DNA from: Defluviitaleaceae bacterium
Lineage (GTDB): Bacteria; Bacillota; Clostridia; Lachnospirales; WQUN01
DNA length: 64,000 nucleotides
Direction: 5' to 3'
NCBI GenBank assembly: GCA_009780315.1
Contig: WRAH01000002.1
Location: 62,001 to 126,000 of the forward strand
Shown: positions 1 to 64,000 of the stretch, piece after piece
Layout of the letters: each line of letters opens with the position of its first letter
Position numbering within the stretch: the first letter of the stretch is position 1
The notes under the pieces: model-generated
What the model was told of the DNA's origin: nothing
The model's database searches: none
What the model saw: only the letters and a program-made list of their open reading frames with translations
Position numbers and translations under genes: made by a program

Positions 1-519
1 AAACCAGAAATATGCCAGAAAATGACGGCAATTTGGATTGGTGGCGGACAGTATCCAGAAGGTGAAGACGAATTTAACTGTAAGCAAGATATAGCCGCTG
101 CAAATGTAGTCATGAAGTCTGAAATGCCATTGTGGCAAGTGCCTAAAAATGTGTATAAACAAATGGCAGTTTCACTTGCAGAACTTCAAGTGAGAGTGAA
201 ACCCTATGGAAAAATAGGTAAGTATTTGTTTGAGCAAATGGTAGACTTCAATATGAAAACGGCACACATTCCCCATTGGCCTCATGGTGAAATTTGGGGA
301 CTTGGCGATTCGCCTACAATTTCTGTACTCATGGAAGAATCTGAAAAGACAGATATTTATGACCTTATTCACGCGCCAAATATACGATATGATGATTTAA
401 AGTATGAACACAACACAGTTAATAGAAAAATAAGAGTATACAAAGCGGTCAATGTCAGGCTTTGCATGGAAGATTTTTATGCAAAGCTGATGATTAACTT
501 CCCCAATCAAGATTCATAA
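1..519 (+). CDS. Nucleoside hydrolase (IU-NH superfamily), C-terminal part
   Basis: The reading frame is open from the first base of the window, so the N-terminus, including the expected Asp-rich metal/ribose-binding motif, lies outside. The visible 172 residues begin with the WIGGGQYPEG segment and a following EFN, which match the core of inosine/uridine-preferring nucleoside hydrolases. These enzymes cleave the N-glycosidic bond of ribonucleosides in the cytoplasm. A Met at base 22 is internal, not a start. The gene ends in TAA overlapping a strong terminator and is separate from the carbohydrate operon downstream. Family assignment is good; the substrate cannot be told from this part. Confidence 0.75.
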   Translation, partial: KPEICQKMTAIWIGGGQYPEGEDEFNCKQDIAAANVVMKSEMPLWQVPKNVYKQMAVSLAELQVRVKPYGKIGKYLFEQMVDFNMKTAHIPHWPHGEIWGLGDSPTISVLMEESEKTDIYDLIHAPNIRYDDLKYEHNTVNRKIRVYKAVNVRLCMEDFYAKLMINFPNQDS

Positions 520-543
520 GAAGCCCTTGGGGCTTCTTTTTTT
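518..543 (+). terminator. Rho-independent terminator after nucleoside hydrolase
   Basis: A perfect 9-bp stem (AAGAAGCCC / GGGCTTCTT) with a TTG loop is followed by a run of T. It starts inside the stop codon of the upstream gene. Confidence 0.9.
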
Positions 544-592
544 ATACTAAATAAATTAAGTAAAAATTAAATAAAAAACACTTAATAAATAC

Positions 593-621
593 TTGATATT
601 TAGTTTTTTATCAGTGATAAT
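593..621 (+). promoter_or_regulatory. Predicted sigma-A promoter of the carbohydrate operon
   Basis: TTGATA (593-598), a 17-base spacer and GATAAT (616-621) lie in the AT-rich region after the terminator, about 50 bases before the lipoprotein start. The ribosome binding site GGAAGGAG follows at about 658-665. No clear operator or cre box was recognised. Confidence 0.5.
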
Positions 622-671
622 TTACAAAGAAAATCATTAACTGATGCTTTTTTAGGCGGAAGGAGCCAATT

Positions 672-2189
672 ATGAAAAAGAAAATTATGGTTTTGTTTAC
701 GGTAGTATGGGTTTCTGTTTTTGCAATTTTTTCTCTTAGTGCATGTGGCAATGACGATGGGGGCACAGCAGATGATGGCCCAGATGAATTAGTTATGGCA
801 TTTATGACATGGGTTTTGCCTAGTGACACTCAAATGATTCAAGATGCAATGAACGAAATACTTATCCCAAGATACAACATGAGCGTAGAACTGCTTATTA
901 TGGACGCGGCATCTTATCAACAAAATATCAGACTGATGTTAACTGCCGGTGAGCAAGTGGATATTATGAATACCATCATGGCAGGTTATACACACCTTCA
1001 AGGACAGGGTTTTTTACTTGACCTTGAGGCGAACAACTTGATTCAAAACTTTGGTGCTGGGATTCCTGATGCTGTTGGTGGATGGGAAATTTTAAATGGT
1101 GCAAGAATTGCTGGTACACTTTATGGCGTACCAACAAACTGTGACCATGCTGTTGGACGCGGTGCAATAGCTGTTGGCACACAATTTCTTGACGCTATTG
1201 GGTTTGATGTGCCCAGTCCCAATAATGATATTATCCACATAAGCGTTGCAGAACTTGATAGCATCCTTATGCAAATCAATGAAGCTTTCCCAGAGATGGA
1301 AACATTCCGTCCAACGATGCCAGGGGGCATTACTCAATTTATGTCTATCGACCCACTGGGCGCAGAACCTTTTGGTGTTTTGCTTGACCCTGTGAATGAT
1401 TTAACGGTTTCTAATCTGTTTACAAGTCAAGCATTTTATGACTTTATTAGTATGATGTACAGGTGGAATAATCATGGGTTTATCAGCTTAGATGCTGCGG
1501 CAGATGACACCCCTGTCACTGCCCTTGTTTCAGCAGGACGTTTAATGAGCTATATGACAGGTGGTAAGCCTGGCATTGTTGCACAAGAAAGCGGGCTTTG
1601 CGCACAGCCTATGACCATTTTCCAAACGGGCCCTGACATGATGAATGCAAATGCGGCGGCACGTTTCCCATGGGCAATTCCATTCACTACAGCCAATCCA
1701 GAAAGAGCAATGACCCTTCTTAATGCATTCTACACTTGTCCAGAACTGTCAAACCTTCTTATCTGGGGTATCGAAGGGGTGCATTATGAAATGCAAACTG
1801 ACGGGCGTGTTGACTTCCCTGCTGGACTAGATGCAGGAACTTCTGGCTGGCACAATGGAATGGCTTGGAATATGCCAAATCAATTCATTTCTCATGTGTG
1901 GATGGGGGACGATTTAGACCTTTATGACCAATTGATTGAATTTAATGCAAATGCACAAATTTCAAGAGCATTCGGTTTCATTTTTGACCCAGCTCCTGTC
2001 CAAAACGAAATTGCGGCAGTAACCAATGCTTATGAAGAACTTATTGTTTCCCTCGGTATGGGCATGGTCAATCCCACAACAGGTATTGCCCAGCTGAATG
2101 AAAGACTCACAGCCGCAGGACTTTATAGAATCATTGACGAAAAACAATCTCAACTAGATGCTTGGGTGATAGCTGTAGGCATGAACTAA
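672..2189 (+). CDS. Extracellular solute-binding lipoprotein (LplA-like, DUF3502 C-terminus)
   Basis: This 505-residue protein would capture a carbohydrate outside the membrane and hand it to the two permeases encoded next. Residues 1-25 form a lipoprotein signal: KKK, a hydrophobic stretch and the lipobox LSAC, with lipidation at Cys25. The following NDDGG-rich stretch is a typical flexible tether. The last roughly 75 residues (FGFIFDPAPVQNE ... EKQSQLDAW) resemble the DUF3502 domain of LplA-type binding proteins. The start is supported by GGAAGGAG placed 6 bases upstream. It is followed by an intraoperonic hairpin terminator that should make this protein more abundant than the permeases. 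The ligand cannot be read from the sequence; the downstream glycosidase suggests an oligosaccharide. Confidence 0.88.
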   Translation: MKKKIMVLFTVVWVSVFAIFSLSACGNDDGGTADDGPDELVMAFMTWVLPSDTQMIQDAMNEILIPRYNMSVELLIMDAASYQQNIRLMLTAGEQVDIMNTIMAGYTHLQGQGFLLDLEANNLIQNFGAGIPDAVGGWEILNGARIAGTLYGVPTNCDHAVGRGAIAVGTQFLDAIGFDVPSPNNDIIHISVAELDSILMQINEAFPEMETFRPTMPGGITQFMSIDPLGAEPFGVLLDPVNDLTVSNLFTSQAFYDFISMMYRWNNHGFISLDAAADDTPVTALVSAGRLMSYMTGGKPGIVAQESGLCAQPMTIFQTGPDMMNANAAARFPWAIPFTTANPERAMTLLNAFYTCPELSNLLIWGIEGVHYEMQTDGRVDFPAGLDAGTSGWHNGMAWNMPNQFISHVWMGDDLDLYDQLIEFNANAQISRAFGFIFDPAPVQNEIAAVTNAYEELIVSLGMGMVNPTTGIAQLNERLTAAGLYRIIDEKQSQLDAWVIAVGMN

Positions 2190-2206
2190 AACGAGTGTAA
2201 AAATTT

Positions 2207-2236
2207 AGGGCTGTAGCGAAAACTACAGCCCTTTTT
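2207..2236 (+). terminator. Intraoperonic terminator/attenuating hairpin
   Basis: A perfect stem of about 10 bp (GGGCTGTAG / CTACAGCCC plus a flanking A-T pair) with a six-base loop is followed by five T. It lies between the binding protein and the first permease, with no promoter visible after it, so partial readthrough is likely. Confidence 0.8.
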
Positions 2237-2254
2237 AAGAAGGGAGTTATCCTC

Positions 2255-3181
2255 ATGACACGTGTTAAAGTAAAGAAAAAAACAAACTGGCGGCGGTTTA
2301 TTCCTGTTTATTTAATGATGCTTCCAGGGCTGGCGTATTTTTTTATTAACAATTACATGCCCCTGCCAGGAATTATGGTTGCGTTCAGGCGGTTTAATGC
2401 ACAGCTTGGTATTCATGGCAGCCCATGGGTGGGGTTTGCTAATTTTGAATTTTTGTTTGCCACTCAAGATGCTTGGATTATCACACGCAACACGATTTTG
2501 TACAATACGGCTTTCATTATTGTCAATACTGTTTTGGCTATTTTAGTTGCGGCACTTTTGAGTGAGCTTTCTGGTAAATTAAAAAATGTTTATCAAAGTG
2601 CCATTTTACTTCCAAATCTAATTTCCACAGTTATCATTGGTTACTTGGTTTTTGCGTTTTTAAGTGCGGAAAGCGGGTTTATTAACAATACGGTACTGCC
2701 ATTTTTGGGCATAAGCCCAATCAGTTGGTATACAGAACCAAGTTATTGGCCTTTTATTTTGATACTTGTCAATGCATGGCGCGGTGTTGGTTATGGCTGT
2801 ATTATTTATTTGGCAACACTGACGGGCTTCGACCGTTCCTATTATGAATCAGCAATGCTTGACGGTGCAGGGCGGGGAAAGCAATTTCTCCACATTACTT
2901 TGCCACTGCTTAAACCTACAATTATTATGCTTACTTTACTTTCTATTGGACGGATTTTTTATGCGGATTTTGGGCTATTCTTCCAAGTGCCTATGAATCA
3001 AGGTGCATTATTCTCTACGACGAATGTTATTGATACTTATGTTTTCCGTGGGCTTGTGCAGCTTGGCAATATCTCTATGTCTGCGGCGGCAGGACTTTAT
3101 CAATCTGTTGTAGGCTTTATCTTGGTGCTTTTTGCTAACGTGGTTGTACGCAAAATTGACCCAGATAGTGCGCTAATATAG
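2255..3181 (+). CDS. Sugar ABC transporter permease (LplB-like)
   Basis: A 308-residue inner-membrane permease of the MalF/LplB class, one half of the channel for the ligand bound by the upstream lipoprotein. About six hydrophobic segments are visible. The cytoplasmic EAA loop appears near residues 196-222 as SAMLDGAG followed by ITLPLLKP, the site that docks the ATPase. The start follows AAGGGAG. No ATP-binding gene occurs in the operon, so a shared MsmX/MsmK-type ATPase encoded elsewhere is expected; this is an inference from related Lpl systems. Confidence 0.9.
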   Translation: MTRVKVKKKTNWRRFIPVYLMMLPGLAYFFINNYMPLPGIMVAFRRFNAQLGIHGSPWVGFANFEFLFATQDAWIITRNTILYNTAFIIVNTVLAILVAALLSELSGKLKNVYQSAILLPNLISTVIIGYLVFAFLSAESGFINNTVLPFLGISPISWYTEPSYWPFILILVNAWRGVGYGCIIYLATLTGFDRSYYESAMLDGAGRGKQFLHITLPLLKPTIIMLTLLSIGRIFYADFGLFFQVPMNQGALFSTTNVIDTYVFRGLVQLGNISMSAAAGLYQSVVGFILVLFANVVVRKIDPDSALI

Positions 3182-3193
3182 GAGGACTGGCTA

Positions 3194-4093
3194 ATGTATA
3201 AAAATGATAGAATTTTCAATTATATTGGTCATGTATTGATGTTGATTGTGACTGTAATGACACTTTTGCCATTTATACTGTTGATTTCATCATCGTTTAC
3301 AGACAATGACGCAATTTTAAGGTATGGCTATGGGTTTATCCCAAGTGTGTTTTCTACTTTTGCCTTTGAATGGTTGTTTATTACCAATGGAGAAATCATT
3401 TTGCGGGCTTATGGCATTTCCTTTTTGCTTACTATTTTGGGTGTGATTTTAAGTATTGTCATCACCACACCCCTTGCGTACGGTATGGCAAAACAGGGGC
3501 TTCCCCTTCGTAAGATAATTATAATGTATGTATTTCTCACCATGATTTTTAATGGCGGACTTGTGCCCACATATCTTAACTACACACAGGTTTTTGGGTT
3601 AAAGGATACCTTTTGGGCGTTGCTTATTCCTAATCTTTTAACCAATGGTTTTTTTGTATTGCTTATGAAAAGTTATTTTGCCACAAGTATTCCTAATGAA
3701 ATTTTAGAAGCCGCGTCAATTGATGGTGCTTCTGAAACAAGAATTATGCTTCAAGTGGCTGTACCCATGGCAAAGCCGATTATTGCTACCATTGCAATTT
3801 TTGTTGCAATAAACTATTGGAATGATTGGTTAAATGGATTTGTATATCTTGCACGGCGTACAGATTTGGCAAGTATTCAAGTGCTGCTTAATCGCATTAT
3901 GCAAAATGTTCAAGTTTTACAGCAAAATGCGGCGGCTATTGGTGGTGAAGCGGCTGTTGGGTTGGCACAGACACCTATTGTTGCTGTGCGCATGGCAATG
4001 GCTGTAATGGGTGTGCTTCCTATTGTATTGGTGTATCCATTTGTGCAGAAGAATTTTGTAAAAGGGATTACCCTTGGCGGTGTGAAAGGATGA
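3194..4093 (+). CDS. Carbohydrate ABC transporter permease (LplC/MalG-like)
   Basis: A 299-residue second permease with about six membrane segments and a clear EAA loop (EAASIDGA ... AVPMAKP, about residues 167-195). It pairs with the preceding permease to form the importer channel. It begins 12 bases after the previous stop with TAGGAGG as ribosome binding site, and its TGA overlaps the next start in ATGA, indicating translational coupling to the glycosidase-like gene. Confidence 0.9.
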   Translation: MYKNDRIFNYIGHVLMLIVTVMTLLPFILLISSSFTDNDAILRYGYGFIPSVFSTFAFEWLFITNGEIILRAYGISFLLTILGVILSIVITTPLAYGMAKQGLPLRKIIIMYVFLTMIFNGGLVPTYLNYTQVFGLKDTFWALLIPNLLTNGFFVLLMKSYFATSIPNEILEAASIDGASETRIMLQVAVPMAKPIIATIAIFVAINYWNDWLNGFVYLARRTDLASIQVLLNRIMQNVQVLQQNAAAIGGEAAVGLAQTPIVAVRMAMAVMGVLPIVLVYPFVQKNFVKGITLGGVKG

Positions 4094-5706
4094 TTGATAT
4101 GATGAAGTTTGAACAGTGGCGTGCAGGTCTTTTAACATTTGAAAGTACAGCAAAAGTGGAAAATCCCTTTTTAGATGTAACCATTGTCGCAGAGTTTACA
4201 TCACCAACGGGAATCGTGATTAAACGGGAAGCTTTTTGGGATGGTGGAAATACTTACAATGTGAGTTTTGCGCCAATAGAGATTGGTGTGTGGGACTATG
4301 TGATTCAATCGCCTAATGAAACAGGGCTTAATGGCAAATCTGGTAAAGTGGAATGTATACCCTATACAGGTGAACTTCCAATATATAAACATGGCTTTTT
4401 AAAGGTTGGCGAACAGGGGCGTTATTTGACTTATGCTGACGGTACGCCGTTTTTCTGGCTGGGAGATACCCATTGGGGTTTTGTTTCTGGTGAGAAATGG
4501 GATGAGTCTAACCACCCTAAGATGTCATGTATGTTTAAAGGCATGGTGGATAGGCGTTGGGCGCAGAAATTTACAGTATATCAGTCAAATCTGCGTCCTG
4601 AAAAATACATGGGCAATGCCCGTTATTGGGAAGAGGGTAAAGAAGGTATACTGCCTGATATTGGGTTTTATCAAAATGTTGTGGATAAGCGAATGCATTA
4701 TATTGCAGACAAAGGGCTTGTTAATGCCCTTGGCTTTGCATGGTGCTTTTCGGGAATGGATATTGATATAATGAAAAATTTTGCCCGTTATATCATCGCT
4801 AGATACGGTGCATTGCCCATTGTGTGGACTTTGGCTGGTGAAGTTGCAGGGTATTACCCCGAGCAAAGGGAGATGTTGATTAACAATTGGCGTGAAGTGG
4901 CTTTACTTACAGAAAAACTAGACGGATATGGGCATTTGCAAACGGCACATTATACGAATGAGCGGCCATTCCCAGACTATTATCAAAATGAGAACTGGTT
5001 TGACTTCACTTTAGGTCAGGCAGGGCATGGCGATTATGTGATTAGCATGAGGGATTTTTATGCCCATCGGCAAAAATTCCCCAATAAACCATTTATCGAA
5101 AGTGAAGGTTTTTACGAGTTTGTTCACACTCTTGAGGAAAATGGTGGGCGTATTGCCACTGCGGATATGCTAAGACGTGTTGCCTATCTTTCCATTCAAT
5201 CAGGTGGGTGCGGATATACTTATGGTGCCCAAGGTATTTGGGATACTGTTTGGGAAAAACCAAAAGAAATGACAGGTATTATGCAAGTATTCAATCCCCA
5301 TGGTATCACTTGGGCAGAAGCCATTGATGGTATCGGTGCAGTTCAAATGGGATATATGCGTGATTTCTATGAAGCAGTTGAATTTCATAAATTGCGTCCG
5401 TTTATGGCTTGCTTTAAATCTTCATCATTTTTCTTAGGGGATGCGCTTTTTGGTTTATTTTCCCCTGCAATCAGTGCGAATGATGATATGAGTACGGTTG
5501 TGGTTTATGTGTCGGGCAATTCAAGAATAAATGACACATTTATTCAGTATCTTCATGGGACATATAGAATAGAATGGTTTGACCCAAGGGAAAGCAAATG
5601 GATTGTTGTCAGTGACCATGCGATGGCTAAGGATGGAAAACTTCCAATACCAACGCGCCCAGATTCGCAAGACTGGCTGCTTGTGTTTAGGAGGTTCGTA
5701 TCATGA
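4090..5706 (+). CDS. DUF5060 / DUF4038 glycoside hydrolase-like protein
   Basis: A 538-residue cytoplasmic protein (no signal peptide). The N-terminal roughly 85 residues (FLDVTIVAEF, FWDGGNTYNVSF) match the beta-sandwich DUF5060. From about residue 100 (GRYLTYADGTPFFWLGDTHW) it resembles the DUF4038/apiosidase-like TIM-barrel glycosidases. Candidate catalytic acids are Glu251 in LAGEVAG and Glu337/Glu339 in IESEG; this assignment is inferred from position. Being cytoplasmic and coupled to an importer, it probably cleaves an imported oligosaccharide. The start at 4090 overlaps the upstream stop; ATGs at 4099 and 4102 are alternatives. Substrate unknown. Confidence 0.8.
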   Translation: MIDMMKFEQWRAGLLTFESTAKVENPFLDVTIVAEFTSPTGIVIKREAFWDGGNTYNVSFAPIEIGVWDYVIQSPNETGLNGKSGKVECIPYTGELPIYKHGFLKVGEQGRYLTYADGTPFFWLGDTHWGFVSGEKWDESNHPKMSCMFKGMVDRRWAQKFTVYQSNLRPEKYMGNARYWEEGKEGILPDIGFYQNVVDKRMHYIADKGLVNALGFAWCFSGMDIDIMKNFARYIIARYGALPIVWTLAGEVAGYYPEQREMLINNWREVALLTEKLDGYGHLQTAHYTNERPFPDYYQNENWFDFTLGQAGHGDYVISMRDFYAHRQKFPNKPFIESEGFYEFVHTLEENGGRIATADMLRRVAYLSIQSGGCGYTYGAQGIWDTVWEKPKEMTGIMQVFNPHGITWAEAIDGIGAVQMGYMRDFYEAVEFHKLRPFMACFKSSSFFLGDALFGLFSPAISANDDMSTVVVYVSGNSRINDTFIQYLHGTYRIEWFDPRESKWIVVSDHAMAKDGKLPIPTRPDSQDWLLVFRRFVS

Positions 5707-7172
5707 TTCAATCCGTTAAGCAGATTCCCATAACATCTGATTCTAAACCATTTGCCGCTGCGGCAGATACCTGTAGTTTTGATAAAATAGGCTATATTGA
5801 AGATGAATTTTTTATGAGCGGAACAGCCAATATTTATAAAGAAGGAGAAAACCGTAAGCCAGAAGTTATTTTTCATGATGCGCCATATACCACACGGCTT
5901 TTGATTCGCCGTCCAATAGATATAACTAAATTTAGCGGTAATGTTGTTTTTGAAATTTTAAATTCCACAGCAGGTATTGATATTGACCGTATGTGGGTTA
6001 ATTCTTGGCAGTTTTTTACCCGTAACGGTGACATTTATGTAGGCATTACCAGCAAGGGGCATGTTGTAGACGCGCTATTAAAATTTGACCCACAGCGTTA
6101 TGCACCAATAAACTGGGCAAATCCTTTACCCGATAGACCAATGCCGGCAGGTGCCCAAACAACAGGAATTTTTCGTTTTCTGCCTCAATTTGAAAGCGGA
6201 CTATTTTGGGATATGCTTATAGATTGTGCAAAACTACTTAAAAGCGATGACCCTATGAATCCTATTGTACAATATCCAAATCGTCATATTTTTCTTACAG
6301 GATGGTCGCAATCTGGGTTTTATATTGCACGTTATCTGAAGAGTTTTTATGATGCTTCTGATGTTTTGTTTAGTGGGTATTTATCAGCAGGTAGTGGTGC
6401 GTATTGTTCGCCGCTTAACGCATACGAAAGTCAGCTTCCGTCTTTTGGTGCAAGCGGTTGTCTGCCCGTAGGCAGTATGATGGGCGCACCAGAACCTGTC
6501 ATTGCAATCAATACAGAAAGCGAAAATAGAATGGTCTATTGGCAAGGCGATTTTGATGAGCCAGACTTTAAATTCCGCACCTATCAAATTGCCGCCAGCA
6601 GTCATGATACAAAATACTGTTTGTTGGATTATTATGGTAAAGAGGGGCTGGCAATGCTTGACCGTATCGGCATTTCCAACGGGTTTACAGGGGTAGACGG
6701 TGACCCGTTGGATAATCCCTTTGAAGTGATTTTTAATGCTGCGTTCTACCATTTATATACATGGGCGCGGTATGGTGTGCCTGCGCCATATGCCCCCCCT
6801 ATTGAAACATTTATCGCTTATGAAAAATCTACTGACCCAATGGGTGGTTATGCAGATAATCAGCGTGATGTATTTGGCAATTGTAAAGGCGGCATTCGCA
6901 CCCCTGTCGTGGACTATCCTACAGGCGTGTATTCCAGCTTTAGCACATCAGCAAACGATGGCACAGGTTCAGCCAATGTTAACCCCATGTTTGGCAAAGT
7001 CAATCCATTTCCTAAAGAAATGTTAAAGCATTTGTATGGGAACATCAGCCATTATCGCAGATTAGTTACTGAAGGCACAGATGTCACTATTGCCCAGGGT
7101 TTTATCTTGTCAGAGGATAGGGATAGTTTTATTGCGCAAGTCGTACAAACGGCTGCGGAAAGAGGGCTTTAG
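5703..7172 (+). CDS. Alpha/beta hydrolase domain protein (Abhydrolase_10-like)
   Basis: A 489-residue protein with an alpha/beta hydrolase fold. The nucleophile elbow is GWSQSG at residues 200-205, with Ser204 as probable nucleophile; the preceding strand NRHIFLTGWSQ and the aromatic N-terminal segments (RMWVNSWQFFTRNGDIYVGI) resemble the Abhydrolase_10 family. No signal peptide is seen, so it is probably cytoplasmic. It is translationally coupled (ATGA) to the glycosidase gene, and may remove an ester (acetyl, feruloyl or similar) from the imported sugar; this role is inferred from context only. A strong terminator ends the operon just downstream. Confidence 0.75.
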   Translation: MIQSVKQIPITSDSKPFAAAADTCSFDKIGYIEDEFFMSGTANIYKEGENRKPEVIFHDAPYTTRLLIRRPIDITKFSGNVVFEILNSTAGIDIDRMWVNSWQFFTRNGDIYVGITSKGHVVDALLKFDPQRYAPINWANPLPDRPMPAGAQTTGIFRFLPQFESGLFWDMLIDCAKLLKSDDPMNPIVQYPNRHIFLTGWSQSGFYIARYLKSFYDASDVLFSGYLSAGSGAYCSPLNAYESQLPSFGASGCLPVGSMMGAPEPVIAINTESENRMVYWQGDFDEPDFKFRTYQIAASSHDTKYCLLDYYGKEGLAMLDRIGISNGFTGVDGDPLDNPFEVIFNAAFYHLYTWARYGVPAPYAPPIETFIAYEKSTDPMGGYADNQRDVFGNCKGGIRTPVVDYPTGVYSSFSTSANDGTGSANVNPMFGKVNPFPKEMLKHLYGNISHYRRLVTEGTDVTIAQGFILSEDRDSFIAQVVQTAAERGL

Positions 7173-7184
7173 GCCGCCAGCTTT

Positions 7185-7223
7185 AAAAAGAACGTTACAG
7201 AAAATTTGTAGCGTTCTTTTTTC
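7185..7223 (+). terminator. Rho-independent terminator ending the carbohydrate operon
   Basis: AAAAGAACG pairs with CGTTCTTTT and the stem continues inward with TTACA/TGTAG (one G-T pair), about 14 bp in total, followed by a T run. Confidence 0.9.
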
Positions 7224-7232
7224 TTTAATAAC

Positions 7233-7262
7233 TTGACATATCTGCATAAATAATGGTAAGTT
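7233..7262 (+). promoter_or_regulatory. Possible promoter of the surface-glycan locus
   Basis: A perfect TTGACA lies at 7233-7238. The -10 is weak: TGG followed by TAAGTT (7257-7262, 18-base spacer), acceptable only as an extended -10. It is the only good -35 between the operon terminator and the exporter gene. The 5' leader would be about 65 bases. Confidence 0.4.
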
Positions 7263-7334
7263 TACATGAGCTTTGACACATTCTTAGAAATCGTGTTGGG
7301 CTGATAATAGTATGTAGTGTAAGGGGATTGGGTT

Positions 7335-8318
7335 GTGACGTTTACAAAAAAACACTTTGCTGGCGTTGCCTTGCTCCTTACTGCTGTATTGGTTGTTATT
7401 TTTTATCTATATTTGCCTGTAGAAATTGCAGGGCATGTTACAGGTAATATTCCCTTGCGTTTATTTCATGCTGGCTTTTTTGCGGTTACGGTTTCGGCTT
7501 TGGTTGTTTCGGCTTTAGTCGTTTTGACAAGGGGCGAGTATGTGCGCTTGCAAATTATCACTTTTGCTCGTTTTCGTCACTTGCTTGTACTTTTGGTCAA
7601 ACGGGATTTTGTAGCAAGGTATAGACGCAGTGTTTTGGGCATTTTATGGTCGTTGCTTAACCCACTGCTGACAATGCTGGTCATGACCATGGTTTTCTCA
7701 ACGATTTTTAGCTCGGGTATTGAAAACTTCCCTGTTTATTTTTTAAGCGGGCAAATGATTTTTCTTTTCTTTAGTGAATCAACCACCCTTGCTATGGGTT
7801 CTATCACTGGTGCGGCGGGTACGATTAAGAAAGTTTATGTGCCTAAGTATATTTTTCCTATTTCTCGTGTGCTTTCTTCTCTAGTGAATATCGGGTTTTC
7901 CTTTATCGCACTTATGCTGATTATGCTGATTACCGGCGCACCTTTTCAGGTGACTACACTGCTTGTTTTTATTCCTATATTTTATGTAGTTATATTTTCA
8001 ATGGGTGTGGGCATGATGTTGTCTTCACTGGCAGTATTTTTTAAGGATATTACACATTTATATGGGGTTGTAACTCAGCTTTTATTTTTTATGACACCTA
8101 TTATGTATCCTGTAGAAATTTTGCCGGAAAGAATATATTTTCTTATTCACTTAAACCCTATGTTTCACTTTGTCACGTATTTTAGAGAGCTTGTGATGTT
8201 TGGTAATATTCCTGGTTTTTGGCTAAATATTATATGTTCAGGTTTTGCTGTTGCAGCATTTGGCGCAGGCTTGTATGTAAAAATGTCTCAACAAGATAAG
8301 TATATCCTACACTTGTAA
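7335..8318 (+). CDS. Polysaccharide ABC exporter permease (Wzm/TagG-like)
   Basis: A 327-residue membrane protein of the ABC-2 family that would move a lipid-linked glycan across the membrane with the ATPase encoded next. The family core starts near residue 90 with LVKRDFVARYRRSVLGILWS and continues with about six membrane segments. Two extra hydrophobic segments (about residues 8-28 and 43-64) precede the core, making it longer than the usual 255-270 residues. Translation starts at GTG 7335 behind AAGGGG; no ATG is available near the RBS. It is the first gene of the locus. Confidence 0.87.
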   Translation: MTFTKKHFAGVALLLTAVLVVIFYLYLPVEIAGHVTGNIPLRLFHAGFFAVTVSALVVSALVVLTRGEYVRLQIITFARFRHLLVLLVKRDFVARYRRSVLGILWSLLNPLLTMLVMTMVFSTIFSSGIENFPVYFLSGQMIFLFFSESTTLAMGSITGAAGTIKKVYVPKYIFPISRVLSSLVNIGFSFIALMLIMLITGAPFQVTTLLVFIPIFYVVIFSMGVGMMLSSLAVFFKDITHLYGVVTQLLFFMTPIMYPVEILPERIYFLIHLNPMFHFVTYFRELVMFGNIPGFWLNIICSGFAVAAFGAGLYVKMSQQDKYILHL

Positions 8319-8338
8319 CAGAAAATGAAGAGGCGACA

Positions 8339-9076
8339 ATGACAACAGATATAGCAATTTCGGTACAAGACGTATCCATGATGTTTAATTTAAGCCGTGA
8401 TAAGATTATGGGTTTAAAAGAATATGTTGTGAAGGCCTTAAAGCGGCAGCTTTTTTTTGATGAATTTTGGGCTTTAAAAAACATAAGCTTTGAAGTACCT
8501 CGCGGCGAAGTCATGGGTGTAATGGGGTTAAATGGCTCTGGAAAGTCTACCCTATTAAAGCTTGTTGCAGGCGTGTTTAAGCCCACAAGTGGTACAATTT
8601 CTGTAAAAGGTAATGTGGCACCCCTTTTGGAACTTGGCGCAGGTTTTGATTATGAGTTTTCTGCCCGTGAAAATGTATATATGAATGGGGCAATGTTTGG
8701 GCATTCGCCTGCATACATGAAAGAACTTTATGATGAAATAATGGACTTTGCAGAATTGTGGGACTTTGCAGATGTTCCCCTTAAAAATTTTTCATCAGGC
8801 ATGTCTGCCCGACTGGGCTTTGCAATAGCCACACAAGTTGACCCTGAAATTCTGATAGTGGATGAAATACTTGGCGTAGGAGACTATTTATTTGCTCAAA
8901 AATGTGAAGCCAGAATTAGTCATCTTTTGAAAAACGGCACAACTGTTCTTATCGTTTCCCACTCGCTAGATACTATTAAGAAGTTATGTTCCAGTGCAAT
9001 TTTATTACAAAAGGGACAAATGATAGCGTCGGGTACTGTAGATGAAATTTGTGCGTTTTACCAACCAGAGGTATAG
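8339..9076 (+). CDS. Polysaccharide ABC exporter ATPase (Wzt/TagH-like)
   Basis: A 245-residue ATPase partner of the preceding permease. Walker A is GLNGSGKST (about residues 62-70), the signature is NFSSGMSARLGFA and Walker B is ILIVDEILGVGD, as in Wzt/TagH/RfbE exporters. It lacks the C-terminal carbohydrate-recognition domain of long Wzt proteins, so export should not depend on a chain-terminal modification read by the ATPase. RBS GAAGAGG; 20 bases after the permease stop. Confidence 0.92.
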   Translation: MTTDIAISVQDVSMMFNLSRDKIMGLKEYVVKALKRQLFFDEFWALKNISFEVPRGEVMGVMGLNGSGKSTLLKLVAGVFKPTSGTISVKGNVAPLLELGAGFDYEFSARENVYMNGAMFGHSPAYMKELYDEIMDFAELWDFADVPLKNFSSGMSARLGFAIATQVDPEILIVDEILGVGDYLFAQKCEARISHLLKNGTTVLIVSHSLDTIKKLCSSAILLQKGQMIASGTVDEICAFYQPEV

Positions 9077-9082
9077 TTCCAC

Positions 9083-10006
9083 ATGCTTACAATCCTCATG
9101 GCAACTTACAATGGTGAAAGATATCTGGCAGAGCAAATAGATTCGTTGCTGGCACAAACATTTTCAGATTTTAACCTGTGCATTCAAGACGATGTTTCAA
9201 CAGACGGTACTTGGCAAATTTTAGAGGACTATCAAAAACGCTATCCAGAAAAAATTAAAATAATCAAGAGAGAAACACCGTCAGGAAGTGCAAAAGAGAA
9301 TTTTTTGGATATGATAACCACTTATCGTGATGACTATATTATGCTGTGTGACCAAGATGACTTTTGGTTGCCAAACAAGATAGAACGCACTATGCAAAAA
9401 ATGAAGGCAACAGAAGCAGAAAATCCAAAGCAACCCGTGCTTATTCATACGGATTTAAAAGTAGTAGACCAAAATCTTCAAGTGATTCAATCATCTTTTC
9501 AATCATCAACAAATCGTGATTATAATAGGAAAGCATATCCATATATGCTGACTGTAAATAATGCTTCAGGCTGTACGATTATGTATAACCGTGCTTTAGC
9601 AGACTTGCTGTATGTAAAACCTGCCTACACCATGATGCACGACTGGTGGATAAAGCTTATTGCTGCTTCATTTGGGCAAATAGGGCATATCAATGAACAA
9701 ACCATTTTGTATCGTCAACATGGTGCAAATGCCCTTGGTGCAAAAGATGTTCGTACTTTAAAGTACAAAATAAGCAGATTGCTTGATTGGAGAAAATTGC
9801 GTGAAGATTTGCGCGCCACATGTACGCAAGCAAAAAGTTTACTGGATTGTTATGAAGATAAATTAACCCCCGAACAGATTGATTTACTAAGACGTTACAG
9901 TGGGATTCCAAGCAAAAGCAAACTTGGACGCTGGTACACCATATGTTCTCTTGGTACATTTATGAAAGGCATAAGTAGAAACATTGCATTTTTTTTATTT
10001 ATATAA
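9083..10006 (+). CDS. Family 2 glycosyltransferase (rhamnosyltransferase-like)
   Basis: A 307-residue GT-A enzyme. The nucleotide-sugar site is visible as ILMATYNGERYL at the N-terminus, QDDVSTDGT near residues 36-44 and LCDQDDFWLP (about residue 90) carrying the DxD-type metal motif. Proteins with this pattern are often rhamnosyl- or galactosyltransferases of O-antigen and cell-wall glycans; the adjacent rml genes favour rhamnose, which is an inference. Cytoplasmic face of the membrane. It starts six bases after the ATPase stop with only a weak RBS (AGAGGT), suggesting coupling. Confidence 0.85.
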   Translation: MLTILMATYNGERYLAEQIDSLLAQTFSDFNLCIQDDVSTDGTWQILEDYQKRYPEKIKIIKRETPSGSAKENFLDMITTYRDDYIMLCDQDDFWLPNKIERTMQKMKATEAENPKQPVLIHTDLKVVDQNLQVIQSSFQSSTNRDYNRKAYPYMLTVNNASGCTIMYNRALADLLYVKPAYTMMHDWWIKLIAASFGQIGHINEQTILYRQHGANALGAKDVRTLKYKISRLLDWRKLREDLRATCTQAKSLLDCYEDKLTPEQIDLLRRYSGIPSKSKLGRWYTICSLGTFMKGISRNIAFFLFI

Positions 10007-10021
10007 AAGGAGTTGTTCGTT

Positions 10022-10891
10022 ATGAAAGGTATTATTCTTGCTGGGGGGGCTGGGACACGTCTCTATCCTTCTACGTTGTCCATATCAAAGCAGCTTCTTC
10101 CTATTTATGACAAGCCCATGATTTATTACCCTATTTCTACACTCATGCTTGCAGGTATTCATGAAATCCTAGTCATTTCTACCCCAAGAGATATTGGGCA
10201 ATTTGAATCATTATTGGGAGATGGCTCTCAGTTTGGTGTAAAATTTTCCTATGCAGTGCAATCAGAACCACGTGGTTTGGCAGATGCATTTATTGTAGGT
10301 GAAGCGTTTATTGGCAATGATAGTGTTTGCTTGGTTCTTGGTGATAATGTTTTCTATGGACATGGATTTTCCGGCACATTAAAAGCCGCCGCAGAAAGAA
10401 AATCAGGTGCAACAATATTTGGATACCACGTAAGCAATCCGACAGAATTTGGTGTGGTGGCTTTTGACGAAGATGGAACTGTGTTGTCTATTGAAGAAAA
10501 ACCTAAAACACCGAAGTCAAACTATGCAGTACCGGGTTTGTATTTTTATGACAATCAAGTCATTCACATTGCCAAAACTGTGAAACCCTCTGCCCGTGGA
10601 GAAATTGAAATAACCGCGGTAAATAACGCATATTTGGAAAAGGGACAGTTAAAAGTTGAACTGTTTGGGCGCGGCATGGCATGGCTAGACACAGGTACCC
10701 ACAGTGCCCAGCTGAATGCATCTGTATTTGTGGAAACAGTGCAAGCGCGTCAGGGTTTGTATGTATCTTGTTTAGAAGAAATTGCATATAAACGTGGTTT
10801 TATTACAAAAGAAGTTTTGCTTTCCCAAGCTGAAAAAATGAAAAATACAGAATATGGGCAATACTTATTCAGGATTGCGGAGGAAGTATAA
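10022..10891 (+). CDS. rmlA: Glucose-1-phosphate thymidylyltransferase
   Basis: Makes dTDP-glucose from glucose-1-phosphate and dTTP, the first step of dTDP-L-rhamnose synthesis. The N-terminus [18 protein letters not shown] is the nucleotide-binding signature and the length (289 residues) is normal. An in-frame TTG at 10013 would add three residues, but ATG 10022 sits 9 bases after AAAGGAG and gives the canonical start. Also visible are [12 protein letters not shown] and LGDNVFYG. Its TAA overlaps a 12-codon ORF leading to rmlC. The product probably also feeds the amino-sugar branch further downstream. Confidence 0.97.
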
Positions 10892-10929
10892 TGACTGCCA
10901 AGCAATCATGGAAGGAAACTGCTAAATGA
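10891..10929 (+). other. 12-codon mini-ORF bridging rmlA and rmlC
   Basis: ATG at 10891 overlaps the rmlA stop (TAATG) and is preceded by GGAGGA. Twelve codons later its TGA overlaps the rmlC ATG (ATGA). The peptide would be [12 protein letters not shown]. rmlC also has its own GGAAGGAA site. It may relay ribosomes between the two genes; a chance reading frame is possible. Confidence 0.35.
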
Positions 10930-11474
10930 ACGTAATCAAAACAGATTTACCTGATGTATTCATTTTAGAGCCTCAAGTGTTTGGAGATAACCGTGGATGG
11001 TTTATGGAAACATGGTCAATTCCCAAAATGCAATCTATAGGACTTCACTACGATTTTGTACAAGACAATCACTCATTTTCATCCCAAAAGGGTGTGCTAA
11101 GGGGCATTCATTTCCAAAATGGTTCTGCTGCACAAGCAAAGTTAGTGCGTTGTACTAAAGGTGCAGTTTTAGATGTTGCAGTAGACCTTCGTAAAAATTC
11201 GCCCACATATAAAAGGTGGATTGCAGTAGAACTTTCGGCTGAAAACAAACGCCAACTTCTTATTCCACGGGGTTTTGGGCATGGGTTTGTAACGCTTACA
11301 GATGATGTTGAATTTTTGTATAAGGCAGACAATCCCTACAATGCAACTGAAGACCGAAGTATACGTTGGAATGACCCAGAATTAAATATAAATTGGGGAA
11401 TAACCAGCCCAACAATATCTGAAAAAGATGCAAATGCACCACTATTAAAAGACAGTGATTGTAATTTCATATAG
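10926..11474 (+). CDS. rmlC: dTDP-4-dehydrorhamnose 3,5-epimerase
   Basis: Epimerises C3 and C5 of dTDP-4-keto-6-deoxy-glucose. The 182-residue length fits RmlC. The cupin active-site segment GVLRGIHFQ carries the catalytic His, and the motifs DNRGWFMETW, DLRKNSPTYKRW and LLIPRGFGHGFVTL are characteristic. Start ATG 10926 lies behind GGAAGGAA. It is the second member of the rml set, which here runs A-C-B-D. Confidence 0.96.
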   Translation: MNVIKTDLPDVFILEPQVFGDNRGWFMETWSIPKMQSIGLHYDFVQDNHSFSSQKGVLRGIHFQNGSAAQAKLVRCTKGAVLDVAVDLRKNSPTYKRWIAVELSAENKRQLLIPRGFGHGFVTLTDDVEFLYKADNPYNATEDRSIRWNDPELNINWGITSPTISEKDANAPLLKDSDCNFI

Positions 11475-11485
11475 GAGCGATAGCC

Positions 11486-12505
11486 ATGACAATTTTAGTA
11501 ACAGGCGGCGCAGGTTTTATAGGCGCAAACTTCGTTTATCATATGTTAGAAAAATACCCCTCATATAAAGTCATTTGCTTAGATGCGCTGACTTATGCAG
11601 GCAATATGGAAACCCTTGCAACCGCCATGGAAAACCCACAGTTTATCTTCATAAAAGGTGATATTGCAGATAGGGAAGCAGTCTATAAAGTTTTTGAAAG
11701 CCATAAGCCAGATTGGGTTGTAAACTTTGCCGCGGAAAGCCATGTAGACCGCTCTATTACAAATCCTGATATTTTCTTACGCACAAATGTTATAGGCACA
11801 GGTGTGTTAATGGATGCTTGCCGTAAGTACGGAACATCTCGTTTTCATCAAGTTTCCACAGACGAAGTATACGGAGACTTGCCCTTAGACCGCCCCGACC
11901 TATTTTTTACAGAAGAAACACCCATTCATACATCAAGTCCATATTCAGCTTCAAAAGCTTCTGCTGATTTATTGGCACAAGCTTATCATCGCACATTTAA
12001 GTTGCCTGTAACGATTTCACGTTGCAGTAATAATTATGGGCCATATCATTTCCCTGAAAAACTTATACCCCTTATGATAGCCAATGCATTAAACGACAAG
12101 TCTCTGCCTGTTTATGGTAAAGGTGAAAACATCCGCGATTGGTTATATGTATTAGACCATTGCGTGGCTATAGACTTAATTTTACACAAAGGCAAAGTCG
12201 GTGAAGTCTACAATATAGGCGGTCACAATGAGCGCACCAACCTTGACGTGGTAAAAACAATCTTAAAAGAACTAAATAAGCCGGAAAGTTTAATAAACTA
12301 TGTAACAGACCGTCCTGGACACGATATGCGCTATGCCATAGACCCTACAAAAATAAACAATGCATTAGGGTGGCTACCATCCACCTCTTTTGATGAAGGC
12401 ATTAAGAAAACTATCAAATGGTACTTGGATAATCGTAAATGGTGGGAAAATATCCTAGCTGGTGAATATCAAGGTTATTATGAAAAGATGTATGCAGGTA
12501 GGTAA
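11486..12505 (+). CDS. rmlB: dTDP-glucose 4,6-dehydratase
   Basis: Converts dTDP-glucose to dTDP-4-keto-6-deoxy-glucose, the branch-point intermediate for both rhamnose and the amino sugar of this locus. A 339-residue extended short-chain dehydrogenase: NAD-binding GGAGFIG at residues 7-13, the STDEVYGDL segment, and the catalytic YSASK (Tyr-x-x-x-Lys). RBS TAGGAG; starts 11 bases after rmlC. Confidence 0.97.
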   Translation: MTILVTGGAGFIGANFVYHMLEKYPSYKVICLDALTYAGNMETLATAMENPQFIFIKGDIADREAVYKVFESHKPDWVVNFAAESHVDRSITNPDIFLRTNVIGTGVLMDACRKYGTSRFHQVSTDEVYGDLPLDRPDLFFTEETPIHTSSPYSASKASADLLAQAYHRTFKLPVTISRCSNNYGPYHFPEKLIPLMIANALNDKSLPVYGKGENIRDWLYVLDHCVAIDLILHKGKVGEVYNIGGHNERTNLDVVKTILKELNKPESLINYVTDRPGHDMRYAIDPTKINNALGWLPSTSFDEGIKKTIKWYLDNRKWWENILAGEYQGYYEKMYAGR

Positions 12506-12509
12506 GAAA

Positions 12510-13343
12510 ATGAAAATATTGGTCACTGGTGCAAAAGGACAGTTAGGTTTTGACATAGTAAAAGAGTTAACTGCAAGGAATATTCTTCACAAGGGTGTAG
12601 ATGTTGAAGATTTTGACATAACAGATAAATCTGCTGTATTTACTGCAATAGAAACTTATCAACCTACAGTAGTTATACACTGTGCCGCATACACTGCTGT
12701 AGATAAAGCCGAAGACGAACCAGAACTATGTCATAAGATAAATGTAAACGGTACACGCAACATAGCTGAAGCCTGTAAACAAATCAACGCAAAGATGATA
12801 TACATTAGTACAGATTATGTATTTGCAGGTGAGGGCAATCACTTTCATAAAATAACAGACCCAACCAGTCCAAAGTCCATATACGGTAAAACTAAGCGGG
12901 ATGGCGAATGTGCTGTTATTGAAACATTAAGCCAGCATTTTATAGTCCGTATATCATGGGTATTTGGTAAAAATGGCAACAACTTTGTAAAAACCATGTT
13001 GCGCTTAGGCAAAGAACGAGACACCATTAACGTAGTATCTGACCAAATAGGCTCCCCCACCTATACGGCTGACCTTGCACCATTACTATGCGATATGACA
13101 GCCAGTGAAAGATATGGTATCTACCACGCCACAAATGAAGGGACTTGCTCTTGGGCAGAATTTGCACAAGAAATATTTAAACAAGCCAAGCTAGACACAC
13201 AAGTAAACCCCATTCTGTCAAGTGAGTACCCAACAAAAGCAATAAGGCCTTTAAATTCACGATTAGATAAACATTGTCTTGATGATACAAGCTTTAATAG
13301 GCTTCAACATTGGCAAGATGGGTTGAAACACTTTTTGAAATAA
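12510..13343 (+). CDS. rmlD: dTDP-4-dehydrorhamnose reductase
   Basis: Final NAD(P)H-dependent step to dTDP-L-rhamnose. From ATG 12510 the protein has 277 residues, starting MKILVTGAKGQLG, the nucleotide-binding loop. STDYVFAG, YGKTKRDGE (Tyr/Lys pair) and RISWVFG are typical RmlD motifs. An in-frame start 16 codons upstream would lie inside rmlB and gives a non-conserved extension, so it was not chosen. With rmlA, B and C the pathway is complete. Confidence 0.96.
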   Translation: MKILVTGAKGQLGFDIVKELTARNILHKGVDVEDFDITDKSAVFTAIETYQPTVVIHCAAYTAVDKAEDEPELCHKINVNGTRNIAEACKQINAKMIYISTDYVFAGEGNHFHKITDPTSPKSIYGKTKRDGECAVIETLSQHFIVRISWVFGKNGNNFVKTMLRLGKERDTINVVSDQIGSPTYTADLAPLLCDMTASERYGIYHATNEGTCSWAEFAQEIFKQAKLDTQVNPILSSEYPTKAIRPLNSRLDKHCLDDTSFNRLQHWQDGLKHFLK

Positions 13344-13356
13344 TGAGGAGATAACA

Positions 13357-16300
13357 ATGCGCGAATTATACAATGAAAATTATTATAAAGATTATGGCAC
13401 GATAGGTCTGACTATGGACTATGGTGATACGGCGCATTGGGAATCATTTTTTAAAGGTATAGCGAAAAGAATAGTCGATGATTTTTCACCTAAGACAGTA
13501 CTGGATGTAGGTTGTGCATGGGGTTATCTTGTGACTGCCCTTCGTGATTTAGGTGTAGAAGCTTATGGCTTAGATATATCATCCTATGCAATAAGTAAAG
13601 TGCGAGATGATATAAAACAGTATTGTACCGTTGGTTCAGTGCTTGATGATTTACCAAGTGAGTTTCCCGATTATTATGATGTAGTCGTGACAATAGAAAT
13701 GATTGAACATTTGCATGAAGAAGAATGTATGGCGGCTATTGAAAAGCTTTGTAACTACAGTGATAAGATAATCATGTCGTCATCATCAGATGATATTACA
13801 GAGCCTACGCATTTTAATGTGCAACAACCTGAATATTGGGCAAAACGTTTTGCTCAGTTCGGATACTTTAACAGGGTTGACTATAATACCTCATATATTT
13901 CTAAAGACACTTTTTATTTTGAAAAAAGTAGCGATATTTCTAGAGTGATAGCAACTTATGAGCAAGTCATGCGATTGACTGCTTATAATCATCAAATACA
14001 GGCAAAGGCAAAAGAAAAAACTGCAAACATATACACTTCTACGGTATATAAAGACTATGGCGATGGTTTTATTGATAAAAATGCAACCACTATATCAACT
14101 TCGGGGCAAAGCTTTAATTGTCAAATAGATGTGTGCAACAGCTTAAAAACCATACGATTTGACCCTCTTGAAGGAATGTTGTGTATCGTAGAAAGTCCAA
14201 GTGTTTTATCAAGTGCCGGAAATCTTCCTATAACTAATTTGAATGGCTTTATTGTTGGCCCATATCATCTCTTTCTAACAAAAGACCCTCAATTTAGTAT
14301 AGACATTCCGCAAGGTGTTACTTGGGTTTCTATACAAGCCAATATATATCCCTGTCCTCAGCCAATGTTTGCAGGTTTATTTTCGTACGCCAAAAACCTT
14401 CTCCATGATATTCAAAATTTAAAGGATAAAAGTGAGGCACTTAAAGTTAGTTTTGCTAAGGATATTGAAGCCCTAAAGTTAGAAATATTAGAGAAAACTA
14501 AGTTTTTGAAAGCGCAAGCAGCTGAAATAGAAGTACAAAATACAGAAATAGAAGTAAAAACCACTATGATAGAAAAACTTACAACGGAATCTGAAAACCA
14601 AATGCATCTTCAAAAAGAAGCATTGAATCGATTGCAAAATGAATTAGATAGTGCGAATGCACAAATTGCAAGCCATTTATCTCATATTCATGCAATGCAA
14701 AACTCTACTTTTTGGCGTATAACAAAACCAGCTAGAGTGATTGTTGGTGGTGTAAAATTATTTTTTAGAAAATTTCCGCCAACTCGGCTTTTGTATAAAG
14801 GCTTATGGAGTTTAAGAAGAAATGGTATAAAAGCTACTTGGATTCATGTAAAATATTATAAAAATCGCACCAAACAAGCCCAAGCATTTTTATCTGCTGC
14901 TTTTGATATCAGTGATGAAGTTAAAATATCACAGCGAAATACAGCATTTTTAAAAACAATTAAAATAAGTATAATAACGCCTTTATATAATACACCAGAA
15001 AAATTTTTACGTGAAATGATAAATTCAGTTCAAAATCAGACTTATACTCACTGGGAATTATGCCTAGCTGATGGTAGTGATAAGAACCATAAGTATGTAG
15101 AAAAAATTTGCAAATCATATGCTAAACATGATAGGCGTATTCTTTACAAAAAACTTGAAAGAAATGCAGGTATTTCTGAAAATACTAATCGCGCAATAGA
15201 AATATCAACAGGTGAATATATCGCAATGTTAGACCATGATGATATACTTCATCCCTCTGCCTTATATGAAGTCATGCATGTGATTTGTGAAAAAAATGCA
15301 GATTTGATATATACAGATGAATCTATTTTTACACATGACCCGCGCTCTGGCAGTCCTTATTTTAAGCAAGACTTTGCGCCAGATACGTTAAGGTCACAAA
15401 ATTATATGACACATTTTTGTTGTTATTCCCGCAGTTTACTTGATGAAGTTGGAAACTATAATAGCCACTTTGATGGTAGCCAAGATTATGACATGATATT
15501 AAGACTTACCGAGTCAGCTAAAAATATCATACACATTCCAAAGCTGATGTACTATTGGCGCGCCCATGAGGCGTCGGTTGCAGGCAATATTTCTGCAAAG
15601 AATTATGCTATTTCGGCGGCTAAATCTGCAATAACAGAACATCTTAGACGTATTGGATTATCAGCAGATGTACAGGATTCAGAGATTGAAGGCATGTATA
15701 AGTTAAAATATGACATAGACGGTGAGCCTTTAATATCCATAATCATCCCAAATAAAGACCATGTTGAAACTTTAAAAAAGTGTATAGACTCCATATTCGT
15801 AAAATCAACTTACAAAAATTTTGAAATTATTATTGTTGAAAACAATAGCACATCTACAGAAATATTTGACTATTACAAAACCTTAAATGGTAATAATCAA
15901 ATAAAAGTAGTCACTTTTGAAGGTGGGTTTAACTATCCTGCTATCAATAATTTTGGTGTCAATCAATCTTCCGGAGAATATGTAATACTTCTAAACAATG
16001 ATGTAGAGGTAATAACACCAGACTGGCTGCAAGAAATGCTTATGTTTGCACAACGTACAGATGTTGGGGTAGTTGGTGCAAAATTATACTATCCAGACAA
16101 CACCATTCAACATGCTGGTGTTATTGTTGGCATTGCAGGATTTGCTGGGCATTCTCATAAGCACTTTCCAAGAAGTCATTTTGGGCATATGGGTAGATTA
16201 AAAATTGCACAGAATTTAAGTGCCGTGACAGGCGCATGTATGATGCTTCGCCGTAGTGTATATGATGATGTTGGCGGTTTAGATAGGGATTTTGCAGTAG

Positions 16301-16548
16301 CCTTAAATGATGTTGATTTTTGTATGCGTATTCGTAAAGCGGGGTATCTCATTATCTTTACTCCATTTGCCGAACTATATCATCACGAGTCAAAAAGCCG
16401 TGGATATGAAGATACGCCTGAAAAACAAGCGCGCTTTTCAAGAGAATCAACACTTTTTAAAACCAAATGGCAAGACGAGCTGAAAAAAGGCGACCCATAT
16501 TATAATCCGAACTTGACTTTAGATAGGGAAGATTTTTCATTGCGCTAA
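13357..16548 (+). CDS. Trifunctional methyltransferase / GT2 / GT2 glycan-assembly protein
   Basis: A 1063-residue multidomain protein. Residues about 1-200 are a class I SAM methyltransferase (VLDVGCAWG at 48-56, EMIEHLHEEE acidic motif). Residues about 355-450 form a long heptad-rich coiled coil, followed by a basic segment (NSTFWRITKPAR) common in wall-glycan glycosyltransferases. The first GT2 domain starts near 537 (ISIITPLYNTPEKFL) with DHDD near 626; the second starts near 793 (ISIIIPNKDHVETLKK) with LNNDVE near 880 and VTGACMMLRRSV. It likely adds two sugars and a methyl group to the same chain; similar modular proteins build rhamnan polymers. Methylation could cap or decorate the glycan. 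RBS GAGGAG; 13 bases after rmlD. Confidence 0.88.
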   Translation: MRELYNENYYKDYGTIGLTMDYGDTAHWESFFKGIAKRIVDDFSPKTVLDVGCAWGYLVTALRDLGVEAYGLDISSYAISKVRDDIKQYCTVGSVLDDLPSEFPDYYDVVVTIEMIEHLHEEECMAAIEKLCNYSDKIIMSSSSDDITEPTHFNVQQPEYWAKRFAQFGYFNRVDYNTSYISKDTFYFEKSSDISRVIATYEQVMRLTAYNHQIQAKAKEKTANIYTSTVYKDYGDGFIDKNATTISTSGQSFNCQIDVCNSLKTIRFDPLEGMLCIVESPSVLSSAGNLPITNLNGFIVGPYHLFLTKDPQFSIDIPQGVTWVSIQANIYPCPQPMFAGLFSYAKNLLHDIQNLKDKSEALKVSFAKDIEALKLEILEKTKFLKAQAAEIEVQNTEIEVKTTMIEKLTTESENQMHLQKEALNRLQNELDSANAQIASHLSHIHAMQNSTFWRITKPARVIVGGVKLFFRKFPPTRLLYKGLWSLRRNGIKATWIHVKYYKNRTKQAQAFLSAAFDISDEVKISQRNTAFLKTIKISIITPLYNTPEKFLREMINSVQNQTYTHWELCLADGSDKNHKYVEKICKSYAKHDRRILYKKLERNAGISENTNRAIEISTGEYIAMLDHDDILHPSALYEVMHVICEKNADLIYTDESIFTHDPRSGSPYFKQDFAPDTLRSQNYMTHFCCYSRSLLDEVGNYNSHFDGSQDYDMILRLTESAKNIIHIPKLMYYWRAHEASVAGNISAKNYAISAAKSAITEHLRRIGLSADVQDSEIEGMYKLKYDIDGEPLISIIIPNKDHVETLKKCIDSIFVKSTYKNFEIIIVENNSTSTEIFDYYKTLNGNNQIKVVTFEGGFNYPAINNFGVNQSSGEYVILLNNDVEVITPDWLQEMLMFAQRTDVGVVGAKLYYPDNTIQHAGVIVGIAGFAGHSHKHFPRSHFGHMGRLKIAQNLSAVTGACMMLRRSVYDDVGGLDRDFAVALNDVDFCMRIRKAGYLIIFTPFAELYHHESKSRGYEDTPEKQARFSRESTLFKTKWQDELKKGDPYYNPNLTLDREDFSLR

Positions 16549-16587
16549 TACTTTGTATAAAATTTTAATATGATTGTATGGTGAATA

Positions 16588-18522
16588 TTGTTGAAAATTT
16601 TGAATGTACAAATAACAAAATCTTTAGTAGTGTTTACATGTATAAGTGTGCTTATATGTGTAATACTTTTTGTGTTTGCCCGCTCAAGATTTTGGGCATC
16701 CACTGGAGAATATCAACATTGGACTCAAAGTGCGCTGTATCAAAACTTACATGGTTTTTATCTGCTGGATAATCATACAATACAGTCCTATCATGCAGAC
16801 CCTTGGATTATGGTAGGCGTAGACACCCATGTTATTGGAAATAGATTAGCAATTCACATAAGCAATCTTAACGTAGCCAGTACAAGTGCTCAAATTTTCT
16901 TTATGCAAGAAGATGAAGGGTTTAGTGAGTTAAATTCGCGGCGATTTGTACTAACTAATGGAATAAATATTATAGAACTTCCATTGTCACAATACACTGC
17001 ATTTCGTTTAGACCTTACAGAACAGCCTAATATAATGATGACAGTCAATGAAGTTAATTTTTTGAATTATGCTAGAATACCTGTCGCGTCATTGCCATTT
17101 GAGTTTTGGGTTATTTTTATAACTTTATCGTTATTCAGCGTCATTATATTACATCTCATACTATGTAAATATGATGTTTTTGTAAAATGTATTGATTATA
17201 TTTCTGAAAATAAGTATTTATTTATTTATTTATTATTTTGTTTTTTTATGTATTCCCTTTGGGCAATCGTGACACCATTTAATGGTGCGCCAGATGAACA
17301 CATGCGCTGGGATTTAGTACGATACATGATTGAGAATGGGTCATTGCCGCGTGGAGATGACCCTGCAATTAGAGATGCGATATGGGGATTTAATTATTCC
17401 TTTTTTCCATTTACAACGCAAATCATTGGTGCAGTTTTTTATAGAGTATCCTCTGTATTTAGTCCTCATCCCCATGTTTCTTTATATTTAGTAAGACTTC
17501 CAAGCATACTTTCCTCTGTAGGCACAGTTTTTTTTACTTTTAAAATTGGAAAAATCTTATTTACAGAAAAGACAGCATGGTTTTTAATAATTTTAGTGAG
17601 CATGTGGCCTCAATTTGCATTGGTTTCCTCATATATTAACAATGATGCATTTGGAATTTTTACCATATCCATTATATTGTACGCTTGGATTTTAGGGATA
17701 AAAAATAATTGGAATACAAAGTCTTGTATATGGTTGGCTATTGGTGTGGGATTGTGCTTGCTCTCATACTATAATGCTTTTACATTTATTTTACTCAGCG
17801 CGCCATTATGGTTTTGGGTCGTGCTTGCAAATAAAAAAAATCATAAGCACTATAAAGTTTTTGTTAAAAGAATAGTTATCATGCTTTTGATAGTGCTTTC
17901 AATTGCAGGTTGGTTTTATATAAGAAATGCTTATTTATACGATGGTGACTTTTTGGGTATGCGCACACAGTTTATGAATATTGAAGCATATGCAGTGGAT
18001 TGGTTGCGCCCATCAAATAGAGATAACTTTATGAATAGAGGTTTATCAGTTTTTGATATGTTACGGGAAACGCCATGGATTCCTTTTTCATATCTAAGCT
18101 TTATTGCAACATTTGGATATATGAATATTAACCCACATGCCAGTGTTTATGCTTTATACCATGTCATTATAATAACTGGAGTAATAGGTTTAATCGTCTC
18201 TATATTTAAGAACTTACGTAAAAATGTAGATAATAAGTATAAAATATTTTTTATAGCTTCAGCCATTTCAATTCCAATTACCATTGGATTGTCAATACAT
18301 TACTCTTTTTCAGCAGGTTTTCAACCTCAAGGCAGATATCTTCTGCCTATGCTTCTTCCATTATGTATATTGTTAGTATTAGGACTAGATAGTATACGAA
18401 AAATAATACCATCTAAGTATGATTTGTTTACTAATGTTTCTATTCAGTTTATCCAAGGGCTTATTCTGTTAATGAATGTTTTTTCTTGGTTTTCAATATT
18501 TGCATTTTATCACTTACCATAA
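16588..18522 (+). CDS. DUF2142-like polytopic membrane protein (GT-C type)
   Basis: A 644-residue membrane protein with roughly ten or more hydrophobic segments. One N-terminal segment (about 11-30) precedes an extracytoplasmic stretch of about 120 residues. The loop TPFNGAPDEHMRW near residue 230 matches the acidic PDE motif of DUF2142 and related GT-C glycosyltransferases that use polyprenyl-phosphate sugars, and LVSSYINNDAF also fits. Translation must start at TTG 16588 or TTG 16591: a TGA lies just upstream in frame, no Met occurs before about residue 75, and the RBS (GGTGA) is weak. It may be the polytopic transferase partner of the GtrB/GtrA-like pair downstream; that is inference. Confidence 0.72.
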   Translation: MLKILNVQITKSLVVFTCISVLICVILFVFARSRFWASTGEYQHWTQSALYQNLHGFYLLDNHTIQSYHADPWIMVGVDTHVIGNRLAIHISNLNVASTSAQIFFMQEDEGFSELNSRRFVLTNGINIIELPLSQYTAFRLDLTEQPNIMMTVNEVNFLNYARIPVASLPFEFWVIFITLSLFSVIILHLILCKYDVFVKCIDYISENKYLFIYLLFCFFMYSLWAIVTPFNGAPDEHMRWDLVRYMIENGSLPRGDDPAIRDAIWGFNYSFFPFTTQIIGAVFYRVSSVFSPHPHVSLYLVRLPSILSSVGTVFFTFKIGKILFTEKTAWFLIILVSMWPQFALVSSYINNDAFGIFTISIILYAWILGIKNNWNTKSCIWLAIGVGLCLLSYYNAFTFILLSAPLWFWVVLANKKNHKHYKVFVKRIVIMLLIVLSIAGWFYIRNAYLYDGDFLGMRTQFMNIEAYAVDWLRPSNRDNFMNRGLSVFDMLRETPWIPFSYLSFIATFGYMNINPHASVYALYHVIIITGVIGLIVSIFKNLRKNVDNKYKIFFIASAISIPITIGLSIHYSFSAGFQPQGRYLLPMLLPLCILLVLGLDSIRKIIPSKYDLFTNVSIQFIQGLILLMNVFSWFSIFAFYHLP

Positions 18523-18550
18523 TTACGCTTTGAAAAGAGGTGTGTTTTAA

Positions 18551-19648
18551 ATGAAAATTTCACCAAACCGCTTAGACCGTGTATTTATGGCTCATTCAGC
18601 AGAATATGAAGCGGCTGCAATACGCGTGTTACGCTCTGGATGGTATGTTTTGGGCAATGAAGTTTCATCATTTGAAGAAGAATTTGCTCAATATACTGGA
18701 GCATCTTATTGTGTGGGTCTTGCCAATGGGCTAGATGCCATAAAGATTGCGTTTAGTATCTTGGGTATAGGTGAAGGAGATGAGGTTATTGTCCAGTCAA
18801 ATGCTTATATTGCTTGTGTAATGGGAATAACCATGAATGGTGCAACCCCTGTTTTTGTTGAGCCAAATCAATATTACAACCTTGATATAACAAAAATTGA
18901 ATCAGCAATAACACCTAAAACCAAAGCCATATTGCCTGTGCATTTGTATGGGCAAGCTTCTGATATGGAAGGGATTATGACTATTGCTAAAAAGTATAAT
19001 TTATATGTAGTAGAAGATTGCGCACAATCTCATGGTGCAAAGCAAAATGGAAAAATGACTGGGACTTTTGGTGAAGTAGGTTGTTTTTCTTTCTATCCAT
19101 CAAAAAACCTTGGAGCTTTTGGAGATGCCGGTGCAGTGACTGTAAATTCGGCAAAGCTAGATGAAGATTTTAGGGTTTATCGTAATTATGGCAGTGAAAA
19201 GCGATACTATAATAGAATCGTTGGTACAAATTCTAGGCTGGATGAAATGCAAGCAGCATTATTGCGCGTGCGGCTTAATCATCTTGATGAACTGACAAAT
19301 GAAAGAATAAAACTGTGTTCAAATTATTTAGAAAAAATTGAAAATTCTTGCATAGAACTGCCCCAGGTGCAAAGGAGTTGTGAAACAGTATGGCATCAAT
19401 TTGTAATAAGAGTGAATAATCGAGATGCATTTATTGATTATCTTAGTGGCAAGGGAATAGGCTCAATTATTCATTATCCAATTCCTCCACACCTATCAGA
19501 GGCATATGGGTATCTTGGATATACAAAAGGAGCATTTCCTATTGCAGAAAAATATGCGGATACAGTTTTATCTTTACCCTTGTACAATGGCATGACCCAA
19601 GAAGAGCAAGACTATGTAATTGAAATTATCAATAAATATGAGGTGTGA
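18551..19648 (+). CDS. DegT/DnrJ/EryC1 sugar aminotransferase (FdtB/QdtB-like)
   Basis: A 365-residue PLP-dependent aminotransferase that would install an amino group on a dTDP-keto-deoxyhexose. The PLP lysine is Lys185 in FYPSKNLGAFGDAGAV; VVEDCAQSHGA carries the Asp that contacts the pyridine nitrogen; NSRLDEMQAA is typical of the family. Together with the ketoisomerase-like cupin encoded two genes on, this points to C3 amination of dTDP-3-keto-6-deoxyhexose (Fuc3N or Qui3N). RBS AGAGGTGT. Confidence 0.88.
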   Translation: MKISPNRLDRVFMAHSAEYEAAAIRVLRSGWYVLGNEVSSFEEEFAQYTGASYCVGLANGLDAIKIAFSILGIGEGDEVIVQSNAYIACVMGITMNGATPVFVEPNQYYNLDITKIESAITPKTKAILPVHLYGQASDMEGIMTIAKKYNLYVVEDCAQSHGAKQNGKMTGTFGEVGCFSFYPSKNLGAFGDAGAVTVNSAKLDEDFRVYRNYGSEKRYYNRIVGTNSRLDEMQAALLRVRLNHLDELTNERIKLCSNYLEKIENSCIELPQVQRSCETVWHQFVIRVNNRDAFIDYLSGKGIGSIIHYPIPPHLSEAYGYLGYTKGAFPIAEKYADTVLSLPLYNGMTQEEQDYVIEIINKYEV

Positions 19649-19652
19649 CATT

Positions 19653-20222
19653 ATGAAACATAAAATTAAAGCTAGTTATAAAAACGTATTGCTTCGGGCT
19701 TTGACAGTGGAGGATTTGGAGCTAATGCGTATATGGCGAAACGAGACACAAGTAGACTTTTTAAGGAAAATTGACACCATAACACCAGAAATGCAACAAG
19801 AGTGGTTTAAACGTGACAATGAAAATATTGAATGTTGTACATTTGGTATTGAAGAGGTAGATGAATTAAATCGGCTTGTTGGTAGTGTCGCCTTATACAA
19901 CTTTAAAGATAAGACGGCTGAATGCGGGCGGATTTTGATTGGAGATACTGCCGCACATGGAAGAGGAATTGGTTATCTTGCTATTTTATTGTCTTTGTAT
20001 ATAGCTTTTGAAAACTTAGGTTTTGAAAGAGTGATTGCAGATGTACATGAAGAAAACTATGCAGCGGTAAAAAATAATATGAAAGCTGGTTTTGTTGTGT
20101 GTGGAAATCATATGGATGAAAATGGGCTTAAAGTATTAGAAATTGCAGTTGAAAGAGCGGATTTTTATTTAAAACATGATTTCTTATCAGAGGTTGTTAT
20201 CTCTGGAGGCGAAGTCAAGTGA
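19653..20222 (+). CDS. GNAT N-acetyltransferase, probable amino-sugar acetylase
   Basis: A 189-residue RimJ/RimL-type GNAT. It starts at ATG 19653 behind GAGGTG; an upstream in-frame start inside the aminotransferase gene was rejected. The N-terminal LRALTVEDLELMRIWRN and the acetyl-CoA loop AHGRGIGY are visible, followed by EENYAAVKNNMKAGF. Lying between an aminotransferase and a ketoisomerase, it probably N-acetylates the dTDP-amino sugar with acetyl-CoA. In described FdtC/QdtC pathways this step uses a hexapeptide-repeat acyltransferase, so a GNAT here would be a replacement. Its TGA overlaps the next start (GTGA). Confidence 0.8.
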   Translation: MKHKIKASYKNVLLRALTVEDLELMRIWRNETQVDFLRKIDTITPEMQQEWFKRDNENIECCTFGIEEVDELNRLVGSVALYNFKDKTAECGRILIGDTAAHGRGIGYLAILLSLYIAFENLGFERVIADVHEENYAAVKNNMKAGFVVCGNHMDENGLKVLEIAVERADFYLKHDFLSEVVISGGEVK

Positions 20223-20635
20223 ATACAATTGATGATGTAAAGATAGTCTCCTTTCCAGAACTTGGAGATGAAAGAGGTCGTTTGGTTGTAATAGAGGGTG
20301 GTAAACAAATACCCTTTGATGTAAAGCGTGTTTTTTATATTTATGGTTCTGATTCAGATGTAGTTAGAGGACAACATGCCAACCGCGACTCAGAATTTTG
20401 TCTCATCAATGTGTGTGGGCAAAGTAAGGTTAAAGTGATAGACCAACAAGCAAATGAAAAAGTATTTGTGTTAGATAAGCCCCATATGGGTGTATATTTA
20501 CCACCTATGATTTGGAAAAATATGTATGATTTTTCGGTCGATTCTATTTTATTAGTCCTTTCAAGTCATTATTATGACAAAGCCGAATATATAAGCGATT
20601 TTAATGAATATTTAAAAGGGGCAGCCCATGAGTAA
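20219..20635 (+). CDS. FdtA/QdtA-like sugar 3,4-ketoisomerase (cupin)
   Basis: A 138-residue WxcM/FdtA-type cupin expected to move the keto group of dTDP-4-keto-6-deoxy-glucose from C4 to C3 so the aminotransferase can act. FPELGDERGRLVVIEGG, PFDVKRVFYIYG, RGQHANRDSEFCLI and LPPMIWKNMYDFS are family landmarks. The characterised enzymes have His-x-His in the RGxHAH motif; here the second His is Asn (RGQHAN), which could alter the stereochemical outcome. GTG start overlapping the upstream stop, RBS GGAGG inside the GNAT gene. It overlaps the next gene by 8 bases. Confidence 0.85.
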   Translation: MNTIDDVKIVSFPELGDERGRLVVIEGGKQIPFDVKRVFYIYGSDSDVVRGQHANRDSEFCLINVCGQSKVKVIDQQANEKVFVLDKPHMGVYLPPMIWKNMYDFSVDSILLVLSSHYYDKAEYISDFNEYLKGAAHE

Positions 20636-21545
20636 GCTTTCTATTATAATACCTGTTTATTTTAGTGCCGACACTTTGATGGACTGTTATTTAGACCTTA
20701 AAGAAAATGTGCTGGGAAAAATTGAAGATTATGAGTTGATTTTGGTTGATGATGGCTCGGGTGATAACTCCTATGAAGTATGTCTTGAAATTGCATCATG
20801 TGATGACAAAGTGCGCTTGATTAAACTTTCCCGCAATTTTGGTTCTCATGCTGCATGTTTTGCCGGAATGGTTGCTTGCACAGGTGACTGCTGCACAATA
20901 AAAGCTGCTGACCTTCAAGAACCTTCAACCCTTATTCTAGACATGTATGAGCGTTGGAAAAAAGGCAATCGTGTTGTGCTGGCAGTGAGAGAGGACAGGG
21001 AGGATAGCTTATCTCAAAAAATGTTTGCAAATATGTATTATGGGCTGGTTAAAAAATTTGTGAGTACAAAAATGCCTGCTTCAGGTTTTGATTGTTATCT
21101 TTTAGACAGAAAAGCCATTGAAGCATTAAAACTTTTAGACGAGAGAAATTCTGCAATTACATTACAAATCTTATGGTCTGGATTTAAGACAGATACAGTG
21201 TCATACACGCGCCTAGCGCGTCAAAAGGGTACTTCAAGATGGACATTGGGCAAAAAAATTAAACTGGTGATTGACTCCTTTGTTAGTTTCTCACCTGCAC
21301 CCATTCGATTTATAGAGTGGGTGGGGGCTATTTTTGCCATTGGCGCAGGTGTCTGGGGTACTGTACTGATTATTTTAGGATTTTTAGGCGTTATTGATGT
21401 GCAAGGTTGGGTAACACTTATGGTTGTTATTTTATTTTCATCTGGTTTAATATTACTTGTGCTTGGCATTTTAGGGGAATATATTTGGCGTATTTTAGAT
21501 GTAGCACAAAATAGACCGGTTTATTTTATTGAGGAAGAAAAATAG
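20628..21545 (+). CDS. GtrB/DPM-like family 2 glycosyltransferase
   Basis: A 305-residue GT2 with a cytoplasmic catalytic domain (IIIPVYFSADTL, ILVDDGSGDNSYEVC, KLSRNFGSHAACFAGM, KAADLQEPS) and two C-terminal membrane helices (about residues 230-290). This layout is that of polyprenyl-phosphate glycosyltransferases such as GtrB, ArnC and YkcC, which load a sugar on undecaprenyl phosphate for later transfer outside the membrane. The next gene encodes the GtrA family protein thought to flip such products. The sugar is unknown; the acetamido sugar made by the preceding genes is an attractive candidate. Confidence 0.87.
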   Translation: MSKLSIIIPVYFSADTLMDCYLDLKENVLGKIEDYELILVDDGSGDNSYEVCLEIASCDDKVRLIKLSRNFGSHAACFAGMVACTGDCCTIKAADLQEPSTLILDMYERWKKGNRVVLAVREDREDSLSQKMFANMYYGLVKKFVSTKMPASGFDCYLLDRKAIEALKLLDERNSAITLQILWSGFKTDTVSYTRLARQKGTSRWTLGKKIKLVIDSFVSFSPAPIRFIEWVGAIFAIGAGVWGTVLIILGFLGVIDVQGWVTLMVVILFSSGLILLVLGILGEYIWRILDVAQNRPVYFIEEEK

Positions 21546-21548
21546 TTT

Positions 21549-21950
21549 ATGATTGCGTTTATAAAAAAAAATTTTTTAAACAAACAATTTATTTTGTTTG
21601 TCATCATTGGCGGTATAAATACGTTTAATGGAAGCGTATTGGCTTTTGGTTTTTCTTTGCTAGTACAGGCTAATTTAGCATTTGCTCTGGGGTATATTAC
21701 TGCACTTATTATTGCGTACTTATTAAATTCATTTTTTGTGTTTAAGTCAAAACTTAACATGGTTAAGCTGGTGAAATTTGCATTGTCCTATGTACCCAAC
21801 TTTATTATTCAGAATATCATGGTGTTTATTGTATATAATATTTTAGGATTGTATGCGCTGATTGCTTATATACTGGCAGCAATATCTGGAATACCGCTTA
21901 CTTTTTTAATATTAAAATGGTTTACATTCAAAAACAAGAACATAGTTTAA
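21549..21950 (+). CDS. GtrA family membrane protein (putative polyprenyl-P-sugar flippase)
   Basis: A 133-residue protein with four hydrophobic helices. The N-terminal QFILFVIIGGINTFNG and the segment LNSFFVFKSK are typical of GtrA proteins, proposed to flip undecaprenyl-phosphate-linked sugars. It follows the GtrB-like gene by three bases and is probably cotranslated with it. RBS GAGGAAG inside the upstream gene's end. Confidence 0.9.
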   Translation: MIAFIKKNFLNKQFILFVIIGGINTFNGSVLAFGFSLLVQANLAFALGYITALIIAYLLNSFFVFKSKLNMVKLVKFALSYVPNFIIQNIMVFIVYNILGLYALIAYILAAISGIPLTFLILKWFTFKNKNIV

Positions 21951-21967
21951 GATAGGGGTGGAAATAA

Positions 21968-24268
21968 GTGAAACGCGCACTAAGCACAGTATCAATTTTA
22001 ATTATTTTGTGTATTGGACTTATTGCTTTATTTATAAATTATTATAATGAAAGTGATGAAATAAAACGGCTTGAAGATATGCAGTCGGTTGAAATTTTTA
22101 GCAATGGAAATCATATACGCAATTTGATTGTTGGCGAGCTTACTCAAGGGGTAGAGGTTCGTCAACAATTTCAACATAATGGATATGTGTCTAAATTTTC
22201 TATACTATTTGCAACTTATAATAGAGATAATCATGGTTTGATGCGTGTTGCAATGAATATCAATAATGAAGAGATTTTTTATACACATGTTGCCTATGAA
22301 GATGTTAGCGATGTTGTATTTCGGGAATTTCATTTACATGACAAGGTGGCGGTTCATTCAGATTATTTGATTGAGATTATCATAACTGCTTTAGAAGGTG
22401 ATACAGGTAGTAGTATTACTATATTAGCAAGTGACTTTGAAGATTTTGACACAGATGAAGAAATACTTAATATGCCTTTAATGTATATCAATGATGAAGC
22501 GCAAGATGTGGATATTTTATTCAGAGTATATGGGCATGGGGAATTTTTATATTTAACTCCAGAGATGTATGCAGTGGGTACTGTTGTTATTTTTGTAGCC
22601 ATATTTTGTATGGTTGCATTGATTGTTTATAATAGGATAGTGGATAAATCAGATAAGATGTGTGAAAAAAAATCAATGATTGTGCTTTATGTAATTTCTG
22701 CGTCATTCATACCTCTAATATTTTTATTAAACTTATATAGTCAAAATGTTCATAGGGCTAACTTGTCATTTAATCATCTGCTTGTATGGATGATGCTTTT
22801 TTTCATCGGCGGGTTGATAGTATATTTTATTTATAAAATAATCGTTGACGACTTTAAAGGTGGCTTATTGATTTCCCTGTTATTTTGGGTGGGGTTTTGG
22901 TTTTTTGAAAATATACACACCATACTTAGCCGAATTATAGATTCATTTCCAAGAATTTTTACGCTTGCCTTATTATTTGTAATTTTATTAGTCTTTTGTG
23001 CAATTTTTCTCAAATTTAAAGCCTCAAGTTTAAAATTAAAAAATATATTTTTTAATGGGGTACTTGGTTTTAGAGTCGTGTTTTTTGGGTTATGTGTATT
23101 AGTATTTTTTAATTTTGCACCAGTTGTGTGGCGTGAAATTCAATTTTATGTGGCAAGACGTGAGCGTGAAATTTATTTTTCACGAAATTTTTATGTAGAT
23201 TCGGAACTGCCAAGCCCTGATATATACTGGCTTTGGGTGGATGGAACTTTAAGTCTTGAAGTGTTTGAGCAATTTTTTAATGAATCAAAAGATTGGGCTA
23301 GGGCAGGATTTGAAAATAGAAACTTCCAAATATATGAATATGGATATATGGCGGCTGCCGGCACTGTAACAGCATTTCCTGCATTATTTTCTCCAAATTT
23401 TTATGACAGTATTTATGGTGAAATATTATCAAGCTTTCGTCATTATCTTAATTATGAACCTGACTTTGATGATTCACGCCGTAATGTGGAAATACTTAAT
23501 GCATTGTCAGGTTATGGTTTGAATATATATTCGGATGTTATTTTAAACTCTGAGTTTCATTGGGCACTAATCGCTGCGGATTACGAAATTTATAATATAC
23601 TGGTTCCTCCTGCACCTTTTACTTCTGCCCCTTTTCATAGACATTACAACAATGTACACTCAGAGACAATAAGCCATTTTTATTTTAATGATTACAATTT
23701 GATTTCTAATGGATATCAATATTTATTTCATGGCAATTATCGTGAATTGTTTAATTTAACCACACCACTTTCATTACTGCCAGCCCGTTCTAGCCGCTCA
23801 AGCATTGAGTTTGTTATAGATGAAAGTATAGTCATGCCACATTATGCTACACCTTTATCCCGCAATATATATAGGTCAATTTTAAATATATTTGATTCTA
23901 AATTAAGCACATTTACATTAGTATGGTTTCCTTACACACACCACATACCGTATTCAAGCCAATTAGGAAGGCATACTATAATGTTTGAAACAGTATTTAG
24001 CACTATTGATTTAATACTTGAGCATAACCCAAATGCAATTATCGTTGTACAATCTGACCATGGAATACACAATGCTGCCATATATCAAAGAGAACTACTC
24101 GAATTAGGCTATACTCATGAAGAAGTATTGATATTGTTTGAATCAGCATTTAGTGCAGTATTCATTCCAGAACAATACGGTGGACTTGACGCACCGCTAC
24201 ACCCGCTCAATATCTCTCGTGAATTAGTCAATCGCTTCGTTGGTCAAAACTATGAGTTATTGCCGTAA
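21968..24268 (+). CDS. Membrane-anchored alkaline-phosphatase-superfamily protein
   Basis: A 766-residue protein with three parts. An N-terminal helix (about 6-25) is followed by an extracytoplasmic beta-rich region to about 200 (ELTQGVEVRQQF, FSILFATYNRDNHG), then about six to seven membrane segments (about 200-395), then an extracytoplasmic C-terminal domain (from about 410) that looks like the alkaline phosphatase/sulfatase/phosphoglycerol-transferase fold: PDIYWLWVDGT, a possible Thr/Ser nucleophile in GTVTAFPALFSP, and IIVVQSDHGIHNA (about 692-704) with metal-binding Asp/His. It may transfer a phospho-alcohol to, or remove one from, the exported glycan. GTG start behind AGGGGTGG. No close named homologue recognised. 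Confidence 0.68.
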   Translation: MKRALSTVSILIILCIGLIALFINYYNESDEIKRLEDMQSVEIFSNGNHIRNLIVGELTQGVEVRQQFQHNGYVSKFSILFATYNRDNHGLMRVAMNINNEEIFYTHVAYEDVSDVVFREFHLHDKVAVHSDYLIEIIITALEGDTGSSITILASDFEDFDTDEEILNMPLMYINDEAQDVDILFRVYGHGEFLYLTPEMYAVGTVVIFVAIFCMVALIVYNRIVDKSDKMCEKKSMIVLYVISASFIPLIFLLNLYSQNVHRANLSFNHLLVWMMLFFIGGLIVYFIYKIIVDDFKGGLLISLLFWVGFWFFENIHTILSRIIDSFPRIFTLALLFVILLVFCAIFLKFKASSLKLKNIFFNGVLGFRVVFFGLCVLVFFNFAPVVWREIQFYVARREREIYFSRNFYVDSELPSPDIYWLWVDGTLSLEVFEQFFNESKDWARAGFENRNFQIYEYGYMAAAGTVTAFPALFSPNFYDSIYGEILSSFRHYLNYEPDFDDSRRNVEILNALSGYGLNIYSDVILNSEFHWALIAADYEIYNILVPPAPFTSAPFHRHYNNVHSETISHFYFNDYNLISNGYQYLFHGNYRELFNLTTPLSLLPARSSRSSIEFVIDESIVMPHYATPLSRNIYRSILNIFDSKLSTFTLVWFPYTHHIPYSSQLGRHTIMFETVFSTIDLILEHNPNAIIVVQSDHGIHNAAIYQRELLELGYTHEEVLILFESAFSAVFIPEQYGGLDAPLHPLNISRELVNRFVGQNYELLP

Positions 24269-24269
24269 T

Positions 24270-24299
24270 TTGAAATAAGCCGCCAAGATTATGTATAAT
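24270..24299 (+). promoter_or_regulatory. Predicted promoter of the PIN-domain gene pair
   Basis: TTGAAA (24270-24275), an 18-base spacer and a perfect TATAAT (24294-24299) lie immediately after the stop of the preceding gene, giving the pair its own transcript inside the glycan locus. Confidence 0.6.
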
Positions 24300-24300
24300 A

Positions 24301-24320
24301 ATCACACTCAACAATGTGAT
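24301..24320. promoter_or_regulatory. Inverted repeat, possible operator of the PIN gene pair
   Basis: ATCACA, eight bases, TGTGAT: a perfect 6-bp inverted repeat beginning one base after the -10 box, covering the expected transcription start. Position suits autorepression by a toxin-antitoxin complex. It could also be a weak RNA hairpin. Confidence 0.4.
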
Positions 24321-24354
24321 GCATTGCATGGTGAAGTAGAAAAGAGGCAAATGT

Positions 24355-24783
24355 ATGTTGCTTTACCTTGATAACTGTAGCTTTAACCGCCCTTTTGATG
24401 ATCAAACACAACTAAAAATAAGCCTTGAGTCACAGGCTAAGTTGTTTATACAGTATGAAATACAAAACGGGCGTTTTGGGCTTTTATGGTCGTATGTATT
24501 AGAATATGAAAATAATAAAAACCCTTTTGAGTTGCGCCGGGATAGTGTTATCAGCTGGAAAGAAGTTGCTATCAAACATATAGAAGAATCAGAAGGAATT
24601 ATTGCTTTTGGTCAATCACTTATGAAGCGGGGAGTAAGGCTATATGATGCCTTACATGTTGCTTGTGCGTACTTTGGAGGCTGTGATTGTTTTATTACAG
24701 TAGATAAGGGGCTTTTAAATAAGTCTATCAATGAAATTATAATAAAAAATCCTATAGATTTTATTAGAGAACTGGAGGGTTAA
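24355..24783 (+). CDS. PIN-domain protein, probable VapC-like toxin
   Basis: A 142-residue PIN-fold protein, the fold of RNA-cleaving VapC toxins. Conserved acidic residues are visible: Asp6 in LYLDNC, a central Glu (LEYENN), YDALHVACA with Asp near residue 98, and FITVDKGLL with Asp near 121. It starts with ATG 24355 behind AAGAGG, after its own promoter and an inverted repeat. The next gene begins two bases after its stop. Toxin-first order is the reverse of classical vapBC. It is probably an independent module inserted among the glycan genes; activity is inferred from the fold. Confidence 0.8.
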   Translation: MLLYLDNCSFNRPFDDQTQLKISLESQAKLFIQYEIQNGRFGLLWSYVLEYENNKNPFELRRDSVISWKEVAIKHIEESEGIIAFGQSLMKRGVRLYDALHVACAYFGGCDCFITVDKGLLNKSINEIIIKNPIDFIRELEG

Positions 24784-24785
24784 CT

Positions 24786-24983
24786 ATGCGTACGGATACA
24801 GTAGTAAAAACAGAAGGAATGAAAATGTTGCTTAATAATCTTGGCAGAGTAGATGCAGAGCGTTTTATTGCGCTTATCATCCGTGAACCGTTTGACTATA
24901 CCGTATGGCGTTCTAATTTGCAGGAAGAAAATATAAGTCTGCGGGAACTAAGCCGCCAAGCAATGGCTGAATACAGCATATAA
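24786..24983 (+). CDS. Small partner of the PIN protein, possible antitoxin
   Basis: A 65-residue charged protein with no membrane segment (starts MRTDTVVKTEGMKMLLNNLG; ends RELSRQAMAEYSI). I recognise no DNA-binding domain with confidence. It begins two bases after the toxin stop, with GGAGG inside the toxin gene, so expression is coupled. The antitoxin role rests on size and position only. Confidence 0.55.
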   Translation: MRTDTVVKTEGMKMLLNNLGRVDAERFIALIIREPFDYTVWRSNLQEENISLRELSRQAMAEYSI

Positions 24984-25088
24984 CAAAGCTATTTGGTATT
25001 GGAATATAAGATGCTCTTTTATCTTTAAATTGAAGCTGATTTATCTTTTGATGTTTTAGAATCTGGTTTAAGAAAGGAACGTGATTTT

Positions 25089-25295
25089 ATGTATTTAGAC
25101 CCAGGCTTTGGCGGTATGTTACTCCAAATAGTCGTTGTGATTATAGCAATGGGAGGTGCGATATTATTTTCTTTGCGCAAGAAGATTCGTAATTTGTTTA
25201 CAAAAAAAGAGGATATAAATTCTACTATTGCACCAACCCACAGCACATCTGTCAGTGAAGAAGATGTAATAGATGTATTGGATGAAGACAGTTAA
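25089..25295 (+). CDS. Small single-pass membrane protein upstream of the YidC fusion
   Basis: A 68-residue protein: MYLDPGFGGMLLQ start, one transmembrane helix (about residues 10-28), a basic stretch (LRKKIRNLFTKK) and an acidic tail. Proteins beginning MY(L/I)DPGxGxML recur in polysaccharide loci of Bacillota, from memory, with no assigned function. Its TAA overlaps the next ATG by one base (TAATG), so it is translated together with the YidC-glycerophosphotransferase protein and is likely its partner. RBS AAAGGAACG. Confidence 0.75.
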   Translation: MYLDPGFGGMLLQIVVVIIAMGGAILFSLRKKIRNLFTKKEDINSTIAPTHSTSVSEEDVIDVLDEDS

Positions 25296-27187
25296 TGAAT
25301 ATAGTCCTTGATGTTTTAGCAACGCCACTAGGGTGGGTATTGTATTTTATGTTTTTGCTGACAAATAGTTTTGGTATGTCGATTATATTTTTTGCGATTA
25401 TTACTAAATTGATACTTTTTCCACTGACACGTTTTGCACATTTAAATTCTATACGACTGTTAAAATTACAACCTGCCTTGTCTGCTATACAAAAGCGTTA
25501 TGCACATGACAAGGAACGGCTTAATGAAGAGCGATATGGGTTGTTTACAAAAGAAAAGTATAGTCCATTAGTAGGTATTGTTCCTTTATTGGTGCAGTTG
25601 GTTTTACTTATGGGTATGTTGCAAGTTATGTACGACCCACTTTATCATATGGGCTTTCCAGAGGGTATAGACTTGTACTTTTTAGGTGTAGATTTGAGGG
25701 AAGGCTCTTTTATTATGCCCTTCTTTTCGGGTGTAGCGGCGTTGATATTTGCTTTAACACAAAACTTCATAAGTCCCGGTGCATTAAGTCAAGGTAAAAA
25801 AATGAATGTTGGTTTAATTATTTTTACTGTAGGATTAAGCATTTATTTTGCCGCAGTAACCCCGGCAGGCGTAGGACTATATTGGACAGTTGGCAATCTT
25901 TTTGCGGTTGTTATTGTGGTTGTGTTGTATCTTTTTTACAATCCATATACGTTGGCATCAGAAGCACTTGCACTGCAAAATGCAGAGCGTAAAACACCAG
26001 CAGAGATACAAGTAGCGTACAAAAAAGATAAAGAAAATAAAGCACGAGAAAAAGCTGATGCAACAAGGTTTTTATCTGCAAAAAAACAGCTTGTTTTCTA
26101 TGCAATTTCAGGCGGTCAATATAAGTATTACAAAAATATCATTGATTATCTGTTAACCCATAGCGATATGGTGATTCATTATTTAACAAGTGATTCGGAT
26201 GATAGTGTTTTCCACAAAAATCACCCGAAACTTTTGCCATACTATGCTGGGCAGGGAAAAGTCATATCACTCATGTTAAAATTGGATGCAGATATGTTCG
26301 TGACCACTGTGCCAGATTTGCAAACATTTCATGTGAAGCGTTCCATAGTACGTGATAATATTGAATATATCCATACTTTCCATGGGCTTACTAGCACCCA
26401 TCTTGTGTATAAAGAGAAGGCTTTTGATTATTTCGACACAATTTTATGTGTGGGCCCTCATCAAGTTGCAGAATTGCGGCACCGTGAAGCAATGGAGGGT
26501 TTGCCTAAAAAAAATCTTGTAAAAGCAGGATATGGTTTGTATGATGACCTTCTTGAATCCTATGCCGAACTTGTAAAGCAAGCCCGTAAAAGTGAAAAAC
26601 CAAGAATTTTGATAGCACCGTCTTGGCAAGCTGATAATCTTTTGGATATGTGTATAGACCCCATGTTGGAATCATTGATTGGAAATGGGTATGAGATTAT
26701 TGTGCGTCCTCATCCCCAGCATATACGTTTATTTCCTCATTTCATCAATAGCTTGGTTGAACGGTATATGCGCTATTCTGAAACAGGTGAAATTATTTTT
26801 GAGTTGGATTTTGCAGGCAATGAGTCGATTTTTACGTCAGATGTGTTGATAACAGACTGGTCTGGAATTGCTTATGAGTTTTCATACTGTACTTTGAAAC
26901 CTTGTATTTTCATCAACACCCCGATTAAAGCAATGAATCCAAATTACCAACGATATGGTATAGAGCCTTTGGATATTATATTACGAGATAAAATAGGCAC
27001 TTCCATCAATGTAGAAAATGTGGACAAACTTAATGTTGCGGTTTCTCAATTATTGAAAGATAAAGATGCTTATAAAAATCAGATTGAAGACATTGTGAAG
27101 CAATATCTTTATTATCCCAAACGTAATGGACAAGCCGCAGGAACGTATATCATGAAAAAACTAGGTATATTGCCGCATAAAGAATAG
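25295..27187 (+). CDS. YidC/Oxa1 insertase domain fused to CDP-glycerol glycerophosphotransferase
   Basis: A 630-residue two-domain protein. Residues 1 to about 222 look like a YidC/Oxa1 insertase: a segment ending AIITKLILFPL, a cytoplasmic hairpin with LQPALSAIQKRY, then further membrane helices with FFSGVAALIFALTQNF and PAGVGLYWTVGN. The groove position usually filled by Arg in Gram-positive YidC is Lys38. After a charged linker (about 223-262), residues 265-630 resemble TagB/TagF: TFHGLTSTHLVYK, VRPHPQH and DVLITDWSGIAYEF match the catalytic His regions and the ITD(Y/W)S motif. The fusion would anchor a glycerol- or polyol-phosphate transferase to a YidC-like core. In the usual enzymes these are separate proteins. 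Confidence 0.85.
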   Translation: MNIVLDVLATPLGWVLYFMFLLTNSFGMSIIFFAIITKLILFPLTRFAHLNSIRLLKLQPALSAIQKRYAHDKERLNEERYGLFTKEKYSPLVGIVPLLVQLVLLMGMLQVMYDPLYHMGFPEGIDLYFLGVDLREGSFIMPFFSGVAALIFALTQNFISPGALSQGKKMNVGLIIFTVGLSIYFAAVTPAGVGLYWTVGNLFAVVIVVVLYLFYNPYTLASEALALQNAERKTPAEIQVAYKKDKENKAREKADATRFLSAKKQLVFYAISGGQYKYYKNIIDYLLTHSDMVIHYLTSDSDDSVFHKNHPKLLPYYAGQGKVISLMLKLDADMFVTTVPDLQTFHVKRSIVRDNIEYIHTFHGLTSTHLVYKEKAFDYFDTILCVGPHQVAELRHREAMEGLPKKNLVKAGYGLYDDLLESYAELVKQARKSEKPRILIAPSWQADNLLDMCIDPMLESLIGNGYEIIVRPHPQHIRLFPHFINSLVERYMRYSETGEIIFELDFAGNESIFTSDVLITDWSGIAYEFSYCTLKPCIFINTPIKAMNPNYQRYGIEPLDIILRDKIGTSINVENVDKLNVAVSQLLKDKDAYKNQIEDIVKQYLYYPKRNGQAAGTYIMKKLGILPHKE

Positions 27188-27199
27188 GAGACATTTTAA

Positions 27200-27826
27200 A
27201 TGAAAACAGATGTGCAGTATTGGGATGGGTATTATAATAATGACAGAAAAGATATTAGTCAGCCTTCAGATTTTGCAAAGTTTGCAATGGGACAAATGCA
27301 ATCTGATAAAAAGCTGATTGATTTGGGCTGTGGTAATGGACGAGATAGTATGTATTTTTGTCAAAACGGAATCATGGTGACAGCGGTAGATTCATCAAAA
27401 AGTGCAATTGAATCTATTGATAGGCATGGTATGGATATATTTGCAGTGTGCAATGATTTTGTAATCACAAAAGCGTTAAAATGTATTGATTATGATTACT
27501 GTTATGCCAGATGGTCTATTCATGCAATCAATCAAGTACAGCAAGATACACTTATTCCAAACATACATCATGCACTAAAAAAAGCAGGGCTTCTTTTTAT
27601 AGAAGTCCGCACAGTGAGCGATGTCAAATATGGTCAAGGTGAGTGTATTGGAAAACATGAGTATTTTTGTGATAATCATTATCGAAGATTTATAGAGCCT
27701 GACAGTTTGCTTAATCAACTAAAAGATAATGGGTTTGAAATCATTAGTAGTGAAGAATCTGATGGATTTTCTGTAGTAGGGGACGACTCGCCTACGCTAC
27801 TTAGATTAGTTGCCAAGAAGGTTTAA
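27200..27826 (+). CDS. Class I SAM-dependent methyltransferase
   Basis: A 208-residue cytoplasmic methyltransferase: SAM-binding loop LIDLGCGNGRDSMYF (about 46-60), acidic residue AVDSSKSA, and YARWSIHAI after strand 4. The overall look is TehB/methyltransferase-12-like. It begins 12 bases after the fusion gene behind TAGGAGA, so it probably belongs to the glycan operon as its last gene. The acceptor is unknown; a sugar or phospho-polyol hydroxyl would fit. Confidence 0.82.
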   Translation: MKTDVQYWDGYYNNDRKDISQPSDFAKFAMGQMQSDKKLIDLGCGNGRDSMYFCQNGIMVTAVDSSKSAIESIDRHGMDIFAVCNDFVITKALKCIDYDYCYARWSIHAINQVQQDTLIPNIHHALKKAGLLFIEVRTVSDVKYGQGECIGKHEYFCDNHYRRFIEPDSLLNQLKDNGFEIISSEESDGFSVVGDDSPTLLRLVAKKV

Positions 27827-28005
27827 AGGTTTTATTCGCATTGCATAAAGTTATTGCGATGCAGTACATAAAAAAGGCTAAGTTTGATAGAAATTTATCA
27901 TTTTCAATGACAAAATCCAAGAATTGTTTGAAGCTTTGACAGAAATGTGTTAACCTGTGAGTTGTGTGAATACAACCCCTGTAGAAGGGGGCTAGGAGCA
28001 GGTAT

Positions 28006-28713
28006 ATGGCACAGTCAACAAATCAACAGCCTCAACCGACAGAAGAACAGATTTTAGAATATTTATATCCCAAGTCGTTTCACTGTCCAGTATGTGATAA
28101 GGAATTTATAGATTTTGTTATTAAAAAGTCAAAGCTTAAAGTGATTGCGACGGATACGGATTTTATGAATACGTATAAAGATATTGACGCTAATCAATAT
28201 GAAGTGCTTTTTTGTATACATTGCGGGTATGCGGCGTTGCATAGTTATTTTGATAAGATTACCTCACGTCAGCAGATGATGATTAAAGAAAAGATTACCC
28301 CTGGGCATAAACCACAGGAGTTTCCTATGCCGTTGAGTAAAGAGCATATATTGCTTAGATTTAAACAAGCGATTCTTTGTGTCGCAGCAATTCAAGCAAA
28401 AGACAGCCAACGGGCATTTACCAACCTACGGTTTGCATGGGTTTTACGTAAAATGGAACAATCAAAGATAGAACAGCATTTTTTAGAGAATGCATATGGT
28501 GGATTGAAAACAGCTTTTACTACCGAGCGTTTTCCTCTTGGAAATATGGATGAATCTACTGCCAAATATATGATTGCAGACCTTGCCTATCGCCTTGGTG
28601 AATATGGTGAGGCCGCACGATGGGTTGGGGATTTAATTGTAGCGCGAAATCTAGCGGGAAGTCTCAAAGAGCGTGCAGGGAATTTGAAAGAAAAGATAAG
28701 AGAAAAATTATAA
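28006..28713 (+). CDS. DUF2225 family protein
   Basis: A 235-residue soluble protein. Two Cys pairs near the N-terminus, CPVC (about 25-28) and CIHCG (about 71-75), form a zinc-ribbon-like site typical of DUF2225; the C-terminal half is helical and TPR-like (LAYRLGEYGEAARWVGDLI). Function of the family is unknown. It lies 20 bases upstream of pta, so it may share a transcript with the acetate pathway genes. Its leader contains small GC-rich inverted repeats (about 27961-27990) just before the GGAG ribosome binding site. Confidence 0.85.
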   Translation: MAQSTNQQPQPTEEQILEYLYPKSFHCPVCDKEFIDFVIKKSKLKVIATDTDFMNTYKDIDANQYEVLFCIHCGYAALHSYFDKITSRQQMMIKEKITPGHKPQEFPMPLSKEHILLRFKQAILCVAAIQAKDSQRAFTNLRFAWVLRKMEQSKIEQHFLENAYGGLKTAFTTERFPLGNMDESTAKYMIADLAYRLGEYGEAARWVGDLIVARNLAGSLKERAGNLKEKIREKL

Positions 28714-28733
28714 TCTAAAGGAGTGGTTATCAC

Positions 28734-29732
28734 ATGAGTTTTTTAGCGCGGATAAAAGCACGTGCAAAGTCACAGCTTAAAACGATTGTATTGCCAGAAG
28801 CACTGGATGCGCGTACTTTAAAAGCCACACAGCAAATTTTGGCAGAAGGGCTTGCCAACATTGTGCTTATTGGTGAAAAGTCGGCGATTGATGTTGCTGC
28901 AAAAGCAAATGCTGTAGATATTTCACAAGCAGAAGTCGTTGACCCTGCAACATATCGTGAGTTTGAGAAGATGACAGCAAAGCTTTTTGAACTGCGTAAG
29001 TCAAAAGGTCTTACGATGGAAGAAGCAGAGAAACAGTTAAAAGAAAACCCTGTGGCACTGGGCTGTATGCTTGTTAAAGAAGGGATTGCTGACGGCATGG
29101 TTGCAGGGGCAGTGTATTCTACTGCTGATGTATTGCGTCCAAGTTTGCAAATTTTAAAAACTGCGCCCAATGTGTCAATAGTAAGTTCATTTTTTATCAT
29201 GTGCGTGCCAAAATGTGACTGTGGTAATCAAGGTGTGTTTCTATTTTCTGACTGTGGGCTGGTTCAAAATCCAACGTCGGAAGAACTTGCTGTCATTGCA
29301 GAGTCTTCTGCGGCATCTTATGAAACTTTGCTGGGTGATGAACCTATTGTTGCACTGCTTTCTCATTCTACAAAAGGGAGTGCTAAACACCCTGATGTTG
29401 ATAAAGTTGCAAAGGCGGCTGAAATTCTCAAAAAAAATGCCCCCCATATTAAAGCCGATGGTGAGTTTCAGCTTGATGCGGCAATTATCCCATCGGTTGG
29501 CGCAAGTAAAGCCCCTAACAATGCTGTCGCCGGCAAGGCAAATGTGTTAATTTTCCCAGACCTTGACGCAGGGAATATTGCGTACAAGCTGGTAGAGCGT
29601 TTGGCTAAAGCGGATGCTTATGGCCCAATTACACAGGGCATTTCAAAGCCTGTAAACGACCTTTCACGAGGTTGCAGTGCAGAAGATATCGTTGGAGTTG
29701 TAGCCATAACCGCCGTACAGGCGCAAAAATAA
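28734..29732 (+). CDS. pta: Phosphate acetyltransferase
   Basis: Converts acetyl-CoA and phosphate to acetyl phosphate. The 332 residues match the short, single-domain Pta of Gram-positives: TIVLPEALDARTL at the N-terminus, GMVAGAVYSTADVLRP, LSHSTKGSAKHPDVDKV and PDLDAGNIAYKLVERL. RBS AAAGGAG; 14 bases before ackA. With ackA it yields ATP and acetate from the acetyl-CoA produced by PflB, which is encoded elsewhere in this window. Confidence 0.97.
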   Translation: MSFLARIKARAKSQLKTIVLPEALDARTLKATQQILAEGLANIVLIGEKSAIDVAAKANAVDISQAEVVDPATYREFEKMTAKLFELRKSKGLTMEEAEKQLKENPVALGCMLVKEGIADGMVAGAVYSTADVLRPSLQILKTAPNVSIVSSFFIMCVPKCDCGNQGVFLFSDCGLVQNPTSEELAVIAESSAASYETLLGDEPIVALLSHSTKGSAKHPDVDKVAKAAEILKKNAPHIKADGEFQLDAAIIPSVGASKAPNNAVAGKANVLIFPDLDAGNIAYKLVERLAKADAYGPITQGISKPVNDLSRGCSAEDIVGVVAITAVQAQK

Positions 29733-29746
29733 AGGAGAATGCAAAT

Positions 29747-30934
29747 ATGTATGTATTGGTAATTAACGCAGGTTCATCTTCACTCAAGTACCAACTGCTT
29801 GACATGAGCAATGAAAATTTGCTTGCAAAAGGTTTATGTGAAAGAATCGGCATTGATGGCCGTCTTGTTCATGAAACTACAGGCAAACCTAAGCACACAG
29901 TAGATACAGCCATGCCAGACCATGGCGCAGCCATTGCCATTGTACTAGACACTTTGGTGGATGCTGAACTGGGTGCCATTGGGTCAAAAGATGAAATTAA
30001 AGCCGTTGGCCATCGTGTCGTACATGGCGGTGAAACTTTTACAAACTCCGCGCTCATCACAGATGAAGTATTTGCCGCAATTGACAAAAATAGTGAGCTT
30101 GCACCCCTTCATAATCCAGCCAATCTTACAGGTATTAAGGCTTGTCAGCAAAACATGCCGGGTGTACCCAATGTGGCTGTTTTTGATACTGCATTTCATC
30201 AAACAATGCCTGCCAAAGCATATCTTTATCCAATTCCATATGAAATGTATGATAAGCATAAAATCCGTAAATACGGTTTCCATGGTACAAGCCATAAGTT
30301 TGTGTCTGCCCGTGCGGCTGAAATGCTTGGTAAACCTGCAAAAGACCTTAAAATCGTCACTTGCCACCTTGGCAATGGTGCAAGTGTTTGCGCTGTAGAC
30401 GGCGGAATTTCTGTTGATACATCTATGGGACTTACGCCGCTTGAAGGACTTGCCATGGGGACTAGAAGCGGTGACCTTGACCCTGCCGTTATTCCATTCA
30501 TTATGGAGAAAGAAAATCTTACCGCCCAGCAAGTGTTAGACATGTTTAATAAAAAGTCGGGAATGCTTGGTTTAAGTGGTGTATCCAGTGACTTCCGCGA
30601 CCTTGCAGATGCAATGGATACAAACCCACGTGCCAAAGATGCCCTTGATATTTTTGCATATCGTGTGGCTGGCTATATCGGGCGTTATGCCGCGGGCATG
30701 AATGGCATTGACGCAGTGGTTTTCACCGCAGGAATCGGCGAAAATGACACGTATATCCGTGAAAAAGTTTGTGAATATCTCACTTGGTTGGGTGTAGATA
30801 TTGACCTTGAAAAGAATAGTAAACGTGGTCAAGCCCTTGATGTATCTAAACCAAGTGCAAAAACACGTGTGTTGGTGGTTCCAACCAATGAAGAACTTGT
30901 AATCGCTCGTGATACAAAATCAATCCTAGGATAG
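29747..30934 (+). CDS. ackA: Acetate kinase
   Basis: Makes ATP and acetate from acetyl phosphate. From ATG 29747 (RBS AAAGGAGA) the protein has 395 residues, the usual length, beginning MYVLVINAGSSSLKYQ (phosphate-binding motif). An in-frame start 25 codons upstream lies within pta and adds unrelated sequence, so it was rejected. Other landmarks: RVVHGGE, RKYGFHGTSHKFV, CHLGNGASVCA and VFTAGIGEND. Confidence 0.98.
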   Translation: MYVLVINAGSSSLKYQLLDMSNENLLAKGLCERIGIDGRLVHETTGKPKHTVDTAMPDHGAAIAIVLDTLVDAELGAIGSKDEIKAVGHRVVHGGETFTNSALITDEVFAAIDKNSELAPLHNPANLTGIKACQQNMPGVPNVAVFDTAFHQTMPAKAYLYPIPYEMYDKHKIRKYGFHGTSHKFVSARAAEMLGKPAKDLKIVTCHLGNGASVCAVDGGISVDTSMGLTPLEGLAMGTRSGDLDPAVIPFIMEKENLTAQQVLDMFNKKSGMLGLSGVSSDFRDLADAMDTNPRAKDALDIFAYRVAGYIGRYAAGMNGIDAVVFTAGIGENDTYIREKVCEYLTWLGVDIDLEKNSKRGQALDVSKPSAKTRVLVVPTNEELVIARDTKSILG

Positions 30935-30947
30935 TAGGGAGCTTTAT

Positions 30948-31811
30948 ATGCTAGTTAATGCAAGAGAAATGTTGCAAAAGGCCGTTAAAGGCAAATATGC
31001 CGTGGCACAAATCAATATCAATAATCTTGAGTGGGCAAAAGCTGCATTAACCACTGCACAAGAACAGAACAGTCCAATTATTTTGGGCGTAACAGGCGGA
31101 GCTGCAAAGTATATGGGCAGTTTCGGCACAGTTGCCGCTATGGTGAAAGCCATGGACAAAGCCATGGGTATCACCGTACCTGTGGCTATTCATCTTGACC
31201 ATGGAAGTTATGACCAATGTTTAGCCTGTATTGAAGCGGGATTTACAAGTATCATGTTTGATGGAAGCCATCTTTCATTTGACGAAAACCTGCGTAAAAC
31301 CTCTGACATGGTGCAACTTGCCCGTAAAAACGGCATGACCATTGAGGCTGAAGTTGGTGCGATTGGTGGAGAAGAAGACGGCGTGATAGGCAATGGCGAT
31401 ATTGCTGACCCGACAGAATGCGAAGCCATTGCCAAGCTGGGTGTAGACTTCTTAGCGGCTGGAATAGGGAATATTCATGGGGTTTATCCAGAAAATTGGA
31501 CAGGTCTTGACTTTGATATCTTAGAAAAAATAGGTCAAGTGACTGGTGGCATTCCATTAGTGCTTCATGGGGGAACAGGTATTCCTGTAGAGATGATTCA
31601 AAAAGCAATTTCCTTAGGTGTGGCAAAAATCAATGTAAATACAGAATGTCAACTTGCATTCGCTGCTGCAACACGTAAATACATTGAAGATGGCAATGAC
31701 CAAAAGGGCAAGGGCTTTGACCCAAGAAATCTACTAGCCCCTGGTGCAAATGCTATCAAGCAAGTGATAAAAGAAAAATTTGAACTGTTCGGCTCTGTAG
31801 GAAAAGCATAA
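30948..31811 (+). CDS. fba: Class II fructose-1,6-bisphosphate aldolase
   Basis: A 287-residue zinc-dependent aldolase of glycolysis and gluconeogenesis. Zn-binding and catalytic regions are seen in IHLDHGS (about 83-89), GIGNIHGVYP and LVLHGGTGIP, with INVNTE near the phosphate site. It sits 13 bases after ackA and ends at a strong terminator, closing a DUF2225-pta-ackA-fba unit. A tagatose- or other ketose-bisphosphate aldolase is possible, but the length and motifs fit FBP aldolase best. Confidence 0.93.
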   Translation: MLVNAREMLQKAVKGKYAVAQININNLEWAKAALTTAQEQNSPIILGVTGGAAKYMGSFGTVAAMVKAMDKAMGITVPVAIHLDHGSYDQCLACIEAGFTSIMFDGSHLSFDENLRKTSDMVQLARKNGMTIEAEVGAIGGEEDGVIGNGDIADPTECEAIAKLGVDFLAAGIGNIHGVYPENWTGLDFDILEKIGQVTGGIPLVLHGGTGIPVEMIQKAISLGVAKINVNTECQLAFAAATRKYIEDGNDQKGKGFDPRNLLAPGANAIKQVIKEKFELFGSVGKA

Positions 31812-31828
31812 AAAGCAGTATGAAAATA

Positions 31829-31865
31829 AAAGTCCTTTGTGTAAATTTTCACAAGGGACTTTTTC
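31829..31865 (+). terminator. Rho-independent terminator after fba
   Basis: A 13-bp stem AAAGTCCTTTGTG / CACAAGGGACTTT (one G-T pair) with an eight-base loop, followed by T. Confidence 0.92.
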
Positions 31866-31903
31866 TTATATGCAAATTATGATACACTGGGCAAGGTGAT
31901 GAT

Positions 31904-33130
31904 ATGAATATTGACCGAATCCTTGTGAAGAATATACTTGCAAATCTTGTGATATTTCTTGTATTGTTTAATATCATATCCTTTGTATATTTTATTGTAT
32001 TTGCAGGCATTGATTTTAGTTGGTGGTTGCTTATTATTCCATTTTTTTTAATGCAGGTTATTCGTGCAAGGATGATGAAGATACCTGTTTTTGTTTTATT
32101 ACATATGATTCTTATTGCTGTGCCTGTTGCAATTCTTGGCAGTCAGATTACACTATGGTTTATCTTGCTATTTATGATTTTGGCAGTTGCTTATTCTTGC
32201 TTTGCTAAAAAATTTGGTGAACGTGACTTGCAGTTAAAAACTGCTTTGAAAATATTTGCAATGCAATTACTGATGTTTCTCATTGCAGGCATGGGTGCTG
32301 GGCAGTATGTCATTTTTCGTCATCAATTGACGATGACAACATTGGTGATGATTGCGGTTATCGTGCTTTATATTCAGTTGCATAATGTAGATATTAACGT
32401 CATGTCTACACAAATAGGTGATGATAGAAAACATGACACGATTAAAGTACTTAATATAAATAATCGTCTTATTGCTGTATTCGTTTCTGTTTTAGTCACC
32501 TTGGCTATGTTTGTTATATTTTTTCCTGTAATGGGTATGGTTGTTGTTGTAGGTCATTCGATAGTGCGTTTTGTGACGATGGTTATTGAGTTTGTTTTTC
32601 CGCCGATTTTGTATGCATTTAATGTTATCATAAGCCCTATAATGAATTTTCTTGCATGGGTCATTGACCAAGGACATGATTTAGAATATGTTGCACCGCC
32701 AGAATTTTTGCCTGGTTATTCAGAAGAAGAATATATTGTTGGACAGCCTGGTATAGCCTTTCAGACCATTGCCGCGATAATTATAGGTTTCTTTTTTGTG
32801 ATGATGATTTTGACTATTATTATTATACTTAGAGGTTCTGACTCTCCACTGCGTAACATACTCGGCGCGTCTAAAGAAGGTGTGAAAGGTGAACACACTA
32901 GCCTTGCACATAATATCTTGGGTGATTTACGCGACCTTTTACCACGTTTTGGCGGTGGTTCAAGCAATGTGGTGCGGCGTGAATATGCAAAAAAAGTGAC
33001 AAAGCATATTGTAAAAGGGGTAAACATTCACAGGTCTGACACGACAGATATCATTGCAGATAAAATTCGTCATAGGGAAAATATAGATGGGTTGACATTA
33101 AAATATGAAGAAGTGAGGTATGGAAAATGA
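31904..33130 (+). CDS. Polytopic membrane protein of a MoxR-DUF58 operon
   Basis: A 408-residue protein with about nine hydrophobic segments and a cytoplasmic C-terminal tail of about 85 residues. The tail (RREYAKKVTKH ... DKIRHRENIDG) vaguely resembles the DUF4129 tail found beside transglutaminase-like proteins in MoxR-DUF58 clusters; I see no transglutaminase catalytic triad. Its TGA overlaps the MoxR start (ATGA). It is likely the membrane partner of the MoxR ATPase and DUF58 protein; the function of such clusters is mostly unknown. Confidence 0.6.
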   Translation: MNIDRILVKNILANLVIFLVLFNIISFVYFIVFAGIDFSWWLLIIPFFLMQVIRARMMKIPVFVLLHMILIAVPVAILGSQITLWFILLFMILAVAYSCFAKKFGERDLQLKTALKIFAMQLLMFLIAGMGAGQYVIFRHQLTMTTLVMIAVIVLYIQLHNVDINVMSTQIGDDRKHDTIKVLNINNRLIAVFVSVLVTLAMFVIFFPVMGMVVVVGHSIVRFVTMVIEFVFPPILYAFNVIISPIMNFLAWVIDQGHDLEYVAPPEFLPGYSEEEYIVGQPGIAFQTIAAIIIGFFFVMMILTIIIILRGSDSPLRNILGASKEGVKGEHTSLAHNILGDLRDLLPRFGGGSSNVVRREYAKKVTKHIVKGVNIHRSDTTDIIADKIRHRENIDGLTLKYEEVRYGK

Positions 33131-34056
33131 CACAAGTGATTGACAATATCGAAAAGGTGATTATAGGAAAAACTGATGAGATAAAATTAGTACTTTCTGC
33201 TTTTTTAGCTGGTGGACATGTTTTGCTTGAAGATGTACCTGGTACTGGCAAGACAATGCTTGCCAAGGCACTTGCGCGGTCATTTGACTTTAAATTTTCT
33301 CGTATACAGTTTACACCTGACCTATTGCCATCGGAGCTTACAGGTATCAATTTTTATAACCCAAAAACGGGAGAATTTACATTCCGTCAAGGTTCTTTAT
33401 TTGCAAATATTGTGCTGGCAGACGAGATAAATCGCGCCACACCGCGCACACAATCGGGCTTACTTGAATCTATGGAAGAACATCAAATTTCTGTAGATGG
33501 TACAACATACACTCTTGAAAATCCTTACTTTGTTATTGCAACACAAAATCCAATAGAAACACAGGGTACATTTCCACTGCCTGAAGCGCAACTGGATAGA
33601 TTTCTACTGCAACTCAATCTAGGTTATCCTGAAAAATTAGAGAGTGTAAAAATTCTTAAAAATAACATCATGGATACGCCCCTTCAAAGTTTAAAATCTG
33701 TATGTAGTATGGCGGATTTCCTCCAAATGAAAGAAAAAGTATCCAAAGTTTTTATTCATGATGATGTTTTTACTTACATCATAGAACTTACAGAAGCCAC
33801 CCGTGCAAATGATGCAGTGGCACTGGGTATTAGCACCCGTGGTGCCCAAGCACTGGCAAAAATGGCACAAGCTTATGCGTCCATTGAAGACCGCAATTAT
33901 GTAACACCTACAGACATACAGTATCTTCTGCCATATGTTTTTGGACATCGCATCATGCTTAAAGGTGGGCTGAAAAACCGTAAATCGGCTGTACTTTCAT
34001 TGCTTGCAGATGTGATTGCCCAAGTGACAACGCCTACAGAATCTTGGAAGGGCTGA
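33127..34056 (+). CDS. MoxR family AAA+ ATPase
   Basis: A 309-residue MoxR ATPase, a chaperone-like AAA+ family acting on vWA/DUF58 partners. Walker A is EDVPGTGKTMLAKAL (about 36-50), Walker B LADEINRATP, sensor 1 IATQNPIETQGTFPLPEAQLD (split here only for description), with an arginine in DRFLL. ATGA coupling upstream and a seven-base gap downstream to the DUF58 gene define an operon of three. Confidence 0.95.
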   Translation: MTQVIDNIEKVIIGKTDEIKLVLSAFLAGGHVLLEDVPGTGKTMLAKALARSFDFKFSRIQFTPDLLPSELTGINFYNPKTGEFTFRQGSLFANIVLADEINRATPRTQSGLLESMEEHQISVDGTTYTLENPYFVIATQNPIETQGTFPLPEAQLDRFLLQLNLGYPEKLESVKILKNNIMDTPLQSLKSVCSMADFLQMKEKVSKVFIHDDVFTYIIELTEATRANDAVALGISTRGAQALAKMAQAYASIEDRNYVTPTDIQYLLPYVFGHRIMLKGGLKNRKSAVLSLLADVIAQVTTPTESWKG

Positions 34057-34063
34057 TGAGATT

Positions 34064-35167
34064 ATGCCCCTGATTATTCTTGGCATTGTTGTTGTACTAT
34101 TCATTTTTTTTCACAATTATGTATATAAACGACTTTGGGACAAAGGACTTAAATATCGTGTGTACTTTTCTACAAATGAAGCCTTTGAAGGGGAGATTTT
34201 ATACTTACATGAAGAGCTTATAAATAGTAAAATACTTCCTTTGCCATGGGTTTATGTCAGCATGTATGTACCCCAAAACTTAGTTTTAGAAAATGATTCA
34301 AATAATAGCCTGTATTCTATCATGATGAATACGTCGATTAAACGTAAAAAAGTATTTACTTGTAAACAGCGCGGCGTATATAGAATCAGTAATATACAAC
34401 TTACCGTAAGTAATTTATTGCACACTGCCTATTTTGGAAAAGGTATGCGTCATAAAAATGAGTTGTTGATTTTTCCTAAGATTTTAAGCCACTTTGAAAC
34501 AGTAGATTTACTACTTAAACAGCTTGATTCAGTGGTACTCACCAACAAGATTGCCAACCCAGACCCTTTTGAGTTTAAGGGCATAAGGGATTATCAAGTT
34601 GGTGACGCACTTAAAGCCATCAATTTTCGCGCCTCTGCAATTAGTCAAAAATTGATGGTCAATATTCATGCGCCAACCTGTGCGCAAAAATTAGTACTCG
34701 TATTAAATGTAGAAGACTTTGGTGAAAATGCGATAACATCGGTCGCTTTACATGAGCAATCTATCCGCTTATGTGCGACGCTGGCACAGCATTATATTGA
34801 AATGGATACGAATGTAGGGTTTGTAACCAATGGGAAAGATAGTTACACCACTGAAAGTATAGATTTGTCCTCAGGTGCAAGTATCGGTCATTTATATAGT
34901 ATTTTTGAATGTTTGGCTAGAATGAGCCTAAACTTTAAAATTCAGCCCATGGCTGAATACATGCAAAATATCACTGACAAAGAGCAAATGTATGTATTTA
35001 TCTCGCCAAATCATGACGAGCATTTTATGATGGCTTTTAATGCATTAGCATCACAGGGAATTGCAGCATTTTTAGTTATTCCTGCTTTTGATGATATGGA
35101 AACGAAAGTTGAAGACACCCATAAAATAGCCTTGTGGAATGCAGGGGCTAGGGTGGAGCAGTTGTAG
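34064..35167 (+). CDS. DUF58 domain protein
   Basis: A 367-residue protein with one N-terminal membrane helix (about 1-18) and the DUF58 core near residues 165-215: FEFKGIRDYQVGD, AINFRASA and LMVNI. The C-terminal half has a vWA-like arrangement (LVLVLNVEDF) where a typical MIDAS DxSxS is not evident. Partner of the MoxR ATPase. Its 3' end overlaps the convergent MATE gene by 20 bases, leaving no room for a terminator. Confidence 0.9.
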   Translation: MPLIILGIVVVLFIFFHNYVYKRLWDKGLKYRVYFSTNEAFEGEILYLHEELINSKILPLPWVYVSMYVPQNLVLENDSNNSLYSIMMNTSIKRKKVFTCKQRGVYRISNIQLTVSNLLHTAYFGKGMRHKNELLIFPKILSHFETVDLLLKQLDSVVLTNKIANPDPFEFKGIRDYQVGDALKAINFRASAISQKLMVNIHAPTCAQKLVLVLNVEDFGENAITSVALHEQSIRLCATLAQHYIEMDTNVGFVTNGKDSYTTESIDLSSGASIGHLYSIFECLARMSLNFKIQPMAEYMQNITDKEQMYVFISPNHDEHFMMAFNALASQGIAAFLVIPAFDDMETKVEDTHKIALWNAGARVEQL

Positions 35168-36554
35168 TATTGTGCTTTACAAACCCCATTTTCCGCCACT
35201 TTCCCAGACGATAGGCTATGACACCGATTACAGCATTGGAAATCCAACCAGCCAATAAGGAATAAAAAAGTGCATCAGGTACGCCCATAAAATGAACAAA
35301 TAGGTAGGCTGTTGGTAGGCGCACTGCAACCGTGTTAATCAGCGAACCCCATAAAGGTGTCCACGCGTCGCCTGCACCGCGAATAATGCCCCACACAACC
35401 ATATTTGCAGCAAATATTACATAGCCAATGGCAAGTATCCGTAACATTCTGATACTCATATCAATGACTGCTTGAGTATCCGTGAAAAAACCAGCAAGAT
35501 AACGACCAAAAATAAGCATAATGGCTACAAGGATGATGGATGTGCCTACTGCCATGGCGATACATTGAATCATGCCTTTACGCATTCGGTCAATTTTTCC
35601 TGCGCCCATATTTTGCCCTGCAAAAACAGTCATGGCATTGCCAAAAGAGAAATTAGGCATCATGACAAAGCCGTCAATGCGCATAACAACCATATTTGTT
35701 GCAAGGAATCCTGGGAATGCATTGTCCATTTCATTCGCCAGTGGTTGAATAATCATCATAGCCACTGCAAAAATGGCTTGACTTGCACCTGATGGAACAC
35801 CGATTTTTAAAACCTTGGTGATGTAAAGTTTATTTGGACGCATGTATTTCCATCCCATATCAAAAACATCACGCATTTTAAGCAAGCGGCGCAAACATAA
35901 GAGACTGGTCAAACCTTGGGCAAAAACTGTACCTATTGCTGCACCCCATACGCCAAGTCCAAGTCCAGGAATGAGAAGCAAATTGAGAAAAACATTTAAA
36001 ATACTAACAATTGCCAAATATAAAAGGGGCGAAAATGTATCACCAAGACCACGCAAAATGCCAGACAATATATTGAAATAAGCCATGCCTAGAATACCCC
36101 AAAGCAAGACATTCATATACAGCACACTGTCATCTAAAATTGCTGTAGGGGTATTCATGGCAATCAACAATGGGCGTGTGCCAAAAGGCGCGAAAATCAT
36201 AATAGCAAGTCCAAGAATAGTGGTGACTGTAATAGATGCACCTACGGTATATGACAATTCCTCACGTTTTTTTGCACCAAAATATTGAGATACCATCACC
36301 CCTGCACCCATAGCTATACCCATCATCAGCACCATGATTAAGAAGAAAATAGGCATAGAACTGCCAACGGCAGCAATCGCATTGTCTCCCACAAACTGCC
36401 CGAGGATAATCATGTCTGCTGTTGAGTATAATTGTTGGAATACATTGCCTATTAAAAGGGGCACTGTGAAAAGCAGTAGCTTTTTCCACGGTGTCCCTTC
36501 CGTCATATCTATATTGGATAAGGAACTTTTGAACCTTTGCAATCGTGCATTCAC
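35148..36554 (-). CDS. MATE family efflux transporter
   Basis: A 468-residue protein with about twelve membrane helices in two homologous halves, of the DinF/NorM (MATE) family: TEGTPWKKLLLFTVPLLIGN at the N-terminus, MIILGQFVGDNAIAAVG, FNILSGILRGLGDT and IIRGAGDAWTPLWG. Uses Na+ or H+ gradients to export organic cations or drugs; substrate unknown. GTG start at 36554 overlaps the ispG stop by four bases (GTGA), so it is the last gene of the isoprenoid/lipid operon, a position often occupied by polC or proS in relatives. Confidence 0.93.
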   Translation of the reverse strand: MNARLQRFKSSLSNIDMTEGTPWKKLLLFTVPLLIGNVFQQLYSTADMIILGQFVGDNAIAAVGSSMPIFFLIMVLMMGIAMGAGVMVSQYFGAKKREELSYTVGASITVTTILGLAIMIFAPFGTRPLLIAMNTPTAILDDSVLYMNVLLWGILGMAYFNILSGILRGLGDTFSPLLYLAIVSILNVFLNLLLIPGLGLGVWGAAIGTVFAQGLTSLLCLRRLLKMRDVFDMGWKYMRPNKLYITKVLKIGVPSGASQAIFAVAMMIIQPLANEMDNAFPGFLATNMVVMRIDGFVMMPNFSFGNAMTVFAGQNMGAGKIDRMRKGMIQCIAMAVGTSIILVAIMLIFGRYLAGFFTDTQAVIDMSIRMLRILAIGYVIFAANMVVWGIIRGAGDAWTPLWGSLINTVAVRLPTAYLFVHFMGVPDALFYSLLAGWISNAVIGVIAYRLGKWRKMGFVKHNTTTAPP

Positions 36555-37603
36555 TGACCAAGCACCTCTTCTAAAACTGCATCCAATATATCATCTTCTG
36601 ATATATTCCGTATGATTTCGCCCTTGCGGAAAAGTACTGCTTTGCCGCGTCCGCCAGCGATGCCAATGTCAGCTTCACGGGCTTCACCTGGGCCATTGAC
36701 TACACAACCCATCACGGCAATGGTCATGGGTGTGGTGATGTGGGCAAGTTGAATTTCTAATTTTGTTGCTATGCCTGCCACATCAATATCACAACGTCCG
36801 CAGGTTGGACAAGCGATGACTGTTACGCCAAAGCGGCGTAATCCCATTGCAGAAAGAATTTCTTTTGCAGCCTTAATTTCTGCTACAGGGTCGCCCGAAA
36901 GTGATACCCGCAGCGTGTCACCAAGCCCAAGGCTCATAATCGCGCCCATTCCAACAGCAGAACGTATTGCCCCTGCGTAAGGTGTTCCAGCCTCTGTAAG
37001 CCCGATATGTAGAGGGTAGGGGAGTCTTTCAGCTAAAATCTTATGGGCATTTAACATGAGTGTCACATCACTTGCTTTTACAGACACCACAATATTGTTA
37101 AAACCGAATTTTTCTAGCAGAGAAACATTAGCAAGTGCGCTTTCGGCTAACCCTTGGGCAGTAACTCCGCCATATTTGATTAGAATATCCTTTTCAAGAG
37201 AACCGCCATTGACCCCTACACGAATAGGGATATCTGCGGTTTTTGCCGCTTCTGTCACTTGACGGACACGATTTTCACTGCCAATGTTGCCGGGGTTAAT
37301 ACGCAGTTTATCCGCACCATTTTTTATAGATTCTAGAGCCAAGCGATAATCAAAATGAATGTCCGCAACCAGTGGAACTGCAATTTCTTTTTTGATTTGT
37401 TTAATGGCTTCTGCGGCTTCTGTATCCAGTACAGCCACACGCACAATTTCACAGCCAGCGTTTGTTAAGGCGTGAATTTGTGCCACTGTCGCGGCAACAT
37501 CACGTGTATCAGTATTGGTCATTGATTGTATGGCAACGGGGCTTCCTCCACCAATGGAAACCCCGCCAATGTGTATGACTTTAGTTTGATTACGTTTTAT
37601 CAT
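36551..37603 (-). CDS. ispG: 4-hydroxy-3-methylbut-2-enyl diphosphate synthase
   Basis: Iron-sulfur enzyme of the DXP isoprenoid pathway, 350 residues. The cluster ligands are in CPTCGRCDID and MGCVVNGPGEA; the barrel begins with VHIGGVSIGGGSPVAIQSMT. It overlaps rseP upstream and the MATE gene downstream, each by four bases. With dxr in the same operon it commits this organism to the non-mevalonate route. Confidence 0.97.
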   Translation of the reverse strand: MIKRNQTKVIHIGGVSIGGGSPVAIQSMTNTDTRDVAATVAQIHALTNAGCEIVRVAVLDTEAAEAIKQIKKEIAVPLVADIHFDYRLALESIKNGADKLRINPGNIGSENRVRQVTEAAKTADIPIRVGVNGGSLEKDILIKYGGVTAQGLAESALANVSLLEKFGFNNIVVSVKASDVTLMLNAHKILAERLPYPLHIGLTEAGTPYAGAIRSAVGMGAIMSLGLGDTLRVSLSGDPVAEIKAAKEILSAMGLRRFGVTVIACPTCGRCDIDVAGIATKLEIQLAHITTPMTIAVMGCVVNGPGEAREADIGIAGGRGKAVLFRKGEIIRNISEDDILDAVLEEVLGQ

Positions 37604-38751
37604 ATTAACCTCATAATATCACGATAGGCGATGAAAACTGCCAGTACTAAAATGGCAACGAGTCCGACAAGGTGTACCACTGCTTCTTTGTCAGGCGGAA
37701 CAGGTCTGCGGCGGATACCTTCTATAACAAGAAAAATCAGCCTTGCACCATCTAGTGCAGGGATGGGTAGAAGATTCATGACACCCAAAGCCGCATTGAG
37801 CAATGCCATCATAGACACGACCATTAAGGCAATATCTACAAATCCAAAATTTAATTCGGCAGCCATTTGCCCAGCAGCTACAATTTCTCCGCCAATGCCA
37901 ATTGGCCCCATAATGCCACCGCCTTCAGGCATGTTTTGTCTTGTAATGAAACGTGTTATCAAGGTAAAGGGTGTGCGTATATGGAAGAGTATATTTTCAC
38001 CTGCGGCAACAATGCCTGTGGCAATGTTCACCCGTTGGATATGGGCAATCGGCTCTGCTGGCGGCTCTGCTAAAAGACCATATCTATGCCCTGTAATAAA
38101 GCCTATCACATAATTATCATGTTGATTTCTTATAGGTGTAATGGGCAGTTCAATACGTTCTCCGCCACGGTTGATACGCACAATTTGCTCTTGTCCACCA
38201 GACATATCCAGCAAAAATACTAAATTAGTAAACGTACCAGTACGTACACCGTTTACATGGGTGATAATATCACCAGATTGAAGCCCTGCGTGATATCCAG
38301 GGGCACCCACTTGCACTTCTCTTACCTCAAGTGTGGGAAACCCTTGAAACACTGCCAAGCCAAAAAACAATAAAAACGCAAGCAAAAAATTCATAAGCGA
38401 GCCGCCTGCAATAATAAGCAAGCGTGCTTTGACAGACTTATTATTCATTGCTTCGTGGTCGTCTGGCACATCTTCATCTTGCCCTCGCATTTTACAGTAA
38501 CCGCCAATGGGGAGCATTCGCAAAGTATATAATGTCACTTCTGGCTCAATGGGTTCACCATTTTCATCAACTCTTGTGTAGGTTGATTTTTTTTTGCCTT
38601 TAAACTGAATGAGCTTTGGACCCATACCCAACGCAAACTCTTCTACAAAAACACCAGCGCGTCGTGCCGCAAGAAAATGCCCCAGTTCGTGGATGAAAAT
38701 AACCACACTAAGAATTAAAATAAATGCAATGATTGAAACTGCTGTTAACAA
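37600..38751 (-). CDS. rseP: Site-2 intramembrane zinc metalloprotease
   Basis: A 383-residue M50 protease that cleaves anti-sigma factors or signal peptides within the membrane. HELGH at residues 21-25 gives the zinc ligands His21 and His25 and catalytic Glu22; the third ligand is the Asp of PALDGARL near the C-terminus. A PDZ domain lies between (QVGAPGYHAGLQSGDIITHVNG). Four hydrophobic segments are visible. ATGA-type overlap with ispG. Confidence 0.96.
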   Translation of the reverse strand: MLTAVSIIAFILILSVVIFIHELGHFLAARRAGVFVEEFALGMGPKLIQFKGKKKSTYTRVDENGEPIEPEVTLYTLRMLPIGGYCKMRGQDEDVPDDHEAMNNKSVKARLLIIAGGSLMNFLLAFLLFFGLAVFQGFPTLEVREVQVGAPGYHAGLQSGDIITHVNGVRTGTFTNLVFLLDMSGGQEQIVRINRGGERIELPITPIRNQHDNYVIGFITGHRYGLLAEPPAEPIAHIQRVNIATGIVAAGENILFHIRTPFTLITRFITRQNMPEGGGIMGPIGIGGEIVAAGQMAAELNFGFVDIALMVVSMMALLNAALGVMNLLPIPALDGARLIFLVIEGIRRRPVPPDKEAVVHLVGLVAILVLAVFIAYRDIMRLI

Positions 38752-38778
38752 ATTGTCACCTCATAAATATATTATATC

Positions 38779-39945
38779 TTATACATGAATTTCATACTTT
38801 GTCGAAGGGAGAGACTTGATAAACTGTGCCGCCCAAGCTTCGGCATCTTGAATATCGGCAAGTGTTTTTACTGGTTTCACAGTATATGAGCGAAAAGCTA
38901 AGGCTATTAACGAAGAAATATCATAAAATCCGATTTTATTTTTTAAAAACTCTCCAACGGCCCATTCATTCATATAGTTCATCACAGCAGGGAGTGTTCC
39001 GCCTGTTTTAGCTGCTTGGATTGCCAGTGCCAAACATGGAAATTTATCAATATTGGGTGCTTCAAAAGTCAAATCTCCACATTTTGTAAAATCTAAACGT
39101 GGGAAATTATTTTTAACGCGCTTTGGTGCAGAAAGTGCATATAGTATGGGGAGTTGCATATCAGGTAGCCCAAGCTGTGCTATCACCGAGCCATCATGAT
39201 ATTGCACCATAGAATGAATGATACTTTGTGGATGTACCAAAATTTCTATATTTTCTAAAGGTTGATTGAATAAGTGCATGGCTTCAATAAGTTCCAATCC
39301 TTTATTCATAAGGGTTGCACTGTCAATGGTAATTTTCGCACCCATTTTCCAATTAGGATGACGTAAAGCATCTTCTGCACGTGCATTCGTAATCTTTTTC
39401 TGGGACCATGTGCGGAATGGGCCGCCAGACGCAGTTAGTAAGATTTTTTCAACCGCCTGTGGGTTATCTTGTAAGCATTGCCATATGGCAGAGTGTTCAC
39501 TATCTATTGGTGTAATGCCCACGTTTTTTTTGCGCGCTAGATTGATGACCAATGGGCCTGCGGTCACTAATGTTTCTTTATTGGCTAGTGCAATATCTTT
39601 TCCAGCGGAAATTGCGGCAAGGGTTGGCGCAAGTCCTGCACGTCCCACCAGTGCATTGATAACAATATCCGCATTATTTTCTGCTGCACAAGCAATAAGT
39701 TCTTCGTCTCCTGTGAAAACTTTACAACGATGTGTCACCAATGCATTGAGTTTTGAAGCGGCTTCCTTGTCAGGAACCCACACTTTTTCTGGTTTAAACT
39801 CATCAACCAACGGCGCAAGCCTATCAATATTTTTGTAGCCTGTAAGTACATCAATGTTTACATTATTTAGGCAAGTGCGCACGGCATTTAATGTTTGTAT
39901 TCCAATAGAGCCAGTCGCGCCCAGTACAGCAATTGTTTTTTTCAT
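38779..39945 (-). CDS. dxr: 1-deoxy-D-xylulose-5-phosphate reductoisomerase
   Basis: NADPH-dependent second step of the DXP pathway, 388 residues. Visible are the nucleotide loop GATGSIGIQTL, NKETLVTAG, IDSEHSAIWQ (metal-binding Asp/Glu), TASGGPFR and MHLFNQPLENIEILVHPQ. It starts inside cdsA by four bases and is followed by rseP after 27 bases. Confidence 0.97.
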   Translation of the reverse strand: MKKTIAVLGATGSIGIQTLNAVRTCLNNVNIDVLTGYKNIDRLAPLVDEFKPEKVWVPDKEAASKLNALVTHRCKVFTGDEELIACAAENNADIVINALVGRAGLAPTLAAISAGKDIALANKETLVTAGPLVINLARKKNVGITPIDSEHSAIWQCLQDNPQAVEKILLTASGGPFRTWSQKKITNARAEDALRHPNWKMGAKITIDSATLMNKGLELIEAMHLFNQPLENIEILVHPQSIIHSMVQYHDGSVIAQLGLPDMQLPILYALSAPKRVKNNFPRLDFTKCGDLTFEAPNIDKFPCLALAIQAAKTGGTLPAVMNYMNEWAVGEFLKNKIGFYDISSLIALAFRSYTVKPVKTLADIQDAEAWAAQFIKSLPSTKYEIHV

Positions 39946-40781
39946 ACTAACAAAGTCACCACCACAAAAATTACTGGTGCAACAACAAGAATGCTGTCCA
40001 CCCTATCTAAAACCCCACCATGTCCTGGGAAAACATTGCTAAAATCCTTAATGCCGCAAAAACGTTTAACTGCTGACGCTGCCATGTCGCCAATAATAGA
40101 AAATATCGCACCTAAGAAGGAAGTTGCTGTGGCAACAAGTATAAAATTAAAAGTAGGGTCGTAAGCAAGTACAAATCGTGTAAGCACAAATCCATAAATG
40201 AACCCAATAAAACCCGCGCCTAAAATTCCGCCAACAAGCCCTTCCAGAGATTTTGAAGGACTAGGAGAGTTTTTTAATTTTCTACGTCCAATTGCCGAAC
40301 CTACCAAGTAAGCAAAGGTATCACAAACAAAGGCAGCCGTAAAAATCAGCCACACAAAATACTGCCCATAAACATGTTGGCGTACAAGCACTAAAAAAGC
40401 AAGCAAAAAAGGTACATACAAGAAACCATACACTGTACTTACACATTCTCGCAAGGGTAATTGCCTGTAAAAGATAATCAACGCTGTTTGTACAGTCACC
40501 ATGAAAAGTACAAGTGTAATAAGCAACCATTGACCCATACCAAAAAAGTGAATGGCAGTAAAATACCCTATGGTGAAAAAATACCCAATAAAATGCACAG
40601 GTTTATCTTTTTCAGAAAACGCAATATAAAACTCACGTAAAGCTGCCAAAGCAAAACCGCCAACGACAACAAGTAAAGGCCAACTGCCAATATGCACCAA
40701 GTAAATGACTGCTGGCAAACCGATAAGGGCCGTTAAAGTGCGTTGAAAAAACGCACTTCGTTTACCCCCAGAAAGCATCAT
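39942..40781 (-). CDS. cdsA: Phosphatidate cytidylyltransferase
   Basis: Makes CDP-diacylglycerol, the precursor of anionic phospholipids. 279 residues with about eight membrane helices and the family signature near the C-terminus: SPSKSLEG ... KRFCGIKDFSNVFPGHGGVLDRVDS region (key residues Ser, Lys-Asp, His-Gly-Gly, Asp-Arg-x-Asp). Its start overlaps the frr stop by four bases, which means uppS, normally placed between frr and cdsA, is not here. Confidence 0.96.
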   Translation of the reverse strand: MMLSGGKRSAFFQRTLTALIGLPAVIYLVHIGSWPLLVVVGGFALAALREFYIAFSEKDKPVHFIGYFFTIGYFTAIHFFGMGQWLLITLVLFMVTVQTALIIFYRQLPLRECVSTVYGFLYVPFLLAFLVLVRQHVYGQYFVWLIFTAAFVCDTFAYLVGSAIGRRKLKNSPSPSKSLEGLVGGILGAGFIGFIYGFVLTRFVLAYDPTFNFILVATATSFLGAIFSIIGDMAASAVKRFCGIKDFSNVFPGHGGVLDRVDSILVVAPVIFVVVTLLV

Positions 40782-41323
40782 ACCGTCATGATTTCCTTAG
40801 TTTTTGCCTCTACCATTTTGTCAAGCTCTGCAACATGCTTATCTGTCAAGTCTTGAATTTCTTTTTCCAGGTTCTTTAAATCATCTTCTGTAATGTCAGA
40901 TTTTTTCTCTGCTTTTTTAAAGGCATCTAAAGCGTCACGGCGTAGATTGCGAATGGAAACTTTTGCATCTTCACCTTTCTTTTTAACATCCTTAGCAAGT
41001 TCTTTACGACGGTCTTCTGTTAATTCAGGGAAAATTAAACGAATTACTTTGCCGTCATTTGTAGGGTTGATTCCCACATCAGAAGCATGAATGGCTTTTT
41101 CAATTTCTTTTAGCATTGAAGCATCCCATGGGGCAATTTGTAAAATACGCGCTTCTGGAACACTAATATTGCCTACCTGTGAAATAGGGCTTTCTGTGCC
41201 ATAGTAGTTCACCATGACCCGATTAAGCACGTTTGGATTGGCGCGTCCTACGCGTACAGTTGCAAACTCTTCACCCAGTACAGCAACGGTTTTCTTCATT
41301 TTGTCACGATAATTTTCAGTCAT
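40778..41323 (-). CDS. frr: Ribosome recycling factor
   Basis: Splits post-termination ribosomes together with EF-G. 181 residues, slightly short of the typical 185. Characteristic RVGRANPNVLNRVMVNYYG, NDGKVIRLIFPELTEDRRKEL and the C-terminal helix are present. Start ATG 41323 behind AGGAGG, which lies inside the end of pyrH (8-base overlap). Confidence 0.97.
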   Translation of the reverse strand: MTENYRDKMKKTVAVLGEEFATVRVGRANPNVLNRVMVNYYGTESPISQVGNISVPEARILQIAPWDASMLKEIEKAIHASDVGINPTNDGKVIRLIFPELTEDRRKELAKDVKKKGEDAKVSIRNLRRDALDAFKKAEKKSDITEDDLKNLEKEIQDLTDKHVAELDKMVEAKTKEIMTV

Positions 41324-42056
41324 AATAATCCTCCTCTATATCAACACTTATGTAAGTGCCGTTTAAGTTTTCTGTTTTTGGATAGGCGCAGGCCAGTGTG
41401 ATACTATTTGGCTCATTAAGCCCAAATACATAGGATGGAATTTTAGCCTCACGTGCAAGATGCATAGCCGATAAGTCTGCAACTTTTAAATCACGAGAAA
41501 TTTCTGCACTATAACTCAAGGCTTTAAATTTTCTAGCATTTGGGTTTTTTCGTGGGTCACTGTCATAAACACCACTAATATTCTTGGCGTACAAAATACA
41601 GTCTGCTTCAAGTTCTGCCGCACGCAATGCTGTTACTGTATCAGTAGAAAAATACGGATGCCCAAGTCCTGCTGCGTTGACTAGCACTATACCTTGACTC
41701 ATCCATTCCAAAGCCGTATCTTTTTCATACACCGATGTCATTGTACCAAATGGAATGGGGGTTACAACTTTTGCATTTTGACCCTGCCGTTTAAAAGCTT
41801 CTGTTAAATATATAGCGTTCATAACAGTGGCAAGCATTCCCATTTGGTCTGCCTTTACACGGTTCATATCAGGGCGGGCATATATCCCGCGCCATAAATT
41901 CCCACCGCCAATAATCAATGCCACTTGCGTTCCTACTTGCTTGACCTCTATAATTTGTTTTACTATAGCGTCAACGACTTTATCATTATATCCTGTCTTA
42001 CTTTCTTGGGAGCCAATAGCCTCACCGCTTAACTTTATGACAACTCTCTTCAACAT
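41316..42056 (-). CDS. pyrH: UMP kinase
   Basis: Phosphorylates UMP to UDP; hexameric amino-acid-kinase fold. From ATG 42056 the protein has 246 residues and begins MLKRVVIKLSGEAIGS. A longer reading from 42161 would add 35 residues overlapping the divergent holA region and was rejected. GGGNLWRG, STDTVTALRAAE and VYDSDPRKNP are typical. A weak GGTGAT precedes the start. First gene of the pyrH-frr-cdsA-dxr-rseP-ispG-MATE operon. Confidence 0.96.
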   Translation of the reverse strand: MLKRVVIKLSGEAIGSQESKTGYNDKVVDAIVKQIIEVKQVGTQVALIIGGGNLWRGIYARPDMNRVKADQMGMLATVMNAIYLTEAFKRQGQNAKVVTPIPFGTMTSVYEKDTALEWMSQGIVLVNAAGLGHPYFSTDTVTALRAAELEADCILYAKNISGVYDSDPRKNPNARKFKALSYSAEISRDLKVADLSAMHLAREAKIPSYVFGLNEPNSITLACAYPKTENLNGTYISVDIEEDYYD

Positions 42057-42111
42057 ATGTTCATCACCATATAAGAATATATCATATCGCTTGTCGAAAG
42101 GATACCCTAAA

Positions 42112-43128
42112 ATGGAACAAAAAAAACTTAAAGACGAAATTTCACGTGGCGAACTAGGCAAATTATACCTTTTGTACGGAGAAGAAAGATTTTTAGTGCA
42201 ATATTATGCTACAGAAATTGCAAAAGGACATCACAAGGATACATTTGAAGGCGCAGTTCCAGCCCATGAAATCATGATTGCAGCAGATACTATTCCATTT
42301 TCACCTGGAAAACGGCTTATATATGTAAAAGATTCAAACTTGTTTACTGCCCCACGAAAAGCCGACGCAGAAGAAATTGCCAACTATTTAGAAAAAATAC
42401 CTGATGATACAACGATTGTTTTCATAGAATCTGAAGTAGACAAACGTGGGCGGCTTTTTAAAAAAATAGTTAAAATGAATGCAGATGTATATTGTGAAAC
42501 GCCAGCACCGCCAGCCATGACAAAATGGATAATTCGCACAATGAAGGAAAAAGGAAAAATAATAAGCGATGGGAATGCCAATACCCTACAGCGTACATGT
42601 GGTACAAATATGGCAAATCTTTTCACAGAAATGGATAAACTCGCCCATTATTTAGGCAACAAGACCGATGTTTCATCCGCAGATATTAAAGACATTTGTA
42701 CCCCAACCCTAGAAGCCCGTATTTTTGACCTCGTAAAAGCCATGGGTGCAGGCAATGCCTCAAGTGCCCTCAATCACTATCGCAATATGCTTTTTCTAAA
42801 AGAATCTCCCTTCGTCATTCTATCTATGATTATCCGTCAGCTACGCATTATCCTGTTATGTAAAGTTGCAAGTGAAAAAAATCTCCCGCGCCCTCAAATA
42901 GCCAAAGACTTAAATATTCGCGATTTTGTTATAAGCGAAGCATTAACACAAGGCAAACGCTTTACCAAAGACGAACTCATCACCGCTTTGAAAAATTGTC
43001 AAGACACCGATACAAAAATAAAAACAGGACTGCTATCCCCAGAAATTGGGGTAGAAGTCCTGCTTGCAGGGTTATCAGTTTTAAATGTTCAAAAAATTTT
43101 TACTAGGATGATTGTGCTGTACTTATAG
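42112..43128 (+). CDS. holA: DNA polymerase III delta subunit
   Basis: Clamp-loader subunit that opens the sliding clamp, 338 residues. LYLLYGEERFLVQYYATEI is the N-terminal signature; LEARIFDLVKAMGAGNASSAL and MIIRQLRIILLCK are typical of the C-terminal domain. Start ATG 42112 behind AAAGGA; an in-frame upstream start within the antisense pyrH region was rejected. Divergent from pyrH with only 55 bases between. Its 3' end overlaps the convergent PhzF gene by six bases. Confidence 0.93.
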   Translation: MEQKKLKDEISRGELGKLYLLYGEERFLVQYYATEIAKGHHKDTFEGAVPAHEIMIAADTIPFSPGKRLIYVKDSNLFTAPRKADAEEIANYLEKIPDDTTIVFIESEVDKRGRLFKKIVKMNADVYCETPAPPAMTKWIIRTMKEKGKIISDGNANTLQRTCGTNMANLFTEMDKLAHYLGNKTDVSSADIKDICTPTLEARIFDLVKAMGAGNASSALNHYRNMLFLKESPFVILSMIIRQLRIILLCKVASEKNLPRPQIAKDLNIRDFVISEALTQGKRFTKDELITALKNCQDTDTKIKTGLLSPEIGVEVLLAGLSVLNVQKIFTRMIVLYL

Positions 43129-43965
43129 CTCATCAATATTTATCGTTTTTTCATCCATCAAATACCCTTTGCCGCCAACCACAACTTTATCAATATTATC
43201 ATGGTTTGTTGTCAGACGCACAATAATTTCACTTGGGCTATTGAGTGTATAGCCCTGCTCAAAAATATATTCATTTTTCCGCAGGATATTATTTTTCCAA
43301 AGATAGCTTGCTAAAACACAGTTGCTTGTGCCCGTCGCGCTTTCTTCAGGAACGTCATAAAGAGGTGCAAAGTTTCGGCATACGATACGCTCTCCATCCA
43401 AAGTAAAAGCATGAATGCCGACAGTATTAAACTTGCGGCTTATGGCAGAAATTTCGCCAAAACTTGGCTTCATCCTTTCTAAGATTGTTAAATCTTTCAC
43501 AGGCAAAATAATATCACGTAAACCTGTTGAGCCAATTTCTATTGGAAATTTATCATTTATAACATCCATATCGAAACATCTTGCTAAATCTATCTTCGAT
43601 AATGTTTCATAAAATATAGGTTTTTTTTGTTCCATAAAAACCATTTCATCATCTAAAATAACGTGTAAATTACCACACTTCGTTTCAATGATATATTCAC
43701 TTTTATTCAGTGGCAACTTATTCTGCATAACAATAAATGAGGCAATAGTAGCATGTCCACAAAGGGGTACTTCTTCGGCAGGTGTAAAATATTCCACCAT
43801 AAATCCATTTTTCCCTGTAGAAATATATGCTGTTTCAGCAAAGCCAAGTTTTTTGGAAATTGCCATTTTTTGCCCCTTATCCAACGCTTCACCATGCAGA
43901 CATACACCTGCCGTATTGCCACCCATATTATTTTTGCTAAATGCACTGGCTATAAATATTGTCAT
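43123..43965 (-). CDS. PhzF family isomerase-like protein
   Basis: A 280-residue protein of the PhzF/diaminopimelate-epimerase fold. FSKNNMGGNTAGVCL, a Glu in GFAETAYIS (the catalytic Glu of PhzF), EVPLCGHATIASF and ESATGTSNCVLASYLW are family motifs. Usual members isomerise small acids; the substrate here is unknown and no phenazine genes are nearby. Its start overlaps the P-type ATPase stop by four bases, so the two are cotranslated. Confidence 0.9.
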   Translation of the reverse strand: MTIFIASAFSKNNMGGNTAGVCLHGEALDKGQKMAISKKLGFAETAYISTGKNGFMVEYFTPAEEVPLCGHATIASFIVMQNKLPLNKSEYIIETKCGNLHVILDDEMVFMEQKKPIFYETLSKIDLARCFDMDVINDKFPIEIGSTGLRDIILPVKDLTILERMKPSFGEISAISRKFNTVGIHAFTLDGERIVCRNFAPLYDVPEESATGTSNCVLASYLWKNNILRKNEYIFEQGYTLNSPSEIIVRLTTNHDNIDKVVVGGKGYLMDEKTINIDEL

Positions 43966-46628
43966 GCGTTAGCACCTCCTTTAAGCCGTTTAGATAATTC
44001 ACTGCCAATAATAGGTATTAACGAAAACACAAATGAAATACCCAGTTGTGTTGGCGACAGGGGAACTGTGGTTAACATCTGATTTAGCACAGGAACATAA
44101 ATGGTGGCAAATAATATAACAAATGATATAAGAATAGAGCGATTGAGAAATATATTCGCAAAGATTGATTTGTTTAAGCCTATATATCCTTCTGTACGTG
44201 CTGTATAGGTTACAAGCAGTTCGCTTGACACTAAAGTGAAAAATGCTAAAGTGATGGCTACACTATTATCATAGCTGCTGTAAAAATGCAAACCATATAA
44301 GAACGCACCTAAAACACCAGCGGATAGAAAAATACACTTGAATAATATTGTCTTACGCATTATGCCATTGATGATAGGTTCTTTTGGGTCACGGGGTTTT
44401 CTACTCATAATATCCGCTTCCTTACCTTCCATACCTAAAGCAAAAGCAGGAAATGCGTCTGTAAGCAAGTTGACAAACAATAGCTGGGTAGCAACCAGCG
44501 GCACAGGCAATCCAAAAACAATTGCCAGTAATATAATTAAAATTTCACCGATATTGGCAGATAGCAAATATCCCACGACTTTGCGAATATTATTATATAT
44601 TGTGCGACCTTGTTCTACTGCGCTTACAATACTTACAAAGTTGTCATCTGTGAGTATCATATCAGCGGCTTCTTTAGAAACATCTGTGCCAGTTATCCCC
44701 ATTGCAATACCAATGTCTGCACGTTTTAGACTTGGCGCGTCATTCACACCATCACCTGTCATTGCAACAATATTTCCATCTGCTTTTAGTGCTGAAACAA
44801 TACGCACTTTATGCTCTGGGGATACTCTTGCAAAGACATTGATATCTCTTACCTTTTCTATCAGTTTTTCATCAGATAAGTTGTTAAGTTCTACACCTTC
44901 TAATGCAATATCCTTATCCTTTAGGATACCAAGTGCTTTTCCTATTGCACTTGCAGTGATTTTGTGGTCGCCGGTTATCATTTTTACAATAATTCCTGCA
45001 TGGTGACAGTTGGCAATCGCGTCTTTTGCTTCTACCCTAGGCGGGTCAATCATGCACATCATACCTACATAAATTAAATCCTGCTCTTCATCATCTAACT
45101 GTGTTTCACTTTCATATTTTTTGTAGGAAAAACCAAGCACACGTAAAGCTTGCTTTGCAAAGTTTTCATTTTGAGTAATAAGATTCTGTTTGACTTCATC
45201 AGTCATAGGCAAAATTTCACCATTTTTTAGATAATACTCACTTCGGCGGATGATTTCATCTGGCGCACCTTTGGTATTCATAATGATTTCGCCATTTATC
45301 AGATTATACGTTGACATTAACTTTCGCTCAGAATCAAAGGGTATTTCCCTGATACGCTTGTGTGCGTTGTGAAGTGTGTCGCGGTTTTTTTCTGCTTTTT
45401 CCCCCAATACCAACATAGCTGCCTCTGTAGGGTCGCCTATGATTTGTGCATTTTGAACATCGTATGAACTATCATTGCAAAGAACAGCTATTTCAGCCAT
45501 TTTATGAATGTTTGTTGTAAGGGGTATGTGGGCAGCTATCGCTCCGTCAGCACTATATCCAGTACCGCTGACTTCATAAATATTTTCATAGTCAAATACT
45601 TTAACGACTGTCATTTTATTTTGGGTAAGGGTGCCTGTTTTATCGGAACATATCACTGTGGTACTGCCGAGGGCTTCCACTGCACGCATTTTCTTTATAA
45701 TAACATTAGAGCGCACCATGCGATGGACACCTAACGCCAAAATCATTGTAGTAACAATGGCAATACCTTCAGGAACAGCCGCCACGGCTAAGGATACAGA
45801 TGTCATAAACATCGTTACCAAATCCATACCACGTAAAAAGCCTATGGCAAATACTATAGCGCAAGTAAGAATAAGAACAATGCCTAGTCTTTTAGCCATA
45901 GAATCAAGTTTTGTTTGAAGTGGAGTTTGTGTATCTTCAACTTGGTTTAGTATAGATGCAATTTTGCCCATTTCTGTATCCATTCCTGTTGCACAAACCA
46001 CCGCTTTACCTCTGCCGTAATTCACTACAGTTCCCATAAATGCTAAGTTAATTCTATCGCCTAAAGGTGCATCAGCAGGAATCGTGATATCTGCATTTTT
46101 TTCTACAGTAATAGACTCACCTGTTAAAGCCGATTCGTCTACGCGCATGTTGATACTTTCTATAATGCGTACATCGGCAGGAATATAGTCCCCTGCATCC
46201 AGCATGACAATATCACCAACCACCAAATGACTGGAATCAATTTTGTCAACCACACCATCACGCAATACTTTGGCTTTAGGCGCGCTCATTGCTTTAAGCT
46301 CTTTGAGCGCATTGTCTGCTTTATTTTCTTGAACAAGACCGATAATCACATTGATTATCAAAATTGCGATAATGATTGAGCCGTCTATCCAGTCGCCGCC
46401 AACGACAATAGATATTATCGCGGCAATGATAAGTATAATCACTAGAAAATCCTTAAACTGGGCTAAAATTTTAAATATCCAGTGTTTTTTCTTAGCTTCG
46501 TCAAGGCGATTTGGGCCGTTTTGAGCTATGCGGCTTGTGGCTTCACTCATAGTAAGACCGTTGTGTTCATTGGTTTTTAATCCCTCAATCGTTTCACTTG
46601 TGGTTATATTGTGGTAATCTTTGTTCAT
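43962..46628 (-). CDS. P-type Ca2+-transporting ATPase
   Basis: An 888-residue type IIA/B cation ATPase exporting Ca2+ with ATP. TGES (actuator), phosphorylation motif DKTGTLTQNKM, MTGDGVNDAPSL hinge, VAAVPEGIAI in helix M4 and NLLTDAFPAFALG in M6, where the Asp belongs to the Ca2+ site, are all visible, with about ten membrane helices. Start ATG 46628 follows a perfect AGGAGG; a longer reading from 46730 adds 34 residues without homology because it runs through a tmk remnant in another frame. The start overlaps that remnant's stop (ATGA). Confidence 0.94.
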   Translation of the reverse strand: MNKDYHNITTSETIEGLKTNEHNGLTMSEATSRIAQNGPNRLDEAKKKHWIFKILAQFKDFLVIILIIAAIISIVVGGDWIDGSIIIAILIINVIIGLVQENKADNALKELKAMSAPKAKVLRDGVVDKIDSSHLVVGDIVMLDAGDYIPADVRIIESINMRVDESALTGESITVEKNADITIPADAPLGDRINLAFMGTVVNYGRGKAVVCATGMDTEMGKIASILNQVEDTQTPLQTKLDSMAKRLGIVLILTCAIVFAIGFLRGMDLVTMFMTSVSLAVAAVPEGIAIVTTMILALGVHRMVRSNVIIKKMRAVEALGSTTVICSDKTGTLTQNKMTVVKVFDYENIYEVSGTGYSADGAIAAHIPLTTNIHKMAEIAVLCNDSSYDVQNAQIIGDPTEAAMLVLGEKAEKNRDTLHNAHKRIREIPFDSERKLMSTYNLINGEIIMNTKGAPDEIIRRSEYYLKNGEILPMTDEVKQNLITQNENFAKQALRVLGFSYKKYESETQLDDEEQDLIYVGMMCMIDPPRVEAKDAIANCHHAGIIVKMITGDHKITASAIGKALGILKDKDIALEGVELNNLSDEKLIEKVRDINVFARVSPEHKVRIVSALKADGNIVAMTGDGVNDAPSLKRADIGIAMGITGTDVSKEAADMILTDDNFVSIVSAVEQGRTIYNNIRKVVGYLLSANIGEILIILLAIVFGLPVPLVATQLLFVNLLTDAFPAFALGMEGKEADIMSRKPRDPKEPIINGIMRKTILFKCIFLSAGVLGAFLYGLHFYSSYDNSVAITLAFFTLVSSELLVTYTARTEGYIGLNKSIFANIFLNRSILISFVILFATIYVPVLNQMLTTVPLSPTQLGISFVFSLIPIIGSELSKRLKGGANA

Positions 46629-46792
46629 TTTAATCCTCCTAAATGTAGTAATGTAGATGCTATAAATCGTCGCCCTATAGCTCTTGCTTTTATTCCTTTT
46701 GATTTTAAGTAATTTTGTAATAGTATACATTGTGTTGTTTTGCCCGAGCCATCAATACCTTCAATGACAATAATAAATTTATTCTTAAAAAT
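46625..46792 (-). pseudogene. Thymidylate kinase (tmk) N-terminal remnant
   Basis: On the minus strand a 55-codon frame reads IFKNKFIIVIEGIDGSGKTTQ-like sequence (shown in two parts: KFIIVIEGIDGSGKTTQ, then LLQNYLKSKGIK). This is the P-loop start of thymidylate kinase, normally about 205 residues. Behind AAGGAG the expected ATG is ATT at 46792-46790, and after about 38 residues the similarity stops; the frame ends in TGA overlapping the ATPase start. Lid and DRY motifs are absent. It looks like a decayed copy; a functional intact tmk must be elsewhere. Confidence 0.65.
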
Positions 46793-46811
46793 ATTTTCAC
46801 TCCTTGCACAT

Positions 46812-46860
46812 AAAAAAACGCAAGACTATGACTCAATAAAAATAAGTCAAAAGTCTTGCG
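46812..46860 (-). terminator. Rho-independent terminator of the floA transcript
   Basis: On the minus strand CGCAAGACT pairs with AGTCTTGCG (9 bp), with an inner TGACT/AGTCA helix, followed by seven T. It separates floA from the tmk remnant and the Ca2+ ATPase. Confidence 0.85.
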
Positions 46861-46861
46861 T

Positions 46862-46955
46862 CATCTATATTTCAGATGTGCCGCACCCGGGCTTATTCAG
46901 CCGTATTGACGAATGCGGCAAATGGCTACGCCATTCGCTACTCCCTTTTGAAGGG
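46862..46955. other. Block of four adjacent hairpins after floA
   Basis: Four inverted repeats follow with almost no spacing: CATCT/AGATG (46862-46878), TGCCGCA/TGCGGCA (46879-46920, 28-base interior), AATGGC-TAC-GCCATT (46921-46935) and CCCTT-TTG-AAGGG (46943-46955). The block is visibly more GC-rich than its surroundings and contains no credible gene. Together with the tmk remnant and terminator it accounts for the 336 bases between the ATPase and floA. Could be a dispersed palindromic repeat, a 3' UTR structure or a small RNA. Confidence 0.5.
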
Positions 46956-46964
46956 TACTATTGT

Positions 46965-47993
46965 TTATTTAGGTGCAGGTTTTGCACTCATTTCAATATG
47001 CATTCCACCAATGTTTTCACGCATTTTTGTGTCTGCTTCTTTGTTTTTTAGTGAGATATAATCCATATATCCCATATTTCCTTTGCGCAATGCCTCGGAT
47101 AGTGCTAACGGTACTTCAGCTTCAGCTTCTACAACTTTGGCACGCATTTCTTGGACTCTCGCACGCATTTCCTGTTCTTCTGCTACAGCAAGGGCACGGC
47201 GTTCTTCTGCCTTAGCTTCGGCAATTTTTTTATCAGCTTCGGCTTGCTCAATTTGCAATGATGCACCAATATTACGTCCAACATCAACATCCGCAATGTC
47301 AATTGAAAGGATTTCATAAGCAGTTCCTGCATCAAGCCCTTTTGCCAAAACGGTTTTGGAGATTTTGTCGGGATTTTCAAGTACTTCACGATGGGTGGCA
47401 GCAGAGCCTACTGTGGTTACAATACCCTCACCAACACGGGCTATGATTGTAGCTTCACCAGCACCACCCACGAGACGCTGGATATTGGTGCGCACGGTTA
47501 CGCGGGCAACAGCTTTAATTTCAATACCATTGATTGCCATTGCTGAAATCATAGGCGTTTCAATAACTTTTGGGTTTACACTCATGCGTACAGCTTCAAA
47601 AACATCACGACCGGCAAGGTCAATTGCCGCTGCACGTTCAAAGGGAAGCTCTAAATTTGCGCGATGTGCCGCAATAAGTGCGTTTACCACTGCATCAACA
47701 CGGCCACCAGCAAGATGATGGGCTTCAAGTTGTGCAATGGGAATGGGGATACTTGCTTTGGTTAATTTAATTAAAGGAAGTACTATGCGGGAAGGTGTAA
47801 CACGGCGAAGGCGCATTCCAACAAGGGAGAAAATTCCAACTTTAGCTCCACTTGACCATGCAGAAACCCATAAGCCAATGGGTACAAAACGCAAGAAAAT
47901 GAACAAAAATAGAAAAATGGCAACAGCAATAGCTACCCACATCATAACCACACTCTCCATTGAAATGGCAGTGGCAATAGTATTCATAAACAT
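46965..47993 (-). CDS. floA: Flotillin-like protein FloA
   Basis: A 342-residue SPFH scaffold of functional membrane microdomains. An N-terminal hydrophobic hairpin (about 14-36) is followed by the SPFH domain ([40 protein letters not shown] divided among several helices) and an Ala/Glu-rich coiled coil (about 235-310) used for oligomerisation. Start at 47993 behind GAGGAGG; ATG two codons later is an alternative. It follows nfeD by 12 bases, the usual Bacillus yqeZ-floA arrangement. Confidence 0.96.
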
Positions 47994-48005
47994 AAAAAAC
48001 CTCCT

Positions 48006-48482
48006 CTAGTTCCCGTCAACTAAACTTACAATGACTTTATTTCCTTGTGTTTCTATGACTTTGACCCTTGCACCCCGCTCAATCATGTTTCCATTAGAAC
48101 TGACTTCCACACGAACACCATCAAAATCAACTTCACCAAAAGGACGAAGCAATGTAACTGTTTTTCCTTCTTTTCCAAGAAGGCTTTTAATGTCAATAGA
48201 CGGTAAATCTTCAGCTAGGGCATCATTAAGAATAATTTTTCCATGGGTTTGTTTACGTCTGATAACTGTAAACATAATGGCCAATGCACCAAATAAAACA
48301 ATCAAATTTACGCCTACAAAAAGCCAACCGCCATCTACAAAAATTACAGCAAGAACAGCCGATGCAACCAATGAAAGCACTCCAATAGCACCACTAATAA
48401 AACCATCAAATCCAGGCATGAGTAGCTCTAGCAATAGTGAAAGAATACCAATGACCAACAACACAATAACTACATATAACAT
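48006..48482 (-). CDS. NfeD-like membrane protein
   Basis: A 158-residue short NfeD protein: three membrane helices in the first 80 residues, then a small OB-fold domain (LLGKEGKTVTLLRPFGEVDFDG, GARVKVIETQGNKVIVSLV). It lacks the ClpP-like protease domain of long NfeD proteins. NfeD partners flotillins in membrane microdomains, consistent with floA next to it. RBS AAAGGGGGA. Confidence 0.93.
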   Translation of the reverse strand: MLYVVIVLLVIGILSLLLELLMPGFDGFISGAIGVLSLVASAVLAVIFVDGGWLFVGVNLIVLFGALAIMFTVIRRKQTHGKIILNDALAEDLPSIDIKSLLGKEGKTVTLLRPFGEVDFDGVRVEVSSNGNMIERGARVKVIETQGNKVIVSLVDGN

Positions 48483-48565
48483 GTTTGAATCCCCCTTTCA
48501 TATTTGGCAAATATGCCTTCGGGTGGAAATAGTCTTTCATGCCAATGTACGAATATAATTCGCCC

Positions 48566-49045
48566 TTAGTCTGTTGTAGAAGTTTCTTTTGGTGGCGGTG
48601 TCATTTTGGGCTCGCGTACAGCGACAACATCAGCTTTTAACACTGGAATTTTTACGCCGCGGTTAAGTCCAAATTCTACAATAAAGCAGTCTTCGCCAAC
48701 ATCTGCAATTTTGCCGAACAATCCGCCTGACGTGATGATATTATCTCCTGTGTTAATGGCGGCTTGCATTTCTTTCATTTGCTTTTCACGTCTACGCTGG
48801 GGACGAAAGAAAATAAGGTACATTCCTAAGAAAATTGCACCATAAATTAACACCATTGGGGCTATGCCGCCACCCAAACCAAAAAATCCGCCAGCTTCTG
48901 CCGCACCATTGGCAACTTGCTGTACTACGTCTCCGCTTATCGGTGCAATACCTTCACCTGTTGCAGGTGGTGCTGCGCCAGGGATACCCAAATCTGCCCC
49001 AAGAAACATCGTACGCTGTAGTATGTTCATTAGTGAATCTACCAT
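48566..49045 (-). CDS. yajC: Preprotein translocase accessory subunit YajC
   Basis: Associates with SecDF in protein export. 159 residues: an unusually long N-terminal extension (about 65 residues, Gly/Ala-rich), a single helix (about 62-80, PMVLIYGAIFLGMYLIFF), then the conserved RPQRRREKQMKEMQ and ITSGGLFGKIADV. Typical YajC proteins are 85-115 residues. It has its own promoter and is 83 bases upstream of nfeD; secD/secF are not in the window. Confidence 0.93.
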   Translation of the reverse strand: MVDSLMNILQRTMFLGADLGIPGAAPPATGEGIAPISGDVVQQVANGAAEAGGFFGLGGGIAPMVLIYGAIFLGMYLIFFRPQRRREKQMKEMQAAINTGDNIITSGGLFGKIADVGEDCFIVEFGLNRGVKIPVLKADVVAVREPKMTPPPKETSTTD

Positions 49046-49079
49046 TTCAAAGCTCCATTCTTATACATCTTTTTCATTC

Positions 49080-49108
49080 ATTATAGTTGCTTATGTCTTG
49101 GCACGCAA
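49080..49108 (-). promoter_or_regulatory. Predicted promoter of yajC
   Basis: On the minus strand TTGCGT (49108-49103), a 17-base spacer and a perfect TATAAT (49085-49080) lie about 35 bases before the yajC start. It could also transcribe nfeD and floA. Confidence 0.6.
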
Positions 49109-49111
49109 CAT

Positions 49112-49148
49112 AAAAAAACGAACGTAGCAAAATTCGCTTACGCTCGTT
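49112..49148 (-). terminator. Rho-independent terminator after the esterase gene
   Basis: On the minus strand AACGAGCGTAAGC pairs with GCTACGTTCGTT (12 bp, one bulged A, one G-T) and is followed by seven T. It lies just upstream of the yajC -35 box. Confidence 0.85.
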
Positions 49149-49167
49149 GTCGTTTGACTTCCTGTGA

Positions 49168-50673
49168 TTAAAATATGCTGTATGCAAATTCGTATGGAAT
49201 GAATACCGTTCCATTATCATTGAATCCGCCTGTTTCTGACACTAAAAAGCTTCTGGTATATCCATCAATGGTTATCAGCACTGCATTGGTATCAACATCC
49301 CAGCCAACCTCTGCGCCTTGCGCATACGCAAATAAACGGAAAGGCACATAAACAGTTCCATCTACAATGCGTTGTGGAATTGCTGGTTGGGATACTGCCA
49401 ATGTTTGCGCTGCCATCCACTCAAAAAGTGAAATGCTTTGTCCATCAATCATTGTTGAAACAGTGTTGTTTAATGGGGGAATCCAAGACCAGTGATAGTC
49501 AAATTGCCATGGGTTGCCGTCTTCGTCATAAAATTCATGGCTAAATAAACCACGGCTTGTAAACAAATGCACGTTTTCCGCACCTGCATCTAATAAGAGA
49601 CTGAGCAGTCTTTCTGAATCCTCATGTGGTGTTGCGCCAACGGGGTCATAGTAGTCATGAATAAACCAAATGGGAACATGTGCGATGCGCTCAATTTTTT
49701 CATCGGTAATCCATGTTTCACGATAACCTAAACAGATAGGCCATGCCGCCGCAAACATGTTTGGACGCTCGAACAGAAGACGCATAACCATGTATCCGCC
49801 ATTGGAACAACCGCCTATATAAATGCGGTTCGTATCAACGGTTGGCGTATTGGCAATAAAATCATCAATCAAAGCCATAAGGGCAGATTCATAGACAGAA
49901 CTGTATCCACCATCTCCTTGGAAATCTGCACCGCTCATCCACGCAGTTGGTGTTTGCGGCACAAGCACATGGGCTCCGCCCATGAATCCTTGAATTTCTG
50001 GGGCAGCAAGTTGGGTGACACGGTTGCCCAGTAGTGCGGCTTCGGGCCCTGCTGTGTTGCCAATACTGCCTTCTCCGCCGCCGTGAAGCCAAATGATTAA
50101 TGGGCGGTCACTTGTTGACGCTGATGGGGGTGCAAAAGAAGCATATTGCAATGTAATTTCATCATATACAAAGCGTCCACTAAGGTCAAAATCATCTACA
50201 ATAGGTATAATTTTTTGTGTGCGTTCAGGCATAAAGTCTTCATCATTCCATGTGATGACCGCATCAAAAACTGATGACCAGTCATTTCCCATGGGGGATA
50301 ATGTAAATGTAAACGGATTAACCCCTGTGCCAGGGTGAACTTCAATGGCTAAAACAACAATGTTATCCGCTTCACCAATAAAAGCATTTACCACTACGGC
50401 TTCTTGCAAAATTGGGTCAGCTTCAACATCTGGATTCATTCTGAAACTAGGACTGCGATAGAATGCCACTGTAAAATCCTCCGCGTTTACCTCTTCAACA
50501 GAAGCATCTAGTGTGAGGATTAAGTAAGTTACACCAGGGCCCCAATCAAAGCCTTCAACGACCATTATATAGGACTCAATGGAGATACTCGCTGTTTCAT
50601 TCGCAAATCCAGTGATGGGTAACATCGATAAAATTAGCGATAGTGTCAGCAACAGTACATTTTTCATTTTCAT
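49168..50673 (-). CDS. Secreted esterase/peptidase-like alpha/beta hydrolase with stalk domain
   Basis: A 501-residue exported protein. Residues 1-24 are a signal peptide (KMKNVLLLTLSLILSMLPITG then AxA-like FANE). An N-terminal beta-rich domain (about 28-160) precedes an alpha/beta hydrolase of the PHB-depolymerase/feruloyl esterase type: oxyanion motif IIWLHGGGEG, nucleophile elbow GGCSNGGY (Ser near residue 295), and a late His in LFSHEFYD. The C-terminal about 70 residues (GTVYVPFRLFAYAQGAEVGW, GTVFIPYEFAYS) resemble the copper-amine-oxidase-N/stalk domain used in surface proteins. Monocistronic between its own promoter and terminator. Substrate unknown. Confidence 0.8.
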   Translation of the reverse strand: MKMKNVLLLTLSLILSMLPITGFANETASISIESYIMVVEGFDWGPGVTYLILTLDASVEEVNAEDFTVAFYRSPSFRMNPDVEADPILQEAVVVNAFIGEADNIVVLAIEVHPGTGVNPFTFTLSPMGNDWSSVFDAVITWNDEDFMPERTQKIIPIVDDFDLSGRFVYDEITLQYASFAPPSASTSDRPLIIWLHGGGEGSIGNTAGPEAALLGNRVTQLAAPEIQGFMGGAHVLVPQTPTAWMSGADFQGDGGYSSVYESALMALIDDFIANTPTVDTNRIYIGGCSNGGYMVMRLLFERPNMFAAAWPICLGYRETWITDEKIERIAHVPIWFIHDYYDPVGATPHEDSERLLSLLLDAGAENVHLFTSRGLFSHEFYDEDGNPWQFDYHWSWIPPLNNTVSTMIDGQSISLFEWMAAQTLAVSQPAIPQRIVDGTVYVPFRLFAYAQGAEVGWDVDTNAVLITIDGYTRSFLVSETGGFNDNGTVFIPYEFAYSIF

Positions 50674-50722
50674 TTTTGAAAATCCTCTCTTTTAAATATT
50701 TTACTGGATAAAATTCACTGTC

Positions 50723-50751
50723 ATATTAACCTACAAATTTTGCTTTGTCAA
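50723..50751 (-). promoter_or_regulatory. Predicted promoter of the esterase gene
   Basis: On the minus strand a perfect TTGACA (50751-50746), a 17-base spacer and TAATAT (50728-50723), about 50 bases before the esterase start. Confidence 0.6.
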
Positions 50752-50798
50752 AGAAAAAATTATGATATTTTACATAGCGGACATTATCTAAGATTTTG

Positions 50799-50827
50799 TT
50801 TACTATTTATTATAGATGATGTACAAT
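50799..50827 (+). promoter_or_regulatory. Predicted promoter of pflB
   Basis: TTTACT (50799-50804), a 17-base spacer and TACAAT (50822-50827), about 40 bases before pflB. No convincing Rex, FNR or ArcA-like box was recognised in the 196-base divergent region. Confidence 0.55.
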
Positions 50828-50869
50828 AATAATGTTGATTTTTTCATTCAAATTTAAGGAGGTTTTAAA

Positions 50870-53107
50870 ATGCAAAAAAATAATTCAGCCTGGGAAGGCT
50901 TTAAAACAGGCGCATGGGTTGATGCGGTTAATGTACGTGATTTTATCCAGCGCAATTATGACCCTTATCATGGAGATGACTCATTTCTTGTAGGCGCAAC
51001 TGACCGCACAAAAGCACTGTGGGAAGAAGTTTGCAAGCTGACTAAAATTGAAACTGAAAAAGGTATCTTGGATGTTGAAACTAAAAAAGCATCAAGTATC
51101 GTTTCTCACGGGCCTGGTTATATCAAAAAAGAACTTGAGCAAATTGTGGGTGTGCAAACAGATAAGCCTCTTAAACGCGGAATCATGCCCAAAGGCGGTA
51201 TCCGTGTTATTCAAAATGCACTAGAATCCTATGGATACAAACTTGACCCACTGGTTGAAGAAATTTATACAGAACACCGCAAAGCACACAATGATGGTGT
51301 TTTTGATGCTTATACCGATGACATGCGCGCGGCGCGTTCTTCCGGTATCATTACAGGGCTTCCTGACGCTTATGGACGTGGAAGAATCATTGGTGATTAT
51401 CGCCGCTTGGCACTTTATGGCACAGACTTCTTGATTCAAAATAAAAAAGAAGAATTGAAACAAACTGACCTCACATGGCTTGAAGAAAAGTATATCAACC
51501 TTCGTGAAGAGCTGAGTGAGCAAATTCGCGCATTAAAACAAGTTGCCCAAATGGCAGAATCCTATGGTTTTGATGTGACAAAACCAGCGACAAACGCAAA
51601 AGAAGCCATCCAGTGGACATATTTTGCATATCTTGCGGCTGCAAAACAACAAGACGGTGCTGCAACTTCTCTTGGACGTGTAGCAACTTTCCTTGATATT
51701 TATATTGAGCGCGACATGAAAAAAGGCTTAATCACTGAAAGTGAAGTCCAAGAGCTTATGGATCACTTTGCAATGAAGTTGCGTATGATTCGTTTCTTGC
51801 GTACGCCTGAGTACAATTCATTATTCAGCGGCGACCCTACTTGGGTAACTGAAGCCATTGGCGGAATGAGTGAAGATGGACGCACGCTAGTAACAAAAAA
51901 CTGCTATCGTATGATTCATACGCTGGTCACATTAGGCCCTGCGCCAGAACCAAACTTGACAGTACTGTGGAGTAATAGCTTGCCAGAAAGCTTTAAAAAA
52001 TTCTGTGCAAAAATGTCTATTGAAACAAGTTCAATTCAATATGAAAATGATGACCTTATGCGTAGCTATTGGGGTGATGATTACGCCATTGCCTGCTGTG
52101 TATCTGCAATGCGTATTGGTAAGCAAATGCAATTCTTTGGCGCACGTGCAAACCTTGCAAAAGCACTAACCTATGCCATCAATGGTGGTAAAGATGAAAA
52201 GAGCGGCATTCAAGTTGCGCCGGAATTTGCACCCATTACAAGCGAATACTTGGCGTTTGATGAAGTTTATCGTAAATTTGACCAAGTGATGGATTGGCTT
52301 GCACAGCTTTATATTAGCACCTTGAATATCATTCACTATATGCACGATAAGTATAATTACGAGTCATTGCAAATGGCTTTTCATGACAGAGATATTTTAC
52401 GCACCCATGCTTGCGGAATTGCAGGATTAAGTGTTGTTGTTGACTCTCTTGCGGCGATTAAATACGCAAAAGTCAAAGCTGTACGCAATGAAGCAGGTCT
52501 TGCTGTTGATTATGCCATTGAAGGGGAATACCCTGCTTTTGGTAACAACAATGAAGAAGTTGACAAAATGGCTAATGAAATTGTAAAGCGTTTCATGGAT
52601 AAATTAAGCCGTCAAAGAGCATACCGCGAGTCTATGCCAACACTTTCTGTATTAACTATCACATCAAATGTGGTTTATGGAAAAGCAACAGGGTCAACAC
52701 CTGACGGACGCAAAGCTGGCGAGCCTTTTGCACCAGGTGCAAACCCAATGCATGGACGTGATAAAAAAGGCGCACTGGCTTCTATGACATCTGTTGCAAA
52801 ACTGCCGTATGCACACTCACTAGACGGAATTTCCTATACGTTCTCTGTAATTCCAAAGGCACTGGGACGTACTGAGGAAGAGCGTGAACAAAACCTTGTA
52901 AACCTTTTAGATGGTTATATTGCCGACAACGGACATCATATTAACGTAAACGTTTTTGATAAAGAGACGCTTTTAGATGCAATGGAACGTCCTGAAAAAT
53001 ATCCACAGCTTACCATTCGTGTTAGTGGATATGCTGTCAACTTTATCAAGCTTACCAAAGAACAACAGCTTGAGGTCATTCATCGCACATTCCACGAAAG
53101 GCTGTAA
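50870..53107 (+). CDS. pflB: Formate C-acetyltransferase (pyruvate formate-lyase)
   Basis: Cleaves pyruvate with CoA to acetyl-CoA and formate by a glycyl radical mechanism, in the anaerobic cytoplasm. 745 residues. The active-site cysteine pair is Cys409-Cys410 in AIACCVSAM and the radical glycine is Gly720 in RVSGYAVNF, both as required for PFL and not for diol dehydratase-type relatives. [15 protein letters not shown] and [20 protein letters not shown] are further PFL markers. Strong AAGGAGG. Activated by PflA encoded downstream; acetyl-CoA can feed the Pta-AckA enzymes of this window. Confidence 0.98.
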
Positions 53108-53108
53108 T

Positions 53109-53168
53109 ATGAAATCTTACACGCCGTTGCAGGGCATAAGCTCACACAACGCGGAAGGAGCATGTTGA
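53109..53168 (+). other. 19-residue mini-ORF between pflB and pflA
   Basis: ATG 53109, one base after the pflB stop, opens a 19-codon frame (MKSYTPLQGISSHNAEGAC) that ends four bases before the pflA ATG. GAAAGG lies upstream. The pflA Shine-Dalgarno AAGGAG is inside this frame, so translation through it could affect pflA initiation. Coding status unproven. Confidence 0.3.
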
Positions 53169-53172
53169 GTTT

Positions 53173-53910
53173 ATGCCTTTAAATTACGACCCGACTAAAA
53201 CAGGCTATGTCCATTCCACTTATTCTGGTGGGATGGTTGACGGCCCCGGTATCCGTTATGTCATTTTCTTTGCTGGATGCACCCTGCGTTGTAAATATTG
53301 TCATAACCCTGATACTTGGGTGGCAAGCCGTGGCACAAGAATGTCTGTTGAGGAATTGATTAACGAGATTGTAAAATATAAAAACCATTATGTTCGCTCT
53401 GGAGGTGGTGTCACCATTTCTGGAGGTGAACCTATGGAGCAGCCGGGTTTTTTGGCTGAGTTATTAAAAGCCTGTCGTGAGCATGGTATTCACACTGCCC
53501 TTGATACCTCTGGTAATGTTCCAATAAGCACGGCAGAACGTATTTTTCCACTGGTTGACTTGTTGATGTTTGACGTGAAATCATGTACGCCAGACACATA
53601 TCTGCATGTGACAGGTAAAAAGATTGAACCTACACTAAATGCTCTTGACGTTGCCCAAAGGTTGAACGTGCGTCTATGGGCAAGGTTTGTATTAGTGCCT
53701 GGTTTGACTGACAAAGTAGATGAAATTCACGAAATGGCGGCGGTACTTCGCAAATATGATAATATTGAAAAGATTGAAGTTTTGCCCTTTCATAAGGCAG
53801 GAGAGTATAAGTGGGATAGCTTAGTTATTCCATATGAGCTAACCAATACGCCGCCCCCTACACTTGAACAAGTGGAAGAAGTGCAAAGGATTTTAACCTT
53901 TAAAAACTAA
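53173..53910 (+). CDS. pflA: Pyruvate formate-lyase activating enzyme
   Basis: Radical SAM enzyme that forms the glycyl radical on PflB. 245 residues; the [4Fe-4S] ligands are in the CxxxCxxC of GCTLRCKYCHNPDTW (about 36-43), and GGVTISGGEPMEQ is the SAM-binding glycine-rich motif. VDGPGIRYVIFFAGC at the N-terminus is characteristic. ATG 53173 lies 13 bases after AAGGAG, a longer spacing than normal, and is preceded by a mini-ORF. Followed by a strong terminator. Confidence 0.97.
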   Translation: MPLNYDPTKTGYVHSTYSGGMVDGPGIRYVIFFAGCTLRCKYCHNPDTWVASRGTRMSVEELINEIVKYKNHYVRSGGGVTISGGEPMEQPGFLAELLKACREHGIHTALDTSGNVPISTAERIFPLVDLLMFDVKSCTPDTYLHVTGKKIEPTLNALDVAQRLNVRLWARFVLVPGLTDKVDEIHEMAAVLRKYDNIEKIEVLPFHKAGEYKWDSLVIPYELTNTPPPTLEQVEEVQRILTFKN

Positions 53911-53923
53911 CGCAAACCATACG

Positions 53924-53967
53924 AAATAATCCCCAAAAATCATTTTGATTCTTGGGGATTATTTTTT
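53924..53967 (+). terminator. Rho-independent terminator after pflA
   Basis: A 13-bp stem AAATAATCCCCAA / TTGGGGATTATTT with further pairing inside (AATCA/TGATT) is followed by six T. It separates pflA from the convergent ABC transporter gene; the reverse orientation has only a short A run, so it works best for pflA. Confidence 0.92.
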
Positions 53968-53975
53968 AGTATCAA

Positions 53976-55796
53976 TCAAGAAATTTTAGCATATTGAATG
54001 TCAAACATACGCTGATATATACCTTTCTTATCCATTAACTCGGTATGATTGCCTTGTTCTAAAATTTGCCCTTGGTCTATGACTAAAATATGGTCGGCAT
54101 TGGCAATGGTACGTAGACGGTGGGCAATCACAAAACTGGTGCGGCCTTCCATAAGCTTACTCATGGCTTTTTGAATTTTAATTTCTGTTCGTGTGTCTAC
54201 AGATGATGTGGCTTCATCCAAAATTAAAATATCTGGGTCTGCCAAAATGCATCGTGTAATTGCTAAAAGTTGACGCTGTCCTTGGCTTAAACCACGGCTG
54301 TTTTCTGTCAGTAAAGTATCATATTGTTCAGAAAGATTTGCGATGAAACCGTGCGCCCCAACAATTTTTGCAGCATTGTATACTTCCGCTTCTGTAGCGG
54401 AAGGACGGCCATAGCGTAAGTTTTCCATGATTGTGCCTGTAAAAAGATACGTGTCTTGCAAAACAATGCCAAAGGTACGGCGCAAACTGGCGCGAGTATA
54501 GTGATTAAGCGAGTGCCCGTCAAGTGTGATTTCTCCCTTGTCTGAATCATAAAACCGTGTAATGAGATTAACAATGGTTGTTTTACCTGCCCCTGTTGGC
54601 CCAACTAATGCAATAATAGCACCAGGCGGTGCATGAAATGTGCAATTACTGATAACAGGATTATCAGGATTGTATCCGAAACTAATATTTTTAAAATGAA
54701 TGTCACCTTGGGTTTTTATCAGTGGTACTGCGTCTGCTGGGTCAGCCATTTCTTCTGTTTCATCAAGAATTTCAAATATGCGCTCACAGCTGGCAAGTGC
54801 AGATTGAAACTGATTATATGTGCCAGCAAGGTCATTAAGTGGACGGCCAAACTGACGTGAATATGCAATAAAGGTTGCGATAAGCCCAACAGTTATTGTA
54901 CCGTTTATTGCCATCATACTGCCTGCAAAGGCTATGACTGCAAGTGATAAATTATTGATGACATTCATTGCAGGCATAATAAAACCTGACCAAATATTCG
55001 CTTCTGTTCCTGCAATGCGCAGTGCCTCATTAGTTTTTGCAAAATCTGCCACAGCACGGGCTTCGCTTCCATAGGCTTTTATCACTGCCATACCAGAAAT
55101 ATCTTCTTCAATCTTGGCGTTTAATATCCCAAGAGAAGCTTGTTGCGCACGAAAAGCCTTGTGTGTCTTTGTCGCAATTGTTTTGCTTACAATGAAAAAT
55201 AAAGGTACGCTAATCAGTGAGAAAAACGTCATGATGGGTGAAAGCCATAACATCATTATAAAAACACCAGTCAATGTAATTGAAATAGATGTAAGCTGAA
55301 CCAAAGCTGTCCCTAAAATACTTGCTACATTATCTGTATCATTGGAAATACGGCTCATAAGTTCCCCATGCATAAATCGGTCGAAAAACTTGACGGGTAG
55401 TTTTTGCAAATGTTTAAACACCGAATGACGCATAGTTTTTACAAGCCGCTGACTTGCTCCTGCAACCACCCAATTTTGAAAAAAGTTTGCCGTTGCATCT
55501 CCGACATAAAGTATCACCATTGCTACAAAAACTAAAGTTAAAGTGTCTGTGGGGTATACAATATTATCTATAACTTGCCCGATAAGAAAAGGCCCAATCA
55601 TTGCCGCCGCGCTTGCACCAAATGCCAATACAAAAATAAGCACAAGCGTAAATCTTTGCCCACGAAGAAAACTTAAAAGCCGTAGGATAGTTTTGACAAA
55701 GTGCTTAGGTTTTTCTTTTTCTCGCATGAAACGCTGGTTTCCCATACGTCCTTGTAAATGTGGAGGCGGTGGGGCTTGTTGTGGTTGCTTGTTCAT
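53976..55796 (-). CDS. ABC exporter, fused permease and ATPase (MsbA/LmrA-like)
   Basis: A half-transporter of 606 residues from ATG 55796: six membrane helices (about 45-320) followed by an ATPase domain with Walker A GPTGAGKTTIV, signature NSRGLSQGQRQLLAITR and Walker B ADPDILILDEATSSVD. Exports lipids, drugs or peptides; probably a homodimer. An alternative start at 55814 is unlikely because a TATAAT on this strand at 55822-55817 would put the transcript start at or after it, and GGGTGA precedes 55796 well. Divergent from the GNAT operon. Confidence 0.92.
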   Translation of the reverse strand: MNKQPQQAPPPPHLQGRMGNQRFMREKEKPKHFVKTILRLLSFLRGQRFTLVLIFVLAFGASAAAMIGPFLIGQVIDNIVYPTDTLTLVFVAMVILYVGDATANFFQNWVVAGASQRLVKTMRHSVFKHLQKLPVKFFDRFMHGELMSRISNDTDNVASILGTALVQLTSISITLTGVFIMMLWLSPIMTFFSLISVPLFFIVSKTIATKTHKAFRAQQASLGILNAKIEEDISGMAVIKAYGSEARAVADFAKTNEALRIAGTEANIWSGFIMPAMNVINNLSLAVIAFAGSMMAINGTITVGLIATFIAYSRQFGRPLNDLAGTYNQFQSALASCERIFEILDETEEMADPADAVPLIKTQGDIHFKNISFGYNPDNPVISNCTFHAPPGAIIALVGPTGAGKTTIVNLITRFYDSDKGEITLDGHSLNHYTRASLRRTFGIVLQDTYLFTGTIMENLRYGRPSATEAEVYNAAKIVGAHGFIANLSEQYDTLLTENSRGLSQGQRQLLAITRCILADPDILILDEATSSVDTRTEIKIQKAMSKLMEGRTSFVIAHRLRTIANADHILVIDQGQILEQGNHTELMDKKGIYQRMFDIQYAKIS

Positions 55797-55816
55797 ATGT
55801 ATTTTCACCCACATGC

Positions 55817-55845
55817 ATTATATCAGAGATTATGCTATAATCCAA
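55817..55845 (-). promoter_or_regulatory. Predicted promoter of the ABC exporter
   Basis: On the minus strand TTGGAT (55845-55840), a 17-base spacer and a perfect TATAAT (55822-55817). Its -35 overlaps the -10 of the divergent promoter. Confidence 0.55.
55833..55841 (+). promoter_or_regulatory. Extended -10 promoter of the GNAT-radical SAM-NUDIX operon
   Basis: TGC followed by a perfect TATAAT (55836-55841), an extended -10 element; no good -35 is seen. Transcription would begin near 55848, about 20 bases before the GNAT start codon. Confidence 0.5.
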
Positions 55846-55867
55846 GAAAATGTCGAGGGGTAAAAGT

Positions 55868-56395
55868 ATGGATAACTTGGAATTAGTAGAAGCATCAAAA
55901 GTATATGAAATACAAGCCATGGAATACAGGCAGGAATACATCAATTGTGGGGAAAATGAAATCAATGGCAGCAGTGGGCTTTTTGAATATGAAAATTATG
56001 ACAAATGGTTAGAAAAAATCAAAATGCAAAAAAATATAATTCCATCTTCAACTGAAACTCCATCCACAACATACTTTACACTCCGCAAAAGCGACAATAA
56101 GATTATAGGCTCTATTCAGCTACGACACCACCTTACAGACGAACTGCTTAAAGATGGCGGAAATATTGGCTATGGCATCCGCCCATCTGAAAGAGGAAAG
56201 GGTTATGGTACACAACAAGTAGCCCTCGTATTAGCACAGGCAAAAGGGATAGGCTTGTCTAAAGTCATGATTTCATGTAATAAAATCAACAGGGCATCTG
56301 CACAAGTGGCTATCAATAATGGTGGTATACTTGCAGGAGAAGGCTTTGATGAAGATGAAAAGGAAGTAACAGAAATTTACTGGATTGAGGTTTAA
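55868..56395 (+). CDS. GNAT family N-acetyltransferase
   Basis: A 175-residue GNAT from ATG 55868 (RBS GAGGGG). The acetyl-CoA loop is ERGKGYGTQQ (about 119-128), preceded by the strand GNIGYGIRPS and followed by NKINRASAQVAINNGG. The acceptor is unknown. An upstream ATG at 55850 would lie at the predicted transcript start, so it was not chosen. First gene of a compact operon with a radical SAM and a NUDIX protein. Confidence 0.85.
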   Translation: MDNLELVEASKVYEIQAMEYRQEYINCGENEINGSSGLFEYENYDKWLEKIKMQKNIIPSSTETPSTTYFTLRKSDNKIIGSIQLRHHLTDELLKDGGNIGYGIRPSERGKGYGTQQVALVLAQAKGIGLSKVMISCNKINRASAQVAINNGGILAGEGFDEDEKEVTEIYWIEV

Positions 56396-56398
56396 AAA

Positions 56399-57445
56399 GT
56401 GTTGAAAAAAATAACAGCGTGCTTGGACATGGTTGGTTGCCCCAACCGCTGTAAACATTGTTGGCTAAAAATAACGCCCAATGGAAAGCTTGCAGCCAAA
56501 GATTTAAAATATGTTGCCAACGCATTTCGTCCATTTGCAGAAATTTTAGAAGTAACGGGAACTTACCGCGAAGAAGATTATAGTGATAATTACAAAGAAG
56601 TTTGGACATTATCAACTGAACTTTCCGATATAAAACAACCTCATTTTGAAAATATCAGCTATTGGCGTGCTGTGCGTGATGATGAATATATATCGTGGTT
56701 ATATTCCCTTGGGGTTCGCGCTGCCCAGCTCACAATCTTTGGTAATGAAGATACTACGGATTACTTTGTAGGTAGAAAAGGCGCGTTTAAAGAAATTCTG
56801 CAAACCATAGCATTACTTATTCAAAATAAAATTGCACCGCGCATTCAAACATTTATATACAAAAGTAATATTGCTCAACTACAATATATTCAACAGCTTA
56901 TAGAGAAACTTGACCTTGAAGATAGGTGCCGCTCTTTTGATAAGTCGTTTGCATTTTTCCTACATCAAGGTTCTTGTGAAGGAGAAAATGCGCAGTTTTA
57001 CGACGTATGGATTACGCCAGATGATATTGAAAAAATCCCACGAAAGTTAGTAAACTATACGGAAAAATATTTTGGTGTAACTGACATCAGAGAAATACTG
57101 GGAGAAGCTGAACAAAACTTATGTCATCAGTTGCTTGCTGACACATCTACAAGGAATATTGTAGAAGATAGTCCTGTATTTTATATAGATAAAAATTTTG
57201 ACGTATATCCAAACTTTACAACACCCTCAACACCATGGCTTTTGGGTAATCTAAAAACAAATGGTGCAGAATATATAGTCAAAAATTATATCAATAACGC
57301 CACTTTAGCCCAGCAAACACTTCTGACAGTTCCATTAAATGAGATGGTAAGAAGACATGGCAATTTAAACAGTCAACGTCTATTTTGCGTTGATGATTAC
57401 AAAAATTTTCTTTTAACAAAGGAGTTGCATCATGGGATACATTGA
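56399..57445 (+). CDS. Radical SAM protein of unknown function
   Basis: A 348-residue protein. Near the N-terminus CPNRCKHCW (Cys14, Cys18, Cys21) is a CxxxCxxC radical SAM cluster motif. The barrel continues through GVRAAQLTIFGNEDTT; the C-terminal part has GNLKTNGAEYIVKNYINN and two further Cys, but no clear SPASM-type Cys cluster. I cannot name a family. GTG start 56399 behind GAGGT, three bases after the GNAT stop; the NUDIX gene starts inside its last 14 bases, so all three are cotranslated. Confidence 0.7.
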   Translation: MLKKITACLDMVGCPNRCKHCWLKITPNGKLAAKDLKYVANAFRPFAEILEVTGTYREEDYSDNYKEVWTLSTELSDIKQPHFENISYWRAVRDDEYISWLYSLGVRAAQLTIFGNEDTTDYFVGRKGAFKEILQTIALLIQNKIAPRIQTFIYKSNIAQLQYIQQLIEKLDLEDRCRSFDKSFAFFLHQGSCEGENAQFYDVWITPDDIEKIPRKLVNYTEKYFGVTDIREILGEAEQNLCHQLLADTSTRNIVEDSPVFYIDKNFDVYPNFTTPSTPWLLGNLKTNGAEYIVKNYINNATLAQQTLLTVPLNEMVRRHGNLNSQRLFCVDDYKNFLLTKELHHGIH

Positions 57446-57878
57446 AGACTTGCGCGCAATCATTGGTAATAAAAGAATTATTTTAAATGGTTGCATTGTA
57501 TTTATTATAAACCCAAAAGGGCAAATTTTAATGCAACAAAGAAAATACCCTCTAGGCAAATGGGGCTTACCGGGTGGGCTAATGGAACTAGGTGAATCCA
57601 CAGAAGAAACCGCACGGCGTGAAATTTTTGAAGAGACAAGCTTACATTTAGGTAAATTATCCTTATTCGGTGTATATTCTGGCAAAAAATACTTATGTAC
57701 TGCCCAAAATGGTGATGAGTTTTATGTCGTAACAACGGTATATACTACCTCTGAATACACTGGAGAAGTGCGTATAAATGATGATGAATCATTAAAATTT
57801 GAGTGGATAGATGTACACAGTTTGCCTGAAAATATTGCCAGAACACATGAAGATATAATAAACGATTATTTGCGCTAA
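57432..57878 (+). CDS. NUDIX hydrolase
   Basis: A 148-residue NUDIX enzyme that hydrolyses nucleoside diphosphate-linked compounds. The NUDIX box runs GLMELGESTEETARREIFEE followed by TSL, with the final Gly of the consensus replaced by Ser; the preceding LPGG is present. Metal ligands are the Glu residues of REIFEE. Last gene of the GNAT-radical SAM-NUDIX operon, overlapping its neighbour by 14 bases. The substrate is unknown. Confidence 0.9.
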   Translation: MGYIEDLRAIIGNKRIILNGCIVFIINPKGQILMQQRKYPLGKWGLPGGLMELGESTEETARREIFEETSLHLGKLSLFGVYSGKKYLCTAQNGDEFYVVTTVYTTSEYTGEVRINDDESLKFEWIDVHSLPENIARTHEDIINDYLR

Positions 57879-57970
57879 ATTAAGATAAAAACCAGTTGCG
57901 TGTGTCTTATTGGATAAGTTTCTTAGCTACATCTCAAATTTCAAAATAAACACTAAATCCTGCGATAAAG

Positions 57971-58011
57971 AAAACCCCCGACTAGAATATAAATTCTAGT
58001 CGGGGGTTTTT
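57971..58011. terminator. Bidirectional terminator between NUDIX and tRNA genes
   Basis: A perfect 18-bp stem (AAAACCCCCGACTAGAAT and its complement) with a four-base loop, an A run before it and a T run after it. It can end both the NUDIX operon and the minus-strand tRNA transcript, whose last tRNA ends six bases away. The remaining 90 bases between the NUDIX stop and the stem show no feature. Confidence 0.93.
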
Positions 58012-58016
58012 CAAAC

Positions 58017-58087
58017 AGGCACCACCCGGATTTGAACCGGGGGTAAAGGAGTTGCAGTCCTCTGCCTTACCACTTGGCCATGGCGCC
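58017..58087 (-). tRNA. tRNA-Cys (GCA)
   Basis: 71 bases. Acceptor stem GGCGCCA/TGGTGCC with discriminator T, D arm GGCCAAGTGGTAAGGC, anticodon loop CTGCAAC giving GCA, and T arm with GGTTCAAATCC. CCA is not encoded. Confidence 0.95.
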
Positions 58088-58132
58088 TTGTAAAAAAAAT
58101 GTGCGTTCACAGGGGGATGTAAACACACATAG

Positions 58133-58204
58133 TGACCCGTAGGGGAATCGAACCCCTATCTCAGCCGTGAAAGGGCCGTGTCTTAACCGTTTGACCAACG
58201 GGCC
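58133..58204 (-). tRNA. tRNA-Glu (TTC)
   Basis: 72 bases. Acceptor stem GGCCCGT/ACGGGTC with discriminator A, anticodon loop CTTTCAC giving TTC, T arm with GGTTCGATTCC. CCA is not encoded. Transcribed first, 45 bases ahead of tRNA-Cys, from one promoter. Confidence 0.96.
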
Positions 58205-58223
58205 AACATTTGGAACGAGGATT

Positions 58224-58252
58224 AGTATAGTGCATTTGATGGATTTTGTCAA
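58224..58252 (-). promoter_or_regulatory. Promoter of the tRNA-Glu/tRNA-Cys operon
   Basis: On the minus strand perfect TTGACA (58252-58247), a 17-base spacer and TATACT (58229-58224), 20 bases before the tRNA-Glu 5' end. Near-consensus, as expected for stable RNA. Confidence 0.85.
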
Positions 58253-58303
58253 TACGAATTTTCAAAAAAAATAAATTTTTTTTTATATGCTTTTTGATGA
58301 TAT

Positions 58304-58708
58304 TTATGAAAGCGTTATCATACTGCTATCATGCAGCGTATCACTTGCATTAACATTGGTTTGGCAAGTTCCGCTAAACATTGCACCATCGTCTATAATT
58401 AAGGTGGTTGTAACAATATCACCCTGTACATCAGCAGTTGAGGCAAGGTGCAGTACATTACGACAGCTTACATTTCCAAAAACACGCCCGGCAATGCGGG
58501 TTGACCCTGCAAAAATATTGCCATCCACACGCCCTGTGTCACTGAGATTTAATACCCCCTCAATAATTACATCGCCAATGATTGTTCCGTCTATGCGCAT
58601 TGCTTCGGAATCATTACATGTGAAGCGGGCGGTATGAATGGTAAAACCATTGCCAATGACAGTTCCTGTAGGCTTGGTAAATTCATCTTGTGGTTTATTG
58701 CGTGACAT
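58304..58708 (-). CDS. Bactofilin (polymer-forming cytoskeletal protein)
   Basis: A 134-residue bactofilin: a right-handed beta-helix with repeating GxxxGDVxxxG-like turns (IDGTIIGDVIIEG, GRVDGNIFAGS, GRVFGNVSCRN, ADVQGDIVTT) between about residues 35 and 115, flanked by short tails. These proteins polymerise without nucleotide and organise envelope enzymes. It lies 12 bases after an M23 endopeptidase gene, the common bactofilin-LmdC-type pairing, which suggests that it localises that peptidase. RBS GAGGAGG. Confidence 0.92.
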   Translation of the reverse strand: MSRNKPQDEFTKPTGTVIGNGFTIHTARFTCNDSEAMRIDGTIIGDVIIEGVLNLSDTGRVDGNIFAGSTRIAGRVFGNVSCRNVLHLASTADVQGDIVTTTLIIDDGAMFSGTCQTNVNASDTLHDSSMITLS

Positions 58709-58720
58709 ATCAATCCTCCT

Positions 58721-59935
58721 CTAACTATGACGTTCCAATAAGAATGGAACAGGATTTCGAGCAACACCATCTATTTGCACTTCAAAATGCAAATGCGGCC
58801 CGGTACTGCGTCCAGTGCTTCCTACATAGGCAATGATTTCGCCCCGTGAAATGGTTTGCCCTACAGTTACACGATTGCGCGTATTGTGGGCATAAAGTGT
58901 AACCATACCGTTGCCATGGTCAATCATTACTGTATTACCATAGCCATTTTGCCATCCTGAAAAAATGACTGTTCCACCGCCTGCTGCACGAATGGGTGTT
59001 CCTGTTGGCGCAGGAATATCAATGCCATCGTGATGTTCACTGCCGCTGCCGCCCATAGGATTCCTTCGCCAGCCAAATCCAGAGGATACCGGTCCGTTAA
59101 GGGGCCAAAGGGTAGGGTAGTTGCTTAAATAAGGCTCCATAAGTTGCCTATGGATTTCAATATCTTCTAAAAGTTTGCGTTGTAATGCTAACTCATCTTT
59201 TAGAAAAACCAGCCTGTCAAGCATGATATCCTCAGCATAGCCCATGGTGGTATGCTGACCAAAACCCATTAACCCAATAGATGGTGTGGTTAGGGTGGTT
59301 ATCTCTTCAAAACTTTCTTTCCTATTTGCTTCAGATGTTCTGCGCAGTGCTTCTTGAGAATCCTCAAGCTGTCGCATTAGTCCTGCGATTGGCGGGATAA
59401 TACTTCGTACACCTAAATTGTCTAATAAATCCAGCCGTTCATCATCAAGTGCCTGAATTTGCCGCTCAAGCTCATCAATATGGTCCCAAATGTCTTCTAG
59501 CGCGTATTGATGTCGCCGCGCCTGACGGTCAAGCTCTTGCTGTGCGCGAATTTGCTCTTCACTAAGTTGTTCATACATTTGTGTTGTCGCATCAATTAAA
59601 TCACTCTGTACTTGTTCAGAAAACTGCTGAAACTCATAAAATGCTTCTTGTGTCTCATCCAAGTGGTCACTTAAATTGCTTGCCATTCTTTCAAAATAGC
59701 TGCTGCGAAGATAGACTCCGGTAATGACTGCACTCACTGCCAAAACACTGATAACCAGCCCGTGAAGTACCACACGCGGAACCCGTAAGCTGCGGGTTTT
59801 GCCCGTGCTATACGATGGCACGAGCATGAGTGAAATATACTTTTTTTGTTTATGTGATTTGGTGTTGATAAGTTCGCTTACTTTTTTGACGGCTGGACGC
59901 GCGTTGGCTTCTTGCGCTTTCCGTTTAAAAAACAT
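58721..59935 (-). CDS. Membrane-anchored M23 metallopeptidase
   Basis: A 404-residue peptidoglycan endopeptidase. A basic cytoplasmic N-terminus (1-48) precedes a membrane helix (about 50-70), a long coiled coil (about 85-220) and the LytM domain. Zn ligands are in HHDGIDI (His...Asp) and HLHFEV near the C-terminus; GYGNTVMIDHGNGMVTLYAH is also typical. ATG 59935 lies 10 bases after AAAGGA; the earlier in-frame ATG 59947 overlaps that RBS and was rejected. Paired with the bactofilin gene. Confidence 0.92.
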   Translation of the reverse strand: MFFKRKAQEANARPAVKKVSELINTKSHKQKKYISLMLVPSYSTGKTRSLRVPRVVLHGLVISVLAVSAVITGVYLRSSYFERMASNLSDHLDETQEAFYEFQQFSEQVQSDLIDATTQMYEQLSEEQIRAQQELDRQARRHQYALEDIWDHIDELERQIQALDDERLDLLDNLGVRSIIPPIAGLMRQLEDSQEALRRTSEANRKESFEEITTLTTPSIGLMGFGQHTTMGYAEDIMLDRLVFLKDELALQRKLLEDIEIHRQLMEPYLSNYPTLWPLNGPVSSGFGWRRNPMGGSGSEHHDGIDIPAPTGTPIRAAGGGTVIFSGWQNGYGNTVMIDHGNGMVTLYAHNTRNRVTVGQTISRGEIIAYVGSTGRSTGPHLHFEVQIDGVARNPVPFLLERHS

Positions 59936-59968
59936 GCAATTGCACATCCTTTGCTAGTAGTTTAAAAT

Positions 59969-59997
59969 ACGATAAAGCAATATATGCAAAATGTCAA
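59969..59997 (-). promoter_or_regulatory. Predicted promoter of the M23-bactofilin operon
   Basis: On the minus strand perfect TTGACA (59997-59992), a 17-base spacer and TATCGT (59974-59969), about 35 bases before the peptidase start. Confidence 0.55.
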
Positions 59998-60076
59998 GTG
60001 ATATTTACAGTATATTGAAAAAATATTACGAAAATGTTAACGATATGCGTAGCTTCATGTCGAAGTATGTATTCAC

Positions 60077-60105
60077 TAGACACTGATACCAATATATGGT
60101 ACAAT
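60077..60105 (+). promoter_or_regulatory. Predicted promoter of the 74-residue membrane protein
   Basis: TAGACA (60077-60082), a 17-base spacer and TACAAT (60100-60105) preceded by TGG, an extended -10. About 30 bases before the start codon. Confidence 0.7.
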
Positions 60106-60134
60106 TCTTGAACTCATAGTAAGGAGCTGATGAA

Positions 60135-60359
60135 ATGGAAAAACAAGGTACACAATCTAAGGTCATGCGCTTTGATGAAGATAGTTTTGATTTAAGTTCA
60201 CATAAAAAAGCAGCGGATGCGGTTATTCGGGAAAAAGTCCGAAAAAAACGCATCCGCCGTCAAGTGACAGTGGGTAAAGCTGTGATGGCTATAGTGGCAT
60301 TTTTAATATTTATGCTATTGTTTTTTGTAGCCGTCACAACAGGCTTGGTGGCGATTTAA
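60135..60359 (+). CDS. Small single-pass membrane protein, unknown
   Basis: A 74-residue protein with a charged cytoplasmic N-terminus (RFDEDSFDLSSHKK, then a very basic EKVRKKRIRRQ) and a C-terminal membrane helix (about residues 49-72). No family recognised. Real expression is supported by an extended promoter and AAGGAG seven bases before ATG. It ends one base from the convergent RNase J gene and diverges from the M23-bactofilin operon. Confidence 0.65.
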   Translation: MEKQGTQSKVMRFDEDSFDLSSHKKAADAVIREKVRKKRIRRQVTVGKAVMAIVAFLIFMLLFFVAVTTGLVAI

Positions 60360-60360
60360 G

Positions 60361-62037
60361 CTATGCTTCAACCAAAATTGGGAAAATCATAGGGTTACGC
60401 TTGGTCATTTGCCAAATGTATTCCTTTAAATCATCGCGTACTTTGTTTCTTATATACTGCCTATCGGTGGTATTTTTTTGTTCCAAGTCATGCAGTGCGT
60501 CTAATACAACTGCCCTTGCGCCGTTCATGAGGTCATCAGATTCACGAACAAATACAAAACCACGGCTAATGATATCAGGGCCTGAAACCACTTGCATATA
60601 ACCGTCATGCATAGTGATTCCTGCGGCTGCTATAATTAAACCATCCTCAGAAAGATGTTTGCGGTCACGAAGTACAATATTACCTACATCACCAATGCCA
60701 AGACCGTCAACCAGAAGCTGCCCTGACGGCACTGTGCCATTCATTTTGGCTTCTTTATTGCTGATTTCCAGCACTTCTCCAATACCTGCTACGAAGATGT
60801 TTTCCTTTTTCATTCCCATAGACACTGCTAAGTCTTTGTGATGGGTCAGATGGCGGAACTCTCCATGCATTGGCATAAAATATTCAGGCTGAATGAGTGC
60901 ATGCATGATTTTTAGTTCTTCTTGTTTTGCATGGCCTGAAACGTGAACTTCCATAAGTCCTTCATAAATAACTTCTGCACCCTGCTTCATCAAGTCGTTT
61001 ATAACTCGTGAAACCCCTTTTTCATTGCCGGGAATGGGGGTAGCAGAAATAATGACCTTATCACTTTGGGAAATAGAGATTTGCCTGTGGTCATTAAATG
61101 CCATACGAGAAAGGGCTGCCATGGGTTCTCCTTGACTGCCTGTGGTGATAATGACAAGTTGGTTTGGCGTATAATTTTTAAGTTCAGACACTTCGATAAT
61201 AAGCCCTGGGGGCGCGGATAAATAGCCAAGTTCTGTGGCTGTTTTTACGGCATTAACCATACTTCGTCCCATAAATAGTACTTTACGGCGATGCAACACG
61301 GCAGAATTTATAACCTGCTGAATACGGTCGATATGAGATGAAAACATTGCTACGATTAACCGCTGTGTGGGAGATTCATCAAAAACACGGCGAAACATGT
61401 CGCCAACGGTGCTTTCTGAAAGGGTGTATCCTTTGTTTTGTACATTGGTGCTTTCGCACAGAAATAATTTTACACCTTGTTTGCCAAGTTCACCAAAGCG
61501 CGCAAGGTCGATAATTTCTCCTTGAATTGGTGTAAAATCTACTTTGAAGTCTCCCGAAACAATCACCATGCCTACAGGGGTGGTGATAGCAAACGCAACT
61601 GCATCTGCAATAGAATGATTGACGCGGATAAACTCTACTTTAAAACATCCAACCGTTGCAGTATGACCTTGAAGTACAGCAGTCATGTCTGTTTGATTTA
61701 ATAAACCATGCTCACGAAGCTTATTGCTTACAAGTCCAAGTGTAAGTTTTGTGCCAAATAACCGTGTCTTTACTTCTCGTAAAAAGTAGGGTACAGAACC
61801 GATGTGGTCTTCGTGTGCGTGGGTCAAAAACAGCCCGCGGATTTTCTCTTTATTTTCTTGTAAATAGGTGAAGTCGGGTATGACTAAGTCGATTCCCAGC
61901 ATTTCGTCTTGAGGAAAGGCTACACCGCAATCAATGACTATAATATCATTACCGTATTCTAGTACGGTCATATTTTTTCCAATTTCGCCCTGCCCGCCAA
62001 GGGAAAAAACTCTAAGTTTACTTTTTCTTGCTGCCAA
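60361..62037 (-). CDS. rnjA: Ribonuclease J
   Basis: A 558-residue metallo-beta-lactamase/beta-CASP ribonuclease with 5' exo- and endonuclease activity in mRNA decay and rRNA processing. SLGGQGEIGKNM at the N-terminus, the zinc motif HAHEDHIGS (about 77-85), VSGDFK and GHAKQEELK are conserved. Length is that of RNase J1. It lies 16 bases after the RuvX-DUF1292 gene. Confidence 0.96.
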   Translation of the reverse strand: MAARKSKLRVFSLGGQGEIGKNMTVLEYGNDIIVIDCGVAFPQDEMLGIDLVIPDFTYLQENKEKIRGLFLTHAHEDHIGSVPYFLREVKTRLFGTKLTLGLVSNKLREHGLLNQTDMTAVLQGHTATVGCFKVEFIRVNHSIADAVAFAITTPVGMVIVSGDFKVDFTPIQGEIIDLARFGELGKQGVKLFLCESTNVQNKGYTLSESTVGDMFRRVFDESPTQRLIVAMFSSHIDRIQQVINSAVLHRRKVLFMGRSMVNAVKTATELGYLSAPPGLIIEVSELKNYTPNQLVIITTGSQGEPMAALSRMAFNDHRQISISQSDKVIISATPIPGNEKGVSRVINDLMKQGAEVIYEGLMEVHVSGHAKQEELKIMHALIQPEYFMPMHGEFRHLTHHKDLAVSMGMKKENIFVAGIGEVLEISNKEAKMNGTVPSGQLLVDGLGIGDVGNIVLRDRKHLSEDGLIIAAAGITMHDGYMQVVSGPDIISRGFVFVRESDDLMNGARAVVLDALHDLEQKNTTDRQYIRNKVRDDLKEYIWQMTKRNPMIFPILVEA

Positions 62038-62052
62038 TTTTAAAAACCCTTC

Positions 62053-62805
62053 CTATTCTTCCATATCCAGTTCTTCGATATCAATACCAAGTTCTGCATA
62101 GTCATCTTTAAACATTTCAAAAACCCGTTCGTAGTCTTCGTGGTCGCCGTCAATCATTTCAAAAGTAATTTCATCCTCACCTGAGGGGGTGCATTTAAAA
62201 TGAGAGACAATGCCGTCTTCACCTTCTGCTGCCAGTACATACATGCCGCCTTCAGTTTCACGGCTGGATAGAATCTGCAATGGGATTTCTTCTCCGTCAT
62301 CATTTACGATAATAATACTATCATCGTCCTCATCAAATTCATCAATGGGTGTTGGTTCAGTTGTCATAGGTATGACCTCCTTATTATTTTTATAATCTAA
62401 AAATCCTTGTAAAATATACACCGCCGCCATGGTATCTACATTATTTTCATAACCTTTGCGATTGCCATTGTATCCTCGTGAGACAGCTTGGGTGCTTAAC
62501 CGCTCATCCCATAGGGTTACAGGTTTTTTAAAATATCGCTCAAGTTTTTCCTTAAACAATGCTGTTAACTCGCAACGCAGGCTTTCTTCACCATTCATAT
62601 TTTTAGGATACCCAAGTATGATATGGTTTGCCCCATATTCGGTCATGATGGCTTTTAGCTCTTTTAAGTTGAGGCGCAAAGCCGCCGCTTCTTTTCTGCG
62701 AAGGGTGCGAATACCTAGGGCAGTTCGCCCATTTGGTGATACTGCCACCCCAATTGTTTTATCGCCATAGTCAAGCCCTATAAAAACTTCTTTGCTTGCA
62801 CTCAC
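62053..62805 (-). CDS. RuvX/YqgF Holliday-junction resolvase domain fused to DUF1292
   Basis: A 250-residue fusion. Residues 1 to about 143 are YqgF/RuvX, an RNase H fold nuclease proposed in pre-16S rRNA processing: FIGLDYGDKTIGVAVS, LGYPKNMNGEE, WDERLSTQ and VDTMAAVYILQGFLD with the acidic residues. After KNNKEVIP comes DUF1292 (about 147-250: SIIIVNDDGEEIPLQIL, YVLAAEGEDG, FEMFKDDYAELGIDIEE). In relatives these are usually adjacent separate genes. A perfect Shine-Dalgarno and ATG remain at the junction. GTG start overlaps the ireB stop by one base. Confidence 0.9.
   Translation of the reverse strand: MSASKEVFIGLDYGDKTIGVAVSPNGRTALGIRTLRRKEAAALRLNLKELKAIMTEYGANHIILGYPKNMNGEESLRCELTALFKEKLERYFKKPVTLWDERLSTQAVSRGYNGNRKGYENNVDTMAAVYILQGFLDYKNNKEVIPMTTEPTPIDEFDEDDDSIIIVNDDGEEIPLQILSSRETEGGMYVLAAEGEDGIVSHFKCTPSGEDEITFEMIDGDHEDYERVFEMFKDDYAELGIDIEELDMEE
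62365..62382 (-). promoter_or_regulatory. Internal ribosome binding site and start of DUF1292 within the fusion
   Basis: On the minus strand AAGGAGG (62382-62376) lies eight bases before ATG 62367-62365, which is in frame with the fused protein (MTTEPTPIDEFDE). Independent translation would give a 104-residue DUF1292 protein ending at 62053, the usual size of the free-standing protein. Confidence 0.7.
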
Positions 62806-63062
62806 TATAGCACATCACGCAAAAATTCTCGTACCATCTCTTCCAAAAGTTCGTCCCTTTCAAGCTTGCCGATGAGTGTGCGGGCGTTCCTGTGGCTGGT
62901 GATGTATGTAGGGTCGCCAGACAGGATGTAACCAACAATTTGAGTGATTGGATTGTAGCCTTTTTCTTTCAGTGCGGTGTAAACCGTTTCGATGTTTGCT
63001 TTGACTTCGTTTTGGGTTGCGCGTTCAAGATGGTCAAGTTTGTGTGTTGCTGTTTCCATCAT
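62805..63062 (-). CDS. ireB: IreB family regulatory protein
   Basis: An 85-residue member of UPF0297/IreB, a small substrate of the Ser/Thr kinase PrkC/IreK in enterococci. [11 protein letters not shown] at the N-terminus and [33 protein letters not shown] are diagnostic. The phosphorylatable Thr residues near the N-terminus (Thr4, Thr6) are plausible targets. It lies between mtaB (ATGA overlap) and ruvX (TAGTG overlap), a conserved arrangement. Confidence 0.95.
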
Positions 63063-64000
63063 AATAAACTCTCCTTTATATCTCCAAATAATAATTCGCT
63101 TTTTGATTCAGTTATTTTTACATTTTGTATTGTGTTTGAAAGTGCATTTTCTGCAAGGACTGTGCAATAGTTTTCCGTATGCCCTCTTTGCTTAGATTCA
63201 AATAAAACAGGCAAAGTTTTGCCAACTTGTTTATGCAAAAAGTCTTTTTGTAATGATAAAGCAAGTTCACGCATAAGCTTGCTGCGTTCGGATTTTACCC
63301 CAGAAGAAATTTGCCCTGTAAATGTTGCCGCAGGTGTTCCTTCTCTTTGGGAATATTCAAAAACATGTACTTGTGCAAATTTCATTTCACGCACAAAGTT
63401 TAAACTTTCTTGAAAGTGTAAATCGCTTTCATTGGGAAACCCTACAATAATATCTGTAGTAATGGCAGCATTTGGGCGTAATTTACGTAAATCTTCTATA
63501 GCTTTTACATATTGAACAGTGGTATATCTTCGATTCATGGCTGTAAGTGTTGTATTACATCCACTTTGTAATGACAGATGAAAATGACTACATAAAACAG
63601 GTAAAGTCTTTACCACATCAAGAAAATTATCATCAACAACACAAGGGTCAATACTACTTAATCGTAAGCGTTTAAGCCCCTTTAATGTAGCAATATTTTT
63701 TATCAATATCGCTAAATTTTCACTGCCTAAATCATCTCCATAGGACGCAACTTGTATACCAGTAAGCACGAGTTCTAATGTGCCGCCGGCAATCAGTTTT
63801 TCGGCTTCCTCTAAAATATCTGACATAGGACGGCTTTTAGGCAATCCGCGAACATAGGGCACTATACAATAAGCGCAAAAACGGTCACAACCGTCTTGAA
63901 TTTTAATAAAAGAACGGGTACGTGAAGTCTTAAAAACGATTGATTCGGAATTAATATGACTTTGTACTTCATGTGAAAGGGCTTTCACACGTGTCAAAAA
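63059..64000 (-). CDS. mtaB: tRNA threonylcarbamoyladenosine methylthiotransferase, partial
   Basis: The C-terminal 314 residues of a MiaB-like radical SAM enzyme that converts t6A37 to ms2t6A37 in tRNA. The radical SAM motif is [38 protein letters not shown] and [10 protein letters not shown] follow, and a TRAM domain ends the protein (about 250-312). The N-terminal MTTase domain with its three Cys lies beyond the window edge; the TTG at 63997 is internal. [10 protein letters not shown] fits MtaB better than MiaB. Overlaps ireB by four bases. Confidence 0.9.

Follow-up and report, generated by a model that had tools for sequence, protein, structure and literature searches.

EptA, PptA and LtaS transfer head groups on the outside of the cell, taking them from phospholipids, and TagF-type enzymes are membrane-associated on the cytosolic side. 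Lipid scrambling by Oxa1/YidC members has been seen in vitro, and we know of no use that bacteria make of it. The transfer of activated phosphonates onto bacterial surfaces has been called enigmatic (PMC6697681). No ChoP donor pathway has been identified for PptA-type transferases, and coexistence of Lic-1 and PptA within a single species is stated to lack evidence (PMC10434233).

We analysed 64,000 nucleotides of DNA from a Defluviitaleaceae bacterium (hereafter the window) containing a gene in which domains related to YidC and to TagF are joined, accompanied by a small membrane peptide and a membrane enzyme that probably belongs to the AlkP superfamily. The features of the locus are listed in Table 1.

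Table 1. Features of the fusion locus in the window and of the putative donor operon elsewhere in the same genome
Feature	Position	Strand	Basis
Polyprenyl-P sugar transferase (GtrB-like) and flippase (GtrA-like), immediately upstream of the module	20628..21950	+	PF00535, PF04138
Membrane enzyme, probably AlkP superfamily (sulfatase/EptA/LtaS-like), 766 aa	21968..24268	+	Foldseek, motif columns, PF00884 relatives
YxDP peptide 'MYLDPGFGGMLLQ', 68 aa, one TM, N-terminus outside by the positive-inside rule	25089..25295	+	sequence, family invariants, co-occurrence
YidC/Oxa1 half of the fusion, residues 1-214	25295..25936	+	PF02096, AlphaFold, Foldseek, charge distribution
Charged helical linker, K/R rich, residues 215-262, predicted cytosolic	25937..26080	+	model, charges
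PF04464-like GT-B transferase half, residues 263-630	26081..27187	+	Pfam, invariant motifs, Foldseek TagF
SAM methyltransferase, 12 bases 3′ of the fusion	27200..27826	+	PF13489
LicD, PEP mutase-cytidylyltransferase, phosphonopyruvate decarboxylase and NTP-transferase-Fe-ADH, one operon	L091:9037-13967 (own genome, contig C3)		

Two domains in one chain

The fusion occupied a single open frame of 630 aa, stop-free throughout, at 25295-27187 on the forward strand. A preliminary description of the locus had read it as a YidC/Oxa1 domain joined to a CDP-glycerol glycerophosphotransferase, and the profile check that it proposed for each half supported both domain assignments. In the Pfam profile search, residues 26-210 matched PF02096 (60KD_IMP) with 103.9 bits (cut-off 35, E 1e-29) and residues 263-607 matched PF04464 (Glyphos_transf) with 40.8 bits (cut-off 22.1, E 2e-10). 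These were the sole Pfam matches of the fusion, the LicD profile PF04991 giving none, and TIGR03592 (YidC C-terminal domain) also scored above its own cut-off. The cytoplasmic hairpin LQPALSAIQKRY and the TagB/TagF-like motifs TFHGLTSTH, VRPHPQH and LITDWSG were found at the positions first claimed for them, and H363, R471-P472-H473 and D521-W522-S523 were invariant among 25 aligned fusions.

The YidC half consisted of an amphipathic helix (residues 2-23), TM1 (26-48, including Lys38), the hairpin (49-90), TM2 (91-113), TM3 (140-159), TM4 (168-188) and TM5 (191-214), with a C-terminus that was predicted to be cytosolic. Charge distribution placed both the hairpin and the linker in the cytosol, and thus on the same side as the CDP- and CMP-donors. 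The linker was the least conserved part, with a mean identity over 300 pairs of 34%, compared with 41% in the YidC half and 47% in the PF04464 half.

An alignment of 25 homologues served as AlphaFold input, and the resulting model (pLDDT 87.8, pTM 0.73) combined a YidC fold with a TagF-like GT-B fold. Foldseek matched the N-terminal half to 3wo6 and 3wo7, with a TM-score of 0.77 on the target, an rmsd of 3.5 and 27% identity for the B. halodurans YidC 3wo6. The N-terminal helices therefore take the YidC fold in the full-chain model, a point on which the preliminary description had made its reading depend. Since the profile of the PF04464 half had no sequence match among PDB chains, a fold search was used for it, in which TagF with soaked-in CDP-glycerol (3l7k) ranked first and capsule polymerases of the TagF-like type also matched. 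By sequence and predicted fold, not demonstrably by function, the fusion belongs to the YidC fold family. It is also a diverged member of PF04464.

The same genome encodes a housekeeping YidC of 401 aa on contig C12, in the order rnpA-yidC-jag-mnmE-mnmG, and the fusion is not at that locus. A separate housekeeping YidC was present in 18 of 18 fusion genomes checked, and in the maximum-likelihood tree the fusion YidCs formed one branch apart from the housekeeping YidCs (support 100/100). The fusion has neither the export signal nor the lipobox found at the N-terminus of Gram-positive YidC proteins, its frame starting at amphipathic helix EH1. Trp197 and Tyr196 were retained in the fusions. Eight residues, several of them polar, were nearly invariant in fusions and not fixed in housekeeping YidC (N51, S52, Y89, Q156, N157, S182, Y184 and N201).

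In the alignment with B. halodurans YidC2, Lys38 takes the place of the groove Arg. The replacement had been noted earlier, but it has no weight as an argument. The TM1 groove position was positive in all 24 readable fusions (K in 18, R in 6), and K was also found there in 3 of 24 housekeeping YidCs. As both residues occur in fusions and housekeeping proteins sometimes have K, Lys38 alone is uninformative, and the Arg-to-Lys change was rejected as a sign of lost insertase function.

Distribution and conserved neighbours

Within the family, 7 of 38 genomes carried the fusion. A profile built from the C-terminal half recovered it from 25 of 392 Lachnospirales genomes, each time as a single ORF of about 570-740 aa, and two further fusions came from G1000 and G1089, which belong to other families of the class. 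Full-length homologues were 36-61% identical. The alignment of 25 fusions comprised 24 of the 25 order genomes and the MAG locus L008; it omitted G021, whose copy has an in-frame stop close to the C-terminus. Both Pfam families were matched by every one of the 25 aligned proteins. A DNA-pattern search of contigs had returned two close relatives only, and the wider relatives were recovered by profile search of whole genomes. No description of a YidC/PF04464 fusion, a YidC/sulfatase fusion or the YLDPG motif was found in open-licence papers. The architecture is real and recurrent, and apparently undescribed.

The stop codon of the YxDP gene overlaps the fusion start as TAATG. Invariant positions of the YxDP ('Y[IL]DP') family were Y2, D4, P5, Q13 and G23. 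In a profile search of the 392 genomes, the peptide was detected in 23 of the 25 genomes that carry the fusion, against 1 of the 367 others (Fisher 8e-34); in the two fusion genomes lacking it, the fusion lay on short contigs. No signal peptide was found on YxDP proteins of the window's clade, and most YIDP homologues carry their own. A protein beginning 'SSFRDPSGF' adjoined YxDP in G213, the single non-fusion genome with the peptide, and in a second G002 locus. The inner enzyme may thus vary, with the 'SSFRDPSGF' protein as a possible substitute for it in the same machine. We observed YxDP without the fusion, next to a protein with this start, at L145:9348-10955 and L146:5772-9093, the latter with an AlkP-like neighbour.

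The 766-aa partner had about six TMs followed by a catalytic domain with D425, Thr466, H658 and D697-H698. The window protein itself fell below the Pfam threshold and had no Pfam match; most counterparts at the same position matched PF00884, and the D, T, H and DH motif columns were kept. Its model was weak (mean pLDDT 63, N-terminal 200 residues unreliable), so the fold matches serve superfamily placement only: Foldseek gave PbgA (6xlp), EptA (5fgn) and MCR-1 (9nww) as top matches with modest TM-scores, and LtaS was also among the nearest folds.

The trio of AlkP-like protein, YxDP and fusion was shared by the termite-gut MAG loci L007 and L008. Recurring neighbours in 20 further loci were the YxDP peptide, a sulfatase/AlkP-superfamily membrane protein and CTP-activation genes. 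Twelve loci extended 4 kb to either side of the fusion; YxDP was found in all 12 and AlkP in 11, with the YIDP-sulfatase fusion of L067 added by eye; the automated neighbour count skips genes that overlap the fusion by a few bases, namely this one and the choline kinase-cytidylyltransferase of L021.

Other genes of the window were treated as surroundings. The SAM methyltransferase is possibly co-transcribed with the fusion. The GtrB-like and GtrA-like genes are context and are not conserved with the module; together with a PMT_2-like GT-C gene (16588-21950) they make up a separate polyprenyl-sugar three-component system beside it. In the same glycan locus, a methyltransferase domain and, after it, two GT2 domains are joined in a protein of 1063 aa (13357-16548). 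Between the AlkP-like and YxDP genes lies a PIN-like ORF below the Pfam cut-off (24355-24783), possibly a toxin-antitoxin remnant or an insertion.

Phosphonate genes were close to the fusion in G019, G002, G007, G114, G389, G241, G232 and G1000. The set contains a PEP mutase with fused cytidylyltransferase, phosphonopyruvate decarboxylase, and an AEP transaminase or NTP-transferase-Fe-alcohol-dehydrogenase fusion. Choline kinase and cytidylyltransferase adjoined the fusion in G037, G100, G059 and G173, some with a BCCT/MFS transporter, and NTP-transferase-aminotransferase fusions were near it in G339 and G080. Within the sequence available, no CTP gene was seen at the G295, G271 and G286 loci. 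A gene for CDP-glycerol synthesis (glycerol-P cytidylyltransferase) was not recognised beside fusions in an unsystematic look at the neighbourhoods. Two loci had further genes by the fusion. In one, a cytidylyltransferase joined to a Radical SAM domain is directly upstream, between fusion and PEP mutase (L022:12797-14224), and in the other three tandem HEPN/MNT-like gene pairs, recognised by eye, lie between YxDP and fusion (L021:11951-14252).

Within the window there was no CTP enzyme near the fusion, and the donor operon sits on another contig with its own LicD. The closest relative of the window protein, in L007 (60% identical), has the phosphonate set directly downstream. An orthologous PEP mutase/Ppd/NTP-ADH/LicD operon is present in the window's own genome and is likely a CMP-hydroxyethylphosphonate pathway. 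From these two sets, in which gene content is observed and the product predicted, the donor of the window protein is most likely a CMP-phosphonate of the hydroxyethylphosphonate type. Several ORFs of one shared type come after the operon.

A second architecture deals the same domains differently. In two genomes a third YidC was located on 900-aa ORFs, fused to an AlkP/sulfatase enzyme and adjoining a PF04464 protein that starts with a YIDP TM peptide. In the order sample the two proteins occurred in the same 8 of 392 genomes, always together. The pair was adjacent in at least 13 loci (L120-L127 and, in a different family of the class, L150-L155), and in L153-type loci the AlkP part runs past the sequence end. 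The YidC domain of this class formed a separate branch (100/100) and had lost the groove charge (N in 8, Q in 2). In G085 the YIDP peptide was fused straight to a sulfatase. The co-occurrence of the four domains in different covalent pairings is strong evidence that they constitute one physical machine. YidC-AlkP was seen next to the YIDP-TM-PF04464 protein at L120:7578-11622 and L121:7-3956, for example, and AEP/phosphonate genes were present in some such loci; in several genomes YidC-AlkP copies were paired side by side.

Proposed machine and alternative readings

We consider the general function of the module likely, and are fairly confident that it is a transferase module for CDP- or CMP-activated head groups. 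Our full stepwise account, a four-part membrane machine with the fusion as its subunit on the cytosolic side, stands at about even chances. CTP-dependent enzymes would produce the CDP- or CMP-activated head group, which the PF04464 half would move, in the cytosol, onto a membrane acceptor, probably a lipid. The YidC half would keep the enzyme at the membrane and the lipid-linked head group may cross via its polar groove, the weakest step of the account. On the outside the AlkP partner, aided by YxDP, would pass the head group to a glycan or protein, as its fold and motifs suggest. The result would be small phospho- or phosphono-groups (phosphonates, phosphocholine) displayed on the cell surface. 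Against this account stand the lack of a CTP enzyme near the fusion in the window, whose donor operon lies elsewhere in the genome and has a LicD of its own, and the loci G295, G271 and G286, where the available sequence showed no CTP gene.

Seemingly the same group is handled by one enzyme inside and another outside, and the simplest link between the two would be a lipid-linked intermediate able to cross the membrane. Such an intermediate, with transfer outside by the AlkP enzyme, is in our view an evenly balanced proposition. That the YidC half is itself the flippase is put forward tentatively. Flipping by this half is chemically plausible by analogy, since E. coli YidC scrambles phospholipids in vitro, as Oxa1-family members do in simulations (PMC10491306). 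Against it, the fusions retain the positive groove residue (K/R), like insertases. Nor would flipping by YidC be obligatory, since the PF04464 relative of G762 is a standalone protein that sits beside phosphonate genes and an AlkP enzyme in a genome whose only YidC is the housekeeping one. A shade more tentative is the broadest form of the proposal. Here the YidC fold would be a dedicated flippase for a lipid-linked phospho- or phosphono-head group, joined in some cases to the inner and in others to the outer enzyme, and would link CTP activation to AlkP transfer, uniting the Lic/Pnt and PptA/EptA routes.

The PF04464 half could also act on a lipid-linked glycan that is flipped by another transporter. 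It is possible, if rather doubtful, that the YidC half is an anchor only: it would tether a cytosolic transferase, an undecaprenyl-linked glycan would be modified inside and flipped by a Wzx or ABC exporter, and the AlkP enzyme would be separate. The standalone relative of G762 in a like gene set, the ABC exporter and rhamnose genes upstream within the window, and the cytosolic membrane association of TagF-type enzymes all agree with this. However, the same type of YidC domain is elsewhere joined to the extracytosolic AlkP enzyme, where it anchors no cytosolic enzyme. Moreover, the YidC half is nearly as conserved as the catalytic half and has invariant polar residues of its own, which goes beyond the needs of a mere anchor.

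We think it improbable that the YidC half is a dedicated insertase for YxDP, the AlkP partner or both, coupling assembly of the machine to the enzyme. YxDP in the window's clade, being short, N-out, single-TM and without a signal peptide, is a typical YidC substrate, its start/stop overlap with the fusion suggests coupled translation, and the groove K/R is kept in every readable fusion. Yet the groove charge is gone in the YidC-AlkP class, most YIDP homologues come with a signal peptide of their own, and every genome checked has a housekeeping YidC.

A classical teichoic acid enzyme, that is a CDP-glycerol or CDP-ribitol polymerase or primase with a YidC anchor, is very improbable. The name of the PF04464 family and the nearest solved fold, TagF with CDP-glycerol, point to it, but the CTP enzymes nearby are of phosphonate, choline and amino-alcohol type, and the same genome has another PF04464 protein that is strongly TagF-like (268 bits, compared with 37-41 for the fusion). 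We rejected the pure CDP-glycerol/teichoic reading as the main explanation because of the neighbouring genes. The preliminary description had suggested that the YidC fold was recruited as a membrane platform for a teichoic-acid-like decoration rather than for protein insertion. Its platform part is supported by the separate housekeeping YidC, the fusions' own branch in the tree and a YidC domain re-dealt between cytosolic and extracytosolic transferases. The teichoic-acid-like part is not supported, as the donor genes are not obviously those of polyol phosphates. The neighbourhood survey that it recommended in other Clostridia gave recurring YxDP, AlkP and CTP genes.

For the remaining reading, two genes joined by a frameshift or misassembly, no support was found; many of the genomes are incomplete and split over many contigs. 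With homologous full-length genes in 25 of the 392 Lachnospirales genomes and a further two elsewhere in the class, as diverged as reported above, we ruled it out as having a negligible chance.

Comparison with known systems

The proposed head-group transfer by CDP/CMP activation has its closest relatives in LicD (PF04991), which belongs to the phosphocholine pathway Lic-1, and in the phosphonate-tailoring Pnt pathway (PntC, PMC6697681). These share the upstream suppliers, either choline kinase and cytidylyltransferase or PEP mutase, Ppd and cytidylyltransferase, and their final step is the transfer of a head group to the surface, as proposed for the module. Unlike LicD, the transferase of the module is a TagF-like GT-B protein of PF04464; it shares its chain with YidC and has an AlkP-type enzyme and YxDP as partners. 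With TagF, TagB and the TagF-like capsule polymerases the fusion shares the fold and the His, RPHP and DxS motifs. It differs in its low score (41 bits), a diverged motif after the His, other donor genes and the YidC domain in front.

The likeness to YidC, SpoIIIJ and Oxa1 lies in the fold, five TMs, the cytosolic hairpin, the positive groove residue and the Trp197/Tyr196 motif. In contrast to these, the fusion lacks the N-terminal signal or lipobox and the basic tail, lies at another locus, forms its own clade and carries a C-terminal enzyme, and the YidC-AlkP variant is without the groove charge. Three-component Gtr systems (GtrB synthase, GtrA flippase and GT-C transferase) follow a logic like the one proposed, in which a lipid-linked group is made inside, flipped and transferred outside. 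The head group of the module would instead be phospho or phosphono, and its proposed flippase has a YidC fold.

The module is a concrete and testable candidate, in gut Clostridia, for the surface transfer of phosphonates and for a ChoP donor route to PptA-type transferases. If the proposal is true, the Oxa1/YidC superfamily gains a natural role besides protein insertion. Database names such as 'YidC insertase' or 'CDP-glycerol transferase' are likely for such proteins, and both may mislead.

At the outer end the module would resemble PptA, EptA, MCR-1 and LtaS: its membrane partner, probably of AlkP fold, keeps Asp, Thr and Asp-His motifs, and EptA, MCR-1 and LtaS are among its nearest PDB folds. 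Whereas those enzymes draw on ordinary phospholipids, the module has a dedicated CDP/CMP-dependent enzyme alongside. In the proposed account it would act as LicD, or the missing Pnt transferase, does at the cytosolic end and as PptA/EptA do at the outer end, but it is a member of neither group.
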